A stretch of DNA of 64,000 nt, taken from Thermodesulfobacteriota bacterium. GTDB taxonomy: Bacteria > Desulfobacterota > BSN033 > UBA1163. The notes under the pieces were generated by a model, which worked only from the letters and a program-made list of their open reading frames with translations, had not been told where the DNA came from and made no database searches. A program made the translations under genes and the position numbers. Position 1 is the first letter of the stretch; the number at the start of each line of letters is the position of its first letter. The DNA is taken from NCBI GenBank assembly GCA_026415035.1, contig JAOAHX010000005.1, positions 1 to 64,000 of the forward strand. The letters are read 5' to 3'. Shown here one piece after another: positions 1 through 64,000 of this stretch.

Positions 1-41
1 AATCTTTTTTGGCATTGCCTTTGCTTTTCCTGCCTTCGGTC

Positions 42-434
42 ATGAAAAAGGTCCTCATTCTCGAACAGGAAAAGACGATCCGCCAATCCCTCCTCCATAT
101 CATGGAGCGCTACAGCGGTTTTGAGGTCTTTGCCGCCTCCTCCTTCAAAGAGGGTTTTTCCCTGTTCAAGGCCCTTCCCTTTGATATCGTTTTGTGTGGC
201 CATCGACTGCCGGATGGCGATGGCCTTGAGATCCTCAGAGAATGGATGAAACAGAGGCCCCAGCTCATCTCGGTCCTGATGACGGCCTCCAATGATGAGC
301 GATTGAAAGTCGAGGCCAAGAAGGCCGGGATAAGGGGTTATCTGGAAAAGCCTTTCGATTTGAGACAGTTAGAAGAGGCCATCGGGAGCTCCGAGATGGC
401 CCTTCCGTTCTCCAATGGTGTGCTCTCGTGTTAA
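42..434 (+). CDS. Stand-alone degenerate response-regulator receiver domain
   Basis: A receiver (CheY-like) fold of about 130 residues with no output domain. The pattern VLILEQEKTIRQSLL at the N-terminus, the loop FDIVLCGHRLPDGDG in the middle, MTA (Thr) and EKPFD (Lys) align with a normal receiver. The phosphoacceptor Asp position (usually LLD before the xxLP) is Gly, and the acidic pair normally written DD is EQ, so canonical aspartyl phosphorylation looks impossible. The ATG at 42 is chosen over an upstream start because it begins exactly at the first beta strand. The upstream context is outside the window. It lies 31 bases before the rhodanese gene. Partner and role are unknown; it may act as a phosphorylation-independent protein-interaction module. 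Confidence 0.8.
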   Translation: MKKVLILEQEKTIRQSLLHIMERYSGFEVFAASSFKEGFSLFKALPFDIVLCGHRLPDGDGLEILREWMKQRPQLISVLMTASNDERLKVEAKKAGIRGYLEKPFDLRQLEEAIGSSEMALPFSNGVLSC

Positions 435-465
435 GCGAATTCGAGATGAAAGGAGGTGAAAAGGA

Positions 466-927
466 ATGACCAAGAGGATGCTCGTTTGGACACTGGCCTT
501 TGCCTTCGCCCTGGCGATGGTCAGCTTCACCGTGGCCCAGGACAAACCGAAGGTCCCCGCATGGCAAACCACCGTCGTTAAGGATTGGGTGGCGAAAGCC
601 AAGGCGGAGATCAAGAAGGTGACCCCTGCGGATGTGAAGGCTGCCATCGACAAACAGGAGAAGGCCTTCATCCTGGATGTCAGAGATCCCGAGGAGTATA
701 AGGCGGGACATCTCCCAGGGGCCATCAATGTCTCCAGAGGCAAGCTGGAATTCACCATTTGGGATAGGATTCCGGACAAGGAGGCCAAGATCTATGTCTA
801 TTGCCTGACGGCGGCCCGCTCCGCGTTGGCCACCAAGACGCTGAACGAGTTGGGCTACAAGAATGCCGTCTTGATGGATGCCCACTTCGAAGATTGGGTA
901 AAGGCGGGATATCCCGTATCGAGGTAA
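466..927 (+). CDS. Exported single-domain rhodanese (sulfurtransferase)
   Basis: 153 residues. An N-terminal signal peptide (about residues 1-25, hydrophobic core LVWTLAFAFALAMVS) is followed by one rhodanese domain (about 52-150). The motifs FILDVRDPEEYKAGHLPGAIN and the active-site loop YCLTAARSA are present, with catalytic Cys113 and the loop Arg-Ser. Such proteins carry or transfer sulfane sulfur in the periplasm. A strong ribosome site (AAAGGAGGTG, about 450-457) supports the ATG at 466. It sits directly before a polysulfide/thiosulfate-reductase-type operon, so a role in delivering or processing periplasmic sulfane sulfur is a reasonable inference. A hairpin terminator separates the two, so they may be transcribed separately. 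Confidence 0.9.
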   Translation: MTKRMLVWTLAFAFALAMVSFTVAQDKPKVPAWQTTVVKDWVAKAKAEIKKVTPADVKAAIDKQEKAFILDVRDPEEYKAGHLPGAINVSRGKLEFTIWDRIPDKEAKIYVYCLTAARSALATKTLNELGYKNAVLMDAHFEDWVKAGYPVSR

Positions 928-935
928 ACTTCAAC

Positions 936-970
936 CCTCCCCCTTGCAATGAAGGGGGAGGACTTTTTTG
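936..970 (+). terminator. Rho-independent terminator after the rhodanese gene
   Basis: A perfect 10-bp stem (CCTCCCCCTT / AAGGGGGAGG) with a 6-base loop, followed by AC and a run of six T. It begins 8 bases after the rhodanese stop and lies before the reductase operon. Confidence 0.8.
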
Positions 971-989
971 AAAGACTCTATAGGGTCAA

Positions 990-3188
990 ATGGATTCCAA
1001 AGAACTGCGGTTATCACGAAGGGGGTTTCTTAAGGCCTCGACGGCTGCGGCCGGCGTCTTCGCCTTGGGTTACGATCTTCTCGATTTCAACCGATGGGCC
1101 GAAGCGAACGCAGAGAACCCCATCCGAAAGGTCCCGACGATTTGCAATGGTTGCGGCAATCGATGCGGGATCATCGCCTATGTTAAAAACGGGCGATTGT
1201 GGAAGATAGAAGGCAACCCCGAAGCGAATGGAAATCTTGGAGTCGTCTGCCCAAAGGGTCACGGGTATCTGTATGATTTATATAATCCTTCCCGGATCAA
1301 AGGCCCTCTGAAGCGGGTGAACGGCCGTTTTGAGCCCATTTCATGGGAACAGGCCTACAAAGAGATCGCTCAAAGGCTCAACCTCATACTATTAAGTCAC
1401 GGCCCCCAGAGTGTTTTCTGGCTTAATTACCCGCAGACCAATCACCTCTATGCTCTGAGATTGATGCATGCCTTAGGCAGCCCACACTATTTCACCCATG
1501 GGTCCACCTGTTACACTGCGAGAAATGCAGGGTGGGTTTATACGGTGGGAGAACTCCCTTCCAACGATCTGGAGCATTCGAAATATATTTTGATCATCGG
1601 CCGAAACCCAGCCGGAGGGATCGATTTGGCCGAAGTCAAGAAGATGACCAGAGCGAAAGAGAAAGGGGCCAAGGTGGTCGTCGTAGACCCGCGCCATAGC
1701 GAGACGGCCATCCTTGCCGATGAGTGGCTGCCCATCAAGCCCGGCACCGATTTAGCTCTCCTTTTAGCTATGATCCATGTGATGGTCAAGGAAGGGATTT
1801 ACGACAGAAAGTTTGTAGCCGAGAAGACCGTAGGTTTCGAGCAGTTGGAAGAACAGATCGTCAATTATCCTCCCGAGTGGGCCGAAAAGGTGTGTGAGAT
1901 TTCAGCGGGAACCATCGTTCGTCTAACTCGGGAATTGGCCCGGGCCAAACCGAAATGCTTGATTCACCGTGGCTACCATGCCGCCTTTGGAGCCCAGTAT
2001 TTGAACAGTTTCCAAACCGCCCGGGCTCTGGCCATCGCCAACAGCCTCTTAGGAAATATCAATCGTGAAGGAGGCATTTACTTCCCAAAGACGGCGGTCC
2101 TCGGAGAGCTGCAACCCATACATCCCGCTCCCGACCTCCCCGACATCGGAAAGCTGGATGGTACAGGCGTTCCCGGAAGATATCCTCTGGGAAGTTATGG
2201 AGACGGGATCGCTCATGCCATACCGGAGCTGGCCTTGAGGGGTGAGCTGAGAGCAGGGTTCGTATATCATAACAACCCCCTGAGGACCAATCCTAATCCC
2301 AAACGGGTGATCGCGGGTTATCAGAAATTGGAACTTTTAGTCGTGATTGATACCGTTCTCTCGGAGACGGCCTCCATTGCCCATTATGTTCTACCAGAAT
2401 CCTTTTATTTAGAGCGGACAGAGGCAATCGACACGAAGCATAGTGGAAAACAGGCACAGGTGAGCCTCCAACAGCAGGTGGTCAAACCCCTGTTTGACAC
2501 CAAACCGGGAACCCAGATCATCATCGAACTGGGCAGACATTTGGGGGTAGGGAAGTACTTTAACTTCGATATCGAAGAGGCCAACCGATTGAGGCTGAAA
2601 CCTTTGGGAGTGACCTTAGAGCAGTTGAAGGAGAAGGGGGTCTTGTCTGTCGGCGAGCGTTGGAAAGAAGGATTCGACAAATTGAATACCCCTTCCGGTA
2701 AGGTCGAGATTTACTGTCAAACCTTGGATCGGCTTGACATCCCACCAATTCCCCGATGGGAGGAACCTTTGGTTTCGCCCGACCCGAACGACCCCCATTC
2801 GTTCCGTCTGCTCCATGGGAAGCAGGCGATCCATACCCATGCCATGACCGCCAACCAACCGATCCTCATGTCGATCAGCAAACGCTATGACATGATCCGG
2901 CTTTGGATGAACAGACAGCGGGGCCTTCGATTGGGATTGAAAGATGGTGATTGGGTGATGCTGGAATCACAGGTCGGAAAAGGAAGGATCCGGGTCCGCC
3001 TCACAGAAGGAATCCATCCCTCGTGCGTATGGCTTCCGAGCGGGTACGGAATCTTCTCCAAACATTTAAAGACCGCCTATGACGTTGGTCTTTCATACAA
3101 TGACTTTCTTCCCACCTATTTCGATCCGACCGTGGGCCATGTGATGGCCTCGGAGATCGTGGTGAAGGTGAGGAAGGCCAATTCGTAA
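990..3188 (+). CDS. Molybdopterin oxidoreductase catalytic subunit, polysulfide/thiosulfate reductase (PsrA/PhsA) type
   Basis: 732 residues. A textbook Tat signal SRRGFLK at residues 9-15 predicts export of the folded, cofactor-loaded enzyme. A [4Fe-4S] motif follows (Cys52, Cys55, Cys59, Cys87), then the bis-MGD-binding regions of the DMSO reductase superfamily. Cys174 in HGSTCYTARN sits where PsrA/PhsA-type enzymes have a cysteine Mo ligand. A molydopterin-dinucleotide-binding domain closes the protein (about 610-730). The next genes encode the FeS subunit, a TorD-like chaperone, and a NrfD-type quinol subunit. This is the layout of respiratory polysulfide, thiosulfate or tetrathionate reductases. 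Substrate cannot be fixed from sequence alone; arsenate reductase-like members share the architecture. The neighbouring rhodanese favours a sulfur substrate. Confidence 0.9.
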   Translation: MDSKELRLSRRGFLKASTAAAGVFALGYDLLDFNRWAEANAENPIRKVPTICNGCGNRCGIIAYVKNGRLWKIEGNPEANGNLGVVCPKGHGYLYDLYNPSRIKGPLKRVNGRFEPISWEQAYKEIAQRLNLILLSHGPQSVFWLNYPQTNHLYALRLMHALGSPHYFTHGSTCYTARNAGWVYTVGELPSNDLEHSKYILIIGRNPAGGIDLAEVKKMTRAKEKGAKVVVVDPRHSETAILADEWLPIKPGTDLALLLAMIHVMVKEGIYDRKFVAEKTVGFEQLEEQIVNYPPEWAEKVCEISAGTIVRLTRELARAKPKCLIHRGYHAAFGAQYLNSFQTARALAIANSLLGNINREGGIYFPKTAVLGELQPIHPAPDLPDIGKLDGTGVPGRYPLGSYGDGIAHAIPELALRGELRAGFVYHNNPLRTNPNPKRVIAGYQKLELLVVIDTVLSETASIAHYVLPESFYLERTEAIDTKHSGKQAQVSLQQQVVKPLFDTKPGTQIIIELGRHLGVGKYFNFDIEEANRLRLKPLGVTLEQLKEKGVLSVGERWKEGFDKLNTPSGKVEIYCQTLDRLDIPPIPRWEEPLVSPDPNDPHSFRLLHGKQAIHTHAMTANQPILMSISKRYDMIRLWMNRQRGLRLGLKDGDWVMLESQVGKGRIRVRLTEGIHPSCVWLPSGYGIFSKHLKTAYDVGLSYNDFLPTYFDPTVGHVMASEIVVKVRKANS

Positions 3189-3248
3189 AGAAGGAAGAAG
3201 GCCCGGGAGGAGGGAACCCTCGGGCTGGACGCGTGCCTCCGGTGTATT

Positions 3249-3788
3249 ATGGCTCGATATGGAATGGTGATCGATGAAACGAAATGTGTGGGGTGTCATG
3301 CTTGTCGGGTGGCCTGCCACAACCAGAACGGCCTTGACGAAAAAGAGGCTTACAATCACCTCGAAGAGAGGGAGTATGGGACATTCCCCAATTATGGCCG
3401 TGAGTTTCTCCCTGTCCAGTGCCAGCACTGTGACAACCCTCCCTGTGTCAAGGTCTGCCCTACAGGGGCGTCCCACAAAAGGAAGGACGGGATCGTCTTG
3501 GTCCATAAGGAGAAGTGCATCGGCTGTAAGTATTGCATCGCGGCCTGCCCGTACAATGTCAGGATCATTAAAAAAGAGGGGTATATCGAGAAGTGCCGTT
3601 TTTGCATCGAATTTATCGAGAAAGGGGAGAAGCCTGCCTGTATGACCACCTGTATGACGGGGGTGCGGATGTTCGGGGATCTGGACGATCCCAATAGCGA
3701 GATTTCCCGCTATATTGTCAAACATAAGCTGAAACAGTATAAGGCGGAGTTGAACACGAAACCGAGAATTTACTACAGGAGAGGATAG
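3249..3788 (+). CDS. Four-cluster ferredoxin-type electron-transfer subunit (PsrB/PhsB/DmsB family)
   Basis: 179 residues with no signal peptide; it is presumably exported with the Tat-bearing catalytic partner. Four cysteine groups are visible in order: CVGCHACRVAC, CQHCDNPPCVKVC, CIGCKYCIAAC and CRFC...CMTTC. This is the pattern of the four [4Fe-4S] clusters that relay electrons between a NrfD-type membrane quinol dehydrogenase and the molybdopterin subunit. It lies 60 bases downstream of the catalytic gene and 4 bases before the chaperone gene, so it is in the same operon. Length is typical for the family. No good ribosome site lies close to the ATG, but the CxxC motif begins at residue 15, so the start must be near here. 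Confidence 0.93.
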   Translation: MARYGMVIDETKCVGCHACRVACHNQNGLDEKEAYNHLEEREYGTFPNYGREFLPVQCQHCDNPPCVKVCPTGASHKRKDGIVLVHKEKCIGCKYCIAACPYNVRIIKKEGYIEKCRFCIEFIEKGEKPACMTTCMTGVRMFGDLDDPNSEISRYIVKHKLKQYKAELNTKPRIYYRRG

Positions 3789-3792
3789 CGGA

Positions 3793-4452
3793 ATGACCTC
3801 GGAGGAAAAGGCAGATCTTTGTCAGCTGCTGGCGATCCTCTTCGCCCCTCCTGATCGGGAGGCGATCAAAGAATGGACCGAACGGAGAGGTTTCTCGTTT
3901 GTCGAGGCCTTTGGGAAGATGGGGAAGGGAAACGAGACCCTTTTCAGGGGTGTCCTTCTGGAGGATCCTCAAGAAAATGGATTCGAGAGGTTACGGTCCG
4001 AATATTTTCGGCTCTTCGAGAATGAGGGGGGGGTAAAAATTTCATTGGTCGAATCTTGTTATAAACCCTGGACTCGAGATCCTGATTGTCTCCTTCCTTT
4101 CGCCCGAGAGAAGGGCTTCTTGATGGGTGATTCGGCACTTCACCTCTCAGCGCTCTATCAATATTGCGGGCTCGAGGTTCCGGATCTCTTCAAGGGCATG
4201 CCGGATCACCTTGTCCTGGAATTGGAATTCTTGTCGTTCCTATACCGTCATGGCAGGGAGCGGGAGGCTCGAAGATTCATTGAAGATCATCTCGATTGGA
4301 TTCCCTCGCTCGTCGAGATGTGCCAGAGTGTTCAAGCCCATCCCTTCTACCTATCCCTGGTGGAGCTCCTTCGGCTTTTTTTGGATAGCGAGAAGGTGCG
4401 TTTGGAGAAGGAAGAACATGGAGAGAAGGAGATTGATCCAACGGAGCTTTGA
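3793..4452 (+). CDS. TorD/DmsD-like maturation chaperone for the molybdoenzyme
   Basis: 219 residues, soluble and mostly alpha-helical. The segment FERLRSEYFRLFENEGGVKISLVESCYKPW resembles the TorD-family region that in relatives reads EYxRLF...PYESxY. Members bind the Tat signal and apo-catalytic subunit, insert the cofactor and hold back export until folding is complete. The gene starts 4 bases after the FeS subunit and lies within the reductase operon, which fits a dedicated chaperone for the product at 990-3188. Sequence conservation in this family is low, so the call rests on both motif and position. Confidence 0.8.
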   Translation: MTSEEKADLCQLLAILFAPPDREAIKEWTERRGFSFVEAFGKMGKGNETLFRGVLLEDPQENGFERLRSEYFRLFENEGGVKISLVESCYKPWTRDPDCLLPFAREKGFLMGDSALHLSALYQYCGLEVPDLFKGMPDHLVLELEFLSFLYRHGREREARRFIEDHLDWIPSLVEMCQSVQAHPFYLSLVELLRLFLDSEKVRLEKEEHGEKEIDPTEL

Positions 4453-4675
4453 GGCCTTGGTGCTGGCCGGTTTGGTGATATTAGGGGGATGTTCGAAGAA
4501 AGACCCTCCTTCTACGTTTGGGAACCAAGAACATCTCTGGAGGATGTTGAGCGGTGAGGAGAAGGTAGAGGAGCCGATCGAGTTGGCTTCGACCAAACAG
4601 ACCCCCGCCCTCTATCGAGATGCCTCGATGGGAAAGGCGGATCCCTCTTTCGTCCCGAAGATCGGAGGGGGGTGA
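4418..4675 (+). CDS. Small predicted lipoprotein in the reductase operon
   Basis: 85 residues encoded in a different frame and overlapping the end of the TorD-like gene by 35 bases. It has basic N-terminal residues (MERRR), a hydrophobic stretch (ALVLAGLVILGG) and a lipobox-like LGGC, with Cys25 as the likely lipidated residue. A hydrophilic tail contains no recognised domain. The ATG at 4418 is preceded by GGAGAAGGAAGAAC, a plausible ribosome site. Position between the chaperone and the NrfD subunit suggests an accessory, membrane-anchored component of the reductase complex. That role is inference; no family is recognised. Confidence 0.65.
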   Translation: MERRRLIQRSFEALVLAGLVILGGCSKKDPPSTFGNQEHLWRMLSGEEKVEEPIELASTKQTPALYRDASMGKADPSFVPKIGGG

Positions 4676-4754
4676 AGTTAATTGGTCATCCGTCGGGGAC
4701 GGATCTTCACTTTTGTGGCCAAGACGTGGAAGAGATTCGGAGAGGAGAAGTCAG

Positions 4755-5750
4755 ATGTTTATGGAGGGACAAATCCTCGTCTACTGGAATTGGATTGTGG
4801 CAATTGACCTATTCGCTGCCGGCCTGAGCGCAGGCGCCTTTATCATTTCGGCTACGGCCTACTTCTTAGGACGGGAGAGGTATGAGACGATCACCCGGAT
4901 TGGAGCCTATATCGCTCCTTTCCCTGTTCTCATCGGGATTGCGGCCCTTATATACGATCTTGAACGACCTCACCTTTTCTGGAAATTATTCCTCACCTTT
5001 CAGCCCAGTTCAGTGATGTCTCTGGGGTCTTGGTTGCTTCTCTTCTTCTCCTTTTTCAGTATGGCCCATTTTTATCTCTGGCTCCCTGAACGGTATGACA
5101 TTTTGAGATTGATCCCGGCGATTCGGGCCAACCGTCTACTGGCCCGACTGGGGGGGGAGAATTTGACCGTAGCCCGAGGGTTGATCGCCGGGTTCGGAAT
5201 TCCCATCTCGATCGGGGTTGGAATCTACACCGGAGTTCTTTTAGGTGCTCTGACCGCAAGACCCTTCTGGAACAACCCCATGTTGCCAATGCTTTTCTTG
5301 ATCTCTGCCATGATGACGGGGTCGGCTGCAATCTGTTTTGTGGGCTGTTTCATTAAGGGATTCCGTGGTATGAGTCGGGAGGCGGTCAATACGAATAAGT
5401 TCATGATTCATTCCATCGATTTTACCTTGATGGTCTTTTCGATCATCGCGGTCTTCCTCTTCGTCCTTGGACTCTATGTGTCGCCTCGGAGCTCGGTGGC
5501 AGCTGTCCACCTCATCATTGGCGGGGAGTTCACTTTTCACTTCTGGTTCTTCGTCGTAGGGATAGGGATCGTCGTTCCCCTGGCCTTGGAGGTCTATGAG
5601 CTCATCCCCCATTACATCAAGCACGTGGAATTGCGAGAACACAACCCCTGGATCTCCGGCGTGATCACCACCTCCGTTCTCATCGGCGGGTTCGTGATGC
5701 GTTATATCGTCATATATGCCGGTCAGATGGCCCATATCATAAGCTCGTAA
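4755..5750 (+). CDS. NrfD/PsrC-type integral membrane quinol-interacting subunit
   Basis: 331 residues with about eight to nine hydrophobic helices. Examples are WNWIVAIDLFAAGLSAGAFIISATAYF at the start, then WLLLFFSFFSMAHFYLW, FMIHSIDFTLMVFSIIAVFLFVLGLYV and ITTSVLIGGFVMRYIVIY at the end. The opening VYWNWIVAIDLFAAGLSAG matches the conserved first helix of NrfD/PsrC proteins, which exchange electrons with the menaquinone pool and pass them to the four-cluster FeS subunit. The ATG at 4755, behind GGAGAGGAGAAG, fits better than upstream in-frame starts, which would add a hydrophilic extension. It closes the operon. Confidence 0.92.
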   Translation: MFMEGQILVYWNWIVAIDLFAAGLSAGAFIISATAYFLGRERYETITRIGAYIAPFPVLIGIAALIYDLERPHLFWKLFLTFQPSSVMSLGSWLLLFFSFFSMAHFYLWLPERYDILRLIPAIRANRLLARLGGENLTVARGLIAGFGIPISIGVGIYTGVLLGALTARPFWNNPMLPMLFLISAMMTGSAAICFVGCFIKGFRGMSREAVNTNKFMIHSIDFTLMVFSIIAVFLFVLGLYVSPRSSVAAVHLIIGGEFTFHFWFFVVGIGIVVPLALEVYELIPHYIKHVELREHNPWISGVITTSVLIGGFVMRYIVIYAGQMAHIISS

Positions 5751-6001
5751 CAAAACGGATCAACCTTCCTTCCCACCCCGTCCTCCCAGACAGGACCGTT
5801 CTATGCCCGTTGAACCTCCTTTGTTTTTTTAGAACTTACGAACGATTCCCAGGGAGGGATGGGTCATCGATTCTCCCCCCTTCGCCCCTTTCCAGATTTC
5901 CCTTGCTTTTCAAGGGAGGCCTTGAGGGGGGGAGATGCGAAACCATTCCATTTGGGTTATAAGAAGGCCAAACGATTTCATCTACACAAGGAGGTTTGAG
6001 C

Positions 6002-7303
6002 ATGGGAGCGATGAGGATCAGATTCGGGATGAGGATGATTCCATTGGTCGTCATTGTCCTTCCGGTGCTTTTCACCACAATCGCCTGGGGAGATCCACAG
6101 AAGATCCTTTCAGCCATTGAGGCCAATGCCAGCAACTGCAAAATGGTTTCTCAGAAGATTTTCGATTTTAAAGAGCTGGGCCAGCAGGAGTTTAAGAGTT
6201 CCGCCCTTCTCAAAGAGGAGTTGCAGAGATTGGGGTTTACGGTCGAGGGGGATCTGAAGGTCCCGGCCGACCTGGTGAAAGATGGGATCGCCAAGACCGC
6301 CTTCAAGGCCGAATTAAAGGGAAAAGGGCCTGGGCCCACCATCACGATCATGCTCGAATACGACGCCCTGAAGAATGGCCACTCCTGCGGCCACAACCTG
6401 ATCGCAGGATCGGGTTTGCTCGCTGCGGCAGGGCTGGCCAGCGTGATGAAGGAGACCCCTGGACGGCTCTGGGTGATTGGTACGCCCGACGAAGAGAGAG
6501 GTTCCCTGGGCGGCGGAAAGATTGCTCTACTCGAAGGGGGATACTTTGAGGGATCAGATATTGTCTTCATCACTCATCCGGCAGATCGCTGGAACGCCGA
6601 TATGCGTTACCTGGCGATGAAAAGGGCCACCTTTGTCTTCAAAGGTAAGGCATCCCATGCCGCCGCGGCTCCCCACAAAGGGATCAGTGCCCTTGATGCG
6701 GTGATCCTGACTTTCAATGCCACCGATATGTTGAGGGAGCACGTCCGTCAGGATGTGCGGATCCACGGGATTATCAAAAAGGGTGGAGATGCGGTCAATA
6801 TCGTCCCGGAAGTTGCCGAGGCGGAATTTGCAGTACGGGCACTCGACACGACCACGATGGAGGAGACGTATCAGAAGGTCGTGAATTGTGCCAGGGCCGG
6901 AGAGCTCGCTACGGGCGCCAAACTGGAATTCAAGGAACCGAGGACCTCCTTAAAGGCACCGATCGTCATCCCTGCCCTGACCCAATTGGTCCTCGATAAG
7001 GCCAAATCCCTGGGCGTTCCCGAGAGCGAAATCAAACCCTCCACAGACTCCGGCTCTTCGGATCTCGGGAATGTGGGAAACGCCTTTCCGACGGTTGAGC
7101 TCAAGTTTAAGATCGCTCCCGAAGGGACCCCAGGCCATTCCGATGCCTTTAGGGATTATGCGGGTTCCGAGGAGGGATGGAAGGCGGCGGTGATCACGGC
7201 CAAAGCCATTGCGCTTGCGGCCTACGATTTACTCATCCGTCCTGACAAGGTAAAGGCCATTCAGGAGGCCTTTAAAGAACTGAAAGCCAAAGAAGGGAAA
7301 TAA
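6002..7303 (+). CDS. Exported M20-family metallo-amidohydrolase (AbgB/aminoacylase-like)
   Basis: 433 residues. The ATG at 6002 lies 7 bases after a consensus AAGGAGG. A hydrophobic signal sequence (about residues 10-28, MIPLVVIVLPVLFTTIAWG) predicts export. The catalytic domain shows EYDAL and GHSCGHN (about 119-132), a metal-binding pattern of M20D amidohydrolases. THPADRW and the KGKASHAAAAPHKGISALDAV region mark the dimerisation domain and its neighbourhood. Relatives hydrolyse N-acyl or p-aminobenzoyl amides or short peptides using two divalent metals. A signal peptide is uncommon in this usually cytoplasmic family. It appears to be monocistronic, with a terminator shortly after the stop. 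The substrate is unknown. Confidence 0.85.
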   Translation: MGAMRIRFGMRMIPLVVIVLPVLFTTIAWGDPQKILSAIEANASNCKMVSQKIFDFKELGQQEFKSSALLKEELQRLGFTVEGDLKVPADLVKDGIAKTAFKAELKGKGPGPTITIMLEYDALKNGHSCGHNLIAGSGLLAAAGLASVMKETPGRLWVIGTPDEERGSLGGGKIALLEGGYFEGSDIVFITHPADRWNADMRYLAMKRATFVFKGKASHAAAAPHKGISALDAVILTFNATDMLREHVRQDVRIHGIIKKGGDAVNIVPEVAEAEFAVRALDTTTMEETYQKVVNCARAGELATGAKLEFKEPRTSLKAPIVIPALTQLVLDKAKSLGVPESEIKPSTDSGSSDLGNVGNAFPTVELKFKIAPEGTPGHSDAFRDYAGSEEGWKAAVITAKAIALAAYDLLIRPDKVKAIQEAFKELKAKEGK

Positions 7304-7333
7304 AGGGTCGAACGGGGCAAAAGGTCGGGACGA

Positions 7334-7361
7334 AAGGCGAGGGGCACCTCGCCTTTTTTTT
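7334..7361 (+). terminator. Rho-independent terminator after the M20 gene
   Basis: A perfect 9-bp stem (AAGGCGAGG / CCTCGCCTT) with loop GGCA, running straight into eight T. It lies about 30 bases after the M20 stop codon. Confidence 0.92.
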
Positions 7362-7405
7362 AACCCATTGAAAAATCTATATATTTTACTTGTGAAAAAG
7401 TTTTT

Positions 7406-7434
7406 TTGACCCTCTGGGTTTGAGGTATTATATT
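7406..7434 (+). promoter_or_regulatory. Sigma-70-type promoter for the metallopeptidase gene
   Basis: A -35 element TTGACC (7406-7411), 17-bp spacer and -10 element TATATT (7429-7434) lie in AT-rich DNA just after the preceding terminator. They predict a leader of about 100 bases before the ATG at 7541. Confidence 0.65.
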
Positions 7435-7540
7435 TTGTTTCGTTAAGAAAAAGGATCTGTGGCCAAGTAAAGCAAACCCCCCCTTTTTCCCCCGATCCCG
7501 GGTTTTAACCCAGGCATTGTACAACCAAAGGAAAGAAGCC

Positions 7541-8536
7541 ATGGACGAGATCCGTTATCAGAAATTATTGGCAACCCGAATTTGTGATCTCGGCCTCGAT
7601 GTGAATGAGAGCATGGCCGAGTATTTCAGAAGGTTGAAAAAGGAGCTCAAAGCCCATCGGATCCTTCTCTGGCCCGATTTCTATTTTGGTAACGAATGGG
7701 GCTGCGTCAACAAGAAGATTTCCATCAGCATCCCCTTCTATTACGGCATGCCAGAATTGAAGGAGCTGGAAGGAGACCTCCCTACGAAGGAGGGGATCAT
7801 CAAGACCCTCCGCCACGAAACGGGCCATGCCGTGAACTATGCCTACCGACTTTATCAGAGAAGGGACTGGAGGGAGCTTTTTGGGGATTTTAACAAGAAG
7901 TACCAGGATGGTTATCTTCACCGGGTCAACCCCTGGTCGAAGAGTTATGTCCGTCACCTCCATTACTTCGGCGATCCCCACTACGCCCAGAAGCACCCCG
8001 ATGAGGATTGGGCAGAGACCTTTGCCATCTGGCTCGATCCAAAATCAGACTGGGAGAAGAGATATCGGAACTGGCCGCAGGCCTTTGAAAAACTGGCCTA
8101 TGTGGACACCTTGATGGACGAGATCGCAGGGGTCGAGCCGGTCAACCTCCAAATGAAACGGGAGGGAGAATACACGACCATTGAGGAGACGGTTTCCGAG
8201 TGGTGGGGGTTGGACGGCGAGATGCTCGATCAGGAGCTCCAGGAGTTTATTCACGATATGAACGAACTGTTTATCCAACCCGACCGTGGCCGGAAGCGAG
8301 TGGTTCCTGCCTGGAGATTGATCCGGAAGTATGCGAGGCTTTTGACCGAGCAGGTGAGCCAGTGGATCTCGGGATCGAACAAGCATACGGTTCGAAAGAT
8401 CCTCCGACGCTGGGAGGCCATCTGCCGCAACGAATCGCTGGGCTTCCTCCCCGAAGAAGAGGATCGGAAGTTGATCGAACTGACCACCCTCCTCACCTAC
8501 CATGTCGTGGACGACGTCCATCACCTCCGGAGTTAG
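7541..8536 (+). CDS. Putative zinc-dependent metallopeptidase (zincin, HETGH)
   Basis: 331 residues from the ATG at 7541, which has GGAAAGAAG upstream. A HEXXH motif lies at residues 92-96 within TLRHETGHAVNYAYRL. Further on, PDEDWAETFAIWLDP provides acidic residues in the place of the third zinc ligand seen in related putative zinc-binding metallopeptidases. There is no signal peptide or membrane segment, so it is probably cytoplasmic. The C-terminal 130 residues are helical and carry no recognised motif. It is transcribed alone, from its own promoter, facing ligA. Family assignment rests mainly on the motif; the substrate is unknown. Confidence 0.7.
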   Translation: MDEIRYQKLLATRICDLGLDVNESMAEYFRRLKKELKAHRILLWPDFYFGNEWGCVNKKISISIPFYYGMPELKELEGDLPTKEGIIKTLRHETGHAVNYAYRLYQRRDWRELFGDFNKKYQDGYLHRVNPWSKSYVRHLHYFGDPHYAQKHPDEDWAETFAIWLDPKSDWEKRYRNWPQAFEKLAYVDTLMDEIAGVEPVNLQMKREGEYTTIEETVSEWWGLDGEMLDQELQEFIHDMNELFIQPDRGRKRVVPAWRLIRKYARLLTEQVSQWISGSNKHTVRKILRRWEAICRNESLGFLPEEEDRKLIELTTLLTYHVVDDVHHLRS

Positions 8537-8564
8537 AAAAGGGGAGGGGTCGGGGGTGGGGAAC

Positions 8565-10605
<2,041 letters not shown>

Positions 10606-10758
10606 ATGTCCGGTGAAATTGGGAGGAGGTAAGACCGATCTTCATCGAATGATCAACCCTTAGGCACACAAGATATGGGGTGGGAAGATCGGTATGGAGG
10701 TATATCTTGTTAAATCGAGAAAAGAGGGGGAAAATGCAAAATAAGTCCAAAAATTTAC

Positions 10759-10787
10759 TTGACAAATTTCCATTTTAAAGGTATTTG
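10759..10787 (+). promoter_or_regulatory. Promoter of the dcw cluster (Pmra)
   Basis: Consensus -35 TTGACA (10759-10764), 17-bp spacer and a weaker -10 TATTTG (10782-10787). It lies just upstream of the three MraZ boxes and about 65 bases before the mraZ start. Confidence 0.7.
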
Positions 10788-10797
10788 TAATCGCTAA

Positions 10798-10822
10798 GTG
10801 GGAAAAAGTGGGATAAGGTGGT
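10798..10822 (+). promoter_or_regulatory. Three MraZ-binding repeats
   Basis: GTGGG at 10798-10802, GTGGG at 10808-10812 and GTGGT at 10818-10822 are spaced exactly 10 bp apart. This is the geometry of the repeats bound by MraZ between its promoter and its own gene, so negative autoregulation of the cluster is expected. Confidence 0.85.
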
Positions 10823-10852
10823 ATGGTTCCTTGAGGATCGAGGGGTGAAAGC

Positions 10853-11296
10853 GTGTTTCGTGGGCGATATGAGCATTCCATAGACTCGAAAGGGCGTATC
10901 AGCATCCCTTCCAAGTTCCGGGAAATCCTCAATAAAAAGTATGATGATCGCCTGGTGATCACCAATTTCGACCACTGCCTCCTCGCCTTCCCCTACGAAG
11001 AATGGTTCCAGTTGGTCGAGCAGAAGATCGGCTCCTTCTCCATCCTGAGAAAGGAGACCAGTTCCTTTCTCAGGTTTTTCTATTCCAGCGCGATCGATTG
11101 CAATCTCGATACCCATGGAAGGCTCTTGATCCCCCCGACCTTGAGGGAGTACGCCAAATTGAAGAAAGAGGTGGTCCTGGTCGGGGAGGGGCGATTCTTC
11201 GAAATCTTTGCAAAAGAGCAGTGGCTGGAAGTGGCCCAACAGGCCGAAGAGGGATTCGATCAGATCAGGGATACCCTGGCGAATCTTGGGATATAG
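10853..11296 (+). CDS. mraZ: Transcriptional regulator MraZ
   Basis: 147 residues starting at GTG (10853), fixed by the conserved opening MFRGRYEHSIDSKGRISIPSKFR. Two SpoVT/AbrB-type repeats each contain a DxxGR core (DSKGRISIPSKF and DTHGRLLIPPTL), as in the family. MraZ forms a ring that binds the direct repeats upstream of its own gene and represses the division and cell-wall cluster. It is the first gene of the cluster here, followed by rsmH. Confidence 0.97.
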   Translation: MFRGRYEHSIDSKGRISIPSKFREILNKKYDDRLVITNFDHCLLAFPYEEWFQLVEQKIGSFSILRKETSSFLRFFYSSAIDCNLDTHGRLLIPPTLREYAKLKKEVVLVGEGRFFEIFAKEQWLEVAQQAEEGFDQIRDTLANLGI

Positions 11297-11344
11297 GTGC
11301 CCCTGCCGGGTAGGGACTTAGGTTCAAGAGCTCTGAATTGAACA

Positions 11345-12250
11345 TTGAAGAAGGAGAGGGAAGGGATAAGACATATCCCGGTGATGGTCGAGGAGGTGAT
11401 GGCGCTTCTCCGTTGCGAACCCGGTCGGATCTATGTGGATGGGACGTTGGGCGGAGGGGGCCACGCGGAAGAGATCTTGAGACGGACCGGACCCGATGGG
11501 GTCGTCGTCGGAATCGACTGGGACGAGAAGGCCATCGAAGAGGCCTCCCGGAGGTTGAAGCCCTACGGAGATCGGATCAGGACGGTGAGGGAGAATTTTA
11601 CGCACCTCCCCGAAATCCTGAAATCGGCCGGCATCGAGGAGGTGGATGGAATCCTCCTCGATCTCGGCCTCTCCTCCCTGCAGATCGAGGACGAGGCGAG
11701 GGGATTTAGCTTCAGAGGGGAGGGGCCTCTCGACATGAGGATGGATGTGCGGTCTGAGGGGACGGCCGCAGATCTGGTGAACCGTCTATCCGTGCAGGAG
11801 TTAGAACACCTCCTGAGGGAGTATGGCGAGGAACGATGGGCGAAGCGAATCGCCAGGGCCATCGTGGAGGAACGAGAACGCGCTCCCATCCAGACCGCCC
11901 GCGACTTGAGCCGGATCGTCTACCGGGCGATCCCCAGACGGTCTCCGTCCAACCGGATCGATCCAGCGACCCGAACCTTTCAGGCCCTCCGTTTGGGGGT
12001 CAATCGCGAGCTGGAAAATCTAAAAGGGATTCTGGAGACCGGATGGAGGATGTTGAAGCAGGGCGGGCGATTCTGTATCCTCACCTTTCATTCCCTTGAA
12101 GACCGCCTGGTGAAACACTCCTTCCGGAGAATGGAAGAGGAGGGAAAGATGCGGGTCCTCACGAAGAGGCCCCTGACTCCTTCCAGGCAAGAAGTGAGGA
12201 TGAATCCCCGTGCCCGAAGCGCCAAACTGAGGTGCGCCGAAAGGAGATGA
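11345..12250 (+). CDS. rsmH: 16S rRNA (cytosine-1402-N4) methyltransferase
   Basis: 301 residues. The RHIPVMVEEVMALL opening, the SAM-binding segment YVDGTLGGGGHAEEIL, GILLDLGLSSLQIEDEARGFSFR and the C-terminal ILTFHSLEDRLVKHSFR are all diagnostic. It methylates C1402 in the decoding centre. A TTG start at 11345 is the only nearby start upstream of the conserved HIPVM motif. It overlaps ftsL in an ATGA arrangement, and the order mraZ-rsmH-ftsL is standard. Confidence 0.96.
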   Translation: MKKEREGIRHIPVMVEEVMALLRCEPGRIYVDGTLGGGGHAEEILRRTGPDGVVVGIDWDEKAIEEASRRLKPYGDRIRTVRENFTHLPEILKSAGIEEVDGILLDLGLSSLQIEDEARGFSFRGEGPLDMRMDVRSEGTAADLVNRLSVQELEHLLREYGEERWAKRIARAIVEERERAPIQTARDLSRIVYRAIPRRSPSNRIDPATRTFQALRLGVNRELENLKGILETGWRMLKQGGRFCILTFHSLEDRLVKHSFRRMEEEGKMRVLTKRPLTPSRQEVRMNPRARSAKLRCAERR

Positions 12251-12603
12251 AGGAAGCGAAGGTCCGAAGATCGGCCCGCACGGAAGGGGGGATGCTCTGG
12301 ACCGAGGGGAAAGGCAAGCCCAAGGGTCAGGGCCTTCCCCTCCGGAAATTCCTTCTTTTCGGTTCGCTCCTCTGCCTCTTGGTGGGGGCCTCCCTCTTTT
12401 ATGTCTGGACGAGGATTCGTGTCATTCAACTGGGCTACGACATCTCCAACGCCCTCCAGGAGAATCGGGCCCTTCTCGAGGCCAATAAGAGGATGCGTTT
12501 GGAGGTGGCCACCCTCAAATCCTTGGAGCGGATTGAACGGATCGCCGTCGAGGAGCTGAGGATGGTCAAACCCAAACCCGATCAGGTGATCGTGATCCGA
12601 TGA
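12247..12603 (+). CDS. ftsL: Cell division protein FtsL
   Basis: 118 residues from the ATG at 12247, which overlaps the rsmH stop (ATGA); a GTG at 12232 is an alternative. A basic cytoplasmic tail is followed by a single membrane helix (FLLFGSLLCLLVGASLFYVW) and a periplasmic coiled coil with regular Leu/Ile spacing (LENxxLLEANKRMRLEVATLKSLERIERIA). FtsL forms a complex with FtsB and FtsQ that activates septal synthesis. Sequence is poorly conserved in the family, so the call rests on topology and on position between rsmH and ftsI. Confidence 0.88.
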   Translation: MKEAKVRRSARTEGGMLWTEGKGKPKGQGLPLRKFLLFGSLLCLLVGASLFYVWTRIRVIQLGYDISNALQENRALLEANKRMRLEVATLKSLERIERIAVEELRMVKPKPDQVIVIR

Positions 12604-14576
12604 GACGGAAGCCCATCAACTGGTTCAAGATCAGGGCCATTTTCATCTCGATCGTGCTCTTCGGCTCTTTTCTCTGCATCGTTGGCCGGATGTTTCAGCT
12701 GCAGGTCCTCAAGAAGGAGGAGCTCTACAAGTTAGCCGCCAGGCAACAGTTGAGCCAGATCCCGATGGTCCCGAAACGGGGGGCGATCTGTGACCGGCGC
12801 GGCAATGAGCTGGCCGTGAGCATTGAGGTCGATTCCGTCTATGTCGATTCACGAAAGATCGTCGAAACGGAGAAGGCCTTTCTCAACCTCTCGGCCCTCT
12901 TTCCAGACGACCCGAAGGAACTGAGGAGGAAGTTGACGAGCAAGAGGTCTTTCGAGTGGATCGCCAGAAAGATCTCTCCCAGAGAGAGTGAGGCCGTAAG
13001 GGCCCTGCAGCTTCCAGGCCTCCATCTCCTCCGGGAGAACCAGCGATTCTACCCTTATGGCCAACTGGCGGCGCAGGTGGTCGGGTTCGTGGGGCTTGAC
13101 GGGAACGGCCTCGAGGGGGTTGAGCGGCACTACGATGCCCTGCTTCGTGGCAAGCCCGATCTCCTGACAGCCGAAAGAGATGCCAAGGGGCGGCTGTTGT
13201 GGACGGCCGGCGATCCCCGGGCGATCCTCAGAGAGCCTGTCCATCAGAACATCTTCCTCACCCTCGACAAACAGATCCAGCACGTGGCTGAAACGGAACT
13301 GAGCCATTCGGTCCAGAAGTGGGGGGCGAGCGGAGGGATGGTTCTCGTCATGGATCCGAAGACCGGCAGGGTGCTGGCCATGGCCTCCTATCCCTTTTTC
13401 AATCCCAATCAATTTCTGCAATACTCTCCCCGTTCGTGGAGGAATCGGGCCATTTCGGACGTCTTCGAGCCGGGGTCCATGTTCAAGGCCTTTTTAGCGG
13501 CTGCCGTTTTGGAAGAGAAGGTCGTTCAACCCCACGATTCGTTCTATTGCGAAAACGGGTCCTACACCGTGTCGGACTGGACGATCCGGGACTCTTCGAA
13601 ACATGGGTGGCTGACCTTTCAACAGGTCATCAAGGTGTCGAGCAATATCGGCGCAGCGAAGGCAGCCGAAAAGATCGGCAAAGAGAGGTTCTACCGATAC
13701 CTCTGTCACTTCGGATTTGGAGAGCGGACCCAGATCGGCCTTCCCGGAGAGGCCAAGGGGATTGTCAGGCATCCGAGATACTGGCCTCCCATCACCCTTC
13801 AGACGATCGCCTTCGGTCAGGGCATCGCCGTGACAGGCATTCAGATGGCAAGCGCCTTCTCCGCCATCGTCAATGGAGGGGTGCTCATGAGGCCGCAGAT
13901 TGTGGAGAAGATCACCGATGAGAAGGGAAGGGAGGTCCAGTCCTTCCAACCCGAGGAGGTTCGGAGGGTCATCTCGGAGGAGACCAGCCGGAAGGTCATG
14001 GCCCTGCTCAAAGGGACGACCGAAAAAGGCGGGACAGGCGAACAGGCCGTTCCACAGGGTTACGAGGTGGGAGGAAAGACGGGAACGGCGCAGAAGGTCG
14101 ATGGCGTTACGAGCGGATATTCCGAAGACAAATACACGGCCGGGTTCATCGGATATGCCCCTGCCGAAAACCCGATGATCGTGGTGCTGGTCGTGATCGA
14201 TGAGCCGAGAGGATCCCATTATGGAGGGACAGTGGCTGCCCCCGTGTTCAGGGCGATTGTGGAGAAGGTCCTTCCCTCTCTCAACATCCTTCCCCGAGGA
14301 ACCCTCGTCCTCAAGAAAGAGGCGGGTCCTCTGGAGCCTGAACCGGAGAGAGCCTGGCCTCCGATCGAAGGAGTCCGGATGGGAAAGGGGGCGGAGAAGG
14401 TGGTGATGCCCGATCTCACCGGATTGCCGATGAGGACGGCCCTGAGCCGAATCGAAGGAAAGGGTTTGATCATCCGGGTGTCGGGAAGCGGACGGGTGGT
14501 AGAACAGATCCCCAAACCTGGGACCGTGATCGATCGGGGCGAGATCTGTTATCTGAAGTTCGAATCGTCTTCGTAG
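12600..14576 (+). CDS. ftsI: Septal peptidoglycan transpeptidase (PBP3/FtsI) with a C-terminal PASTA domain
   Basis: 658 residues. It has a short cytoplasmic tail and one membrane helix (about 11-29), then a pedestal domain starting with the conserved RGAICDRRGNELA. The transpeptidase domain has SMFK (Ser293 nucleophile, Lys296), SSN (347-349) and KTG (493-495). After the catalytic domain a PASTA domain (about 598-657, VVMPDLTGLPMRTALSRIEGKGL) ends the protein, as in SpoVD-type enzymes but unlike enterobacterial FtsI. It cross-links septal peptidoglycan with FtsW. It overlaps ftsL by 4 bases. Confidence 0.96.
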   Translation: MRRKPINWFKIRAIFISIVLFGSFLCIVGRMFQLQVLKKEELYKLAARQQLSQIPMVPKRGAICDRRGNELAVSIEVDSVYVDSRKIVETEKAFLNLSALFPDDPKELRRKLTSKRSFEWIARKISPRESEAVRALQLPGLHLLRENQRFYPYGQLAAQVVGFVGLDGNGLEGVERHYDALLRGKPDLLTAERDAKGRLLWTAGDPRAILREPVHQNIFLTLDKQIQHVAETELSHSVQKWGASGGMVLVMDPKTGRVLAMASYPFFNPNQFLQYSPRSWRNRAISDVFEPGSMFKAFLAAAVLEEKVVQPHDSFYCENGSYTVSDWTIRDSSKHGWLTFQQVIKVSSNIGAAKAAEKIGKERFYRYLCHFGFGERTQIGLPGEAKGIVRHPRYWPPITLQTIAFGQGIAVTGIQMASAFSAIVNGGVLMRPQIVEKITDEKGREVQSFQPEEVRRVISEETSRKVMALLKGTTEKGGTGEQAVPQGYEVGGKTGTAQKVDGVTSGYSEDKYTAGFIGYAPAENPMIVVLVVIDEPRGSHYGGTVAAPVFRAIVEKVLPSLNILPRGTLVLKKEAGPLEPEPERAWPPIEGVRMGKGAEKVVMPDLTGLPMRTALSRIEGKGLIIRVSGSGRVVEQIPKPGTVIDRGEICYLKFESSS

Positions 14577-14631
14577 GAGAGGGGATGGCTTCACGGAGGA
14601 CCTCGAAGGTCGAACGTTTTAACGGGGGACC

Positions 14632-16158
14632 ATGGACCTGAGGCAATTGCTCGAAGGGGTGGCGGTGAGAAAGATCGACGGGAAGACCAACCCGGAGATC
14701 GCCGGCGTCGCCTACCACTCTCAACAGGTCGATCGGAATTTTCTCTTCGTGGCCATACGAGGCCTAGAGGTGGATGGCCATCGCTTCATCGGTGAGGCCG
14801 TCCGGAGGGGGGCGGTGGCGGTCCTCATGGAGGAAGGAGTCGCTCCGGAAGGCGTCACGGCCGTCTTCGTCGAAGATAGCCGGAGAGCCCTGGCAAGGGT
14901 GGCCTCAAACTTTTACGGCGACCCCTCATCTCGGCTGAGCCTGGTGGGGGTCACCGGCACGAACGGAAAGACCACGACCACCTATCTGATTGAATCGATC
15001 TTGAAACGGGCCGGGAGGGCCACCGGCGTGATCGGGACGATCAACTATCGTTACGGCCAGAAGACGATTCCGGCGCTCAATACCACCCCGGAGTCCCTCG
15101 ATCTCCAGAGGATCCTTCGGGAGATGGGGGATCACGGGGTTTCCCACGTGGTCATGGAGGTTTCCTCCCATGGCCTCGATCTGGATCGGGTCGCGGGATG
15201 CCACTTCGATGCCGCGGTCTTCACGAATTTCACCTCCGACCATCTCGACTATCATCAGACGCTCGAGCATTATTTTGAGAGCAAGAGGAAGTTCTTCAAG
15301 AAATTCTTGTTGGAGAGCCAGAAGGCCAAGAGGTTCGCCGTGACCAATGTGGATGATCCGAGGGGGGAGGAGATCGTGAAGGAGGTCCCTCTCCCCCTCG
15401 TCCGGTATGGCCTGGAACGTCCTGCCGAGGTCTCGGCCTCGGAAGTGACGCTCTCCTTCGAGGGGCTTTCCTGTCGGGTCAGGACGCCGGAGAACGATTT
15501 TCCTGTTCGATCTCGCCTGACCGGACGGTTCAACCTCTACAACCTCTTGGCCGCCGTGGCCACCGGTTATGGCCTTGGACTCCCTGCGGAGGTTTTGAAA
15601 GAGGGGATCGAAGCGGTGGAAGGGGTTCCGGGGAGGCTTGAAAAGGTAGAAAACCGGAAAGGCATCCACGTCATCGTGGATTATGCCCATACCCGGGACG
15701 CCTTGGAAAGGGTGCTGACTGGGCTGAGGGAGACCTTGGCCCGCTCTGACCGCGAGGGCAAGATCATCACGGTCTTCGGCTGCGGAGGAGACAGGGATCG
15801 GACCAAGAGGCCCCTGATGGGAGAGGTGGCTGCACGGTTAAGCGACCTGGTGGTGATCACCTCGGACAACCCGAGAACCGAAGACCCCCTGGCCATCCTT
15901 CAGGAGGTCGAAGCAGGCGTTCGCCCTCACGCCATCGAAGCCTTAGGGGAGGGTGGAAGGGAGTCGTGGCGTGCGAAGAAAGGGTATCTGAAGATCCCCG
16001 ATCGAAGGCAGGCCATCCGAACGGCCATCGATCTGGCCGAGCGGGGAGACGTCGTCCTGATCGCCGGCAAAGGCCACGAGGATTACCAGATCGTCGGCAG
16101 GAAGAGGTTCCCCTTTGACGACCGTCTCGAGGCCAAACGGGCCCTGGAGGAGGAATGA
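14632..16158 (+). CDS. murE: UDP-MurNAc-tripeptide synthetase (meso-diaminopimelate-adding)
   Basis: 508 residues in three Mur-ligase domains. The ATP-binding loop is [14 protein letters not shown]. The specificity motif D412-N-P-R415 (SDNPRTEDP) predicts meso-diaminopimelate rather than lysine as substrate. HYFESKRKFF follows the central EHLDY-like segment (SDHLDYHQT). It adds the third residue of the peptide stem in the cytoplasm. It lies between ftsI and murF, with a 4-base overlap with murF. Confidence 0.97.
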   Translation: MDLRQLLEGVAVRKIDGKTNPEIAGVAYHSQQVDRNFLFVAIRGLEVDGHRFIGEAVRRGAVAVLMEEGVAPEGVTAVFVEDSRRALARVASNFYGDPSSRLSLVGVTGTNGKTTTTYLIESILKRAGRATGVIGTINYRYGQKTIPALNTTPESLDLQRILREMGDHGVSHVVMEVSSHGLDLDRVAGCHFDAAVFTNFTSDHLDYHQTLEHYFESKRKFFKKFLLESQKAKRFAVTNVDDPRGEEIVKEVPLPLVRYGLERPAEVSASEVTLSFEGLSCRVRTPENDFPVRSRLTGRFNLYNLLAAVATGYGLGLPAEVLKEGIEAVEGVPGRLEKVENRKGIHVIVDYAHTRDALERVLTGLRETLARSDREGKIITVFGCGGDRDRTKRPLMGEVAARLSDLVVITSDNPRTEDPLAILQEVEAGVRPHAIEALGEGGRESWRAKKGYLKIPDRRQAIRTAIDLAERGDVVLIAGKGHEDYQIVGRKRFPFDDRLEAKRALEEE

Positions 16159-17591
16159 CCTTTACCCTCGAGGAGGTTTTGGAGGCTACAGGGGGAAGGC
16201 TCCTTTGCGGGAAAAGGGAGGTCGTCTTTCCGGCCATCTCGACCGATTCGAGAAGGATCACCGAGGGAGCCCTTTTCGTCGCCCTGAAGGGGAGGCGATT
16301 CGATGGCCATCAATTCGTCGTTGAGGCCCTGGCCAAAAGGGCCGGAGGCGTGCTGATCGAGGAGGGGAAGGCCGAAGAGGTTCAACGGGCGGCCCAATCC
16401 GAAAGGCCGGTCATCCTCGTGAAGGACACCCTTCGCGCCCTCGGTGACATGGCCAGGCATCGCAGGCAGAAGTTTGGTATTTCGGTCGTGGGGCTGACCG
16501 GCAGCAACGGAAAGACGACGACGAAAGAGCTAATCGCCGCCTGCCTTGAAACCTCCTTTCCGGTGCTCAAGACGATGGGGAACTTCAACAATCTGATCGG
16601 GCTTCCCCTCACCCTCCTCCAGTTGACCGGGAAGGAGAAGGTGGCTGTTCTCGAAATGGGAATGAATGTGCCGGGTGAGATCGGGCGGCTGACGGAGATC
16701 GCGGCCCCGGATGTGGGATTGATCACCAATATCCAGAGGGCCCACCTTGAGGGCCTGGGATCTCTGGAAAGGATCCAGCAGGAAAAAGGGGACCTCTTTC
16801 TGAAAATGAGACAGGATGGAACGATCATCGTGAATCTGGACGATCTCAGGGTGGTGGAACTGGGGAGGAAGTTTCCAGGCCGCAAGATCACGATCGGGAT
16901 CGAAAACCGGGCCGATATCATGGCCAAAGAGATCCGAACCGAGGGACGAGAAGGCACTTCCTTTCGACTCTTCCACGAGGGAGGGGAGGCCGAGGTTCGA
17001 CTCCCCTTGATCGGAAGGCATTTCGTCTATCACGGCCTCTTTGCAATCGCCACGGCCAAGCTCTTTGGAATCGGAACCGAGGAGATCCTGAAGGCCCTTG
17101 AGACCTTTCAACCCGCTCCCATGAGGATGGAGGTCCTCTCCCTCGAGGGCGGGGTGAACCTGATCAACGATGCTTACAATGCGAACCCGGATTCGATGGA
17201 GATGGCCCTCCGAACCCTCTCCGAGGTGAAAGGGGAGGGCCGGGCCATCGCGGTCTTAGGCGATATGTTGGAGCTGGGGGACTTTACCGTGGAGGCGCAT
17301 CGCCAACTGGGACGGAAGGCCGCCCTGTTCTCCATCGACCTGCTCCTCGTCATGGGGGAGGAGGCCGCCCTCGTGGTGGAATCGGCCCTCCAGGCAGGGA
17401 TGGCGCCTGATCGGGCCAAAAGGGTGTCGAGCCCTTCGGAGGCCGCTCGTCTCATAAAGGCCTTCGCCCGGCAGGGCGATTGGATCTTGGTGAAAGGGTC
17501 CAGGGGGATGGCCATGGAACGGGTGGTCGAGATCCTGAGGCGGGAGAAGGAGGAAAAAGATGCTCTATCATCTGCTCTACCCCCTTCATGA
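16155..17591 (+). CDS. murF: UDP-MurNAc-tripeptide:D-Ala-D-Ala ligase
   Basis: 478 residues. It has the Mur ligase N-terminal domain ([24 protein letters not shown]) and the ATP loop [35 protein letters not shown] and [17 protein letters not shown] are typical of MurF. It attaches D-Ala-D-Ala (made by Ddl, encoded downstream) to complete the pentapeptide stem. The start overlaps the murE stop, and the 3' end overlaps mraY by 32 bases, which suggests translational coupling along the operon. Confidence 0.97.
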
Positions 17592-18636
17592 GTGGATCTC
17601 GGCCTTCAACGTCTTTCGATACATCACGATCCGGACCATCTATGCGATCCTGACGGCGTTGGTCATCAGTTTCGTCATCGGGCCCTGGTTGATCGAAAAG
17701 TTGAAGAGCTTACAGATGAGGCAGGTCGTGCGGGAGGATGTCCCCTCCAGACATCTTTCAAAGAACGGGACCCCGACCATGGGCGGAGGCCTGATCCTCT
17801 TGGCCTTTCTCCTTCCGACCCTTCTCTGGACCGACTTGACGAACCGTTACGTCTGGCTCGTCCTGTTGACCACCCTCGGCTTTGGCGTGCTCGGATTCGT
17901 CGATGATTACAAGAAGATCCAGGACAGGAACGGCATGGGGCTCAAGGCCCGATATAAATTTCCCATCCAGGTGGCCATGGGGTTGGCCGCAAGCGGGATC
18001 CTCTACGAGGCGATCGGCCTGGATTCGAGGCTCTCCTTTCCTTTCTTCAAGAGGCTGATGCCCGACCTCGGAGGGTGGTACGTCTTGTTCGGGATGTTCG
18101 TCATCGTGGGCACAGCCAACGCGGTCAATCTCACCGATGGGCTGGACGGGTTGGCCATCGGTCCGGTTCTCATCGCCAGCGGAACCTTCGTCCTATTCAG
18201 CTATCTGGCCGGCCATTACCAGCTGGCGAGCTACCTCCAGATCCCCTTTGTGAAGGGAAGCGGAGAGCTGACGATCCTGTGTGGATCGCTCCTCGGGGCG
18301 GGGCTCGGGTTTCTCTGGTTCAACACCTACCCGGCCCAGGTCTTCATGGGCGATGTGGGTTCGCTGGCCCTGGGGGCGTCCCTCGGAACGATCGCCCTCA
18401 TCACCAAGCAGGAGTTCCTTCTGGTGATCGTGGGCGGGATCTTCGTGGCCGAGACGCTTTCGGTCATCATCCAGGTCGTCTCCTATAAGCTAAGACGGAA
18501 GAGGGTCTTCCGGATGGCGCCCATCCACCACCACTTCGAATTGAAGGGGTGGGCTGAACCGAAGATCATCGTCCGGTTCTGGATCATCGGCATCATCCTG
18601 GGTTTGATCGCCATCGGCACCTTGAAGTTGAGGTGA
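17560..18636 (+). CDS. mraY: Phospho-MurNAc-pentapeptide transferase
   Basis: 358 residues, about ten membrane helices. Diagnostic motifs include [49 protein letters not shown] and the His-rich [15 protein letters not shown] near the C-terminus. It transfers phospho-MurNAc-pentapeptide to undecaprenyl phosphate, forming lipid I. The carrier is made by uppS, encoded elsewhere in this window. An AGGAGG site precedes the ATG at 17560, inside the end of murF. Confidence 0.98.
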
Positions 18637-20021
18637 AGCGGAATCCCATGGATCTCAGGGGTCGGAAAGTCTTGGTCGTGGGTTTGGCCAGAACAGGGCT
18701 GGCCACCGTACGGTTCCTCCTGGAGAGAGGCGCCATCGTGAGCACTTCGGAGGCAAAGTCCGAAAGGGAGATGCAGGAGGTCGCCTCCCAGTTGAAGGGG
18801 GCCTCCATCCATTCCGAATGGGGAGGCCACTCGGTCGCTCTCTTCCTCGGTCAGGAGCTCATCGTTCTCAGCCCGGGGGTCGATCCTGGCCTTGAGCCGA
18901 TCAGGAAGGCCTTGGATCGGGGGATCGAGGTGATCAGCGAGATCGAACTGGCCAGCCGTTACCTCTCTCTCCCCATGATTGCGATCACCGGCACCAATGG
19001 AAAGACGACGACGACCCTTCTCATGGCGGCGATGCTCAAGGAAGAAGGGAAGAGGGTCGGTGTCGGGGGCAACATCGGAGAGCCTTTGATCCGCTTCGTC
19101 GAGAATGGGGGTCGGTGGGAGATCCTGGTCGTGGAGGTTTCGAGCTTCCAGCTGGAAGGGATCGATACCTTTCGGCCTGCGGGTTCGGTCTTACTCAACA
19201 TTACCGAGGATCACCTCGACCGATATCCGACCTTTGAGGACTACATCGAGGCGAAGCTCAGGATCTTTAAGAATCAGAGGCCCGAAGACATCGCCATTCT
19301 GAACCAGGATGACCCGATCATTCGGAAACACTTGGACCGGGTCAGGGCCAAGGCCTTCTTCTTCAGCCTCGAGCGAGAGGTGGAGGAAGGGTGTTTTTTA
19401 AACCGAGGCCAAATCCTTTTCCGGCGGGACGGGAGGGAAGAGACCTATGACCTGAGGCGGTCGGGCCTGAGAGGGATCCACAATGTCGAGAATGGGATGG
19501 CCGCGATCCTCGGGGCGAGGCTCTTCGGCGCTTCGAGAGAGGCGGTTCAGAGGGCCATCGACCAGTTCAGGGGGGTGGAACACCGCCTCGAATTTGTCCG
19601 GGAGATCGGGGGGGTGACCTATTATAACGACTCGAAGGGGACGAACGTCGGTTCTGTGGTCAAATCCCTCCAGAGCTTCGAGGCCCCGGTCATCTTGATC
19701 GCCGGAGGGAAGGACAAACAGACGGACCTCGGGCCCCTCAAAGAGTGGGTCCGGACCCGGGTGAAGCGGATGATCCTGATCGGCGAGGCCAAGGAGAGAA
19801 TGGCCAGGGAACTGGGCTCCCTGACGGACACGGTGAAGGCCGAAACCTTGGAAGAGGCCGTGCGGCTGGCCCATCGGTCGGCGAGCCGGGGCGACGTCGT
19901 CCTCCTCTCGCCGGCCTGTTCGAGCTTCGACATGTTCAAGGACTACCAGGAGCGAGGGAAAGTTTTTAAGGAGGCGGTCAACCGGTTAGTAGAAGATCCC
20001 TCGGCCGGATCTTTAACGTGA
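18633..20021 (+). CDS. murD: UDP-MurNAc-L-alanine:D-glutamate ligase
   Basis: 462 residues. The Rossmann-like N-terminus [15 protein letters not shown], the ATP loop [31 protein letters not shown] and [17 protein letters not shown] are the standard MurD landmarks. It adds D-Glu to UDP-MurNAc-L-Ala. The GTG at 18633 overlaps the mraY stop; an ATG at 18648 is an alternative start and would still include the nucleotide-binding strand. Confidence 0.96.
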
Positions 20022-20034
20022 GAGGGTTTCATCG

Positions 20035-21135
20035 GTGAAGACGAGGGGAAGATTCGACTTTATCCTGCTGGGGGCGGCCCTGATCCTGACCGGGATCGGG
20101 ATCGTGATGGTCTATAGCACCAGCGCCATCCTTGCCGGAGACCGATTCGGGGACCCCTACTACTTCTTGAAGAGGCAGGCCCTTTACGCCGGAGCGGGCT
20201 GCCTGGCGATGATTCTGATGTGGTTCATCCCTCACGGGTTCTGGAGGCGGATGGCCTACCCCATCTTCTTCGCCTCGGTCCTTCTCCTGGTAGCGGTTCT
20301 GATCCCGGGCGTGGGTCATAAGGCGGGAGGAGCGATGCGATGGCTGAAGATCGGGGGATTCACCTTCCAACCTTCGGAATTGGCGAAAATGGGCCTGATC
20401 ATCTTTCTGGCCTACTTTCTCACGAAGAAGGAGGAAAAGATCAAAAGCTTCTCCTTCGGATTCCTTCCCACCGTCTTCCTCTCGGGTCTGGTGATCGGCC
20501 TCCTCTTGCTGGAGCCTGATTTCGGCGCGGCCCTCTTTCTGGCCCTCATCGTCTTTCTCCTCCTTTTCCTCAGCGGCGCACGCGTCATCTATCTCTTGGG
20601 AGGGGTGCTTCTGGTTGCGCCTCTCCTCTATCTCCTCCTGATGAACGCGGAGTACCGCTACAAGAGGCTTGTCAGCTTCCTCCGGCCCTGGGAGGACCCC
20701 ACGGGGACGAGTTTTCAGATCATCCAATCCTTTCTCTCTTTCGGTTCGGGAGGCCTCTTCGGCCTGGGGTTGGGGGAGGGGAGGCAGAAGCTCTTCTTTC
20801 TCCCGGCGCCCCACACCGATTTCATCTTTTCCATGATCGGTGAGGAGCTCGGGCTCGTGGGGGCCTTGGGGGTGGTGCTCCTCTTCTTCCTCATCATGGT
20901 CCGTGGGGTCCAGATCGGGTTGTCGGTTCAGGATAGGTTCGGCTCTTTTCTGGCGCTGGGGATCACCCTGATGATCTCGCTCCAGGCGATCATCAATATG
21001 GCAGTGGTGCTCGGGCTGCTTCCCACAAAAGGGTTGACCCTCCCCTTCGTCAGTTACGGGGGGACCTCTCTGATGGCCAATTTTATCGGGTTGGGGATCC
21101 TCCTCCGTCTTTCAACCCAGGCGGAGAGGCGATGA
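20035..21135 (+). CDS. ftsW: Septal peptidoglycan polymerase (SEDS family) FtsW
   Basis: 366 residues, about ten membrane helices. SEDS landmarks: MVYSTSAI in the first loop, FQPSELAKMGLI (extracytoplasmic, ahead of the catalytic region), LLEPDFGAAL with the Glu-Pro-Asp motif, and the C-terminal LPTKGLTLPFVSYGGTSLMAN. It polymerises glycan strands together with FtsI. The start is GTG at 20035, 13 bases after murD. FtsW rather than RodA is inferred from its place inside the dcw cluster. Confidence 0.95.
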   Translation: MKTRGRFDFILLGAALILTGIGIVMVYSTSAILAGDRFGDPYYFLKRQALYAGAGCLAMILMWFIPHGFWRRMAYPIFFASVLLLVAVLIPGVGHKAGGAMRWLKIGGFTFQPSELAKMGLIIFLAYFLTKKEEKIKSFSFGFLPTVFLSGLVIGLLLLEPDFGAALFLALIVFLLLFLSGARVIYLLGGVLLVAPLLYLLLMNAEYRYKRLVSFLRPWEDPTGTSFQIIQSFLSFGSGGLFGLGLGEGRQKLFFLPAPHTDFIFSMIGEELGLVGALGVVLLFFLIMVRGVQIGLSVQDRFGSFLALGITLMISLQAIINMAVVLGLLPTKGLTLPFVSYGGTSLMANFIGLGILLRLSTQAERR

Positions 21136-22208
21136 AATGGGTCATCGCAGGAGGAGGGACAGGAGGCCATCTCTTTCCCGGCATCGCCGTTGCCGAGGCC
21201 TTTTTGGAGAGAGAGGAGGAGAACGAGGTTCTCTTCATCGGCACCGAAAGAGGCCTTGAGGCGAAAGTGTTATCCGATGGAAGGTTCCCTTTAAAGATGA
21301 TCCGGGCGATGCCCCTCATGGGAAGGCCGATCCTCGGCAAGGCGAGGGCCCTTTGGGCCATGCCGAGGTCGATCGGGGAGGCGATGAGGCTGTTGAAGGA
21401 GTTTCAACCCCATCTGGTGTTGGGGGTGGGGGGCTACGCCTCGGGCCCTGCCATCTTAGGGGCCGCCCTCCTCGGGGTGAAGCGGGCCATTCACGAACAG
21501 AACGTCGTTCCCGGGTTGACGAACCGGATGCTGAAGTGGTTCAGCCAACGGATTTTCATCTCCTTCGAAGAGACGAGGCCTTATTTTCCGGCGAAGCGGA
21601 CCGTGGTCACGGGAAACCCGATCCGAAGAGAGATCCTCCGCTGTGCCGGCCTGCGGGAGAGAGGAGATCGGTTTACCCTCCTCATCTTCGGGGGGAGCTC
21701 CGGGGCCCACCGGATCAACATGGCCGTGGTCGAGGCCCTGCCCGGGCTTCAGGAGATGAGGTCGGCATGGCGATTTATCCACCAGACCGGGAAGGACGAT
21801 CTGGAGGTCGTCTCGAAGGCCTACAGGGAAGGAGGGTTCGAGGCAGAAGTGGTCCCTTTTATCGAGCGGATGGAGCACTACTATCCCAAGGCCGATCTGG
21901 TGATCTGTCGTTCCGGGGCGAGCACCGTGGCGGAGCTTGCGGTTTGCGGAAAGGCCTCCATTTTGGTTCCCTATCCCTATGCGGCCCATCGCCATCAGTT
22001 GATCAATGCCCAGAAGCTGGCCGATCGGGGGGCAGCCAGGCTGATCCTGGACCGAGAGCTCAGCGGGCCAGTGCTCTCCGAGGCGATCCGTGACCTCTAC
22101 CTCCATCCGGAAAAGAGGGAGGGGATGGAGCAGGCCGCCCGGACCTTTGCTCGACCCGGGGCGGCTGAGGAGATCGTGGATCAAGGTTATGCGTTGGTCA
22201 GGCGTTAA
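21132..22208 (+). CDS. murG: Lipid II synthase (UDP-GlcNAc:lipid I GlcNAc-transferase)
   Basis: 358 residues, a GT-B glycosyltransferase. The first Gly-rich loop IAGGGTGGHLFPGIAVAEAF and the second nucleotide-binding region FGGSSGAHRIN...HQTGKDD are present. C-terminal ADLVICRSGASTVAELAVCGKASILVPYP contacts UDP-GlcNAc. It works on the cytoplasmic face of the membrane. The start overlaps the ftsW stop (ATGA). Confidence 0.97.
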   Translation: MKWVIAGGGTGGHLFPGIAVAEAFLEREEENEVLFIGTERGLEAKVLSDGRFPLKMIRAMPLMGRPILGKARALWAMPRSIGEAMRLLKEFQPHLVLGVGGYASGPAILGAALLGVKRAIHEQNVVPGLTNRMLKWFSQRIFISFEETRPYFPAKRTVVTGNPIRREILRCAGLRERGDRFTLLIFGGSSGAHRINMAVVEALPGLQEMRSAWRFIHQTGKDDLEVVSKAYREGGFEAEVVPFIERMEHYYPKADLVICRSGASTVAELAVCGKASILVPYPYAAHRHQLINAQKLADRGAARLILDRELSGPVLSEAIRDLYLHPEKREGMEQAARTFARPGAAEEIVDQGYALVRR

Positions 22209-22230
22209 AGCCTGAGGGTGAAGCGTCTCT

Positions 22231-23640
22231 ATGTATCGGAAGGTCAAGGTCAGAAACATCCACTTCGTCGGGATCGGTGGGATCGGCATGAGCGGGATTG
22301 CCGAGGTGCTGCTCAACCTGGGTTATCGGATCAGCGGATCGGACCTGAGGGAGACCGAGGTGACCCGGAGGCTTCAGGCCCTCGGATGCGAGATCCATTA
22401 CGGCCATCAGAGGGAGAATGTGAAGGAGGCCGATGTGGTGGTCGTCTCTTCGGCCATTCGACCCAACAACCCCGAGGTGGAAGCCGCAGAGGAGAGGCTC
22501 ATCCCGGTCATCCCCAGGGCGGAGATGCTGGCCGAACTGATGCGCATGAAGGTGGGCATCGCCATTGCTGGCACCCATGGAAAGACGACGACCACCTCTC
22601 TCATCGCAACCATCTTGGGCGCCGCGGGACTGGATCCCACCGTGGTGATCGGGGGAAGGCTCAACAGCATCGGGAGCAATGCGAGGTTGGGGCAGGGCGA
22701 TTTTTTGGTGGCCGAGGCCGACGAGAGCGACGGATCGTTCCTGAAGCTGTTGCCCACCATCGCGGTGGTGACGAACATCGATCCGGAGCATCTCGACTAC
22801 TACCATCATATCGAGGAGATCAAAGAGGCCTTCCTCCAGTTTCTGCACAAGATCCCCTTCTTCGGTTTGGCGGTGCTCTGCCTCGATCACCCCCATGTGC
22901 AGAGCCTCCTGCCCAAGGTCAAGAAGCGGTTCACCACCTATGGATTGACCACCCAGGCCGATTTTCAGGCCGAGGAGATCGACTACGAAGGGCTTTCCAC
23001 CACCTTCAAGGTCCGCCACCTCCGGAGGGAGATCGGTCGATTGGAGCTTCGGATGCCAGGCCTCCATAACGTCTATAATGCGCTGGCTGCCCTGGCCACG
23101 GCCTTCGAACTCGATATCCCTTTTGACGTCGTCCAGGACTCCCTGAGAGAGTTCAGCGGCGTCCAGAGGAGATTTCAGATCAAGGCAGACCTCCAGGGGG
23201 TCCTCGTCGTGGACGACTATGGCCATCATCCCGTGGAGATCATGGCAACCTTGAAGGCGGCCAAGACGGGGTGGAGGAGGCGGGTCGTGGCCGTTTTTCA
23301 ACCCCACCGTTATACCCGGACGCAGGCCCTCCTGAAGGAGTTTTTCACCGCCTTTAACGACGCCGATGTGCTTATCCTGACCGAGATCTATCCAGCGGGC
23401 GAGGAGCCGATCGAGGGGGTGGAGGCAAAGGTCCTCTTCGAGGGGATCAGGGAATACGGCCACAAGGATGTGACCTATCTGCCCGATAAGAAGGGGATCG
23501 TGGATCACCTGCTGGGGATCATCGCCCCCGGGGACATGGTCATCACCTTGGGGGCTGGCGATATCTATCAGGTGGCCGATGAGCTGGTGAAGCGCCTGGG
23601 AGGGGGCGGTAAGGCGGGGGTGGGCTCCATCTCATGGTGA
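22231..23640 (+). CDS. murC: UDP-MurNAc:L-alanine ligase
   Basis: 469 residues. Landmarks are [18 protein letters not shown] at the N-terminus, the ATP loop [31 protein letters not shown] and the C-terminal [18 protein letters not shown] and [16 protein letters not shown]. It attaches the first amino acid of the peptide stem. It lies 22 bases after murG and overlaps murB by 7 bases. Confidence 0.98.
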
Positions 23641-24548
23641 GGGATTATCAACAGGAGGCTGTGGGATTGATCGAAGGAGAGGTGATCTTCGACGCGCCGA
23701 TGAAACGCTATACCTCCCTCAAGGTGGGAGGGCCTGCGGATTGCTTGCTCTTTCCCAAGGATCTCGATGAATTGAGGAAGGTGGTTCTTCACGCCAAGGA
23801 GAAAGAGATCCCCCTTTTCGTTTTGGGCAACGGGACCAACCTCCTCGTCCTCGACGGAGGCATTCGAGGCTGGGTCGTCACCCTGAGGAAAGGGTTGAGG
23901 AGAATCCGGAAGGAAGGGGCCTACGTCGAGGCCGAGGCAGGCTGCGGACTCCAGGAACTGGTCCGGTTTTCCTTTCGCCACGGGTTGACGGGGTTTGAAC
24001 CCTTTTTTGGAATTCCCGGGACCGTGGGAGGGGGGTTGGCGATGAATGCGGGCGCTTGGGGAGAGGAGATGGGAGACGTGGTCCGTTCCGTCTCCTTTAT
24101 GGACGAAGCGGGCGAGGTCGTCGAGCGGCCTCGAACCGAACTCCGTTTCGCATACCGGCGTTTGGACTTCCCATCGACCTGGATCATCCTCAAAAGCTCC
24201 TTCCATTTGGAAAAAGGGGACAAGCAGAAAATCCATGATCGGATGACCTCTTTTTACGAGAGGCGAAAGAGGACCCAACCCCTCGACTATCCGAGCGCGG
24301 GGTCGATCTTCAAAAACCCCGAAGAGGGACCCGCGGGAAAGTGGATCGAGGAATCGGGGTTGAAGGGTTTCCGGATCGGCGAGGCGATGGTCTCCGAGAA
24401 ACATGCCAATTTCATCATCAATTTGGGAAGGGCGAAGGCGGAGGAAGTGCTTCGGCTCATCGAGGAGATTGAAAGAAGAGTATACGAAGAGAAGGGCATC
24501 CGGCTCAAGAGGGAAGTGAAGGTGGTGGGTGAGGCATCATGGTCGTGA
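23634..24548 (+). CDS. murB: UDP-N-acetylenolpyruvoylglucosamine reductase
   Basis: 304 residues, the short (type II) form. An FAD-binding domain has [15 protein letters not shown] and the segment [38 protein letters not shown] carries the catalytic Ser proton donor, and [11 protein letters not shown] follows. It reduces enolpyruvyl-UDP-GlcNAc to UDP-MurNAc with NADPH. The ATG at 23634 overlaps the murC end; the gene overlaps ddl by 10 bases. Confidence 0.97.
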
Positions 24549-25522
24549 ATGAGGAGAGCCCTAAGAGGGGGAACGGTCCTCGGACGAAGGAGCCCTCCCT
24601 CAAGTCCAAGAAGATCGGTGTCCTTTTCGGAGGGCTTTCTCGAGAGCGGGAGATTTCGCTCCGGACGGGAAAGGCGATCCAGAAGGCCCTTGCAGAACGG
24701 GGCTATCAGGTCTGCTGCATCGATGTGGGCCGGGATATCGCTGAACGGTTGACCAAGGCGAGGATCGAGGTGGCCTTCATCGCTCTCCATGGACGATACG
24801 GAGAGGACGGGACGATCCAGGGATTGTTGGAACTGATGGGGATCCCCTATACCGGATCGGGGGTGCTGGCCAGCGCCCTCTGCCTCCACAAGGTCATGGC
24901 CAAGAAGATCCTGATCCAGGAGAACCTTCCGACCCCACCCTTCCACAGCCTAAAACGAGAGGAGATCGAGAGGGGAGGGATGAAAGGGCTCCTCCTCTCC
25001 CTCCCCCTCGTGGTGAAACCGGCGAGGGAAGGCTCCACGATAGGCGTCTCCATCGTTCGAAAGGAGGAGGACCTTCAGGGGGCGGTGAGGGAGGCCCTGA
25101 AATACGACGACGAAATCCTGATCGAGGCCTTTGTGAAGGGGAAGGAGATCACGGTGGGCATTCTCAATGAGCTTCCCCTTCCCATCATCGAGATCGTTCC
25201 CAAGAGCGGTTTCTACGACTTCCATTCGAAATATACCAAAGGAGAGACCGAATACCTCATTCCGGCCCGGATCGGCAGGGAGAAATACCTCTACGCCCAG
25301 GAGATCAGCCTGAAGGCCTTTCAAGCCCTCGGTTGTTCTGACGTGGCGAGGGTCGACCTCATGACAGACGAGGAAGGCAATCCTTTCATCATCGATGTGA
25401 ACACGATGCCGGGGATGACCGAAACGAGTCTCCTGCCGAAAGCAGCGGAGTATGTGGGCATCTCCTTCGGTGAACTGGCGGAGCGGATTCTCCTGGGGGC
25501 GGCATTGAAGATGGGGCGATGA
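24539..25522 (+). CDS. ddl: D-alanine:D-alanine ligase
   Basis: 327 residues, ATP-grasp fold. After a poorly conserved 25-residue leader, KKIGVLFGGLSREREISLRTG opens the enzyme. LPLVVKPAREGSTIGVSIV, LIEAFVKGKEITVGIL and VDLMTDEEGNPFIIDVNTMPGMTETSLLPKAA carry substrate and Mg-ATP contacts. Its dipeptide product is used by MurF in the same operon. Confidence 0.97.
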   Translation: MVVNEESPKRGNGPRTKEPSLKSKKIGVLFGGLSREREISLRTGKAIQKALAERGYQVCCIDVGRDIAERLTKARIEVAFIALHGRYGEDGTIQGLLELMGIPYTGSGVLASALCLHKVMAKKILIQENLPTPPFHSLKREEIERGGMKGLLLSLPLVVKPAREGSTIGVSIVRKEEDLQGAVREALKYDDEILIEAFVKGKEITVGILNELPLPIIEIVPKSGFYDFHSKYTKGETEYLIPARIGREKYLYAQEISLKAFQALGCSDVARVDLMTDEEGNPFIIDVNTMPGMTETSLLPKAAEYVGISFGELAERILLGAALKMGR

Positions 25523-25580
25523 CCAAAACGGGGGGAGAGAATCCCTTCGAGGTGGTCTTGAGAATTGAAAGGAAGGTCCC

Positions 25581-26405
25581 TTGGACGGAGAGCAGTTTTA
25601 TCGACCCGAGGCGAACAAGAGAGGTACTGACCCGATAGGGGAGAGGTTTCTTCGGATCCTCAAGAAGACCCTCCATTTCACCCTCCTCCTCCTGGGTGTC
25701 CACGCCCTCTTCTTCGCAGGATACCAGACCTATGCCTACCTCATGAAGGATTCCTGGTTCCGGGTGAGGGCGGTGGAGGTCCGCGGGTGCCGCACCATTT
25801 CCGAGCAGACCGTGGTCTCGCTGGCGCGGCTCGAAGGCAATGCCAATCTTTTCAGGCTCCGCCTGAAGGAGATGGCCCAGAGGATCGAAGCCCATCCCTG
25901 GGTCGAAGGGGTCCGGGTGAAAAAGATCTTTCCCGACCGGCTCTCCATCGATATCGAGGAGAGGAGGCCCGTGGCGATCCTCCAATTGGAAGAGCCCTAT
26001 TACATCGACGCCAAAGGGGTGATCTTTTCGAGGGCGAGCGATCGGGACCAATACGATTATCCTTTCCTCACCGGATTGAATCGCCAGGACCTGGAAAAGG
26101 AACCCGACCGGTCCAAGTTCCTGATCGCCAAGGCCCTCGATTGCCTGATGGCCGTGGATCGGGTCAAGGCGCTTCCCTTCGGGAAGATCTCCGAAGTCCG
26201 GATGGAGAAAGATTTGGGGATCTCCTGTGTTACGGCGGTCGAGGGAGTGGAGGTGAGGGTGGGATGGGATCATTACGAGGAGAAGCTGAGGAGGGGGGCT
26301 CTCATCTGGGAAGACCTGAAGCAAAGGGGGATCGGCGCCAGGGCCATCGACTGCAGGGATCTGAGGCGCATGGTGGCCAAGAAGGTGACCCAGCCATCCC
26401 GATAG
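25581..26405 (+). CDS. ftsQ: Cell division protein FtsQ
   Basis: 274 residues. A cytoplasmic tail is followed by one membrane helix (LHFTLLLLGVHALFFAGYQ), a POTRA domain (FRVRAVEVRGCRTISEQTVVSLARLEGNANLFRL...PWVEGVRVKKIFPDRLSIDIEERRPVAILQ) and the FtsQ beta domain. It recruits FtsL/FtsB and hence FtsW/FtsI. The TTG start at 25581 has GGAAGG seven bases upstream. The position between ddl and ftsA supports the call. Confidence 0.94.
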   Translation: MDGEQFYRPEANKRGTDPIGERFLRILKKTLHFTLLLLGVHALFFAGYQTYAYLMKDSWFRVRAVEVRGCRTISEQTVVSLARLEGNANLFRLRLKEMAQRIEAHPWVEGVRVKKIFPDRLSIDIEERRPVAILQLEEPYYIDAKGVIFSRASDRDQYDYPFLTGLNRQDLEKEPDRSKFLIAKALDCLMAVDRVKALPFGKISEVRMEKDLGISCVTAVEGVEVRVGWDHYEEKLRRGALIWEDLKQRGIGARAIDCRDLRRMVAKKVTQPSR

Positions 26406-26423
26406 GAAGGAGGTGATCGATCG

Positions 26424-27650
26424 ATGGGCAAGGGCGACTCCCTGGTCGTCGGATTGGATATCGGGACCACGAAGATCTGCACGGTGGTGGGGGAGGTGAA
26501 GGATGGGCAGGTCGACATCATCGGCCTCGGGACCCATCCTTCCAAGGGATTGCGGAAGGGCGTGGTGGTCAATATCGAGAGTACGGTCCAATCGATCAAG
26601 AAAGCGGTGGAAGAGGCCGAATTGATGGCGGACTGCCATATCACCTCGGTCTATGCCGGCATTGCTGGAGGACACATCAAGGGGATCAACAGCCATGGTG
26701 TGATCGCGGTCAAAAGCCGGGAGATCACCGAGAAGGACAGGCAGCGAGTCATCGATGCCGCAAGTGCCGTGGCCCTTCCCATGGATCGGGAGATCATCCA
26801 CGTCATCCCCCAGGAATTCATCGTGGACGACCAGGATGGGATCAAGGACCCGGTGGGGATGTCCGGGGTGAGACTGGAAGGGAGGGTCCACATCGTCACC
26901 GGCGCCATCACCTCTGCTCAGAATATTGTGAAATGCGCCAATCGGGCAGGGCTCCATGTCGACGACATCGTCCTGGAACAGCTGGGCGCGAGCGAGGCCG
27001 TTCTCACGCCGGAGGAGAAGGAGCTGGGAGCGGCCCTCGTGGACATCGGGGGAGGCACGACCGACCTGACGGTCTTTGTCAACGGGTCGATCAAACATAC
27101 CGCGGTCTTTGCCATGGCAGGTAGCCACATCACCAACGATATCTCCATCGGGCTTCGGACGCCAGCGGAAGAGGCGGAAAAGATTAAGATCCGATACGGC
27201 TGTGCCCTCGCCTCCATGGTCCGCAAAGACGAGACCATTAAGGTGCCCAGCGTGGGGGGACGGGAACCGCGGGTCCTTTCCAGGCAGACCCTTGCAGAGA
27301 TCATCGAGCCGAGGGTGGAGGAGATCCTCACGCTGGTGCGGGACGAGGTGGTGAAGATGGGCTTTGCCAATCTCCTCGCCTCGGGCGTGATCGTTACCGG
27401 AGGCAGCGCCATTCTCGAGGGCCTTCCCGAATTGGCCGAGCAGATTTTCAACCTTCCTGTGCGGAGGGGCACGCCGATCGGCATCGGGGGCCTGGTCGAC
27501 CTGGTCAACAGTCCCATCTATGCGACCGGCGTAGGGCTTGTCCTCTACGGCAGTCGACACCGGAGCCAGGGCCGATTTAAGGTGGGCGAGGAAAATCTCT
27601 TCGGGAAAGTGACCCGGAGGATGAAAGAGTGGGTGAGGGAATTCTTTTGA
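26424..27650 (+). CDS. ftsA: Cell division protein FtsA
   Basis: 408 residues, actin-like fold. The phosphate loops VVGLDIGTTKICTVVGEV and ALVDIGGGTTDLTVFVNG and the C-terminal IVTGGSAILEGLPELAEQIF are present. The last residues (LFGKVTRRMKEWVREFF) form the amphipathic membrane-targeting helix. It tethers FtsZ filaments to the membrane by binding the FtsZ C-terminal peptide. AAGGAGG lies upstream of the ATG at 26424. Confidence 0.98.
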   Translation: MGKGDSLVVGLDIGTTKICTVVGEVKDGQVDIIGLGTHPSKGLRKGVVVNIESTVQSIKKAVEEAELMADCHITSVYAGIAGGHIKGINSHGVIAVKSREITEKDRQRVIDAASAVALPMDREIIHVIPQEFIVDDQDGIKDPVGMSGVRLEGRVHIVTGAITSAQNIVKCANRAGLHVDDIVLEQLGASEAVLTPEEKELGAALVDIGGGTTDLTVFVNGSIKHTAVFAMAGSHITNDISIGLRTPAEEAEKIKIRYGCALASMVRKDETIKVPSVGGREPRVLSRQTLAEIIEPRVEEILTLVRDEVVKMGFANLLASGVIVTGGSAILEGLPELAEQIFNLPVRRGTPIGIGGLVDLVNSPIYATGVGLVLYGSRHRSQGRFKVGEENLFGKVTRRMKEWVREFF

Positions 27651-27670
27651 TCCCCATCCCCACCCCTTGT

Positions 27671-27709
27671 CCCTTGAGGAGATGCGCTTCTCTTTCCCCG
27701 TCTCAAGGG
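27671..27709 (+). other. Inverted repeat in the ftsA-ftsZ intergenic leader
   Basis: CCCTTGAG (27671-27678) and CTCAAGGG (27702-27709) can pair across 23 bases, inside the 119-base gap before ftsZ. There is no T-run after it, so it is not a classical terminator. It may shape the ftsZ mRNA leader. Confidence 0.4.
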
Positions 27710-27769
27710 AGGGAAGCTCGGGAGGGGAAAGTGGAAAGGCCTATAACTTTTCTTTGAAGGAGGAGGGTT

Positions 27770-28987
27770 ATGATCGAATTTGACGAGAACCAGAACATGA
27801 CCGCCAAGGTCAAGATCATCGGGGTCGGGGGAGGGGGCAACAATGCATTGAACACCATGATCGCGAGCCATCTGACCGGTGTCGAATTCATCGCAGCCAA
27901 CACCGACGCCCAAGCCCTGGCCGCCAATCTCTCTCCGATCAAGATCCAGCTGGGGGCCAATTTGACCAAAGGTCTCGGGGCGGGGGCCAATCCCGAGATT
28001 GGGAGAAAAGCGGCTCTGGAAGATGTGGATCGGATCCGCGAGATCCTTAAAGGGGCCGACATGGTCTTCATCACCGCGGGGCTGGGAGGGGGGACGGGCA
28101 CCGGAGGGGCGCCTGTCATCGCAGAGGTCGCCCGGGAGGTCGGGGCCCTCACGGTCGCCATCGTGACCAAGCCCTTCCATTTCGAAGGAAAGAAGAGGAT
28201 GAAACAGGCCGAGGAGGGGCTGGCCAACTTGAAGATGACGGCCGATGCCCTCATCACCATCCCCAACCAACGACTCCTCAGCATCAGCGGTAAGAACATG
28301 ACCTTGCTGGAAGCCTTTAAGAAGGCGGACGAGATCCTCTACCATGCCGCCAAGGGGATCTCCGACATCATCGTGGGACACGGGATCATCAATCTCGATT
28401 TCGCCGACGTTCGATCGGTCATGTCCGAGACGGGCCTGGCGATGATGGGGACGGGCATCGCCTCAGGCGAAAACCGGGCGCTGGAGGCTGCCCAGAAGGC
28501 GATCTCGAGCCCCCTCTTGGAAGACATCTCCATCGAGGGTGCAAGGGGCTTGCTCATCAACATCACCGGCGGGGAGAACATGACCTTGAGCGAGATCAAC
28601 GAGGCGACGAGCCTCATCCAGAAGGAGGCCCATGAGGATGCCAACATCATCTGGGGCATGGTGATCGATCCCACGATGCACGAGGAGATCCGGATCACGG
28701 TCATCGCCACCGGCTTCGGAAAGCCCGTGGAGCGAAAGGTCGATAAACCGGTCCTCCCAGGGGCCCGGAGGTTTCAACACCTTCCCGGATTTAAGGACAG
28801 GGGAAAGGAGATCCCCCCGTTCACGATCAGCGTGAAGGAGGCGAACCGGGAAATCCCGACTTTCCTCAGGAGGTTGAAGGCCAACGAGCGATACGATGAA
28901 TTGCAGCTGGATGCCTCCTTTGAGGGGCGCCTCGAGGATGAGGACCGGATCGACATCCCCACCTTTTTGAGAAAACAGGCGGATTGA
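27770..28987 (+). CDS. ftsZ: Cell division GTPase FtsZ with repeated C-terminal peptide motif
   Basis: 405 residues. The tubulin-like core has the G-box GLGGGTGTGGAPV and conserved ANTDAQALA and PNQRLLSI. The C-terminal tail ends in DIPTFLRKQAD (DIPTFLRKQ at 395-403), the peptide that binds FtsA and other anchors. A near copy, EIPTFLRRL, occurs at 361-369, and a weaker EIPPF at 347-351, so the tail carries two good peptide-like motifs about 34 residues apart. GGAGGAGG lies just before the ATG. It ends the dcw cluster; lpxC does not follow as it does in enterobacteria. Confidence 0.98.
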   Translation: MIEFDENQNMTAKVKIIGVGGGGNNALNTMIASHLTGVEFIAANTDAQALAANLSPIKIQLGANLTKGLGAGANPEIGRKAALEDVDRIREILKGADMVFITAGLGGGTGTGGAPVIAEVAREVGALTVAIVTKPFHFEGKKRMKQAEEGLANLKMTADALITIPNQRLLSISGKNMTLLEAFKKADEILYHAAKGISDIIVGHGIINLDFADVRSVMSETGLAMMGTGIASGENRALEAAQKAISSPLLEDISIEGARGLLINITGGENMTLSEINEATSLIQKEAHEDANIIWGMVIDPTMHEEIRITVIATGFGKPVERKVDKPVLPGARRFQHLPGFKDRGKEIPPFTISVKEANREIPTFLRRLKANERYDELQLDASFEGRLEDEDRIDIPTFLRKQAD

Positions 28988-29025
28988 GAAGGTTAAAGGA
29001 ATCATGTCCGATGGAGACCGGCCCT

Positions 29026-29054
29026 TTGTCCGCCCTTTTCGGGTGTGATAAAAT
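29026..29054 (+). promoter_or_regulatory. Promoter for the B12-type radical SAM gene
   Basis: TTGTCC (29026-29031), 17-bp spacer and TAAAAT (29049-29054), 38 bases before the ATG at 29093 and after the dcw cluster. Confidence 0.5.
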
Positions 29055-29092
29055 GATCCTGTGGCATCGACCTCGGATGGCGCCTGATTCCC

Positions 29093-30829
29093 ATGGTATC
29101 CTGGAAACTGATTCAGAAGGCGAAGGCCTTGCTCGAGAAGGAAAGGGGCACGGTTCGTAAATCGTGGGGGGGACGCCTCACCGTCTGCCTCCTCTATCCG
29201 AACCTCTATCATGCGGGGATGTCCAACCTTGGATTTCAGACGATCTACCAGAGGCTGAATGCCCGCGACGACGTGGTCTGCGAGAGGGCCTTTCTACCCG
29301 AACCCGAGGACCTGATGGAGTATCAGAGGACACGGACTCCCCTCTTTTCCCTCGAATCCCAGAGACCGCTGACCGACTTCGACCTCCTGGCCTTCTCCAT
29401 CTCCTTCGAAAATGATTTTCTTCATGTCCTCACCCTCCTGGCCTTGGCCCACCTTTCGCCGAGGCGCTCCGAACGGACCGAAAGAGATCCCTTGGTGATG
29501 GGGGGTGGGGTGGCCGTTTTTCTTAACCCCGAGCCCCTGGCTGACTTCTTCGATCTCTTCGTCCTGGGAGAGGCCGAGGAGGTTCTGGAGGAACTCCTGC
29601 AGATCCTTAGGGCTTCGTCCTCCAAACAGGAGGTATTGAAACAAGCCTCGAGGATCGAAGGGGTCTACGTCCCCCAATTCTATCACGTAAGCTATGGCCA
29701 AGAGGGGAAGATCGAGGCGGTGGTGCCCGAAGAGGGTCTCCCGAAGAAGATCAAACGGCGATGGGTGGCCACGCTCGATCACTTTCCGACCCAATCCAAC
29801 CTCTACACGACCGAAACGGAGTTGAGGGGGATGGCCTTGATCGAGGTCAACCGAGGCTGTCCGAGAGGGTGTCGGTTCTGCGCCGCCTCCTTCGTCTATT
29901 TCCCCTTCAGGAACCGAAGCCTCTCCTTGCTCCGGTCCGTTGCGGGTTCCGTTCTGTCTCAGGAGTCAAGGATAGGATTGACGGGCACCGCCGTCTCAGA
30001 CTACCCCGACCTCGTTGCCCTCTGCGAAAACATCCTAAGCCTTCAGGGAAACCTGGCGATGGCTTCCTTGAGGGTGGATGCGATCACCCCTGCGCTCCTC
30101 GATTGTCTGAAAAAGGGGGGGATCCAATCCGTCGCCCTTGCCCCGGAGGCCGGGACCGAGCGATTGAGGAGGGTTTTGAACAAGGGGTACCGAGACGAAG
30201 AAATTCTAAGGGCGGTCGGGATGCTCTGGGAGAACGGTTTTTCCCAGATCAAGAACTACTTCCTCATCGGGTTGCCCTCCGAAACGGACGAGGAGGTCAG
30301 GGCGATCCTCGGCCTTATGAATAAGGCGAGACATCAGGTCGCACTCCGAAGGGGCGCTGAGAAGAAATCTTTGAAATTGATCCTGAGCGTCAATGTCTTT
30401 GTCCCCAAACCCGCCACTCCCTTCCAGTGGGTTCCGATGGAGCGGGTGTCGACCTTGAAACGGAGGCTCAAGATTTTGCGCAACGGGGTGAGGGGAGACA
30501 AGGGGGTCGAGTTGATTCACGACCTTCCTAAATGGGCCTATCTCCAAGCCCTCCTCTCAAGGGGAGACCGGAGGGTGGGACAGATATTGATGGAGGCCCA
30601 TCGTTGGCAAGGAGACTGGGATCGGGCCCTGAAAGGGGTGAGCCTCAATCCGGACTTCTTCATCTACCGGAGGAGGGATCTGGACGAGATCTTTCCCTGG
30701 GATTTCATCGATCACGGCATCCCTAAGGAAGTGTTGAAGGAGGAATACCTGAAGGCGATGGAGGAGGCCGGGGTAACGATGTCAAAAGAGGAGCTTTCCT
30801 CGTCGGGGGAAAGGCCCGAGGGAGTTTGA
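29093..30829 (+). CDS. B12-binding-type radical SAM protein (TIGR03960-like)
   Basis: 578 residues. The N-terminal 230 residues look like a cobalamin-binding-type domain (LLYPNLYHAGMSNLGFQTIYQRLN, then LLAFSISFENDFLH and GEAEEVLEELL). The radical SAM core has C256-x3-C260-x2-C263 in EVNRGCPRGCRFCAAS. The C-terminal PWDFIDHGIPKEVLKEEYLKAME resembles the ending of the TIGR03960 family, whose members are often fused to a DUF2344 domain; that domain is absent here. No substrate is established, though a tRNA/rRNA-modification role has been guessed for relatives. Confidence 0.8.
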   Translation: MVSWKLIQKAKALLEKERGTVRKSWGGRLTVCLLYPNLYHAGMSNLGFQTIYQRLNARDDVVCERAFLPEPEDLMEYQRTRTPLFSLESQRPLTDFDLLAFSISFENDFLHVLTLLALAHLSPRRSERTERDPLVMGGGVAVFLNPEPLADFFDLFVLGEAEEVLEELLQILRASSSKQEVLKQASRIEGVYVPQFYHVSYGQEGKIEAVVPEEGLPKKIKRRWVATLDHFPTQSNLYTTETELRGMALIEVNRGCPRGCRFCAASFVYFPFRNRSLSLLRSVAGSVLSQESRIGLTGTAVSDYPDLVALCENILSLQGNLAMASLRVDAITPALLDCLKKGGIQSVALAPEAGTERLRRVLNKGYRDEEILRAVGMLWENGFSQIKNYFLIGLPSETDEEVRAILGLMNKARHQVALRRGAEKKSLKLILSVNVFVPKPATPFQWVPMERVSTLKRRLKILRNGVRGDKGVELIHDLPKWAYLQALLSRGDRRVGQILMEAHRWQGDWDRALKGVSLNPDFFIYRRRDLDEIFPWDFIDHGIPKEVLKEEYLKAMEEAGVTMSKEELSSSGERPEGV

Positions 30830-31575
30830 ACCGAAACGAAGACCCATCGGGAGGTTTGCGGGTGAAATTGGAGAAGGTCTTTTTTAAAAGTGAACATTGT
30901 AACATTGCAGGAGTCCTCCATCTTCCCTCACACACCGAACGACCTCCCTGCGTGGTGGCCTCCCATGGATTGCTGTCGAGCAAGGAGAGCGAAAAGTATA
31001 TCTCCCTCGGCCACAGGATGGCCGAAGAGGGAATGGCCCTGCTCAGGTTCGATTTCAGGGGGATCGGAGAAAGCGAGGGGGGGGAGGAGGATCAGACGAT
31101 CAGCAAGAAGCTGATCGACCTGGGCTCGGCTCTCCAATTTGTCCGATCCTATCTTGGCCCGAATATCCGGGTGGGGCTGGTGGGGTCAAGCCTCGGAGGT
31201 TTCCTATCCTTGATTCAGGCCTCGAAGGAGAAGGCCATCGAGGCCCTGGTCGTCTGGGCCACGCCCCTCCAGCTGAAAGACCTCGAAACCAAAAAACAGA
31301 AGGAGGACTATCCCCTCCCGCCGAGGGCCTTTTTCGAAGATCTCCCGAACCATTGCCTCCTCCCCCTTCTGCCAAAGGTCTCGAGATGCCTGGTCATCCA
31401 TGGGGAGGAGGACGAGCTCGTCCCTCCCGAGGAGCCCTGGGAGATCTTTCGACATCTCGGCCTGCCCAAGGAACTTCACGTGATCGGAGGAGCGGACCAT
31501 CGGCTTTTTCAGCCTGACCATCGGAGGCGTGCGATCGAACTGACCGTCGACTGGTTCAAGAAGTTTCTTTTCTGA
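30826..31575 (+). CDS. Alpha/beta hydrolase (serine aminopeptidase/dienelactone hydrolase-like)
   Basis: About 249 residues. The nucleophile elbow GSSLGGF, the acid-bearing strand CLVIHGEEDELVPPEEPWEIF and the His in GGADHRLFQPDHR form a plausible Ser-Asp-His triad. FDFRGIGESEG follows the oxyanion-region segment SHGLLSSKESEKYISL. There is no signal peptide. It overlaps the radical SAM stop by four bases from a TTG start at 30826; a GTG at 30862, just before the first beta strand, is an equally good start. Substrate unknown. Confidence 0.8.
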   Translation: MNRNEDPSGGLRVKLEKVFFKSEHCNIAGVLHLPSHTERPPCVVASHGLLSSKESEKYISLGHRMAEEGMALLRFDFRGIGESEGGEEDQTISKKLIDLGSALQFVRSYLGPNIRVGLVGSSLGGFLSLIQASKEKAIEALVVWATPLQLKDLETKKQKEDYPLPPRAFFEDLPNHCLLPLLPKVSRCLVIHGEEDELVPPEEPWEIFRHLGLPKELHVIGGADHRLFQPDHRRRAIELTVDWFKKFLF

Positions 31576-31618
31576 TTCGACCCGGTCGAGACAGGAAGGG
31601 ATGTGAAATGAATTCTCC

Positions 31619-31647
31619 TTGACATTTTTGAGGCGAACTCCTAATAT
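31619..31647 (+). promoter_or_regulatory. Strong promoter for the 96-residue hypothetical gene
   Basis: Consensus TTGACA (31619-31624), 17-bp spacer and TAATAT (31642-31647), with the ATG 39 bases further on at 31687. Confidence 0.75.
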
Positions 31648-31686
31648 TTGCAATCGGAGGGTCGCCGAAAGCGAAAAGGGCCAAAG

Positions 31687-31977
31687 ATGATCATCTACAA
31701 GGTCTTTACCAAGAATTACGACATGAAAAAGGGCGAGTTACTGGGGATGTTGATCGAGCGCCGAAAGGACCTGAGAGGGATGACGCCGATCCAGGCAGGG
31801 ATGAGATGGGCAGGCCTGACGTTCGGCCACTTGGTGAAGGACCGAAAGTCGCTTTTTATCGTCCCCACCGAGCTAAATTTGGGGCAGAACAGTCGGTGGT
31901 TGATGGAGAAAGGCATCTTCACTCGGGAGGAGTTGCTCAGCCTCTCCAAGCTGAGGCAGGCGGGGATCGGATTTTAA
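31687..31977 (+). CDS. Small uncharacterised protein, monocistronic
   Basis: 96 residues from the ATG at 31687, predicted soluble and basic, with no cysteines and no membrane segment. The N-terminal MIIYKVFTKNYDMKKGELLGMLIERRKDLRG looks like a beta strand followed by an amphipathic helix. The middle contains IQAGMRWAGLTFGHLVKD. I do not recognise a family. The gene has a near-consensus promoter upstream and a strong hairpin terminator just after the stop, so it forms a complete single-gene transcription unit. That argues that it is a real, well-expressed gene. Confidence 0.75.
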   Translation: MIIYKVFTKNYDMKKGELLGMLIERRKDLRGMTPIQAGMRWAGLTFGHLVKDRKSLFIVPTELNLGQNSRWLMEKGIFTREELLSLSKLRQAGIGF

Positions 31978-31996
31978 GAGGTGGGTAAGGGATCGG

Positions 31997-32030
31997 AAAA
32001 GGGGCGAATCTCTCCGGATTCGCCCCTTTT
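31997..32030 (+). terminator. Strong Rho-independent terminator
   Basis: A perfect 14-bp inverted repeat (AAAAGGGGCGAATC / GATTCGCCCCTTTT) with a 6-base loop, ending in a T-run on the plus strand and preceded by an A-run. It could therefore act in both directions. Confidence 0.93.
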
Positions 32031-32046
32031 CATTTTAGGGCAAGAT

Positions 32047-32075
32047 TTGCTTGGGGGGGAGGGGAAGGTTATGAT
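32047..32075 (+). promoter_or_regulatory. Promoter of the YdjM-like gene, possibly leaderless
   Basis: TTGCTT (32047-32052), 17-bp spacer and TATGAT (32070-32075). The ATG is at 32082, so transcription would start at about the start codon. A purine-rich GGAGGGGAAGG lies inside the spacer and could instead serve as a distant ribosome site if transcription starts further upstream. Confidence 0.5.
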
Positions 32076-32081
32076 AAAATT

Positions 32082-33104
32082 ATGGATAGTCTGACCCATA
32101 CGATCACCGGAGCGGTCATCGCAGAGGCTATTAAGGACGAAAAGATTGGACGATGGGGGTTCCTTGCCGGGATGGCCGCGGGAATCTTTCCGGATGGGGA
32201 TTTCGTCCTCGGCCTCATCGATTCACAGTTTTCCATCCAATACCACCGAGATTTTACCCATTCCCTTTTTCTGATCCCCTTTTTTGGCCTGTTCCTCAGC
32301 TGGGCCTTTGCCAAGATCTCGAGACGTCCCCACCTTTGGAGATATTACAAAGTCTGCCTTCCCGTCCTCTTGAGCCATGTCTTGCTCGATCTTCTCACCT
32401 CCTATGGGACGATGATCCTCTCCCCCTTCTCGAATCTTCGGTTTTCCTTGGATCTCGTCTTCATCATCGACCTCCTCTTCTCAGGGATGGTTTTGCTCCC
32501 CTTTCTTGTAAGCCTCTTCTTCCGGAAGGCCGGGCCCTGGCTCTGCAGGGGGTCTCTCCTTGGGCTCCTCCTTTACATCCTTTTCTGTGGGTACCAGCAG
32601 GGAGAGGCTCTCAAGGAGGCGAAACATTTTACTCGCGGGCTCGACGAGCGGGTGGTCCAGGTGGCGGCCCTGCCCCAACCCCTCTCCCCTTTCCGATGGG
32701 CCCTCTTGGTCGAGACCGAAGAGAAGGTCTACCAGGGATTCGTTGATCTGAGGAAACGCGAGCACTCCGCACCTTCGTCGAACCCCCACACGACACTACT
32801 TGAACAATTGGATCGCCTCTATGATCCCCCGAAAAGGATCTCCTTAAGGGGGACGGAGAAACTTCCAGACTCTCCCTGGGTGAAACGGGCCCTGAGGGCG
32901 GAGGGGATCGAGGTCTATTACTGGTTTGCCAGGTTTCCCGTGGCCAAATTCGCCGGTTCGAAAGATGGGCGCCACAGGGTGGAATTCATGGATTTGAGAT
33001 TCTACCTGCCTGGCCTCCGTCTTCCTTTCGTCTATTATGTGGAGATGGATGATGCGGGGGGGATCCTTTCCGAAGGGTTTGTGAAGGGGAGAAGGGATCT
33101 ATGA
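32082..33104 (+). CDS. YdjM/DUF457-type membrane-bound metal-dependent hydrolase
   Basis: 340 residues. The opening MDSLTHTITGAVIAEAI, then GIFPDGDFVL and YHRDFTHSLFLIPFFGLFLSW, give the conserved His/Asp pattern of the LexA-controlled YdjM (DUF457) family. About four membrane helices lie in the first 170 residues (for example LLFSGMVLLPFLVSLFF). A soluble C-terminal domain of about 150 residues follows. Members are predicted metal-dependent hydrolases, possibly acting on phospholipids, but none is well characterised. The 3' end overlaps the convergent zinc-ribbon gene by 6 bases. Confidence 0.8.
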   Translation: MDSLTHTITGAVIAEAIKDEKIGRWGFLAGMAAGIFPDGDFVLGLIDSQFSIQYHRDFTHSLFLIPFFGLFLSWAFAKISRRPHLWRYYKVCLPVLLSHVLLDLLTSYGTMILSPFSNLRFSLDLVFIIDLLFSGMVLLPFLVSLFFRKAGPWLCRGSLLGLLLYILFCGYQQGEALKEAKHFTRGLDERVVQVAALPQPLSPFRWALLVETEEKVYQGFVDLRKREHSAPSSNPHTTLLEQLDRLYDPPKRISLRGTEKLPDSPWVKRALRAEGIEVYYWFARFPVAKFAGSKDGRHRVEFMDLRFYLPGLRLPFVYYVEMDDAGGILSEGFVKGRRDL

Positions 33105-34250
33105 TTCGGATTTAATTTCACCGATCTTCCATCTCCCCTCCTCCTTCAAGAAGATGGTCTCGAGCGTCGTTCGGCTCTCTTGGGGTGGACCTCCCCCTTT
33201 TGGGGCAAACTTGAGCCGCCATTGCACCCTCCCCTTGGCTCGGTCACCGGAGATGGAGAGATCGCTCAAATCGTATTCGAGGTGGAGAAAGGTATATTTC
33301 TCCCAGGAGTTGAGGGTCGATCGTCTCTTTCCCTCCCGGTCTTTGAAGTCTTTTCCATAACACGACATGAAGAGATCGATATCCCTCCGAAGATTGGCGA
33401 GCCGGATGTTCTCAAGGAGGGATTTGATCTCTCCCTCTTCCTCTTTCTCCCTGCCGGGAGAACTTGAAGGGGACGTGTCAGAAGAGGCCGGATTCGTGGA
33501 GGCCTCCTTGACCGCCACCCCTGGGGGAGAACCGCCCCGGGACTCCTTGAGGTGTGCATAGGTGGACCAGAGGAAATATCCGACCGCGATGGCGATGATC
33601 GCCATGCCCCCCCAGTTTAAGATCGTCCGGGGATAGTCCCTTCTCACTTTTCTCAAAAGCCTTCCCTTCCTGAGTTGTTCTTCGAGTGTCCTTTTATGGA
33701 AATTGGCTTGTGCCTCCTCTTCCTGGAGGAGGTTGCCTTTTATCCCCGATGGCGCCGATCTCTTCTCCTCGGATTTTTTGGGGGGGGGAGAGGGTGGCGG
33801 TTTGACCTTTTCTTTTTTGGGGTCCTGGGGTGGCGAGTCGATCGGGACGAGCTCGCCTCCGCACCGAATACAGGAGCTACCACCCAGGTGTTCTTTTCGA
33901 CAGGTGGGGCAGATGAGGTGGGGCAGCCGTTGCTCGTCAGGCTCCAGGGGAGGTGAAGGCTTTTCCGTCTTCTTCTCCACCCGCGGGGCCTGCGTCTCTG
34001 GGTGCCCCCTTCGCTCCTGGTAGGACGAGAAAGGGAGCACCTCTATCCCGCACCGGATACAAGCCTTCGTTTTCTCATAAATGATGTGGCATTCTGGACA
34101 GATGAATTTCTCTTTGGGCCTTTCCCCGACCTCTCCCTGGGGGTCTGAATCCTGAAAAAGGCCCTCTTTCTTAATCAGGAAGCTTCCACACTGTGGACAG
34201 AATCTTTTATCTTCCTCCTGTTCGATGCCGCATTTTTTACAGAACAACAT
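33099..34250 (-). CDS. Zinc-ribbon membrane protein with C-terminal NTF2-like domain
   Basis: 383 residues. Three zinc ribbons lie in the N-terminal half: CKKCG...CPQCG (about 4-21), CPECH...CIRCG (about 50-63) and CPTCR...CIRCGG (about 113-130). They are separated by charged, proline-rich linkers. A single membrane helix (MAIIAIAVGYFLWSTY, about 215-230) follows, then a Ser-rich linker and a roughly 110-residue C-terminal domain (IDLFMSCYGKDFKDREGKRRSTLNSWEKY) resembling the NTF2-like/SnoaL fold. The ribbons would be cytoplasmic and the NTF2-like domain periplasmic. It probably shares an operon with the SH3 lipoprotein upstream. Function unknown. Confidence 0.75.
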   Translation of the reverse strand: MLFCKKCGIEQEEDKRFCPQCGSFLIKKEGLFQDSDPQGEVGERPKEKFICPECHIIYEKTKACIRCGIEVLPFSSYQERRGHPETQAPRVEKKTEKPSPPLEPDEQRLPHLICPTCRKEHLGGSSCIRCGGELVPIDSPPQDPKKEKVKPPPSPPPKKSEEKRSAPSGIKGNLLQEEEAQANFHKRTLEEQLRKGRLLRKVRRDYPRTILNWGGMAIIAIAVGYFLWSTYAHLKESRGGSPPGVAVKEASTNPASSDTSPSSSPGREKEEEGEIKSLLENIRLANLRRDIDLFMSCYGKDFKDREGKRRSTLNSWEKYTFLHLEYDLSDLSISGDRAKGRVQWRLKFAPKGGGPPQESRTTLETIFLKEEGRWKIGEIKSES

Positions 34251-34280
34251 AAGACCTTGCTCTGCCCTCGTTCGTCCGGC

Positions 34281-34811
34281 TCACATGGGTTTGGGTTTCG
34301 GCGGAGGGGGAGGGGGCTTGGGTGCCTCTGAAGTGGCCGCCTTGCTCACCCATGCTTCCTTTCCGCTTTCCAGCCGAACGCGTAACCAGTTACCCATCTC
34401 ATCGAGGACGATGAGGGTGGTCCCCTTTCTGACAACCCCGACCACCTTATGTTGGAGACCAGGCCCTTCCCGGAGATTGACCGATTCCCATAAGATTTTT
34501 ACGGTTCGAGGGGGAGGGGGTTGAGGCAAAACCGGCTGAGGAGGGGGTGAGGGTTTCGGCGTCTCCGGGATGGGAGGTGCCGAGGGCGCTGCAGGCGGGA
34601 CCTGCTTTTGAGATTCTAAGGGGGGTTGAGGGGTTGGTGCGGCCTCTTTTGAAGGTTCTTCCAACTTCCTTTCCACCGAAGAGGGGGGGCTTTCTTCCGC
34701 CTTCTTTGTATCAGGCCTCGTGCCTGAACACCCCGAGAGAAGGAAGAAGATGAAAGGAAATACCATGAGCCCGAGAAGGGCCAAATGATCCTTCCTTCGT
34801 AATAAGAACAT
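34281..34811 (-). CDS. Proline-rich lipoprotein with a bacterial SH3 domain
   Basis: 176 residues. A lipoprotein signal (LGLMVFPFIFFLLSGC) with lipobox LSGC gives a lipidated Cys near residue 28. A long Pro/Glu/Lys-rich linker (about 35-100) precedes one SH3b domain (VNLREGPGLQHKVVGVVRKGTTLIVLDEMGNWLRVRLESGKEAWVSKA), and the end is Pro/Lys-rich. Such proteins usually bind peptidoglycan or other envelope partners across the periplasm. It lies 30 bases upstream of the zinc-ribbon protein, whose C-terminal domain would also be periplasmic. Confidence 0.8.
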   Translation of the reverse strand: MFLLRRKDHLALLGLMVFPFIFFLLSGCSGTRPDTKKAEESPPSSVERKLEEPSKEAAPTPQPPLESQKQVPPAAPSAPPIPETPKPSPPPQPVLPQPPPPRTVKILWESVNLREGPGLQHKVVGVVRKGTTLIVLDEMGNWLRVRLESGKEAWVSKAATSEAPKPPPPPPKPKPM

Positions 34812-34831
34812 ACCCGTTTAGCCAAAATGGA

Positions 34832-34862
34832 GTATCAAGTTGAACAAAAGCAAAATTGATAC
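34832..34862. promoter_or_regulatory. Inverted repeat upstream of the SH3 lipoprotein gene
   Basis: GTATCAA (34832-34838) and TTGATAC (34856-34862), 17 bases apart, lie about 20-50 bases upstream of the lipoprotein start in an AT-rich gap. They may form an operator. No regulator is recognised. Confidence 0.3.
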
Positions 34863-35001
34863 CAATGTTTGAGCACCATAACAAACTGAAATCAAAGGAG
34901 TTTTCTTCAAAAGGGCGAGTTCAAATCAGGCCGCCCACTTCTTTTTTGTCGCCATTTGGTCAATAAATGACCAAGTGGGTCGATGGGGTGAGAATAGGGG
35001 C

Positions 35002-35784
35002 TCAATTTCCATGATCGTTTTTCAGACCATGGTTTACCTGTCTCAGGATCTCGGCCATAATCGGACCTGCCTGGCCATGGATGACGATATCGGCAAGGTG
35101 GTCGTATGGAGTGGGATCCCTGTTAATGATCACCAGCTTCGCCCCATTCCTTTTTGCTAGGAGGGGCAAGGAGGCCGCAGGTTGAACGACGAGGGAAGAA
35201 CCGATGACGATAAAGAGGTCGGCTTCGGAGGAGCGACGATAGGCTTCGCCCATTTCCCTCTCCGGCATGGCCTGGCCGAAGGAGATCGTGGAAGGTTTCA
35301 GAGGGCCTCCGCATTCGTCACAGTAGGGGACTTTTATCCCTCTCCGGATTCGCTCTTGGATCTCGTCGCGGTCGTACCTTTTTTTACAGGTCAAGCATGT
35401 CACGTGCAAGGCGGTTCCGTGCAGCTCGATGATCTTCTCGGGCGAGTTTCCCGCCTTTTGGTGGAGGCCGTCGATATTCTGGGTGATGATGCAATCGAGT
35501 TTCCCCAGCCTCTCCAATTCGGCAATGGCGAGGTGGGCCTGATTGGGTTGGGCCCGTTTCATCGGCTCATACATTTCGGTCGCCATCTGCCAGTATTTTT
35601 CGCGCGAGGCCTCGCTAGAGATGAAATTTTGATAGTAAAAATCCTCGGGATTATAGCGATCCCAGACACCCCCTGGGCTTCTGAAGTCTGGGATGCCGGA
35701 TTCCGTGCTCAGCCCAGCCCCTCCGAAAATGACCACCCTTTTGGAGGAGAGGATCCATCGGGCCACCGTGGCAATCTCTCTCAT
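35002..35784 (-). CDS. cobB: NAD-dependent protein deacylase, Sir2 family
   Basis: 260 residues from the ATG at 35784; the longer frame upstream is low-complexity. The NAD-binding segment GGAGLSTESGIPDFRSPGGVW is present, as are TQNIDGLHQKAG, the catalytic His in ELHGTALHV, two zinc CxxC pairs (CLTC, CDEC) and FGQAMPE and IGSSLVVQPAA. It removes acetyl or other acyl groups from lysines, typically controlling metabolic enzymes such as acetyl-CoA synthetase. It is transcribed divergently from the radical SAM gene. Confidence 0.94.
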   Translation of the reverse strand: MREIATVARWILSSKRVVIFGGAGLSTESGIPDFRSPGGVWDRYNPEDFYYQNFISSEASREKYWQMATEMYEPMKRAQPNQAHLAIAELERLGKLDCIITQNIDGLHQKAGNSPEKIIELHGTALHVTCLTCKKRYDRDEIQERIRRGIKVPYCDECGGPLKPSTISFGQAMPEREMGEAYRRSSEADLFIVIGSSLVVQPAASLPLLAKRNGAKLVIINRDPTPYDHLADIVIHGQAGPIMAEILRQVNHGLKNDHGN

Positions 35785-35927
35785 GTCCGACGCGCTCCGA
35801 CGCCCTCGCCCCAGGGATCCCCCCTTTGAGGGCCCTCCCATGGAGGCGATCGAGGACTAAATATCAGGGTTGGGTTTCTCTGTTCTATATCATAGAACCC
35901 TTCTACCTTGCAAGAAAAAGACGGCTT

Positions 35928-36974
35928 ATGATACAGTTGAAGGGTATGGGTTGCAGGTTGATCCAACAGGGCTATCCTCAAGGGAGCTGTTATGTCGAGG
36001 TCGAAGGAAGGAAGGCGTTGGCCTGTGAGGCGACCCTCCGGTCTTCCGACAAGGGCTGGCTCCGTCTCATCTCCGCGGCCCACCTCTCTCGGCCAGAGAA
36101 TTACCTCTCTCTTTATCAATCGGGGTGCAACTTTTCTTGTAGAAAATGTCACTCCTGGAGCTTTACCAAGAGGGCCAGCGGGGAGTGGTGGGCTCCCGAG
36201 GATGTCCTGAAGGCCTGCAAAGAGTACGAAAAGGGGGTGACATTACGCGAGCCCCGGGAGAGGGCCACCGCCTTTCATGCCCAGGAATCTTGCCGCTGCT
36301 GCGGGGCCTGCGTGATGTATGGGAAACGGTCCTCCCTCTGTCCGAGAGTCATTCAGAAAAAGGATATCGTGTTGAGTCCTCAGGGGTGGGGGCCTGCCCG
36401 GAATATCGTCGCCTTCACCGGAGGCGACCTCACCTGCTGTCCCGAGTTTTATGTCGACTGCGCGCAGTTGATCAAGCAAGAAACCCAACTCTGGGTTCTG
36501 ATCGAAACGAACGGGTATGGGTTGACCCCCCAAAACCTCGATCGGTTGAAGGATGCGGGCGTGGACGCGTTCTGGCTCGACCTGAAGGCTTACGATGGAA
36601 CAGACCACAAGTGGCTGACGGGTTGTTTCAATCGGAATATTTTGAAGCTTCCGGAGGAGATTCTGAAAAGGGGGTTCGTGCTGGAGGTCCTCTCCCTCTA
36701 CATCCCGGGTCTGGTGGAGACCCCCCAGCTGAAGAAGATCGCCCAGTTGCTTTTCGACCTCGATCCTGAAATTCCCTTTACGATCCTGGCCTTCTTTCCG
36801 GAATTCCAGATGAAACGATATAAAAGTCCCAAGGTGACGGAGATGATTTCTGCCTACCAGGAGGTCAAAGAGGTAGGCCTGATGCATGTCAGGCTCGGGA
36901 ACACGGGGATTTTCGCCTCCTCGGAATCGGATTACCATCTCTTGAGAGAAGAAGTGGGCGTTGGAAATTTTTGA
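35928..36974 (+). CDS. Radical SAM enzyme of the PFL-activase/AmmeMemoRadiSam type with an additional cysteine cluster
   Basis: 348 residues from the ATG at 35928; the upstream in-frame extension is not conserved-looking. The SAM/[4Fe-4S] motif is C67-x3-C71-x2-C74 in SGCNFSCRKCHSW. Between it and the FTGGDLTCC strand is an insertion holding Cys122, 124, 125, 128 and 138 (CRCCGAC...C), which could hold a second FeS cluster. The later WVLIETNGYGLT and FWLDLKAYDGTDHKWLTG resemble activase-type radical SAM proteins. It is 34 bases upstream of the receiver-LpxC gene, so co-transcription is likely. Substrate unknown. Confidence 0.82.
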   Translation: MIQLKGMGCRLIQQGYPQGSCYVEVEGRKALACEATLRSSDKGWLRLISAAHLSRPENYLSLYQSGCNFSCRKCHSWSFTKRASGEWWAPEDVLKACKEYEKGVTLREPRERATAFHAQESCRCCGACVMYGKRSSLCPRVIQKKDIVLSPQGWGPARNIVAFTGGDLTCCPEFYVDCAQLIKQETQLWVLIETNGYGLTPQNLDRLKDAGVDAFWLDLKAYDGTDHKWLTGCFNRNILKLPEEILKRGFVLEVLSLYIPGLVETPQLKKIAQLLFDLDPEIPFTILAFFPEFQMKRYKSPKVTEMISAYQEVKEVGLMHVRLGNTGIFASSESDYHLLREEVGVGNF

Positions 36975-37008
36975 GGCCCCAAGGACTCGGACCGCAAGGG
37001 GAGGCTGG

Positions 37009-38328
37009 ATGGAGAAGAGGATTCTCATCGTGGATGACGAAGAGAGGGTGCTGGAGTCGATTCGGGGAGTGCTCGAGGATGAGGGGTTCCGCGTAACGGC
37101 CGTCAAAAGCGGCACGGAGGCCCTTGAGGCATTTCAACGAGAACGCCCGGATGTGACCCTTCTCGATATCTGGATGCCCGGGATGGATGGGATCGAAGTC
37201 TTGAAACGACTGAAGGGGATTGACCCGGACTGTCAGGTCATCATGATCTCTGGCCATGCGACGATCTCCACGGCCATGGCGGCCGTCAAGCAAGGGGCCT
37301 TGGACTTTATCGAAAAGCCCATCTCCCTCGACGCCCTCCTCAAATCGGTCCGGGTGGCCCTTGATCGGCCTGTCGAAGGGATGGAAGATCCCCAGGCCCC
37401 GGCCCCGGTCACGGACAGGGAAGGGGCCCCTCCTGTTTCTCTCGAAACCCAAAGCCCTCTCCCTCCAAAGGGGCGGAAACGGCCCTCGACCCCTCTGGCC
37501 CTCCAGAAGACGATTCAGAAGAGCGTGGTCCTCTATGGACGAGGACTCCACTCCGGCATGAAGACCGGCCTTCTCCTCCAGCCCCTCCCTCCTCACAGCG
37601 GCATCCTCTTCGGCAATGTCTCCAACGAGGAGGTGGTCCCGGCCCACCTCGATTATGTCCAGACGACGGAGTACGCCACCTCCCTCAAAAAGGGGATGGC
37701 CATCGCCAAGACGGTCGAACATCTGCTGGCGGTCCTCCATGCCTACGGGATCACCAATCTGATGGTGAAGATGATCGAGGAGATCCCCATCATGGATGGT
37801 TCGGCCATAGAGTTCTGCAAGATGATCGAGGAGGCGGGGATCGAGGAGCAGGATGAGAGGACGGATGAGATCGTGATCGACCGACGGTACGAAGTGATCC
37901 ACAAGCACAAATCCCTTGTGATCGAGCCTGCAGAGACTCTCACCATCCACTATTTTTTGGATTACCCCTATCCGATTGGCCCCCAGAGCCTCGAGTTCGT
38001 CCTGGACAGTGCGGTTAGTTTTAAGGAGCAGATTGCCCCGGCTCGGACCTTTGGGTTTTTGAAGGATATCGAGATGCTGGAGCGGATGGGCCTGGCTGGC
38101 GGAGGACGCCTCCACAATTTTATCCTCGTCGATGACGAGAAGGTGGTCAATACGGAATTGAGGTTTCCTGACGAGTTCGTCAGACACAAGATTCTCGATT
38201 TGATCGGCGACCTCTACCTGCTCAATCGGCCGATTCGTGGAAGGGTGACGGCACGGTTTACGGGCCATACCGAAAATATTGCCATGATGCGAAAAATCCA
38301 AGAGGGGCTCCGTTTGAAAGGGCCCTGA
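37009..38328 (+). CDS. lpxC: Receiver-LpxC fusion: response regulator domain joined to UDP-3-O-acyl-GlcNAc deacetylase
   Basis: 439 residues from the ATG at 37009. Residues 1-122 form an intact receiver: acidic pair Asp9-Asp10, phosphoacceptor Asp53 (LLDIWMPGMDG), Ser81 (ISGHAT) and Lys103 (EKP), most like NtrC/NtrX-type receivers. A Pro-rich linker (about 123-165) leads to a full LpxC domain (about 166-439): GRGLHSG, TVEHL (Glu237, His238), EEIPIMDGSAIEF, RTFGF, HKILD (His393, Asp397) and GHTEN (His420). All zinc ligands are kept. LpxC commits UDP-acyl-GlcNAc to lipid A synthesis; in E. coli it is controlled by FtsH proteolysis. Here phosphorylation of the receiver could set activity or stability, which is inference. 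It lies between a radical SAM gene and an HTH gene. Confidence 0.95.
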   Translation: MEKRILIVDDEERVLESIRGVLEDEGFRVTAVKSGTEALEAFQRERPDVTLLDIWMPGMDGIEVLKRLKGIDPDCQVIMISGHATISTAMAAVKQGALDFIEKPISLDALLKSVRVALDRPVEGMEDPQAPAPVTDREGAPPVSLETQSPLPPKGRKRPSTPLALQKTIQKSVVLYGRGLHSGMKTGLLLQPLPPHSGILFGNVSNEEVVPAHLDYVQTTEYATSLKKGMAIAKTVEHLLAVLHAYGITNLMVKMIEEIPIMDGSAIEFCKMIEEAGIEEQDERTDEIVIDRRYEVIHKHKSLVIEPAETLTIHYFLDYPYPIGPQSLEFVLDSAVSFKEQIAPARTFGFLKDIEMLERMGLAGGGRLHNFILVDDEKVVNTELRFPDEFVRHKILDLIGDLYLLNRPIRGRVTARFTGHTENIAMMRKIQEGLRLKGP

Positions 38329-38346
38329 TTGAAAAGGGGGGAAAAG

Positions 38347-38751
38347 ATGGGACGGGAGGAAAGGCCCGGGGTGAAGGAATTCTTGAACTTATTGGCAGAC
38401 CTCCTCGCCGAAAAGTATTTTGAGCGGTTGGATGACCGGATGAAGAAGATCCCGGAACTCCGAAGGTTGATCACGGCCAAAGAGGCCAGCCAGTACCTCA
38501 GCCTTTCCACGGATACGATTTATCGCCTGGCCTCTGCGAAAAAACTCCCCTACCTCAAGATCGGGGACCGGGTGCTGTTTGATCTCAAGGCCCTTGACCG
38601 CTGGATTGAGAAGCATCTCATCCGGGAGAAAGATTATAAAAAGGAAGAGCTCAGGGCCGGTGCGGAACCTCCCAACGAGTTGAGGCCCTCCAGGGAGTCC
38701 GATCTCCTCAACCTTCTTAAAAAGAAGGGGAGGGAGCCCAACCCCCTTTAA
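38347..38751 (+). CDS. Excisionase/MerR-type helix-turn-helix DNA-binding protein
   Basis: 134 residues from the ATG at 38347, behind AGGGGGGAAAAG. After an N-terminal helical stretch (FLNLLADLLAEKYFERLDDRMKKIPELRR), the domain RLITAKEASQYLSLSTDTIYRLASAKKLPYLKIGDRVLFDLKALDRWIEKHL is the HTH_17/excisionase-family fold. The tail is charged and disordered. It begins 18 bases after the receiver-LpxC stop, so it is probably in that operon. It could regulate these genes or be a leftover of a mobile element; no integrase is visible nearby. Confidence 0.8.
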   Translation: MGREERPGVKEFLNLLADLLAEKYFERLDDRMKKIPELRRLITAKEASQYLSLSTDTIYRLASAKKLPYLKIGDRVLFDLKALDRWIEKHLIREKDYKKEELRAGAEPPNELRPSRESDLLNLLKKKGREPNPL

Positions 38752-38965
38752 AACACCCTCTAAAGCAGGCCCGAGAGCGATCTAACCCTTTTAGCCTCCT
38801 TAAAGGTTCGTCCCCCTCAACCTACAATCCCATCCCTTTCCAATACTCCGAAAGGGATAAAGCGCTGATCGGAAAAAAACGGGATTGGGTCCTCTGAGGA
38901 GGCTCGGACCTCCGATTCATCAAAAAGGTCGACGGCAAGGGATAACCTTTGGAACCCATGGAGTT

Positions 38966-39226
38966 TTAAAAGACCTTCGAACAGGTCTTTTGGGAAGGGA
39001 AAATGAGATCCTGAGATTGGAGAAGTCGTCTTGGCAGGTTCACCGTCTGGTTTGGGCATTCTTGGGACCAGAGGAGTTTCCAGGGGCCTTGGAGTCGTTT
39101 GGTGGTTTTGGAGAGGTGGTATTGGGGGTCGTTGTGTTGGAGGAGTCTTCGTTGGAGGTTGCTGGTTTGGCCGCAGTAGTAGCGTCCTGTGGTTTCGCTT
39201 TGGAGGATGTAGACCCAGAGGTTCAT
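38966..39226 (-). pseudogene. GIY-YIG nuclease-like small protein, probably degenerate at its C-terminus
   Basis: 86 residues. The N-terminal 30 residues carry the GIY-YIG hallmark (VYILQSETTGRYYCGQTSNLQRRLLQHN). The usual continuation GPW-LLWSQE is present, but the C-terminal third (NLPRRLLQSQDLIFPSQKTCSKVF) lacks the conserved glutamate-bearing helix (in relatives SRSEAMxxE). A frameshift or decay is likely. It lies immediately downstream of tRNA-Asn. About 210 bases on its low-coordinate side (38752-38965) hold nothing I recognise. Confidence 0.5.
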
Positions 39227-39266
39227 GAGGAAAGAGGCCAGGGGTTGGCCTGGCCTCTGCGTGAAC

Positions 39267-39342
39267 TGGCTCCCCGAGGAGGACTCGAACCTCCAACCTA
39301 GTGGTTAACAGCCACCCGCTCTGCCGGTTGAGCTATCGGGGA
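39267..39342 (-). tRNA. tRNA-Asn (GTT)
   Basis: Reading the minus strand from 39342: acceptor TCCCCGA pairs with TCGGGGA, D-stem region GCTCAACCGGCAGAGC, anticodon loop CTGTTAA with anticodon GTT, T-loop GGTTCGAGTCC, discriminator G and an encoded CCA. 76 bases in total. Confidence 0.95.
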
Positions 39343-39424
39343 GTGGGAAAACCTCTTTTCATGAGGATCGGATGAAACGGCTTTAGTTTAAAAGAATTTT
39401 TCCTTGATCGCAAGGGGGAGGAGA

Positions 39425-40210
39425 TCAACCCTTTACCGTGATTTCATCTTCGAGATGGGGGCTTAGGCGTTTCAGGGCCTGCCTTCTCTGCCAGGCCCGA
39501 ATCATCTGAACCGGTCCTGAGAAGACGTAACCGAGGATGAAAGCGAAAAGGACGATCACGGGTTCCATCACGATGACAATCATCGAAAGGACGATGAAGA
39601 TGAACAGGCTAAAGGGCTTCCGGCGGGCCAGGTCGAATTCCTTGAAGCTGGCATAGCGGATGTTAGACACCATGAGGAAGGCCAAGACGTAGATCATGAT
39701 GAGGATAACGATATCTTTCACCCACCCGGTCTCGATCAGTCGAAGATAGAGCAGGATCGTCAGGGCGATCATCGCGGCGGCCGCCGGGATGGGAAGGCCT
39801 TTGAAATATTTGGTCTCCCCCGAAGCGGACATGACGTTGAACCGGGCCAACCGGAGGGCACCGCAGACCACGAAGAGAAAGGCGGCCAACCATCCAAACC
39901 GACCGTAGGGACGCAAGGCCCAACTGAAGGCCAGCAGTGCCGGGGCCACGCCAAAGGAGATCACATCGGCGAGGGAGTCGTATTGAACGCCGAATTTGGT
40001 GGTGGCCCCTGAAAGCCGGGCCACCTTTCCATCAAGGGTGTCAAAGACCGCCGCAAGGAGGATGGCCACCGCGGCGTCGAAAAATCTTTCTTGAAAGACG
40101 GAGATCATCGCCCAGAACCCGCAAAAGAGGTTCCCCGTAGTAAAGAGGTTGGGAAGGATATAGATCCCCTTGCGGACCTTAAGAGGCGTTCTCCTTCTGC
40201 GCGTGGACAT
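39425..40210 (-). CDS. pssA: CDP-diacylglycerol:serine O-phosphatidyltransferase
   Basis: 261 residues with several membrane helices. The CDP-alcohol phosphotransferase signature is complete: DTLDGKVARLSGATTKFGVQYDSLAD, fitting DGxxARxxxxxxxxGxxxDxxxD. It makes phosphatidylserine, the substrate for the neighbouring psd product. The start overlaps the end of psd by 32 bases, so translation is probably coupled. It is the last gene of the ilvB-ilvN-ilvC-psd-pssA series. Confidence 0.95.
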   Translation of the reverse strand: MSTRRRRTPLKVRKGIYILPNLFTTGNLFCGFWAMISVFQERFFDAAVAILLAAVFDTLDGKVARLSGATTKFGVQYDSLADVISFGVAPALLAFSWALRPYGRFGWLAAFLFVVCGALRLARFNVMSASGETKYFKGLPIPAAAAMIALTILLYLRLIETGWVKDIVILIMIYVLAFLMVSNIRYASFKEFDLARRKPFSLFIFIVLSMIVIVMEPVIVLFAFILGYVFSGPVQMIRAWQRRQALKRLSPHLEDEITVKG

Positions 40211-40844
40211 AGCCGATGATGGACTCCCCTCCCTTGAGATGCTGACCCACCCGGACGATGGGCTGAATCGTTAGAGGCAGAAACAGGTCCACCCTTGACC
40301 CAAACCGAATCATACCAAATATCTCTCCCTGATTCAAGTGATCGCCAGGCTTCGCATAACAGACGATCCTTCGGGCGATGAACCCAGCGATTTGGACGAG
40401 CAAGACCCTGAAGCGGCCTTCGGCCTCGATCATCAAGGCATTCCGTTCATTGAATATGGAGGCCTTGCTCCGATTTGCGGCGGAGAACTTTCCGGGCTGA
40501 TAGGCGACCTGGACCACCTTCCCCGAAATCGGGGCCCGGTTCAGATGGACGTCGAAGGGCGACATAAAAATGGAGATCTTCAAGGCTTTCTCTTTAAGAA
40601 AACGGTCTTCATTGCACGCTCCCACCTCCACCACCTTTCCGTCGGCAGGTGAGAGGACAATATTCTTGAGGTTGGGGATCTTCCGCTTCGGGTTTCGGAA
40701 GAAATAGGCGATGAAGAGGGTGACCAAGAGGCCGAGAAGACCCCCTCCCGTCCACCCCAGTCCTAAGAGGAGGAGGGTCAAAAGGAGAGAAGGGATCAGG
40801 AATGGCAGCCCTTCGCGGGCAATGGGCCAACGGTTGGAAACCAT
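40179..40844 (-). CDS. psd: Phosphatidylserine decarboxylase proenzyme
   Basis: 221 residues, the short form of the family. It has an N-terminal hydrophobic pair of helices (LLLTLLLLGLGWTGGGLLGLLVTLFIAYFF), then LSPADGKVVEVG and FMSPFDVHLNRAPISGKV. Near the C-terminus RFGSRVDLF contains the Gly-Ser site at which the proenzyme cleaves itself to make the pyruvoyl group. It converts phosphatidylserine to phosphatidylethanolamine in the inner membrane. It begins directly after the ilvC stop with no gap. Confidence 0.96.
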   Translation of the reverse strand: MVSNRWPIAREGLPFLIPSLLLTLLLLGLGWTGGGLLGLLVTLFIAYFFRNPKRKIPNLKNIVLSPADGKVVEVGACNEDRFLKEKALKISIFMSPFDVHLNRAPISGKVVQVAYQPGKFSAANRSKASIFNERNALMIEAEGRFRVLLVQIAGFIARRIVCYAKPGDHLNQGEIFGMIRFGSRVDLFLPLTIQPIVRVGQHLKGGESIIGYVHAQKENAS

Positions 40845-41843
40845 TTAAGGGGTCTTCTCTTTGAGCCAACCCATCATGGCGCGCAGTTTCCTTCCCACGG
40901 TTTCGATGGGATGTTCGGCTTCCTTCCTTCTCAGGGCATTGAAGACAGGCCGGCCGACCAGATTCTCTGTGATCCACTCCTTCGCAAAGGAACCGTTCTG
41001 GACCTCGGCGAGGATGCGCCTCATCTCCCGCCTTGTCTCCTCCGTGACGATCCGTTTTCCCCTCGTCAAATCCCCATATTCGGCCGTGTCGGAGACCGAA
41101 TAACGCATGTAGGAGAGGCCCCCCTCGTACATCAGGTCGACGATCAGTTTGAGTTCGTGGAGGCATTCGAAGTAGGCGATCTCCGGCTGGTAGCCTGCCT
41201 CGACCAAGGTATCGAATCCGGCCTTGATGAGCTCGCTCACCCCACCGCAAAGCACGGCCTGTTCACCGAAAAGATCCGTCTCCGTCTCCTCTTGGAAGGT
41301 CGTCTCGATGACGCCGGCCCGGGTTGCCCCCAGCCCTTTGGCGTAGGCAAGGGCCGTCCTCTTGGCCTTTTTCGTATAGTCCTGGTAGATGGCCATGAGG
41401 GAGGGGACGCCAGCTCCCCTTTCATATTCTCTTCGGACCAGATGGCCAGGCCCTTTGGGTGCGACCATGACCACATCGATTTCCCTGGGAGGGACAATTT
41501 GGCCAAAGTGTACATTGAATCCGTGGGAGAAGATCAAGGTTTTGCCCTCGCGGAGATGAGGCTTGATATCCTCTTCGTAGAGTTTGGCCTGGACATGATC
41601 CTGGGTGAGGATTTGGATCAAATCGGCTTCTTGGGCCGCCTGGGCTGCCCCGACGGGATGAAACCCGTGTCGAAGGGCCAGGTCATAATTCTCGCTTCCC
41701 TTTCGCTGGGCGACGATGACGTCGAGGCCGCTGTCGCGAAGATTCAGGGCTTGGGCATGGCCCTGACTCCCGTAGCCGATGATGGCAATCTTCTTTCCCT
41801 TCAAGTCGTTCAGGTCCGCATCCTGGTCGTAGTAGATTTTCAT
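40845..41843 (-). CDS. ilvC: Ketol-acid reductoisomerase
   Basis: 332 residues, class I length. The NADPH fold opens with [23 protein letters not shown], followed by [25 protein letters not shown]. Metal-binding segments are [37 protein letters not shown] and [19 protein letters not shown]. It acts on acetolactate and acetohydroxybutyrate in valine and isoleucine synthesis, after the products of ilvB and ilvN upstream. Confidence 0.98.
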
Positions 41844-41939
41844 CGCAAGCTCCTTTGTTTCATTTTGATCCGCATCCCCGATCCCCGCGGCCCGGGTCTC
41901 TCCGAGAGGGTGGGTTCGGTGAGCGACAGGCCGGGGGGG

Positions 41940-42437
41940 TCAGGTGAGTTCGGTCATGATTTTACTCCCCCTTGCCATGGCCACCCGTCCTGTCCGGACC
42001 AGCTCTTTGATCCCGATGGGCTTCAGGAGGGAGAGGAGGGCGTCGATCTTCTTCTCGTCTCCCGTGACTTCGATCGTGTAGGTTTTGGATCCCACGTCGA
42101 TGATCTTTCCCCGGAAGATCTCGGCGATCCTGAGGACCTCGTCGCGGGTCTTTTCGGTGGTCGAGACCTTGACGAGAACCATCTCCCTTTCCACGAATTC
42201 CTTGTCGATGAGGTCGACGACCTTGATGACCGGGATCAACTTATTGAGCTGTTTCAGGATCTGTTCGATGATCTGATCGTCCCCCCGTGTCACGATGGTC
42301 ATGGTCGACACCGTCGGGTCGAGGGTCTCGGCCACGGAGAGGCTTTCGATGTTGAATCCCCTCCCGCTGAAAAGGCCGGCAATCCTCGCGAGCACACCAA
42401 ATTCGTTTTCTACCAAGAGGGTGATGACGTGGCGCAT
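41940..42437 (-). CDS. ilvN: Acetolactate synthase regulatory (small) subunit
   Basis: 165 residues. An N-terminal ACT domain ([39 protein letters not shown]) binds the feedback inhibitor valine in this family. The second half ([28 protein letters not shown]) is the ALS_ss C-terminal domain. It lies between ilvB and ilvC on the same strand. The length fits the short ilvH/ilvN form. Confidence 0.97.
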
Positions 42438-42545
42438 CGGTTATGCCTTACGATGGAAGGCCTCCCGCCTTCATGGGTTCAGGCCCGAGGGCCTTGGCCC
42501 TCGGAGGCCGAACTCCCTTATCGGAAAGGGCCTTTCCTTCATGAA

Positions 42546-44234
42546 TCAGACGAGCCTCATCTGGTTCAGAGGCTCCCCAGCAGGCACCATGGGGTAGACG
42601 TTCTCCTCCGGGTCGACGAGGACGTCCAGGACCACCGGCTCGGGAAGGGAGAGGGCCTTCTTCAAGGCAGGGAGGACCTCCTCGGGTTCATTCACGCGCA
42701 TCCCCACGGCCCCATAGGCCTCTGCCAGTTTCACGAAATCGGGCGAAATCCCCTCGAGCGAAGAGGAGGCATACCGTTTTCCATAAAAGAACTCCTGCCA
42801 TTGCCTGACCATTCCGAGATACCCGTTGTTCAGAATGACCACTTTGATGGGCAGCCGGTACTGGACCGCTGTGGCCAGTTCCTGAGAGTTCATCTGGAAA
42901 CTCCCATCGCCGGAGATATTGATGACCAGTTTGTTGGGAAAGGCGATCTGGGCTCCGATGGCCGCGGGAAGGCCGAACCCCATCGTTCCGAGGCCGCCGG
43001 AGGTGAGAAAGGTCCTGGGCCTCAAGAATCTATAGAACTGGGCCGCCCACATCTGGTGTTGTCCTACCTCGGTGGTGATGATGGCCTCGCCCGAGGTGAG
43101 CTCGTCCAGCTTCTCGATCACAAATTGGGGCTTGATGATCCGGTCCTGGTGGTAATTCATCGCATAGATGGCCTTCCAGCTCTCGATCTGGCGGTGCCAC
43201 TTCTGCAGACCCTCTTTAAAAACCCGGGTCTCCTCTTTCTCGAGAAGGGAGAGGATCCTGGAAAGGATATGCTTGCAGTCCCCCACAATGGGGAGGTCGA
43301 CCCTCACATTTTTGCTGATGGAGGTGGGGTCGATGTCGATATGGATGATTTTGGCCTGGGGGGCGAAGGACTCGATCTTCCCCGTGACGCGGTCGTCGAA
43401 CCGGGCCCCCACCGCGATGAGGAGGTCGGACTCCATGACCGCCATGTTGGCCTGGTAAGTTCCGTGCATCCCCAACATCCCGAGGGAGAGGGGGTGGTTT
43501 CCTGGAAACCCCCCAAGCCCCATGAGCGTCATGGTGACGGGGATGCCCAGTTTTTCGGCAAGCTGGAGAAGTTCCTTGGAGGCGTTGGCGGAGACGATCC
43601 CTCCACCGACGTAGAAGACGGGCCTTTTCGATTTCAGGATCATCTGGGTGGCCCTTTGAATCTGACCCGGATGGCCTTCGAGGGTCGGTCGATAGCCCCG
43701 GATATGGACCTTTTCAGGGTACTTAAACTCGGTTGTGTTCACGAGGATATCCTTGGGAAGATCGACGAGCACGGGGCCGGGACGGCCGCTTCGGGCGATG
43801 TAGAAGGCCTCCTTGAGAATACGGCTGAGGTCCTTGATCTCTTTGACGAGGTAGTTGTGTTTGGTACAGGGTCGGGTGATTCCGACGATGTCGGCCTCTT
43901 GGAAGGCGTCGTTCCCGATGAGATTGGTGGGGATCTGGCCTGTGAGGATGACCAGGGGAATCGAATCCATATAAGCGGTGACGATCCCCGTCACCGTGTT
44001 GGTGGCCCCTGGTCCGGAGGTGACCAGCACCACCCCCACCTTTCCCGAGGCCCGGGCATACCCATCCGCTGCATGGACGGCGGCTTGTTCATGCCGGACG
44101 AGGATCTGGCGGAAGGGCGCATTGAGCAGTTCGTCGAAGAGGGGAAGAACGGCCCCGCCGGGATAGTTAAAGAGGGTATCCACCCCCTCTTTTTTCAGGC
44201 ATTCCACGACGATCTGAGAACCGGTCTTTTTCAT
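42546..44234 (-). CDS. ilvB: Acetolactate synthase catalytic (large) subunit
   Basis: 562 residues. Thiamine-diphosphate enzyme: [15 protein letters not shown] with catalytic Glu in [23 protein letters not shown], a central FAD-binding domain, and the C-terminal TPP/Mg motif [29 protein letters not shown]. It condenses pyruvate with pyruvate or 2-oxobutyrate. With citramalate synthase elsewhere in the window supplying 2-oxobutyrate precursors, it links to isoleucine synthesis. First gene of the ilvB-ilvN-ilvC-psd-pssA series. Confidence 0.98.
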
Positions 44235-44323
44235 GGTCTTCGTCTTGCCAGGGAGAGGGGTTTGGGATCGAAGAAGGCGTAACCTCCAAGGCCTCGGCCC
44301 CTCCCCTCGTCCGAACGTTCAGT

Positions 44324-44548
44324 TCATCGATATCTTCGCAGGATTTTTTCCATTTCGTCTTTGTAAGCCAGTTTCTTTTTCTTGATCATCTTGATTTCCA
44401 TCTCATCCCGGGGGGTGAGAAAGGGCTTTTTCTCGAGCTCTGCCAGCTGGCTTTCGAGCTCCAGATGAGCCTGTTTAAGTCTCATGAATTCCTCGTCTTC
44501 CTTCATCAATCGCTCGATGAGCAACTCGTCTTTAGTCGTCATCCTCAC
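44324..44548 (-). CDS. DUF465-family small coiled-coil protein
   Basis: 74 residues, highly charged and alpha-helical. The pattern HLELESQLAELEKKPFLTPRDEMEIKMIKKKKLAYKDEMEKIL matches the short YdcH/DUF465 family, with helices broken by a Pro-containing turn followed by the KKxKLxxKDEM block. Members are widespread in proteobacteria and their function is unknown. It lies about 90 bases upstream of ilvB on the same strand. The start could be ATG at 44548 or 44542. Confidence 0.8.
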   Translation of the reverse strand: MRMTTKDELLIERLMKEDEEFMRLKQAHLELESQLAELEKKPFLTPRDEMEIKMIKKKKLAYKDEMEKILRRYR

Positions 44549-44611
44549 CTCGTAGGGCCTGGAAACCTCAACGGGTTTATTTTTTTAACCTAATATAACG
44601 GAGGGGGTTTG

Positions 44612-45310
44612 TCAAATGGGGTGTTTCGCCTCCCATTTAATCTCTGCTTCGGAGGGACGGACATAGATCGGCGTGAAGGTCTCAAGGGGAAGCCTCAGAC
44701 CCTGGGAGAGGAGCTGGCTACCCAACCTCGCCACGACCGAACCGCGAGGATGATGAAGCGAGGGATCGGGAAACAGGGCGAAAGAAGGAAGGCTTTCTTT
44801 CAAACGATCCCCGTAGGTGAATACCCCGTCCCCGACCAGGATGACCTTCTCGTGAATCTCCTGGGTCAGATCCTCTGGCGGGAGCGCCCGGAATTCCGTG
44901 CACCTGCGGAGCCCTTTCGTTTCCTCGCATCGGAAGAAGGCGGTATAGACCTCCCCCTTTCGTGCATCGAGGATGGGGCAGATGAGATAGGGGGTGGGGA
45001 CGAGGGGTGCGGCCAACACCTCAAGGGAAGAGATGCCGATGACCGGCTTTCGAGTGGCATAGGCCAGGCCCTTGATGGTGGCCACGCCGATCCTCAGGCC
45101 TGTAAAAGAGCCTGGGCCCAGGGAGATGGCCCAAGCGTCGATCTCTTCCAAAGGGGTTCGGGTCTCCCGGAGGACGAAGGCGATGGAGGAGAGCAACCTT
45201 TCAGAATGGGTGACCGGGAGGTTACAGAGATAGTCTGCGAGGACCTCTTGGCCGTCGATCAATCCGATGCTTTCACATCGGGTAGAGGTATCGATTCCAA
45301 GCACTTTCAT
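44612..45310 (-). CDS. tsaB: tRNA threonylcarbamoyladenosine synthesis protein TsaB
   Basis: 232 residues, ASKHA fold. It opens with MKVLGIDTSTRCESIGLIDG, then HSERLLSSIAFVLRE and WAISLGPGSFTGLRIGVATIKGLAYATRKPVIGISSLE, all typical. TsaB scaffolds TsaD and TsaE in forming t6A37 of ANN-reading tRNAs. TsaE is also encoded in this window, but in a separate operon. It follows rseP on the same strand. Confidence 0.96.
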   Translation of the reverse strand: MKVLGIDTSTRCESIGLIDGQEVLADYLCNLPVTHSERLLSSIAFVLRETRTPLEEIDAWAISLGPGSFTGLRIGVATIKGLAYATRKPVIGISSLEVLAAPLVPTPYLICPILDARKGEVYTAFFRCEETKGLRRCTEFRALPPEDLTQEIHEKVILVGDGVFTYGDRLKESLPSFALFPDPSLHHPRGSVVARLGSQLLSQGLRLPLETFTPIYVRPSEAEIKWEAKHPI

Positions 45311-45344
45311 CTTCCTGGGTGGGATCCCCGAGGCCTCATCGAGT

Positions 45345-46427
45345 TTAAAAGCCGAGCCCTCCCTCCGGGGAGAGGAGGCGGATCAGATCATTGTAAAAAG
45401 CCAGAAGCATCAGGAGGATGATCAGGATGAGGCCGATATGTTGGGCGATCTCCATCTTTCGGAGGCTGATGGGTCTTCTGAGAAGGGCCTCCAGACCGAG
45501 AAAGATGAAGTGGCCTCCATCCAGGATAGGAATGGGAAAGAGATTGATCACCCCGAGATTGATGCTCAGCACGGCTGTGAAGAGGACCAGGCTCAATACG
45601 CCCCTTTTGGCCTGCTCGCCGGCCATCTGGGCAATCAAGATGGGCCCTCCGATCGTCTTCGCGGGGATGACCCTCAGGATGAGCTTGATGATCCCGGTCA
45701 CGGTCAACTTGATCCCCTGATAGGTCTGGAGGACGCCCTTCCCGATGGCCTCCAGGGGATTGACCTTTTCGATCAGGACTTCTCCTGGGTGCGTGATTCC
45801 GATGACATAAGTGGAGACCTCCTCGCCGAAAAGGTTTTTTAGGGTGGAGGCCTTTGGGGTGATCCGGACTTCGAAGGTCTCGGTTTCGCGCCTCACCTTG
45901 AACGTCATCTCCTTGCCCTGACTGTTGCGAATGATTCGAGACAGATCCTCCCAGCTTTTCAGGTCTTGGCCGTCAATGGAAAGGATGAGGTCCCCTTTCT
46001 TCAAACCCGCTTGGTCCGCCGGCATTCCCGGGTTGACCTCTCCCACCTTGGGCGGGGAATAAGGAATCCCGAAGAGGTTGACCGTTGAAAAGAGGACGAG
46101 GGCGAGGAAGAAATTGAAGAAAGGTCCAGCGGCGATGATCAGGGCTCGCTTCCAGATCGGTTGGTGAGCGAAGGAACGGTTTCGAAGTTCTTCGCGGACC
46201 TCCTCCTCTGGATTTTCTCCGAGCAATTTGACGAAGCCACCCAGGGGGATGGCGGCGATCTGGTACTGGGTTTCTCCGATCTTCTTCCATAGGACCTTCG
46301 GCCCGAAGCCGAGGGAAAACGTGAGGACGCCAACGCCCAATCGTTTGGCCAAGAGAAAGTGTCCCAGCTCATGGGCGAAGACGAGCACTCCCAGGACGAT
46401 GACGAAGGAGAGGAGGGTGGTTAACAC
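45345..46427 (-). CDS. rseP: Site-2 intramembrane zinc metalloprotease RseP
   Basis: 360 residues from the GTG at 46427, chosen because the hydrophobic N-terminus (VLTTLLSFVIVLGVLVFA) begins there. The zinc motif HELGH is in the first helix and the third ligand is in the later NLFPIPILDGGHF. One periplasmic PDZ domain (about 110-190, GEVNPGMPADQAGLKKGDLILSIDG) lies between helices. It cleaves membrane-bound anti-sigma factors or signal-peptide remnants. It overlaps dxr by 7 bases. Confidence 0.95.
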   Translation of the reverse strand: MLTTLLSFVIVLGVLVFAHELGHFLLAKRLGVGVLTFSLGFGPKVLWKKIGETQYQIAAIPLGGFVKLLGENPEEEVREELRNRSFAHQPIWKRALIIAAGPFFNFFLALVLFSTVNLFGIPYSPPKVGEVNPGMPADQAGLKKGDLILSIDGQDLKSWEDLSRIIRNSQGKEMTFKVRRETETFEVRITPKASTLKNLFGEEVSTYVIGITHPGEVLIEKVNPLEAIGKGVLQTYQGIKLTVTGIIKLILRVIPAKTIGGPILIAQMAGEQAKRGVLSLVLFTAVLSINLGVINLFPIPILDGGHFIFLGLEALLRRPISLRKMEIAQHIGLILIILLMLLAFYNDLIRLLSPEGGLGF

Positions 46428-47584
46428 GGATGCTTCCTTTCCACAAGGGACTTGGCTCTTGCGCGAGCCCATTGATCAGCTTTCAGGATATCTTCAATCG
46501 TCTGAACCGCGGTGACCTGGTGTTCCTCCATGACTTTTTGAATGATGAGAGGGATGTCGGTGAAGCGGATCGCTCCCTCGAGAAAACTATGGACGGCCAC
46601 CTCATTGGCCGCATTCAAGATGGCGGGCATGGTCTCTCCGATCTCGATGGACCGGTAGGCTAACCCAAGGCAGGGGAATTTTTCAGGATCGGGATGGAAG
46701 AACGTGAGCGGTCCCACCTTCGGGAGGTCCAGCGGGGGCAGGGGAAGCTCCATACGGCCAGGGTACGATAGGGCATAGGCGATCGGGATGCGCATATCGG
46801 CAATGGCCATCTGGCAGATGATCGATCCGTCGGTATATTCGACCATGGAATGGATCACGCTTTGAGGATGGATCTGGACACTGATCCTCTCCACCGGAAT
46901 GCCGAAGAGCCAGTGGGCCTCGATCACCTCCAATCCTTTGTTCATCAGGGAAGCCGAGTCGATGGTGATCTTCTTTCCCATCTCCCAATGGGGATGATGA
47001 AGGGCGTCCTTGACCGTGACCTCATGGAGTTTCGAAAGGGGAAGGTTGAGAAAGGGGCCACCCGACGCGGTCAAGATGAGCCGATGGATATCCTCCTTCC
47101 GATGGCCGAGCAAGGATTGAAAGATGGCGCTGTGTTCGCTATCGACGGGCAGGATCGTCACCTGATGTCTCTTGGCCTCTTCCATGATGAGCCTCCCTGC
47201 CATCACCAAAGGCTCTTTGTTGGCCAGGGCGATCGATTTTCGGGATTTGATGGCCGAAAGGGTGGGGATGAGTCCCACCGCGCCCACGACCGCGGAGACC
47301 ACCTGGTCCACTTCAGGATGGGTGGCCACGCGGATCAATCCCTCGATGCCACAGACCACCTCGATCTCCCTGCCCGTCAGGGTCTTTTGAAATTCTTTGG
47401 CGACCTCCGGATTGAGAAGGGAGACCACTTTGGGTCGAAACTTGAGGGTCTGTTCACGGAGCAACTCGATGTTGACGCCGCCGGAGAGGCCGACGACCTC
47501 GAATCGGTCAGGGTAACGCTGAACGATGTCAAGGGTGTTGACGCCGATCGAACCTGTGGAACCGAGAATGGCCAGACGTTTCAT
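46421..47584 (-). CDS. dxr: 1-deoxy-D-xylulose-5-phosphate reductoisomerase
   Basis: 387 residues. The NADPH-binding loop ILGSTGSIGVNTLDIVQRYPDRF, ALANKEPLVMAG, the metal/substrate segment PVDSEHSAIFQSL and TASGGPFLNLP, and MGKKITIDSASLMNKGLEVIEAHWLF are diagnostic. It makes MEP, committing carbon to isoprenoids by the non-mevalonate route. Its product feeds the undecaprenyl carrier made by uppS in the same operon. It overlaps cdsA in an ATGA arrangement. Confidence 0.98.
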   Translation of the reverse strand: MKRLAILGSTGSIGVNTLDIVQRYPDRFEVVGLSGGVNIELLREQTLKFRPKVVSLLNPEVAKEFQKTLTGREIEVVCGIEGLIRVATHPEVDQVVSAVVGAVGLIPTLSAIKSRKSIALANKEPLVMAGRLIMEEAKRHQVTILPVDSEHSAIFQSLLGHRKEDIHRLILTASGGPFLNLPLSKLHEVTVKDALHHPHWEMGKKITIDSASLMNKGLEVIEAHWLFGIPVERISVQIHPQSVIHSMVEYTDGSIICQMAIADMRIPIAYALSYPGRMELPLPPLDLPKVGPLTFFHPDPEKFPCLGLAYRSIEIGETMPAILNAANEVAVHSFLEGAIRFTDIPLIIQKVMEEHQVTAVQTIEDILKADQWARARAKSLVERKHPC

Positions 47585-48402
47585 CGGGTCTCCTTGACCA
47601 GTTGGGGGAGGAGATAATAGAAGAAGGGGGTGGCGAAAAGAAAGCTATCGATTCGATCCAGGACCCCCCCGTGCCCGGGGAAGAGTCCTCCGGAATCCTT
47701 CACCTGGGCAGAGCGTTTGAGCATCGATTCGGTCAGATCGCCCAATTGGCCCAGAATCCCCAGGCCAATGGCCATGAGGAGGGCCTTCCCCAAGGGGAGT
47801 TGGGGGAGGAAGAGAGAAACGAAAGCCCCTCCGATGGCCACGGAGCCGAGGATGGCCGAAAGAAACCCTTCGTAGGTTTTGTTCGGACTGATCCTCGGAT
47901 AAAGTTTATGCCTTCCGAAGAGCGTGCCTCCGAACAGGGCACAGATGTCCCCCGCCCAGATCGCCAGGACGAGGAAGAGGACCCAGAGTTCTCCTCCGGC
48001 CCGATTCCGAATGAGGATGATATGGGAGAGGAGAAATCCCACATAGAAGATCCCCAAAAGGGTAATTCCCATCTGGGAGATGACCGTGGGGAGGTGGTTC
48101 ACCGAGACGAGATAGAAGAGGCAGAGGAGAATGAGCATCGAGGCGAGGAAGAAGGGGAATCGTTCCCCCTGTCCATAGACGAAGGCGAGGGAGAAGAGGC
48201 ATCCCGCTCCGATGCCCACCCACCGCTGGAGGAGCGTCATCTGGCCGAGGGCGAGTTTGTGAAACTCGAGGAGACCGACCCCGATCGTAGCAAAGACCAT
48301 CAGGGCAAACAGGAGGGGGGGGCCCCAGGCGATCAAACCGATCAAGGGGGGGATGAGAAGGATGGCGGTCAAGATCTTCTTTCTTTCGATTCTTGCCTTC
48401 AT
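47581..48402 (-). CDS. cdsA: Phosphatidate cytidylyltransferase (CDP-diacylglycerol synthase)
   Basis: 273 residues, about seven membrane helices. The C-terminal signature SMLKRSAQVKDSGGLFPGHGGVLDRIDSFLFATPFFY is complete, and ICALFGGTLFGRHKLYPRISPNKTYEGFL is typical. It makes the CDP-diacylglycerol used by PssA. It lies between uppS and dxr in a common order. Confidence 0.97.
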   Translation of the reverse strand: MKARIERKKILTAILLIPPLIGLIAWGPPLLFALMVFATIGVGLLEFHKLALGQMTLLQRWVGIGAGCLFSLAFVYGQGERFPFFLASMLILLCLFYLVSVNHLPTVISQMGITLLGIFYVGFLLSHIILIRNRAGGELWVLFLVLAIWAGDICALFGGTLFGRHKLYPRISPNKTYEGFLSAILGSVAIGGAFVSLFLPQLPLGKALLMAIGLGILGQLGDLTESMLKRSAQVKDSGGLFPGHGGVLDRIDSFLFATPFFYYLLPQLVKETR

Positions 48403-48416
48403 GTTTCCCGGTCCAT

Positions 48417-49154
48417 TTAAAGACCATTGATCTGTTCGCTGGTGAGGCCGAACCTCCTCTCCCTCGATTGGTAGTCTACGATCGCTTTGATGAGCTCCGT
48501 TCGATCGAAATCCGGCCAGAGGGTCTCGGTGAGGTAGATTTCGGTATAAGCGATCTGATAAAGCAGGAAGTTGGAGATCCGGGATTCCCCACTGGTCCGG
48601 ATGAGGAGATCCGGGTCGGGAAGTCCTCCCGTCCAGAGATATCTTGGGAAGGAGGCGAGGTCGATCTCTTCCTCCCGGATCCTGCCATGTCGAAAATCGG
48701 AGAGGATCCGGTGAACCGCCTGGAGGATTTCGGCCCGGCCTCCATAGCTCAAGGCCAGATTGAGGACCATCCCGTCGCAGTGGCTGGTCTGCCTCATCGT
48801 TTCCTCGAGGGCGGCCCTGACATCGGAGGGGAGGTCCCCAAGCCTTCCGATGGCCGAGAGGCGGATGTTATTTTGGACCATCTCCTCCCGTTCTTTCACC
48901 AGATAATCTTTCAGGAGCCCCATCAGGGCCTCCACCTCCTCTTTGGGCCTCTTCCAGTTTTCGATGGAGAAGGCGTATAGGGTGAGGACCTGGATGCCCA
49001 GTTCCCGGCAGGTCGTGACCACCTCGCGAACGGCCTCCACCCCCTTCAGATGTCCGTTGATCCGGCTCAGATTCTTCTTTTTAGCCCACCGGCCATTTCC
49101 ATCCATGATGATGGCGATGTGACGGGGCAATTTCTCTTTATCGATCTCGCCCAT
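48417..49154 (-). CDS. uppS: Undecaprenyl (isoprenyl) diphosphate synthase
   Basis: 245 residues from the ATG at 49154; an upstream ATG at 49202 would add 16 polar residues. The motif HIAIIMDGNGRWAKKKNLSRINGHLKGVEAVREVV at the N-terminus, TLYAFSIENWKRPKEEVEALM, and the C-terminal DLLIRTSGESRISNFLLYQIAYTEIYLTETLWPDF are the cis-prenyltransferase hallmarks. It makes the C55 carrier used by MraY. Confidence 0.96.
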   Translation of the reverse strand: MGEIDKEKLPRHIAIIMDGNGRWAKKKNLSRINGHLKGVEAVREVVTTCRELGIQVLTLYAFSIENWKRPKEEVEALMGLLKDYLVKEREEMVQNNIRLSAIGRLGDLPSDVRAALEETMRQTSHCDGMVLNLALSYGGRAEILQAVHRILSDFRHGRIREEEIDLASFPRYLWTGGLPDPDLLIRTSGESRISNFLLYQIAYTEIYLTETLWPDFDRTELIKAIVDYQSRERRFGLTSEQINGL

Positions 49155-49401
49155 GCTCCAGGATTTCCCTTTTGGGTCGTTGGAAGGATCGGATTTTGAC
49201 ATATGGTGCTGGGGTCCGAGCGATCGGGTCGAACATGTCCTAACATATGGAGAATTATTTAAAATTACCATATCCCCGGTTGATTTTCAAATGAGGGTCT
49301 GGTCTCTGAGGGGAGGAGGTGGAGGGCGAAGAGAAAGGGAGGGAGAGCGGACTGAACCTGGGGATGAAGGCCCTCCCCCCTGTTTTTTTCTTGAAAGCGA
49401 C

Positions 49402-49569
49402 CTATTTTTCTACGATGGCTTCCACAGGGCAGGCCTCGACACAGCTCCCGCATTCTGTGCATTTCTCTTCATTGATCACGTAGGGCTCGCCCTCTTCAAT
49501 GGCATCCGCCGGACATTCATCCATGCAAGTCCCACAGGCCACGCACTCTTCGGTGATCACATATGCCAC
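49402..49569 (-). CDS. Two-cluster (2[4Fe-4S]) ferredoxin
   Basis: About 55 residues from the GTG at 49569, which follows AGGGGGTGAG; a longer in-frame start at 49623 is possible but adds a charged tail. Two CxxCxxCxxxCP motifs are present: [16 protein letters not shown] and [16 protein letters not shown]. It is a small cytoplasmic electron carrier. It lies between frr and uppS on the same strand. MEP-pathway enzymes IspG and IspH need reduced ferredoxin, so a link to the isoprenoid genes next to it is conceivable but unproven. Confidence 0.9.
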
Positions 49570-49647
49570 GTTTCTCACCCCCTTTTTCTCTTCTAATAAT
49601 TTCCCCTTAGGGTTCTGTTCCAACCCAACCGAGCAAGGTGTGGTGGA

Positions 49648-50205
49648 TCAAACTTCGAGGATCTCCTTTTCTTTGGCCGAAAGGGCATGATCGACCTTTT
49701 CAATCGATTTATCCGTCGCCTCTTGGACCTTGTCCATCCAATGGCGCAGCTGGTCTTGAGAGATTTTCTTGTTTTTTTCGAGGGTTTTCAGCTGGTCATT
49801 GGCCTCCCTGCGGATGTTCCGGAGAGCGACCTTCGCTCCCTCACCCATTTTCTTGACCACCTTGACCAGTTCCTTCCGACGTTCTTCGGTCAACCGGGGG
49901 ATGTTGATCCGGATGATTTTGCCATCGTTGACCGGGGTCAATCCAAGCTCCGATTTGAGAATGGCCTTTTCGATTTCCCCGATCATGGACGCATCCCAGG
50001 GTTGAATGGTGATGAGCCTGGGTTCGGGAACGGAGAGGGTGGCCATTTGGTGGAGGGGCGTCGAGGTGCCATAATAGTCGACTCGGATGTCATCCAGCAG
50101 GGCCAAGGAGGCCCTTCCGGTTCGAACCTTATTCAAGTCGCTTTTGAGGGCAGCGATCGTCTTTTCCATCTTCCCTGTGGCGTCGGCGTAGATCTTCTCT
50201 TCCAT
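49648..50205 (-). CDS. frr: Ribosome recycling factor
   Basis: 185 residues, the usual length. It opens with DATGKMEKTIAALKSDLNKVRTGRASLALLDDIRVDYYG, then LSVPEPRLITIQPWDASMIGEIEKAILKSELGLTP and IPRLTEERRKELVKVVKKMGEGAKVALRNIRREAND, matching RRF throughout. It splits post-termination ribosomes together with EF-G. It is 4 bases downstream of pyrH in the conserved rpsB-tsf-pyrH-frr order. Confidence 0.99.
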   Translation of the reverse strand: MEEKIYADATGKMEKTIAALKSDLNKVRTGRASLALLDDIRVDYYGTSTPLHQMATLSVPEPRLITIQPWDASMIGEIEKAILKSELGLTPVNDGKIIRINIPRLTEERRKELVKVVKKMGEGAKVALRNIRREANDQLKTLEKNKKISQDQLRHWMDKVQEATDKSIEKVDHALSAKEKEILEV

Positions 50206-50209
50206 GGTC

Positions 50210-50926
50210 TTAACCCTTGACTCTGGTCCCCACCTTCTCTCCCAGGACGACCCGCCGGATGTTGCCCTGCTCCTTGAGGTTGAAGACGATGATGGGGATC
50301 TGGTGATCCATGCAGAGGGAGATGGCGGTGGCGTCCATCACCTTCAACTGTTTTTGGAGGACCTCGAGATAGGTGAGTTCCTCAAATTTTCTGGCCCTTT
50401 GGTTCTTCATCGGATCGGTGTCGTAAACTCCGTCGACCTTCGTTGCCTTGAGAATCACATCGGCCCCGATCTCCATCGCCCGGAGCGAGGCCGTGGTATC
50501 CGTGGTAAAGTAGGGATTGCCCGTCCCTCCCGCAAAGATGACGACCCGTCCTTTCTCGAGGTGGCGGATGGCCCGACGTCGGATGAAGGGCTCGGCCAGT
50601 TGCCTCATTTCGATCGCGGTCTGAAGACGGGTCTGGACCCCGATCTTTTCCAGGGCGTCCTGGAGGGCGATTCCGTTGATGATGGTGGCGAGCATTCCCA
50701 TATGGTCCGCCGAGACCCGATCAATACCTGTCGCGCTGGCCGCCACCCCCCGGAAGATGTTTCCACCTCCGATGACGATGGCGATTTCAATCCCGATGGA
50801 CTGGACCTCTTGGATTTCCCGGGCGATCTGGTGAAGGGTCGACGGGTCGATGCCGAAATCGTTCTCGCCGGTTAACACCTCTCCGCTGATTTTCAAGAGG
50901 ACCCTTTTATACGGGATGCTCTTCAT
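50210..50926 (-). CDS. pyrH: Uridylate kinase
   Basis: 238 residues, amino-acid-kinase fold. It opens with [15 protein letters not shown], then [50 protein letters not shown] and [23 protein letters not shown]. It phosphorylates UMP to UDP. The conserved translation-gene neighbours support the assignment. Confidence 0.99.
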
Positions 50927-50941
50927 GGTGGGCCAGAGGAC

Positions 50942-51553
50942 CTACGATTTTGGGGTCAACCCTTCACCCAGTTGAAAACGGACGAATCGGCGGATGGTGA
51001 TGTTTTCGCCCAGTTTGCCAATCATTTCATCCAGAATGTCTTTGACCGTCCGATCCGAATCCCGGATGTAAGTCTGTTCGAGGAGGCAGACCTCTGAAAA
51101 GAACCTTTCCAGTTTTCCCTCAACGATCTTATCAATGACCTTGGCAGGTTTTCCCGATTCGAGGGCCTGACTCCGGTAGATCTCCCTCTCCTTGTCCAGG
51201 ACCTCGGGGGGGATTTCCTCCCGACGGATATATTGGGGGTTGGCCGCGGCGATATGCATGGCGATGTTCTTTACAAAATCTTGGAATTCGGCCGTCTTGG
51301 CCACGAAATCGGTCTCGCAGTTGATCTCGACGAGAACCCCCATCTTCCCGCCTGCATGGATGTAAGAGGCCACCAGGCCCTCCGTGGCCACCCGGCCCGC
51401 CTTTTTGGCCGCGGTCGCCAGCCCTTTCTTTCTTAAGTATTCGATGGCGGCCTCGATATTTCCGCCTGCCTGTTGAAGGGCCGCCTTACAATCCACAATG
51501 CCTGCCCCGGTCCGTTGTCTCAGATCTTTCACCAGCTCAATCGAGATCTCCAT
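50942..51553 (-). CDS. tsf: Elongation factor Ts (short form)
   Basis: 203 residues, shorter than the roughly 280-residue E. coli protein and similar to the compact form seen in Thermus and many deltaproteobacteria. The N-terminal UBA-like domain has [39 protein letters not shown], with the catalytic [23 protein letters not shown] segment after it. It exchanges GDP on EF-Tu. It is 6 bases from the rpsB stop. Confidence 0.98.
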
Positions 51554-51559
51554 ACCTCC

Positions 51560-52354
51560 TCATTCCTCCTCCTCTTCAACGCCTTCCTCCACTTCGATCT
51601 CCGTGGGAGGTTCTGAAACGGGTGGCGCCTCTTTTGTGTCGGGCCCTTCGCCGCTTTGGAGTTGTTTTTCGTAAAGTTGCCTCCCCTCGATCACGGCCTC
51701 CGCCATCTTTGATGCGAAGAGCTGGATGGCGCGAATGGCATCGTCATTGCCCGGAATCACATAGTCGACATCGTCTGGATCGCAGTTGGTGTCGACGATG
51801 CCCACCGAAGGGATACCGACCTTGCGGGCCTCACGGACCGCGATCTTCTCTTTTTTGGGATCGACGACGAAGATCGCTCCAGGAAGACGGTTCATATTCT
51901 TAATGCCGCCCAGGGACTTTTCCAATCGGGCCTTCTCCTTTTCTATGCCGAGGATCTCTTTTTTGGGGAGGAGATTGTAGATCTCCTCGTTTTTCATCGC
52001 TTCGAGTTTCTGGAGACGTTCGATCGACCGCTTGATGGTTTGGAAGTTCGTCAGCATTCCGCCTAACCATCGATGGTTGACGTAGAACATCCCACACCGT
52101 TTGGCCTGTTCGGCAATGGTCTCCTGCGCCTGTTTCTTCGTGCCGACGAAGAGGATGTGCTCGCCTCGGGCGGCCACATCCCGGATGAACTGATAGGCCT
52201 CTTTGAAGAGCTGGACCGTCTTCTGGAGATCGATGATATAGATTCCGTTCCTCGCGCCGAAGATATAGGGTTTCATCTTCGGATCCCAACGTTTGGTTTC
52301 GTGGCCGAAGTGGACCCCTGCCTCCAGAAGCTCCTTCATCGTTACGGTTGACAT
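51560..52354 (-). CDS. rpsB: 30S ribosomal protein S2
   Basis: 264 residues from the ATG at 52354, chosen at the conserved [43 protein letters not shown] opening. [18 protein letters not shown] and [32 protein letters not shown] follow. The C-terminus ends in a run of glutamates. It is the first gene of rpsB-tsf-pyrH-frr. Confidence 0.99.
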
Positions 52355-52393
52355 TGAACCCTCCGTTTTCTTTCCATTCTTCCTCCTCGATGG

Positions 52394-52421
52394 GTCATAA
52401 GTCAAATAGATTTTTTGTTAA
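52394..52421 (-). promoter_or_regulatory. Candidate rpsB promoter
   Basis: On the minus strand TTAACA (52421-52416), 16-bp spacer and TATGAC (52399-52394), about 40 bases before the rpsB start. It is a moderate match in an AT-rich patch. Confidence 0.4.
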
Positions 52422-52432
52422 CACATGCTCTC

Positions 52433-52454
52433 CCTTTTTTCAAGGGAAAAAAGG
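52433..52454. other. Hairpin upstream of rpsB
   Basis: CCTTTTTTC pairs with GAAAAAAGG across AAGG, a perfect 9-bp stem. It lies just upstream of the candidate rpsB promoter and before the HD-like gene. It may insulate the divergent units. Confidence 0.4.
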
Positions 52455-52579
52455 CGCAAACCGCCCCGATCTATTTGGGAGAGGAGACCCAAAATAACTC
52501 ATTGAAATCATAAATGAATTAGGCCATCTTTTGGCTTTCAGGGCAAAGGCGCCCCTCCGGCTCTTTTTTATCCGAAGAT

Positions 52580-52593
52580 TTGATCTAAGTCAA
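52580..52593. promoter_or_regulatory. CRP/FNR-type operator before the HD-like gene
   Basis: TTGATCTAAGTCAA, an inverted repeat of the form TTGAy-N4-rTCAA with one mismatch between arms. Its centre is about 57 bases upstream of the ATG at 52644. It differs at one position from the perfect TTGACTTAAGTCAA palindrome ahead of the NO-reductase operon in the arms, and the centre is CTAA instead of TTAA. Confidence 0.65.
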
Positions 52594-52643
52594 TGAGGAC
52601 AGGTGGCCTATAGATTATTTTAGGGGTGAAGGAGGAGAAAATT

Positions 52644-53366
52644 ATGAAATGTCCCGGACAGGATATGAGATTTTGGAAGCCGGAGGATATCTTTGAAGTA
52701 CAGTGTCTCAGGTGTGGAAGGGCGGTCGAGTTCTTCAAAGATGATGTGAAGCGCAAATGCCGTTGTGGAGAGGAGATCGTAAATCCCAGGCTGGATTTCG
52801 GTTGCGCCCAGTGGTGCGAGTACGGGGAGCAATGCCTCGGCGTCATGCCTAAAGAACTGGAGGATTTGAAAAAGGAGTTGGAGAAAGGACGGTTTAAAGA
52901 GAAATTTGCTCAGGCGATGAAGCGATACTTCGGGAAAGACCTTAAACGGATTGCTCACGCTCAGAAGGTGGCCCGGTTTGCAGAAGAAATGGCAAAGAAA
53001 GAAGGGGCGAACCCCCTGGTGGTCTTGGGGAGTGCCTATCTTCACGAGGTCGGAATTTATGAAGCCGAAAGGAAGCACGCATCCCTTACGTCAGAAGGCC
53101 CCCCGATCGTAAAAGATCTCTTAAAACGGATGAACCTCAAAGAGGAGGTCATCGAGGAGATCTGTGACATCATTGCTCATCTCAGCCAACCAAGACCGGT
53201 TGAGACCCTGAACTTTCAGATCCTTTATGAGGCCAACTGGCTGGTCAAAATCGAGGAAGAAGGGCTTGGACACGATAAAGGAAAACTCGAAACGTTGATT
53301 GAAAAGGTTTTCCAAACTGATTCGGGAAAGGCCTTGGCGATAGCCCTTTATTTACAGGCTCCTTGA
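52644..53366 (+). CDS. HD-domain-like phosphohydrolase with N-terminal cysteine-rich domain
   Basis: 240 residues from the ATG at 52644, behind GGAGGAG. The N-terminal 65 residues contain seven cysteines besides Cys3 or so (CLRC at 21-24, CRC at 39-41, Cys54, Cys58, Cys64), a likely zinc or FeS site. The remainder resembles an HD domain: His105 in IAHAQKVARFAEEM and AYLHEVG (His134-Glu135), where the canonical Asp of the HD pair is Glu. The later ICDIIAHL and NFQILYEANWLVKIEEEG fit helices of the fold. A CRP/FNR-type operator precedes it. Substrate unknown; catalytic competence is uncertain because of the Glu. Confidence 0.72.
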   Translation: MKCPGQDMRFWKPEDIFEVQCLRCGRAVEFFKDDVKRKCRCGEEIVNPRLDFGCAQWCEYGEQCLGVMPKELEDLKKELEKGRFKEKFAQAMKRYFGKDLKRIAHAQKVARFAEEMAKKEGANPLVVLGSAYLHEVGIYEAERKHASLTSEGPPIVKDLLKRMNLKEEVIEEICDIIAHLSQPRPVETLNFQILYEANWLVKIEEEGLGHDKGKLETLIEKVFQTDSGKALAIALYLQAP

Positions 53367-53534
53367 TCGCTTCGATCGGGTCCTCCAAATCGGTGAACCG
53401 ATCATAGAGCGTGGTTGGGGGTCTCGTTTTTGATTGGCCATCCGCATCGATCCGGTTAAGCCAAATGTCTTGACAAGGCCGAGGAGAATTTAGCACAATT
53501 TCATCACTCCAAGGATGCCCCCTATCCGTCGAGG

Positions 53535-53609
53535 GCCCACGTAGCTCAACGGCAGAGCTGCTGATTTGTAATCAGCGGGTTGGCGGTTCAAATCCGTCCG
53601 TGGGCTCCA
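53535..53609 (+). tRNA. tRNA-Thr (TGT)
   Basis: Acceptor GCCCACG pairs with CGTGGGC, D-arm GCTCAACGGCAGAGC, anticodon stem CTGA/TCAG with loop TTTGTAA (anticodon TGT), T-arm GGCGGTTCAAATCCGTC, discriminator T and encoded CCA. 75 bases. Confidence 0.96.
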
Positions 53610-53949
53610 ATGATTTCAATAGGTTACCCTTTTCTACACCACCTCCTGCTTAGCAAACCCTTCTAATTTTGGGCTTCTCCTGATCCTATTTAGCGTATCC
53701 ACTCCCCCCGACTTTCAGGATGATGATGCACCTACCCGGAGTCATATTTGGAGCCCTGTTTCCCAACAGTGTTTGGGAAATAAAAGGGAAGGTTTTGGGC
53801 GAGGGGGCATGCGATTGCGGGATTTTAAAACCTTCTTGAATCAGACCAATGAAAGGAAGCTGCGGGAGAGCTTACCGCCGGTTTGGGGGCAGGGCTCGAT
53901 TCTTCCCCTCTGAGCCCAGAGGGATATCGAGACCTGCCCACGATTACCT
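53610..53949. other. Intergenic stretch without a recognised gene
   Basis: 340 bases between tRNA-Thr and the cytochrome gene. It holds an 8-bp hairpin (TTTCCCAA / TTGGGAAA at 53759-53780) and a 7-bp hairpin (CCCTCTG / CAGAGGG at 53906-53923) 27 bases past the cytochrome stop, which may mark the end of that transcript. Neither is followed by a T-run. No convincing coding frame is seen. Confidence 0.5.
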
Positions 53950-55185
53950 TCATTTCTTCGCTTTGGCCCTCAGTTCGGCCGCCTTTTCTTTGATTTCGGT
54001 CAGGCTCTGTTGCATCTTGCTCCAGCCATACCAGAGGGCGTAGTCCGGGTTGGCATGGAAGGTTCCCTGGAAGGTTCTCATCCGGTGCTCGAGGAACATG
54101 ACGAAGAGTTTCTGTTCGATGACGGTCGGGGCATCATGGAAGGTGAGAAGATCGGGGAAGGGATGGGCATAGTTTTTGGGTTTCTGCAGGATTCCCTCCT
54201 TATAGAGGTCGGCCACGGTCCGGATCGCCTCGGCCAAGAGACGATCCGCATCCCTGATCATCTGATCTCCCTTTTCCAGTTCGGCCTTTGCGAAATTGGC
54301 GGAATGGCATTTGTTGCAGGCCTTAAGCATCTTGTCCCGTTCTTTCTGCCAGGCCTCCTGGGTCAACCGGGCGACGTCGGCCGCCTTTACGACCTCAAGC
54401 CTGGCCGTCGGTTTTCCCTCGGGATCGAGGACGCCGAGACCCTGAAGGATGGTGGCGCGGTCCGCGGCCCACTGTTTGTCCTCCGGCATGGGTAATCGCA
54501 CTGCCAAAAATCCCCAGGCGGTCCTGACCTCATGATTCCCATCCTGCATATGGCAGGTCTGGCAGGTTGGGGCTGAGGCCGTCGGGGGAAGGGTCTTATT
54601 CTGTTTCAAGAGATACCGCACCCCGTGCTTAGAACTGGAGTACATCTCCCACTGGGGATGGTCAAAACCCATGTGGCAGGTCTGACAGGCCTGGGGCTGT
54701 CTGGCTTCCACGACGGAAAAGGTGTGCCGGGTATGACAGGCATCGCAGGAGGCCACCCCGAATCCCGCTCCGTTCTTTTTGAGCTCTTTGATCTCGGCTT
54801 CGCTCTTGATTCCGATCTTATGGCAACCGCCGCAGCCCTTCATCCCCTCCATCAACGCCATGGGTTGCCAGTGGGCGGTGGGCATGGCCTTCATGGCGGC
54901 CCAGGCTGCAGCATGTTTTCCGGCCCTGAATTCCTTAACCCGTTTGGCGTGACAGGTGGCACAGGTATCGGGGGTGGGGATCTTGGCCTTGGCCACGTCT
55001 TTCGATGTCTTGTGATCGCTTCCATGGCAAACGGTGCAATCGACCTTGTTTTTGCTGTGCTTGCTCAGCTGCCAGTCGTTGACAATCCCCGGGGTCACCT
55101 TTTTGTGGCACTCCACACAGACCTGAGCAAAAGCGGCGGTGGCAAAAAGAACACCAAGGAGCGAGACGAAGATTGTTCTGACCAT
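53950..55185 (-). CDS. Octahaem c-type cytochrome, hydroxylamine oxidoreductase (HAO)-like
   Basis: 411 residues. A signal peptide (about 1-20, IFVSLLGVLFATAAFA) is followed by eight CxxCH haem-binding motifs at Cys23, 50, 75, 118, 147, 167, 208 and 290. Spacing, the eight haems and the helical haem-free C-terminus (KLFVMFLEHRMRTFQGTFHANPDYALWYGW) match the HAO/octahaem cytochrome family. Members oxidise hydroxylamine or hydrazine, or reduce nitrite or hydroxylamine; oxidising types have a tyrosine cross-linked to the catalytic haem. Tyr382 or Tyr386 is in the relevant part, but alignment is needed to say whether it is the cross-linking one. It is the last gene of the NO-reductase operon, so it probably acts on nitrogen oxides in the periplasm. 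Confidence 0.85.
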   Translation of the reverse strand: MVRTIFVSLLGVLFATAAFAQVCVECHKKVTPGIVNDWQLSKHSKNKVDCTVCHGSDHKTSKDVAKAKIPTPDTCATCHAKRVKEFRAGKHAAAWAAMKAMPTAHWQPMALMEGMKGCGGCHKIGIKSEAEIKELKKNGAGFGVASCDACHTRHTFSVVEARQPQACQTCHMGFDHPQWEMYSSSKHGVRYLLKQNKTLPPTASAPTCQTCHMQDGNHEVRTAWGFLAVRLPMPEDKQWAADRATILQGLGVLDPEGKPTARLEVVKAADVARLTQEAWQKERDKMLKACNKCHSANFAKAELEKGDQMIRDADRLLAEAIRTVADLYKEGILQKPKNYAHPFPDLLTFHDAPTVIEQKLFVMFLEHRMRTFQGTFHANPDYALWYGWSKMQQSLTEIKEKAAELRAKAKK

Positions 55186-55259
55186 CCTATTTCCCCCTTT
55201 CCATGGAGATTAAGAAATTTTCAGAGGTCGAAGAAGACTTCGCATAAAGAGGTCTTTTT

Positions 55260-56108
55260 TTAAGAGGCAAGGAAGGCCACCCTTTCGGAGCAATCCTTCA
55301 AGAGATGGTAGGCGGAGCCCCCCTGCATCAGGATCTTTAACATGAGGTCAGGATTCAAAATCCTTACCCCTGCCATCACCCGGACCCCTCTTTTGAAGAA
55401 GGCATCGGGGAGGAGACTGGCCGTGGGGCCGATAATGGCTGTCCGCGATCCCTTGTCAATCGATGATAGAATGGAGTCGATCGTATGGTTGACGAGGGCT
55501 GTACCCGTTATGATCACCACCTGGGCATTTTCGATGGCCCCCTTCATCTCTGTCTCGGGGATGAAATACCTCATCTCGTCCGGCCTCAGGGCCGCCTGGT
55601 TTTTTTCGACGACATAGAAGGGGATTCCCATCACCTTGAGCCTCTTGATGTAGGGACCAAAGGCCCCCACCAAGGTGACCCTCTCATGGGGTTGGATGTT
55701 CAGGAGGTCGAACCCGTCGACCTCCTTCATCACCTTATAGTCTTTTTCTTGTTGAGATTCGACGATCCATTGTGAAAGGGCGTTGAGGGCCGCGATGCCG
55801 ATGGCGCTTTTCAGCACGTTCGGATCAAGCGCGAAGGGGACGATTTCCGAGACCGGTCTTCCATCGAGGGCTCCTGCCGGAGGCATCCGGCTGGCAGAGG
55901 TCGGACAGCAGACGGCCTCCGGGATCTCTCCGATGGGCGTGAAGGCACAACCCCCGTGGCCCGTCGAAAGCTTCACGCCCGTAAAGAAGATCCCTATGAC
56001 CAGATCCTCCACCCGGATTTCGTTCAGGGGGACAGGGGACTTTTCCTCGATGATCTCGATCGTTTCCGAAAGGACCGAAAGGGGCATCCCATACTCCAAC
56101 GAATTCAA
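55260..56108 (-). CDS. DUF4213/DUF364 protein (putative heavy-metal-chelation family)
   Basis: 282 residues. The N-terminal part (IRVEDLVIGIFFTGVKLSTGHGGCAFTP) looks like the DUF4213 domain. The C-terminal part is Rossmann-like (RVTLVGAFGPYIKRLK...VVIITGTALVNHTIDSILSSI...TAIIGPTASLLPDAFFKRGVRVMAG), matching DUF364. No signal peptide is seen. The family is tied to metal or cofactor handling by neighbourhood, with no proven activity. The ATG overlaps the norB stop by 4 bases, so it is translated with the NO reductase and may help its metal or haem assembly; that is inference. Confidence 0.8.
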   Translation of the reverse strand: MNSLEYGMPLSVLSETIEIIEEKSPVPLNEIRVEDLVIGIFFTGVKLSTGHGGCAFTPIGEIPEAVCCPTSASRMPPAGALDGRPVSEIVPFALDPNVLKSAIGIAALNALSQWIVESQQEKDYKVMKEVDGFDLLNIQPHERVTLVGAFGPYIKRLKVMGIPFYVVEKNQAALRPDEMRYFIPETEMKGAIENAQVVIITGTALVNHTIDSILSSIDKGSRTAIIGPTASLLPDAFFKRGVRVMAGVRILNPDLMLKILMQGGSAYHLLKDCSERVAFLAS

Positions 56109-57481
56109 ATCTCTTTTGGGAGAGGTTCTCGGCCCGCCACGAAGAAATCCTTAACAAAGATCAGGACGCCGATCAAGAACCCCAGGCCGAAGACGGCCCT
56201 GAAGATCCAGAAGTAGTGGTTGTAAGCACTCTTCACCGTCACATAGTCGAGGCCCATTACCCTCTCGAGATAGCTCTGGACCAGGCCCGCGCCGGTCAAA
56301 CTGAAGGTGATGAAGATCATTGAGACCGTCATCCACCAGAAGGCCACATACCCTCTGGATTGGTTGAATTGCTTGACGCCCCTCAAGCCGGGAAGGGCAA
56401 TGTAGATCATGGCCAGGACGAGAAGGGCATAGGCGCCATAGAAGGCGATGTGACCATGGGCCGTGGTGATCTGGGTTCCGTGGGTATATTTGTTCACTTG
56501 GGGTAAGGTGTGAAAAACGCCCCAGAGGCCCGCGCCCACAAAGTTGAAGAAGACATGGGAGACGGTATAAAAGAGGCCCACCCTGTTATCCACCGGTTTG
56601 GCTGCCAGTTTCGTCGTCCGGAAGGCGTCCCAGACCATCAACACAAGGGGAACCGGCTCCAGGGCGCTGAAGATCCCGCCAATCCAGAGCCAGTAAGGAG
56701 GCGTCCCGATCCAGTAATAATGGTGTCCGAGGCCCAAGATCCCCGTGAACATGACGAGCCCGACCTCAATATACATCCATTTCGCCAGCAGGGTCCGATC
56801 GGCCCCGAGGAGTTTGTGAAGGCTGAAGGCCAGGAAGGCCGCGGCGATGAGTTCCCATGCCCCCTCCACCCATAAATGGATCACCCACCACCACCAGAAT
56901 TGGTCCATGATCATGTTTTTCGTGTAAAAGACGCCGGGGAGATACATGAGGGCCAAGAAGAGATTTCCCGCCAAGAGGACCCCTTGGACATCAGTAAACC
57001 GCTTCGTCTTCAAGACCGTCATGGCGTTGTTGAAGAGGAAGAGGAGGACCGAGATGACGATCAGAATATCCGCCCATCTGGGGGCCTCGACATATTCCCG
57101 GCCTTCGTTGAGGAGAAGGGTTCCGAAGACCGTGATGTTGGCCTGGGGATAGAAACCCATCACAATATAACCGACCACGACCAGCCCCACAGTCAGGATG
57201 GTGGCCCAAAATTGGAACTTGGCCAGGGGGATGCTCCAGAGTTCAGTCTCGGATTCCTCGACGATGACATAGTAAGAGGCCCCCATGAAGCCTAACAGGA
57301 GCCAGACTACGAGGGCGTTGATGTGAAGGGTTCGAACGGTGTTGAAATTGAGGAAGAAGAAATCGGGCCAGACAAACTGGAGGGCGGCGATGATGCCGAC
57401 GAGGACCTGAACCAGGAAGAGGAGAACGGCAGAGATGAAGAAATTGTTGGCGATTTTATGGCTCTCGTATTCCATGGTCAT
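56105..57481 (-). CDS. norB: Nitric oxide reductase catalytic subunit (cNOR type)
   Basis: 458 residues, about 12 membrane helices of the haem-copper oxidase superfamily. cNOR signatures are clear: His53 (low-spin haem), VIHLWVEGAWELI with His202 and Glu206, GLGHHYYWIG with His253-His254 (FeB ligands), Glu275 in ALEPVPL, and TAHGHIAFYGAY with His342 and His344 for the haems. The Glu residues distinguish it from copper-containing oxidases. It reduces two NO to N2O at the cytoplasmic membrane, with electrons from NorC. norC precedes it by 7 bases and DUF364 follows with a 4-base overlap. No norD or norQ is nearby. Confidence 0.95.
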   Translation of the reverse strand: MTMEYESHKIANNFFISAVLLFLVQVLVGIIAALQFVWPDFFFLNFNTVRTLHINALVVWLLLGFMGASYYVIVEESETELWSIPLAKFQFWATILTVGLVVVGYIVMGFYPQANITVFGTLLLNEGREYVEAPRWADILIVISVLLFLFNNAMTVLKTKRFTDVQGVLLAGNLFLALMYLPGVFYTKNMIMDQFWWWWVIHLWVEGAWELIAAAFLAFSLHKLLGADRTLLAKWMYIEVGLVMFTGILGLGHHYYWIGTPPYWLWIGGIFSALEPVPLVLMVWDAFRTTKLAAKPVDNRVGLFYTVSHVFFNFVGAGLWGVFHTLPQVNKYTHGTQITTAHGHIAFYGAYALLVLAMIYIALPGLRGVKQFNQSRGYVAFWWMTVSMIFITFSLTGAGLVQSYLERVMGLDYVTVKSAYNHYFWIFRAVFGLGFLIGVLIFVKDFFVAGREPLPKEI

Positions 57482-57488
57482 CCTCCTT

Positions 57489-58157
57489 TTACTGAAGGGT
57501 CAAGAGGTAATCGGTCAGTTCTTTCAATTCTTGTTCGCTCAGGTGGGCGAAGCTCGGCATGGCCGAACCCGCTTTTACCGAGGCGGGATTTTTGAGATAC
57601 TGGGTCAACGGCTCAGCCTTCCATTTGGGTCCGACCCGGGTGAGATCGGGCCCTGCAGTCCCACCGATCCCTGCGATCATATGGCAGGCGGCGCAGTTCT
57701 GCTTCTGATAGATAAGCTGACCAGGAGTTGACTCCACCCGCGCCACCGCAGCGGCCAAGACCGGTTTCGGAGGCCATTTATTGGTGTCCACCTGGGAGGT
57801 CCACTCCAGGAGGGCGATCAGATGGTCCGCCTCTTTTTCGGTAAGCCCTAATTTGGGCATGGCCGCTTTCGGGTTGATGGCGCGGGGGTCCAGGATGAAC
57901 TTTTTTAAAAAATCTTTGGGTTTTCGTTTGGCCACAGTGGTCATATCCGGGGCAAAATAGGAACCGTTGCCCATGATCGTATGGCACCCGATGCAGTCAT
58001 ATTTGTGCCAGACCTTTTTCCCCGCATCGATCTCGGCGGTGATGGCCGGTGCCCGTTTTGGAACCTGGATCAGGGTGTCGATCGTGAGGACCACCAAAAC
58101 GAGAAAGAAAAAGAGGCTCCCAAAGATGAAGAAATTCTTGGCCGCTTTCCTGCTCAT
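57489..58157 (-). CDS. norC: Dihaem NorC-type cytochrome c subunit of NO reductase
   Basis: 222 residues from the ATG at 58157, which has AGGAGG upstream. One N-terminal membrane helix (FFIFGSLFFFLVLVVLTIDTLI) anchors the NorC domain with CIGCH (Cys55-His59) and an axial-Met candidate, Met100. A second cytochrome c domain follows with CAACH (Cys155-His159) and Met200. Standard NorC is about 150 residues with one haem, so this is a NorC extended by a second cytochrome domain, which could accept electrons directly from a periplasmic donor. First gene of the operon. Confidence 0.92.
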   Translation of the reverse strand: MSRKAAKNFFIFGSLFFFLVLVVLTIDTLIQVPKRAPAITAEIDAGKKVWHKYDCIGCHTIMGNGSYFAPDMTTVAKRKPKDFLKKFILDPRAINPKAAMPKLGLTEKEADHLIALLEWTSQVDTNKWPPKPVLAAAVARVESTPGQLIYQKQNCAACHMIAGIGGTAGPDLTRVGPKWKAEPLTQYLKNPASVKAGSAMPSFAHLSEQELKELTDYLLTLQ

Positions 58158-58237
58158 ATAGACCTCCTTAGGAATGGATAAAAGGGTAGGGCATTCCGCC
58201 TTGATTTCAAAAATCCCCCGAGTCGACATAAAAATCC

Positions 58238-58251
58238 TTGACTTAAGTCAA
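58238..58251. promoter_or_regulatory. Perfect CRP/FNR-type palindrome upstream of the nor operon
   Basis: TTGACTTAAGTCAA, a perfect 14-bp palindrome of the form TTGAC-N4-GTCAA, with its centre about 87 bases upstream of the norC ATG. This is the type of site recognised by CRP/FNR-family NO or redox regulators (FNR, DNR/NNR, HcpR groups). Regulator identity is not known; none is encoded in the window. Confidence 0.72.
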
Positions 58252-58552
58252 AAAGGACCACGAGGGTTCTTTTAAGGGTCGGGGGATCGTATTGTGGGTG
58301 AAGGAGCGCGATGAATTTGACTTCGTGATTCTCAACGACGAGTCGATGACCGGGAGAGGATTCAGTGAGTCAGGGATATCCGAAATAGGGAGCGGCCCTA
58401 TGGGTCGGGAAACGGTGGCACGGCAGGAAGATCGGGAGGTTAAGGTTTCCCTTCCGCCTAAGGCCGATACCTTTCCGGTGTGGGAGGGGAGAGGGTTGGA
58501 TTTGGGAGATTGAGAACGGTTCCTAAGGGCGGTCCTTCGGTTTTAGGATGAG
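58252..58552. other. Intergenic stretch between nor operator and the ComEA-like gene
   Basis: About 300 bases between the divergent nor promoter region and the 3' end of the ComEA-like gene. A 73-codon plus-strand frame from about 58292 has no recognisable domain, hydrophobic core or good ribosome site. I see no convincing gene. Confidence 0.4.
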
Positions 58553-59239
58553 TTATCGAAGGTCAACCGTCAGGTAGGGTTTCAGGTTAATCCACTTTTT
58601 CTCGCCGATGCCCTTCACCTCTTTCAACTCCTCGACCGAACGAAATCCCCTTCTTCTCTCCCGGTAGGCGACGATCTCCCGGGCCAGGGACTCCCCGATC
58701 CCCGGAAGGAGGCAGAGGTCTTCGGCCGTGGCCCGGTTCAGGTCGAGGGGGAGGCGATACAAGAGAAGTTTTCTGGCCTCCATCCTTCCGATCTCGATCC
58801 TGATCGTCCTTCCACTCTTGGCCGCGCCTTCATCCGGAGACAACGAAGGGGAAGGACGAACCGTCACGAGGGTTCCTGATTCCAAAAGGAGCGACGATGA
58901 ATCCTCATCCAACCAGGCGGGTTCTTTCAACCCCCTTGCCACCTGGATCACTTCCTTGAGCCGGGGAGGGCTGGAAAAGGTGTAGATCCCGGGTCGGTGG
59001 ACCTCCCCTTCCACTTCAACGACGATCTCGTTCCGATCCTGTTCGGAGGGGAGAAGGGAGGAAGGGTGAAACTTGATATAGAAGAGGCCGAGAAGAAAGG
59101 AGGCCAGCCCGAAGAGGATCCACTGATCGGTAAGGGAAAGGGATTTCCTTATGGGCAGATGACGCCAGAGGGGAGGCTGGTCATAGGAGGTTAGGAGGGT
59201 TCGAATTCTGAGAAGGGCCTTTCGAAAAAGCCTACCCAT
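58553..59239 (-). CDS. Membrane-anchored SLBB plus helix-hairpin-helix protein (ComEA-like)
   Basis: 228 residues from the ATG at 59239. An N-terminal basic tail and one membrane helix ([19 protein letters not shown]) are followed by an SLBB-like domain ([34 protein letters not shown]) and a C-terminal double HhH domain ([59 protein letters not shown]). This is the ComEA architecture for binding double-stranded DNA in the periplasm during uptake, but other functions are possible. Its start overlaps the end of cimA by 8 bases. Confidence 0.88.
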
Positions 59240-60857
59240 TTTCCTCTTTGAGGAGTTTGTAGTCGATGGAATCGACCAGGGCCTGCCAGCTGGCTTCGAT
59301 GATGTTCTCCGAGACCCCGACCGTCCCCCATTTGGACTCCTGATCACCCGATTCGATCAAGACCCTCGTCCGCGCAGCCGTCCCGTCCTTTGAAGAAAGG
59401 ATCCGGACTTTAAAGTCGAGAAGCTTCACGTCTTTCAATTCGGGGTAGAACTTCTCAAGGGCCTTTCGCAGGGCATTGTCCAGGGCGTTGACCGGCCCGT
59501 TTCCCACCGCCGCCGTATGTTCGATCCTCTCTCCCACCCGGACTCGAATGGTGGCCTCGGAGAAGGGGGGCCTTCCCTCCTCTCTCTTCTCGACGATCAC
59601 CCGGAACCCGAGGAGCTCAAAGAACTTTTTGTGCCTTCCAAGCCCCTTCTTCATCAAGATCTCGAAGGATCCTTCGGCCCCTTCAAATTGGAAGCCTTCG
59701 TGTTCGAGCCGTTTGAGATCGTCCAGGATGGTCCGGACATTGGGATCTTTGCTTTCAAGATCGATCCCGAATTCCGCTGCCTTGTAGAGGATGTTCGATT
59801 CTCCGGAGAGGTCGGAGATGAGGACGCGCTGACGATTTCCCACCTTTTCGGGAACGACATGTTCGTAAGTGAGGGGACTCCTCCGGATGGCGCTCACATG
59901 GACCCCGCCTTTGTGGGCGAAGGCGCTGTCTCCCACATAGGGCAGGTACTTGGGATGGGGGAGGTTGGCCAGCTCGGAAACGAAACGGGAGACCTCGGTG
60001 ATCTTCCGAAGCTGCTCATCGGTGATACACTCCATCCCCATCTTCAACTTGAGATTGGGGATGATGGAACAGAGGTTGGCATTCCCGCAGCGTTCGCCAT
60101 ATCCGTTGATCGTTCCCTGGACCTGGCGGATCCCTTCCTGCACAGCGAGGATGGAGTTGGCCACGGCCAGTTCCGAATCGTTATGGACGTGGATCCCCAA
60201 AGGGACCGTGATCACCCGGTTCACCTCTCGGATGGCCCTTTGGAGTTCGTCAGGGAGGGTGCCTCCGTTGGTGTCACAGAGGACGATCCAATCGGCTCCC
60301 GCCTCCTGGGCGGCCTTCAGGACGGAAAGCGCATAGGAGGGGTTCCTTTTGAATCCGTCGAAAAAATGCTCGGCATCGAATATCACCTCGGGGACGATCC
60401 TTTTCAGAAAGCGGACCGACTGGGAGACGATCTCGAGATTCTGCTCGAGGCCGATGTTCAAGGCGTCGAGGACGTGCATGTCCCAGGCCTTTCCGAAGAT
60501 GGTCACGACCTCCGTGCCCGCTTCGATGAGGGCCTTCAAATTGGCATCATCCTCCGGTGCCACCCCGGCCCTGCAGGTGCTTCCGAAGGCGACCACCTTG
60601 GCTCCCGACAGGGGGACCGAACGGATCTCCTTGAAAAACTGGAGGTCTTTCGGATTCGAGCCGGGCCAGCCCCCTTCGATATAATGGACTCCCAGTTCGT
60701 CCAGTTTCTGGGCGATCCGGATTTTATCCTCCACGGAGAAGGCGATGTCCTCCGCCTGAGAGCCGTCCCGAAGGGTGGTGTCGTAGATTTTGATCGAGCC
60801 TCGCTTTTCCAAAAATCTTCCCCTTTCCTTCGTCCCTTCCCTGTCCCCCCTTTTCAC
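59232..60857 (-). CDS. cimA: (R)-citramalate synthase
   Basis: 541 residues, HMGL-like TIM barrel. It opens with [50 protein letters not shown], followed by [38 protein letters not shown] and a C-terminal LeuA-dimer regulatory domain. The [10 protein letters not shown] pattern and length fit the citramalate-synthase group rather than 2-isopropylmalate synthase. It condenses pyruvate and acetyl-CoA, starting the threonine-independent route to 2-oxobutyrate and isoleucine. lysC lies about 100 bases upstream. Confidence 0.93.
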
Positions 60858-60960
60858 GGCAGAAGGGATTGTTTGGGATCCCCTGTCTTCTTTCCTTCTT
60901 GAGGGACCCCTCCCGGATGAGGTGAAACGGGGCCTGAGGAGGTTGGGATTCGGTCCCGGG

Positions 60961-62199
60961 TTATTTTTCCTCCGTCACGGTAGGTTTGTCCAGTTCAAAG
61001 GCGTCGTGAAGGGCCCGGACGGCGAGCTCCGTATATTTGGAATCGATGATGCAGGAGATTTTGATCTCCGAGGTCGAGATCATCTGGATGTTGATCCCTT
61101 CCTTGGCCAGGGCGGCGAACATCTGGGCAGCGACGTTGGAGTGGCTTCGCATCCCCACGCCCACGATGGAGACCTTGGCGATGTTCTCATCGGAGAGGAC
61201 CTCCTTTCCGCCGATCTCCTTGACGCTCTCTTTGACGATCTGAAGGGCCTTGGCAAAGTCCGTTTTGGGAACGGTGAAGGCCACATCGGCGCAGCCCCGT
61301 TCGGTGCTGGAGGTCTGGATGATCATGTCGACCACGATGTTGGCCTCGGCGATGGGTTTGAAGAGTTTGGCCGCCACGCCCGGGACATCCGGGACGCGCA
61401 TGACCTCGATTTTGGCCTCGTTCTTGTTGTAGGTCACTCCGGATACCACGACCCTTTCCATCTCCGCCTCCTCTTTGCAGACGATCGTGCCTGGATTGTC
61501 GTTGAAGGACGATCTGACATGAATGGGCACCTCATATTTTTTGGCGAACTCCACCGATCGGATCTGGAGCACCTTTGCGCCCAGGCTCGCCATCTCGAGC
61601 ATCTCGTCGTAAGAGATCTTGGAAAGCTTTCGGGCCTTGGAGCAGATATTGGGATCGGTCGTATAGACGCCATCCACATCGGTGTAGATCTCGCAGATAT
61701 CGGCCCGAAGCGCTGCGGCCACGGCCACGGCGGTCGTATCCGAGCCTCCCCGGCCCAAGGTGGTGATGTTCTCCGATTCGTCCACGCCCTGAAACCCCGC
61801 CACCACGACGATTCTTCCCTGCCTCAGATCTTCCAAGATCCTCTCCGATTCGATCCCGGTGATGCGGGCTTTTCCGAAGGCGCTGTCCGTGGCGATCTTG
61901 ATCTGAAATCCGAGGTAGGACTTCGCATCGAAGCCCATGGCCTTGAGGGTAATGGCCAGCAGGGCGATCGAGACCTGTTCTCCTGTGGAGATCAGGACAT
62001 CGAGCTCCCTCTCATCCGGTTGAGGGGTGATCTGTTGGGCCAGACGGATCAGCCGGTCTGTCTCTCCGGCCATGGCTGAGACGACGACGACCACCTCGTG
62101 GCCCTGCTGTTTGGTCCGGATGACTCGTTCCGCCACGTTCCGGATCCGGTCGAGATCTCCGACGGACGTCCCGCCATATTTTTGAACGACCAATGCCAT
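60961..62199 (-). CDS. lysC: Aspartate kinase
   Basis: 412 residues. The kinase domain has [69 protein letters not shown] and [14 protein letters not shown]. Two C-terminal ACT domains (about 260-400) bind lysine and/or threonine as feedback inhibitors. It starts the aspartate family pathway, including the diaminopimelate used by MurE. Confidence 0.98.
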
Positions 62200-62266
62200 A
62201 GCACCTTCCCTCCCTTTAAAAGTTCAGCCTCAAGGCTTCGGAGTTCATCCTAGGGAACCCAGACCT

Positions 62267-62767
62267 TTATTCGAGAGAGGGTTCCAAACTCCCCCGGGCG
62301 ATTTGGGAACTCAGGGTTTGGACCAACCCTTCATACCTCTTCCCCTGGGGGATGATCTCGATGAGCCGGGTTTTTGGACCGGCATATTGAATATGGATCT
62401 CCAGCCGTTCCTTGGGGAGGAGAAAACAGGCCCTTTCTGCCCATTCGATGGCCGTGATGCCCTGCCCCTCCATATAATCCTCCACCCCCAGGGCCAAGAG
62501 GTCCTCCTCCCCCAACCGGAAGAAATCCATATGGTAGAAAGGGATGGGCCCTGAATATTCGTGGATCAGGGTGAAGGACGGGCTGGAGACATAGACCGAT
62601 TTTTTGACCCCTGCGCCCTCTGCAAGCCCTTTGATCATCAGGGTCTTTCCCGCTCCCAATTCTCCACTCAAGGCGACCACATCTCCCGGTCGCAAGAGAC
62701 GTCCGATCTGCCTCCCGAGCCGGAGGGTCTCTGAGGGGTTTCGGGAGCGAACGACCACTTTATCCAT
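62267..62767 (-). CDS. tsaE: tRNA threonylcarbamoyladenosine synthesis ATPase TsaE
   Basis: 166 residues. A Walker A motif, GELGAGKTLMIKGLAEGAG, and later VSSPSFTLIHEYSGPIPFYHMDFFRLG and ITAIEWAERACFLLP, match TsaE. It drives the TsaB-TsaD complex that makes t6A37. The C-terminus extends about 10 residues beyond typical members. Confidence 0.95.
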   Translation of the reverse strand: MDKVVVRSRNPSETLRLGRQIGRLLRPGDVVALSGELGAGKTLMIKGLAEGAGVKKSVYVSSPSFTLIHEYSGPIPFYHMDFFRLGEEDLLALGVEDYMEGQGITAIEWAERACFLLPKERLEIHIQYAGPKTRLIEIIPQGKRYEGLVQTLSSQIARGSLEPSLE

Positions 62768-62863
62768 TCAAAGGAGGTCTCGTTCCTAAACATCGAATCC
62801 GAAAGCGATGGCTTCGGCGCTGCCGCTCTTCGCCTTGAGAGGCTCGACCTCCTGAAGGCCGAA

Positions 62864-63337
62864 TCAGGCCTTATATTTGAAGTCCTCTGGGTTGAGGCGT
62901 TCGAGCCATTCCTTCAATTGATCGCCCTCTTTTTCGAAGTCGATCGTCCGGGCCTTCTCGATCACCTCTTCGGCCACGAAGATCGGGGCCTCTCCGGCAA
63001 GGGCGATGGCGATGGCATCGCTGGGTCTGGAGTCGATCAGGATCTCCTCGCCTTTCCGGAGGAGATGGATCACCGCGTAGTAGGTGTTCTCCTTCAGGTC
63101 GTTGACCACGATCTTGATCACCCGGGAGTCGAGGGTTTTGAGGACGTTATGGATTAAATCATGGGTCATGGGCCGATGGGATTGGACCTTCTTCAATTTC
63201 ATGGCGATCGCGTTCGCCTCGAAAGGGCCGATCCAGATGGGCAACCCGGTCTTTTCCTCAAGGTCCATCAAGAGGACGACGAACCCGTTCGATGTCGAAT
63301 CAAAGGTCAGGAATTTCACCTTCATCTCGATTAACAT
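62864..63337 (-). CDS. DUF151 bifunctional nuclease family protein
   Basis: 157 residues. The opening EMKVKFLTFDSTSNGFVVLLMDLEEKTGLPIWIGPFEANAIAMKLKKV and DSRPSDAIAIALAGEAPIFVAEEVIEKA are the DUF151 core. A UVR-like tail common in relatives is not seen. Members have been reported as ribonucleases/deoxyribonucleases; the physiological role is unclear. It lies near tsaE on the same strand, with a 96-base gap between. Confidence 0.9.
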   Translation of the reverse strand: MLIEMKVKFLTFDSTSNGFVVLLMDLEEKTGLPIWIGPFEANAIAMKLKKVQSHRPMTHDLIHNVLKTLDSRVIKIVVNDLKENTYYAVIHLLRKGEEILIDSRPSDAIAIALAGEAPIFVAEEVIEKARTIDFEKEGDQLKEWLERLNPEDFKYKA

Positions 63338-63378
63338 ACGGGATCTCCTTTCATCCCCCTTTCAGAGGAGATGAACCC

Positions 63379-64000
63379 TCAGCGAAACCTCAACGAGGCG
63401 GCGACGTGTTCGTGTTCCTTAAGCAGCGGGTTGCCTTCCGCCCACTTGACCTCACCGTCCTGACGAAAAACGAACCGGACCATCTCCTCGCCCAAGTCGA
63501 CCCCTTTGGCCTCTTCTTTGCACAGGGGGCAGACGAAAGTTGTGGAAGAAGGATCTTGGAGGAAGAGGGTCCCGCACCGGAGGCAATGTCCTCCGGGCAA
63601 GTGGAAGGCCGCGGAGAGATAGAGGGTCTGGACCCGGCCCTGGTTTATTGCCTCCAAGACACCGTTGAGACCGAAGACCGCCCGGCCTCCCTGGTAGGCC
63701 TTCTCCCGGAGCTCCTCCACCTCCTGGAAGACCTTCTCCTTCTCCCGCTGGAAGAGACGTTCGTAGATCCGTCTCAAGATGGTGGACCGCTCCTCCGAAA
63801 AGTCCAGGGGGAAGGCATCGGTGATATGCTGTCTGACCCGTTCCGGGAGAAACCCCCTAAAATGGGCCAGGGTCCGATCCTGGCCGATGAGGACCACCCG
63901 CTTCCACTTCCCGGTGTCGAAGAGATTGGTTAACTGTTCGGCGACCTCCTTATGGTGTTTATTCCGATGCTCTTGGATGTGACGCTGGTATCTCAGCTGG
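63379..64000 (-). CDS. eRF1-like (peptide-chain-release-factor-domain) protein, 5' end outside the window
   Basis: At least 207 residues are visible: the open frame runs past the window edge on the minus strand (it continues upstream of the ATG at 63897 as HHKEVAEQLTNLFDTGKWKRVV). WKRVVLIGQDRTLAHFRGFLPERVRQHI and FSEERSTILRRIYERLFQREKEKVFQEVEELREKAYQGGRAVFGLNGVLEAINQGRVQTLYLSA resemble the central/C-terminal domains of archaeal-type release factors and bacterial eRF1 homologues. A zinc-ribbon-like CLRCG...CPLC lies at the end. Catalytic residues of the missing N-terminus cannot be judged. Function in bacteria is unproven; a ribosome-rescue peptidyl-tRNA hydrolase is possible. Confidence 0.75.
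   Translation of the reverse strand, partial: QLRYQRHIQEHRNKHHKEVAEQLTNLFDTGKWKRVVLIGQDRTLAHFRGFLPERVRQHITDAFPLDFSEERSTILRRIYERLFQREKEKVFQEVEELREKAYQGGRAVFGLNGVLEAINQGRVQTLYLSAAFHLPGGHCLRCGTLFLQDPSSTTFVCPLCKEEAKGVDLGEEMVRFVFRQDGEVKWAEGNPLLKEHEHVAASLRFR

Follow-up and report, generated by a model that had tools for sequence, protein, structure and literature searches.

Response regulators whose output is an enzyme are a known sort of protein, exemplified by the CheB, PP2C and GGDEF/EAL types, and the protein described here resembles them in that a receiver is fused to an enzyme. Those enzymes make or erase signals, however, whereas LpxC is a core biosynthetic enzyme; the fusion would thus be an enzyme-output response regulator of a known sort with a biosynthetic enzyme as its output. 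Two-component control of lpxC has been described at the level of transcription. Loss of NtrYX in R. sphaeroides causes an 8.8-fold rise in lpxC mRNA and a ~2-fold rise in LPS (PMC7240162; PMC12444477), which suggests that NtrYX restrains LpxC; NtrX acts indirectly there, lpxC having no NtrX site upstream of it (PMC7240162). Overall, NtrYX lowers lpxC transcription in two alphaproteobacteria, R. sphaeroides and C. crescentus (PMC12444477). In Desulfovibrio vulgaris, lpxC is the single mapped target of the sigma54-dependent response regulator DVU2934, and the operon orthologous to that of DVU2934 in Syntrophobacter fumaroxidans has lpxC immediately upstream (PMC3333781). DVU2934 is likened to the fusion through its lpxC target and gene position, not as an NtrX, and differs in being a separate transcription factor. 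Direct control of LpxC activity, by LapB and MurA, is an emerging theme (PMC13333357). The preliminary description of our locus knew of no characterised receiver-LpxC fusion, and in the open-licence papers we likewise found no description of a receiver-LpxC or NtrX-LpxC protein.

We analysed a 64,000-nucleotide stretch of a Thermodesulfobacteriota genome (the window), in which a single stop-free frame at 37009-38328 (+) translates into a 439-aa protein with a receiver (residues 5-114), a linker (~122-160) and LpxC (166-431), in that order. The features of the locus are as follows.

35826..36974, + strand: radical-SAM gene, upstream, conserved neighbour of the family (Pfam Radical_SAM, synteny; operon partner by position only)
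36995..37008, + strand: probable ribosome-binding region before ATG 37009 (purine-rich AAGGGGAGGCTGG, read directly)
37009..37374, + strand: NtrX-type receiver domain, residues 1-122 (Pfam, receiver tree, invariant pocket; Asp53 is the predicted phosphoacceptor)
37375..37500, + strand: Pro-rich linker, residues 123-164 (AlphaFold2 pLDDT, entropy)
37501..38325, + strand: LpxC deacetylase domain, residues 165-439 (Pfam, TIGR00325, single copy, fold)
38347..38751, + strand: small HTH_17/excisionase-like gene, downstream, conserved neighbour of the family (Pfam HTH_17, synteny; ATG 38347 after GGGGGGAAAAG)

The ATG at 37009 is preceded by GGGGAGG, and an alternative, longer reading of the gene would begin at a TTG at 36961. 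Separate translation of a whole LpxC from the fusion gene is unlikely because no ATG, GTG or TTG start occurs between codons 126 and 172, and an internal start yielding free LpxC was rejected for want of a plausible start codon. The only long open frame on the opposite strand of 37009-38328 is a mirror frame without a recognised product. AlphaFold2 models the receiver and LpxC domains confidently (mean pLDDT 85) and gives residues 122-160 values <50, so that these are predicted to form a disordered linker; the pTM of 0.78 was not counted as evidence on interdomain docking. Among the surrounding genes, the radical SAM neighbour is more conserved (~80-85%) than REC-LpxC itself. PssA- and Psd-like genes (phospholipid synthesis) lie at 39425-40844 (-), ~0.7 kb past the fusion cluster, a proximity that may mean nothing since no PssA match was found in the fetched flanks of relatives.

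The preliminary description had read the receiver and LpxC as one continuous frame with a Pro-rich linker rather than a frameshift artefact, had expected similar fusions elsewhere, and had proposed a search across genomes for the architecture. That search recovered 74 full-length fusions sharing one frame, from independent assemblies. A receiver stands ahead of LpxC in 68 of the 297 genomes sampled from the phylum, in 4 of 149 sampled Acidobacteriota genomes, and in one example each from contigs named Nitrospinae, Thermodesulfovibrionia, Schekmanbacteria and Tectomicrobia; these are counts of genomes and not of independent events, because the 68 include close relatives. The order SIR2 (-), radical SAM (+), REC-LpxC (+), HTH_17 excisionase-like gene (+), which occupies 35002-38751 of the window, recurs in about a dozen relatives. 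In an LpxC tree, a single branch (100/100) separates all fused LpxC from every standalone LpxC sampled, which fits one fused lineage. That two genes were merged by faulty assembly or annotation, the error that the preliminary description had warned of, is accordingly a negligible prospect: we found nothing in its support, and against it stand the single open frame, its recurrence in 74 proteins of independent genomes, the conserved gene order and the 100/100 branch.

We then considered what the LpxC part would do in the cell. Pfam LpxC matches residues 166-431 with 280 bits, covering profile positions 1-267 of 268, and TIGR00325 matches the domain above its cut-off. In an alignment of 66 REC-LpxC proteins E237, H238, H393, K394, D397, D401 and H420 are invariant and T347 nearly so; by alignment to P. 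aeruginosa LpxC, on which the matching of residues to known sites rests, these include the zinc ligands H238, H393 and D397 and the catalytic residues E237, H420, K394 and D401, as the preliminary description had noted for the ligands and the catalytic Glu/His. The domain also has the fold of P. aeruginosa LpxC, at 38% identity. The fusion thus resembles an ordinary LpxC (PF03331, TIGR00325) in its whole domain, zinc ligands, catalytic residues and fold, and differs from it in the added N-terminal receiver and linker and in its separate lineage. No second, ordinary LpxC was found in a search of the source genome (97% complete), in which lpxA and lpxB are both present, and therefore the fusion must perform the committed step of lipid A synthesis. 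Together these features imply deacetylase activity on UDP-3-O-acyl-GlcNAc. The fusion is likewise the only LpxC in 65 of the 68 fusion genomes, the other three (G047, G208, G252) carrying a second, ordinary LpxC. As a separate observation, G208 (L130) and G252 (L129) encode a divergent REC-LpxC (~40% identity) alongside an ordinary lpxC-ntrY cluster, and G285 (L164/L165) encodes REC-LpxC together with a separate NtrY-NtrX pair; these double sets may reflect a paralog, transfer or contamination.

The end of the protein bears on how LpxC output could be controlled. The chain stops 8 residues past the LpxC domain with no C-terminal extension, as in fused LpxC generally, whereas many standalone LpxC of relatives carry an extension (median +8, often +28 residues), and the fusion lacks a C-terminal degron tail of the kind found in FtsH-controlled LpxC; an FtsH degron at the C terminus is improbable in a chain that stops at the domain boundary. 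Proteolysis is the classical control of LpxC, receivers can serve as protease adaptors (RssB, CpdR), and without the extension another protease handle might be needed, so that phosphorylation of the receiver could act as a conditional degron, or as an anti-degron, towards an ATP-dependent protease, altering the stability of LpxC and not its catalysis. We hold this to be unlikely: no degron or adaptor was identified, and LpxC tails without a degron occur in unfused LpxC too (PMC12444477).

The receiver (Pfam Response_reg, residues 5-114, 115 bits) has the fold, acidic pair, phosphoacceptor Asp, Thr/Ser and Lys by which a two-component response regulator is recognised in sequence. D9, D10, D53, S81 and K103, which the preliminary description had found intact, are invariant among the 66 aligned REC-LpxC proteins, and all five are kept in 74/74 full-length REC-LpxC; the one exception to a kept pocket, L013, has a broken N-terminus and lies outside these 74. 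Per-region entropy is 1.42 bits in the receiver and 1.34 bits in LpxC versus 3.14 bits in the linker, whose length (21-62) and sequence both vary among fusions. The receiver is, by this comparison, under as much constraint as LpxC while the linker drifts, and this conservation supports phosphorylation as its input.

The ancestry of the receiver points to NtrX, the nearest curated family. In a receiver tree, fused receivers and separate NtrX receivers form a group that excludes 12 NtrC-family paralogs (11 taken from the source genome itself), with 97/97 support; at 116 columns the tree is too short to tell one fusion event from several. The receiver has kept the NtrX signature SLxGxLxDE in helix 1, the helix that contacts the kinase; the paralogs of the source genome lack this signature. 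By tree and signature, we conclude, the receiver is NtrX-derived. Chance joining of a random paralogous receiver to LpxC was ruled out by this tree together with the linkage of ntrY. The fusion resembles NtrX in its receiver, in the retained partner kinase NtrY and in the full NtrX-LpxC proteins of relatives (see below). Unlike NtrX, it has LpxC as its output and no AAA+ sigma54 domain (GAFTGA) or Fis-type helix-turn-helix; for lack of these two defining parts the window protein does not qualify as an NtrX.

To place the receiver beside its presumptive kinase, we compared fusion genomes with genomes encoding an ordinary LpxC. NtrY lies ~0.2-1.5 kb downstream of lpxC in 38/38 standalone-lpxC loci fetched, which were picked by similarity to the window protein and not randomly; in those read in detail the order is lpxC - DUF4390 - ntrY - ntrX, and, judging by coordinates, some ten of 16 ordinary-lpxC genomes have lpxC and ntrX separated by no more than ~4 kb. 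NtrYX and lpxC would thus be old neighbours, and we infer that the fusion is a join of neighbours. The DUF4390 gene between lpxC and ntrY (L108:7007-7564 and equivalents) is a candidate part of an NtrY/LpxC system. A separate NtrX was present in 3/50 fusion genomes versus 16/16 ordinary-lpxC genomes (Fisher p ~1e-12, uncorrected for kinship); it is gone from the other 47, and G285, G208 and G252 keep both NtrX and the fusion. Absence of NtrX is established by tree for the source genome only, because elsewhere the bit-score level overlaps true NtrX of some Desulfobacteraceae; the four best NtrX candidates of the source genome all fall among NtrC-family paralogs.

Conversely, NtrY is retained in 66 of the 68 fusion genomes, being co-directional with the fusion and ending immediately ahead of it in 22 and lying elsewhere in 44; it was not found in two, one of these 68% complete. 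In families f56 and f26 the orthology is less sure because the best NtrY-like kinase is only 30-33% identical to the query. No NtrY lies beside the fusion gene within the window. The source genome encodes one NtrY of 760 residues, on another contig (C2:153649-155922), with NtrY_N, HAMP, PAS, HisKA and HATPase domains and a score of 658 bits (next kinase, 120). This NtrY is an orphan with no adjoining response regulator gene, and it supplies a candidate for the cognate histidine kinase that the preliminary description had suggested looking for: an orphan NtrY and an NtrX-type receiver on LpxC are most likely mutual partners. Since NtrY is a membrane protein (NtrY_N, HAMP), the receiver might alternatively serve to dock LpxC at the membrane beside this kinase, phosphorylation being secondary. 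A flexible linker would suit such tethering, and Ght is proposed to recruit LpxC to the membrane in Neisseria (PMC12444477). Docking would not by itself hold Asp9/Asp10/Asp53/Ser81/Lys103 invariant across 74 proteins, though, and we regard it as distinctly improbable.

Relatives also encode 17 proteins, most of ~700-770 residues, that comprise REC, AAA+, a helix-turn-helix-like region and LpxC. Their receivers keep every phosphorylation residue (16/16 readable), whereas all 17 have lost GAFTGA and the arginine-finger region and most have also lost the Walker B acid pair. GAFTGA is the motif by which NtrC-type regulators grip sigma54. With these losses and a Pfam sigma54 score of 48-160 bits, versus 250 bits in separate NtrX, the NtrX-LpxC proteins can hardly be sigma54 activators, and they look like intermediates on the way from a transcription factor to an enzyme regulator; in REC-LpxC the AAA+ part is entirely absent. 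A single clade was not rejected for REC-LpxC (p-AU 0.20) or for NtrX-LpxC (p-AU 0.69). In several Desulfobacteraceae loci (L080-L106) the separate NtrX encoded downstream of lpxC-ntrY has itself lost GAFTGA (GAFEEA, GAFDQA) while Walker A/B remain, and that of L082 and L085 has no Pfam-detectable helix-turn-helix; such NtrX may act in trans on LpxC or another protein and not on promoters. A receiver retained on LpxC as a vestige, for folding or solubility and with no signalling role, could have arisen incidentally when neighbouring genes lost a stop, and the unlinked NtrY of the source genome would fit it. This is very improbable, however, because the pocket is fully conserved and the receiver constrained like LpxC while the linker and AAA+ part decay, and because NtrY is kept in nearly all fusion genomes.

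We propose that the fusion is a response regulator with LpxC as its output domain. NtrX would formerly have been a separate transcription regulator, paired with NtrY and encoded beside lpxC; the membrane histidine kinase NtrY would now phosphorylate the NtrX-derived receiver at Asp53, and in that state the receiver would alter the amount of UDP-3-O-acyl-GlcNAc deacetylated by the attached LpxC. NtrY as the kinase, phosphorylation as the input and an effect on LpxC, phosphotransfer included, are what we infer from these comparisons, and that NtrY phosphorylates the fused receiver and so sets LpxC output seems to us reasonably probable. A phosphorelay input to LpxC, which the preliminary description had put forward as a control logic unlike proteolysis, is partly supported, and the reading is strengthened because the receiver is NtrX-derived, NtrY was kept while NtrX was lost, and the pocket is fully constrained. 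Counted against it are the unlinked ntrY of the source genome and of two thirds of the fusion genomes, the disordered, variable linker, which offers no obvious rigid allosteric coupling, the indirect effect of NtrX on R. sphaeroides lpxC (PMC7240162), the low identity of the f56 and f26 kinases, and the NtrX kept beside the fusion in three genomes.

As to what phosphorylation would change, we favour a change in LpxC activity above one in stability or membrane recruitment, since a covalently attached module requires no added partner and LpxC activity is tunable by LapB and MurA; stability ranks second because the fused LpxC ends without a tail. By analogy with alphaproteobacterial NtrYX, which keeps lpxC low, phosphorylation or engagement by NtrY may lower LpxC output. 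The kinase/receiver family and the enzyme affected are the same in both cases; alphaproteobacterial NtrYX affects lpxC transcription, whereas in the fusion the enzyme itself contains the receiver.

Beyond the preliminary description, our analysis adds the NtrYX connection, the NtrX-LpxC intermediates and the fusion as the sole LpxC. We give somewhat better than even odds to the joint claim that the NtrY-NtrX transcription pathway has been rewired into one step, in which a sensor kinase would phosphorylate the essential, committed enzyme of lipid A synthesis, and that this rewiring, with decaying intermediates, spans Desulfobacterota-type lineages, some Acidobacteriota and contigs named Nitrospinota, Nitrospirota, Schekmanbacteria and Tectomicrobia. 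Control of LpxC at the level of activity rather than amount is only now emerging (PMC13333357), and the covalent receiver offers a clean handle on it, a single Asp-to-Ala change separating signal from enzyme. The fusion would also lend independent genomic support to regarding NtrYX, which takes its name from nitrogen, as an envelope and lipopolysaccharide system in many bacteria.
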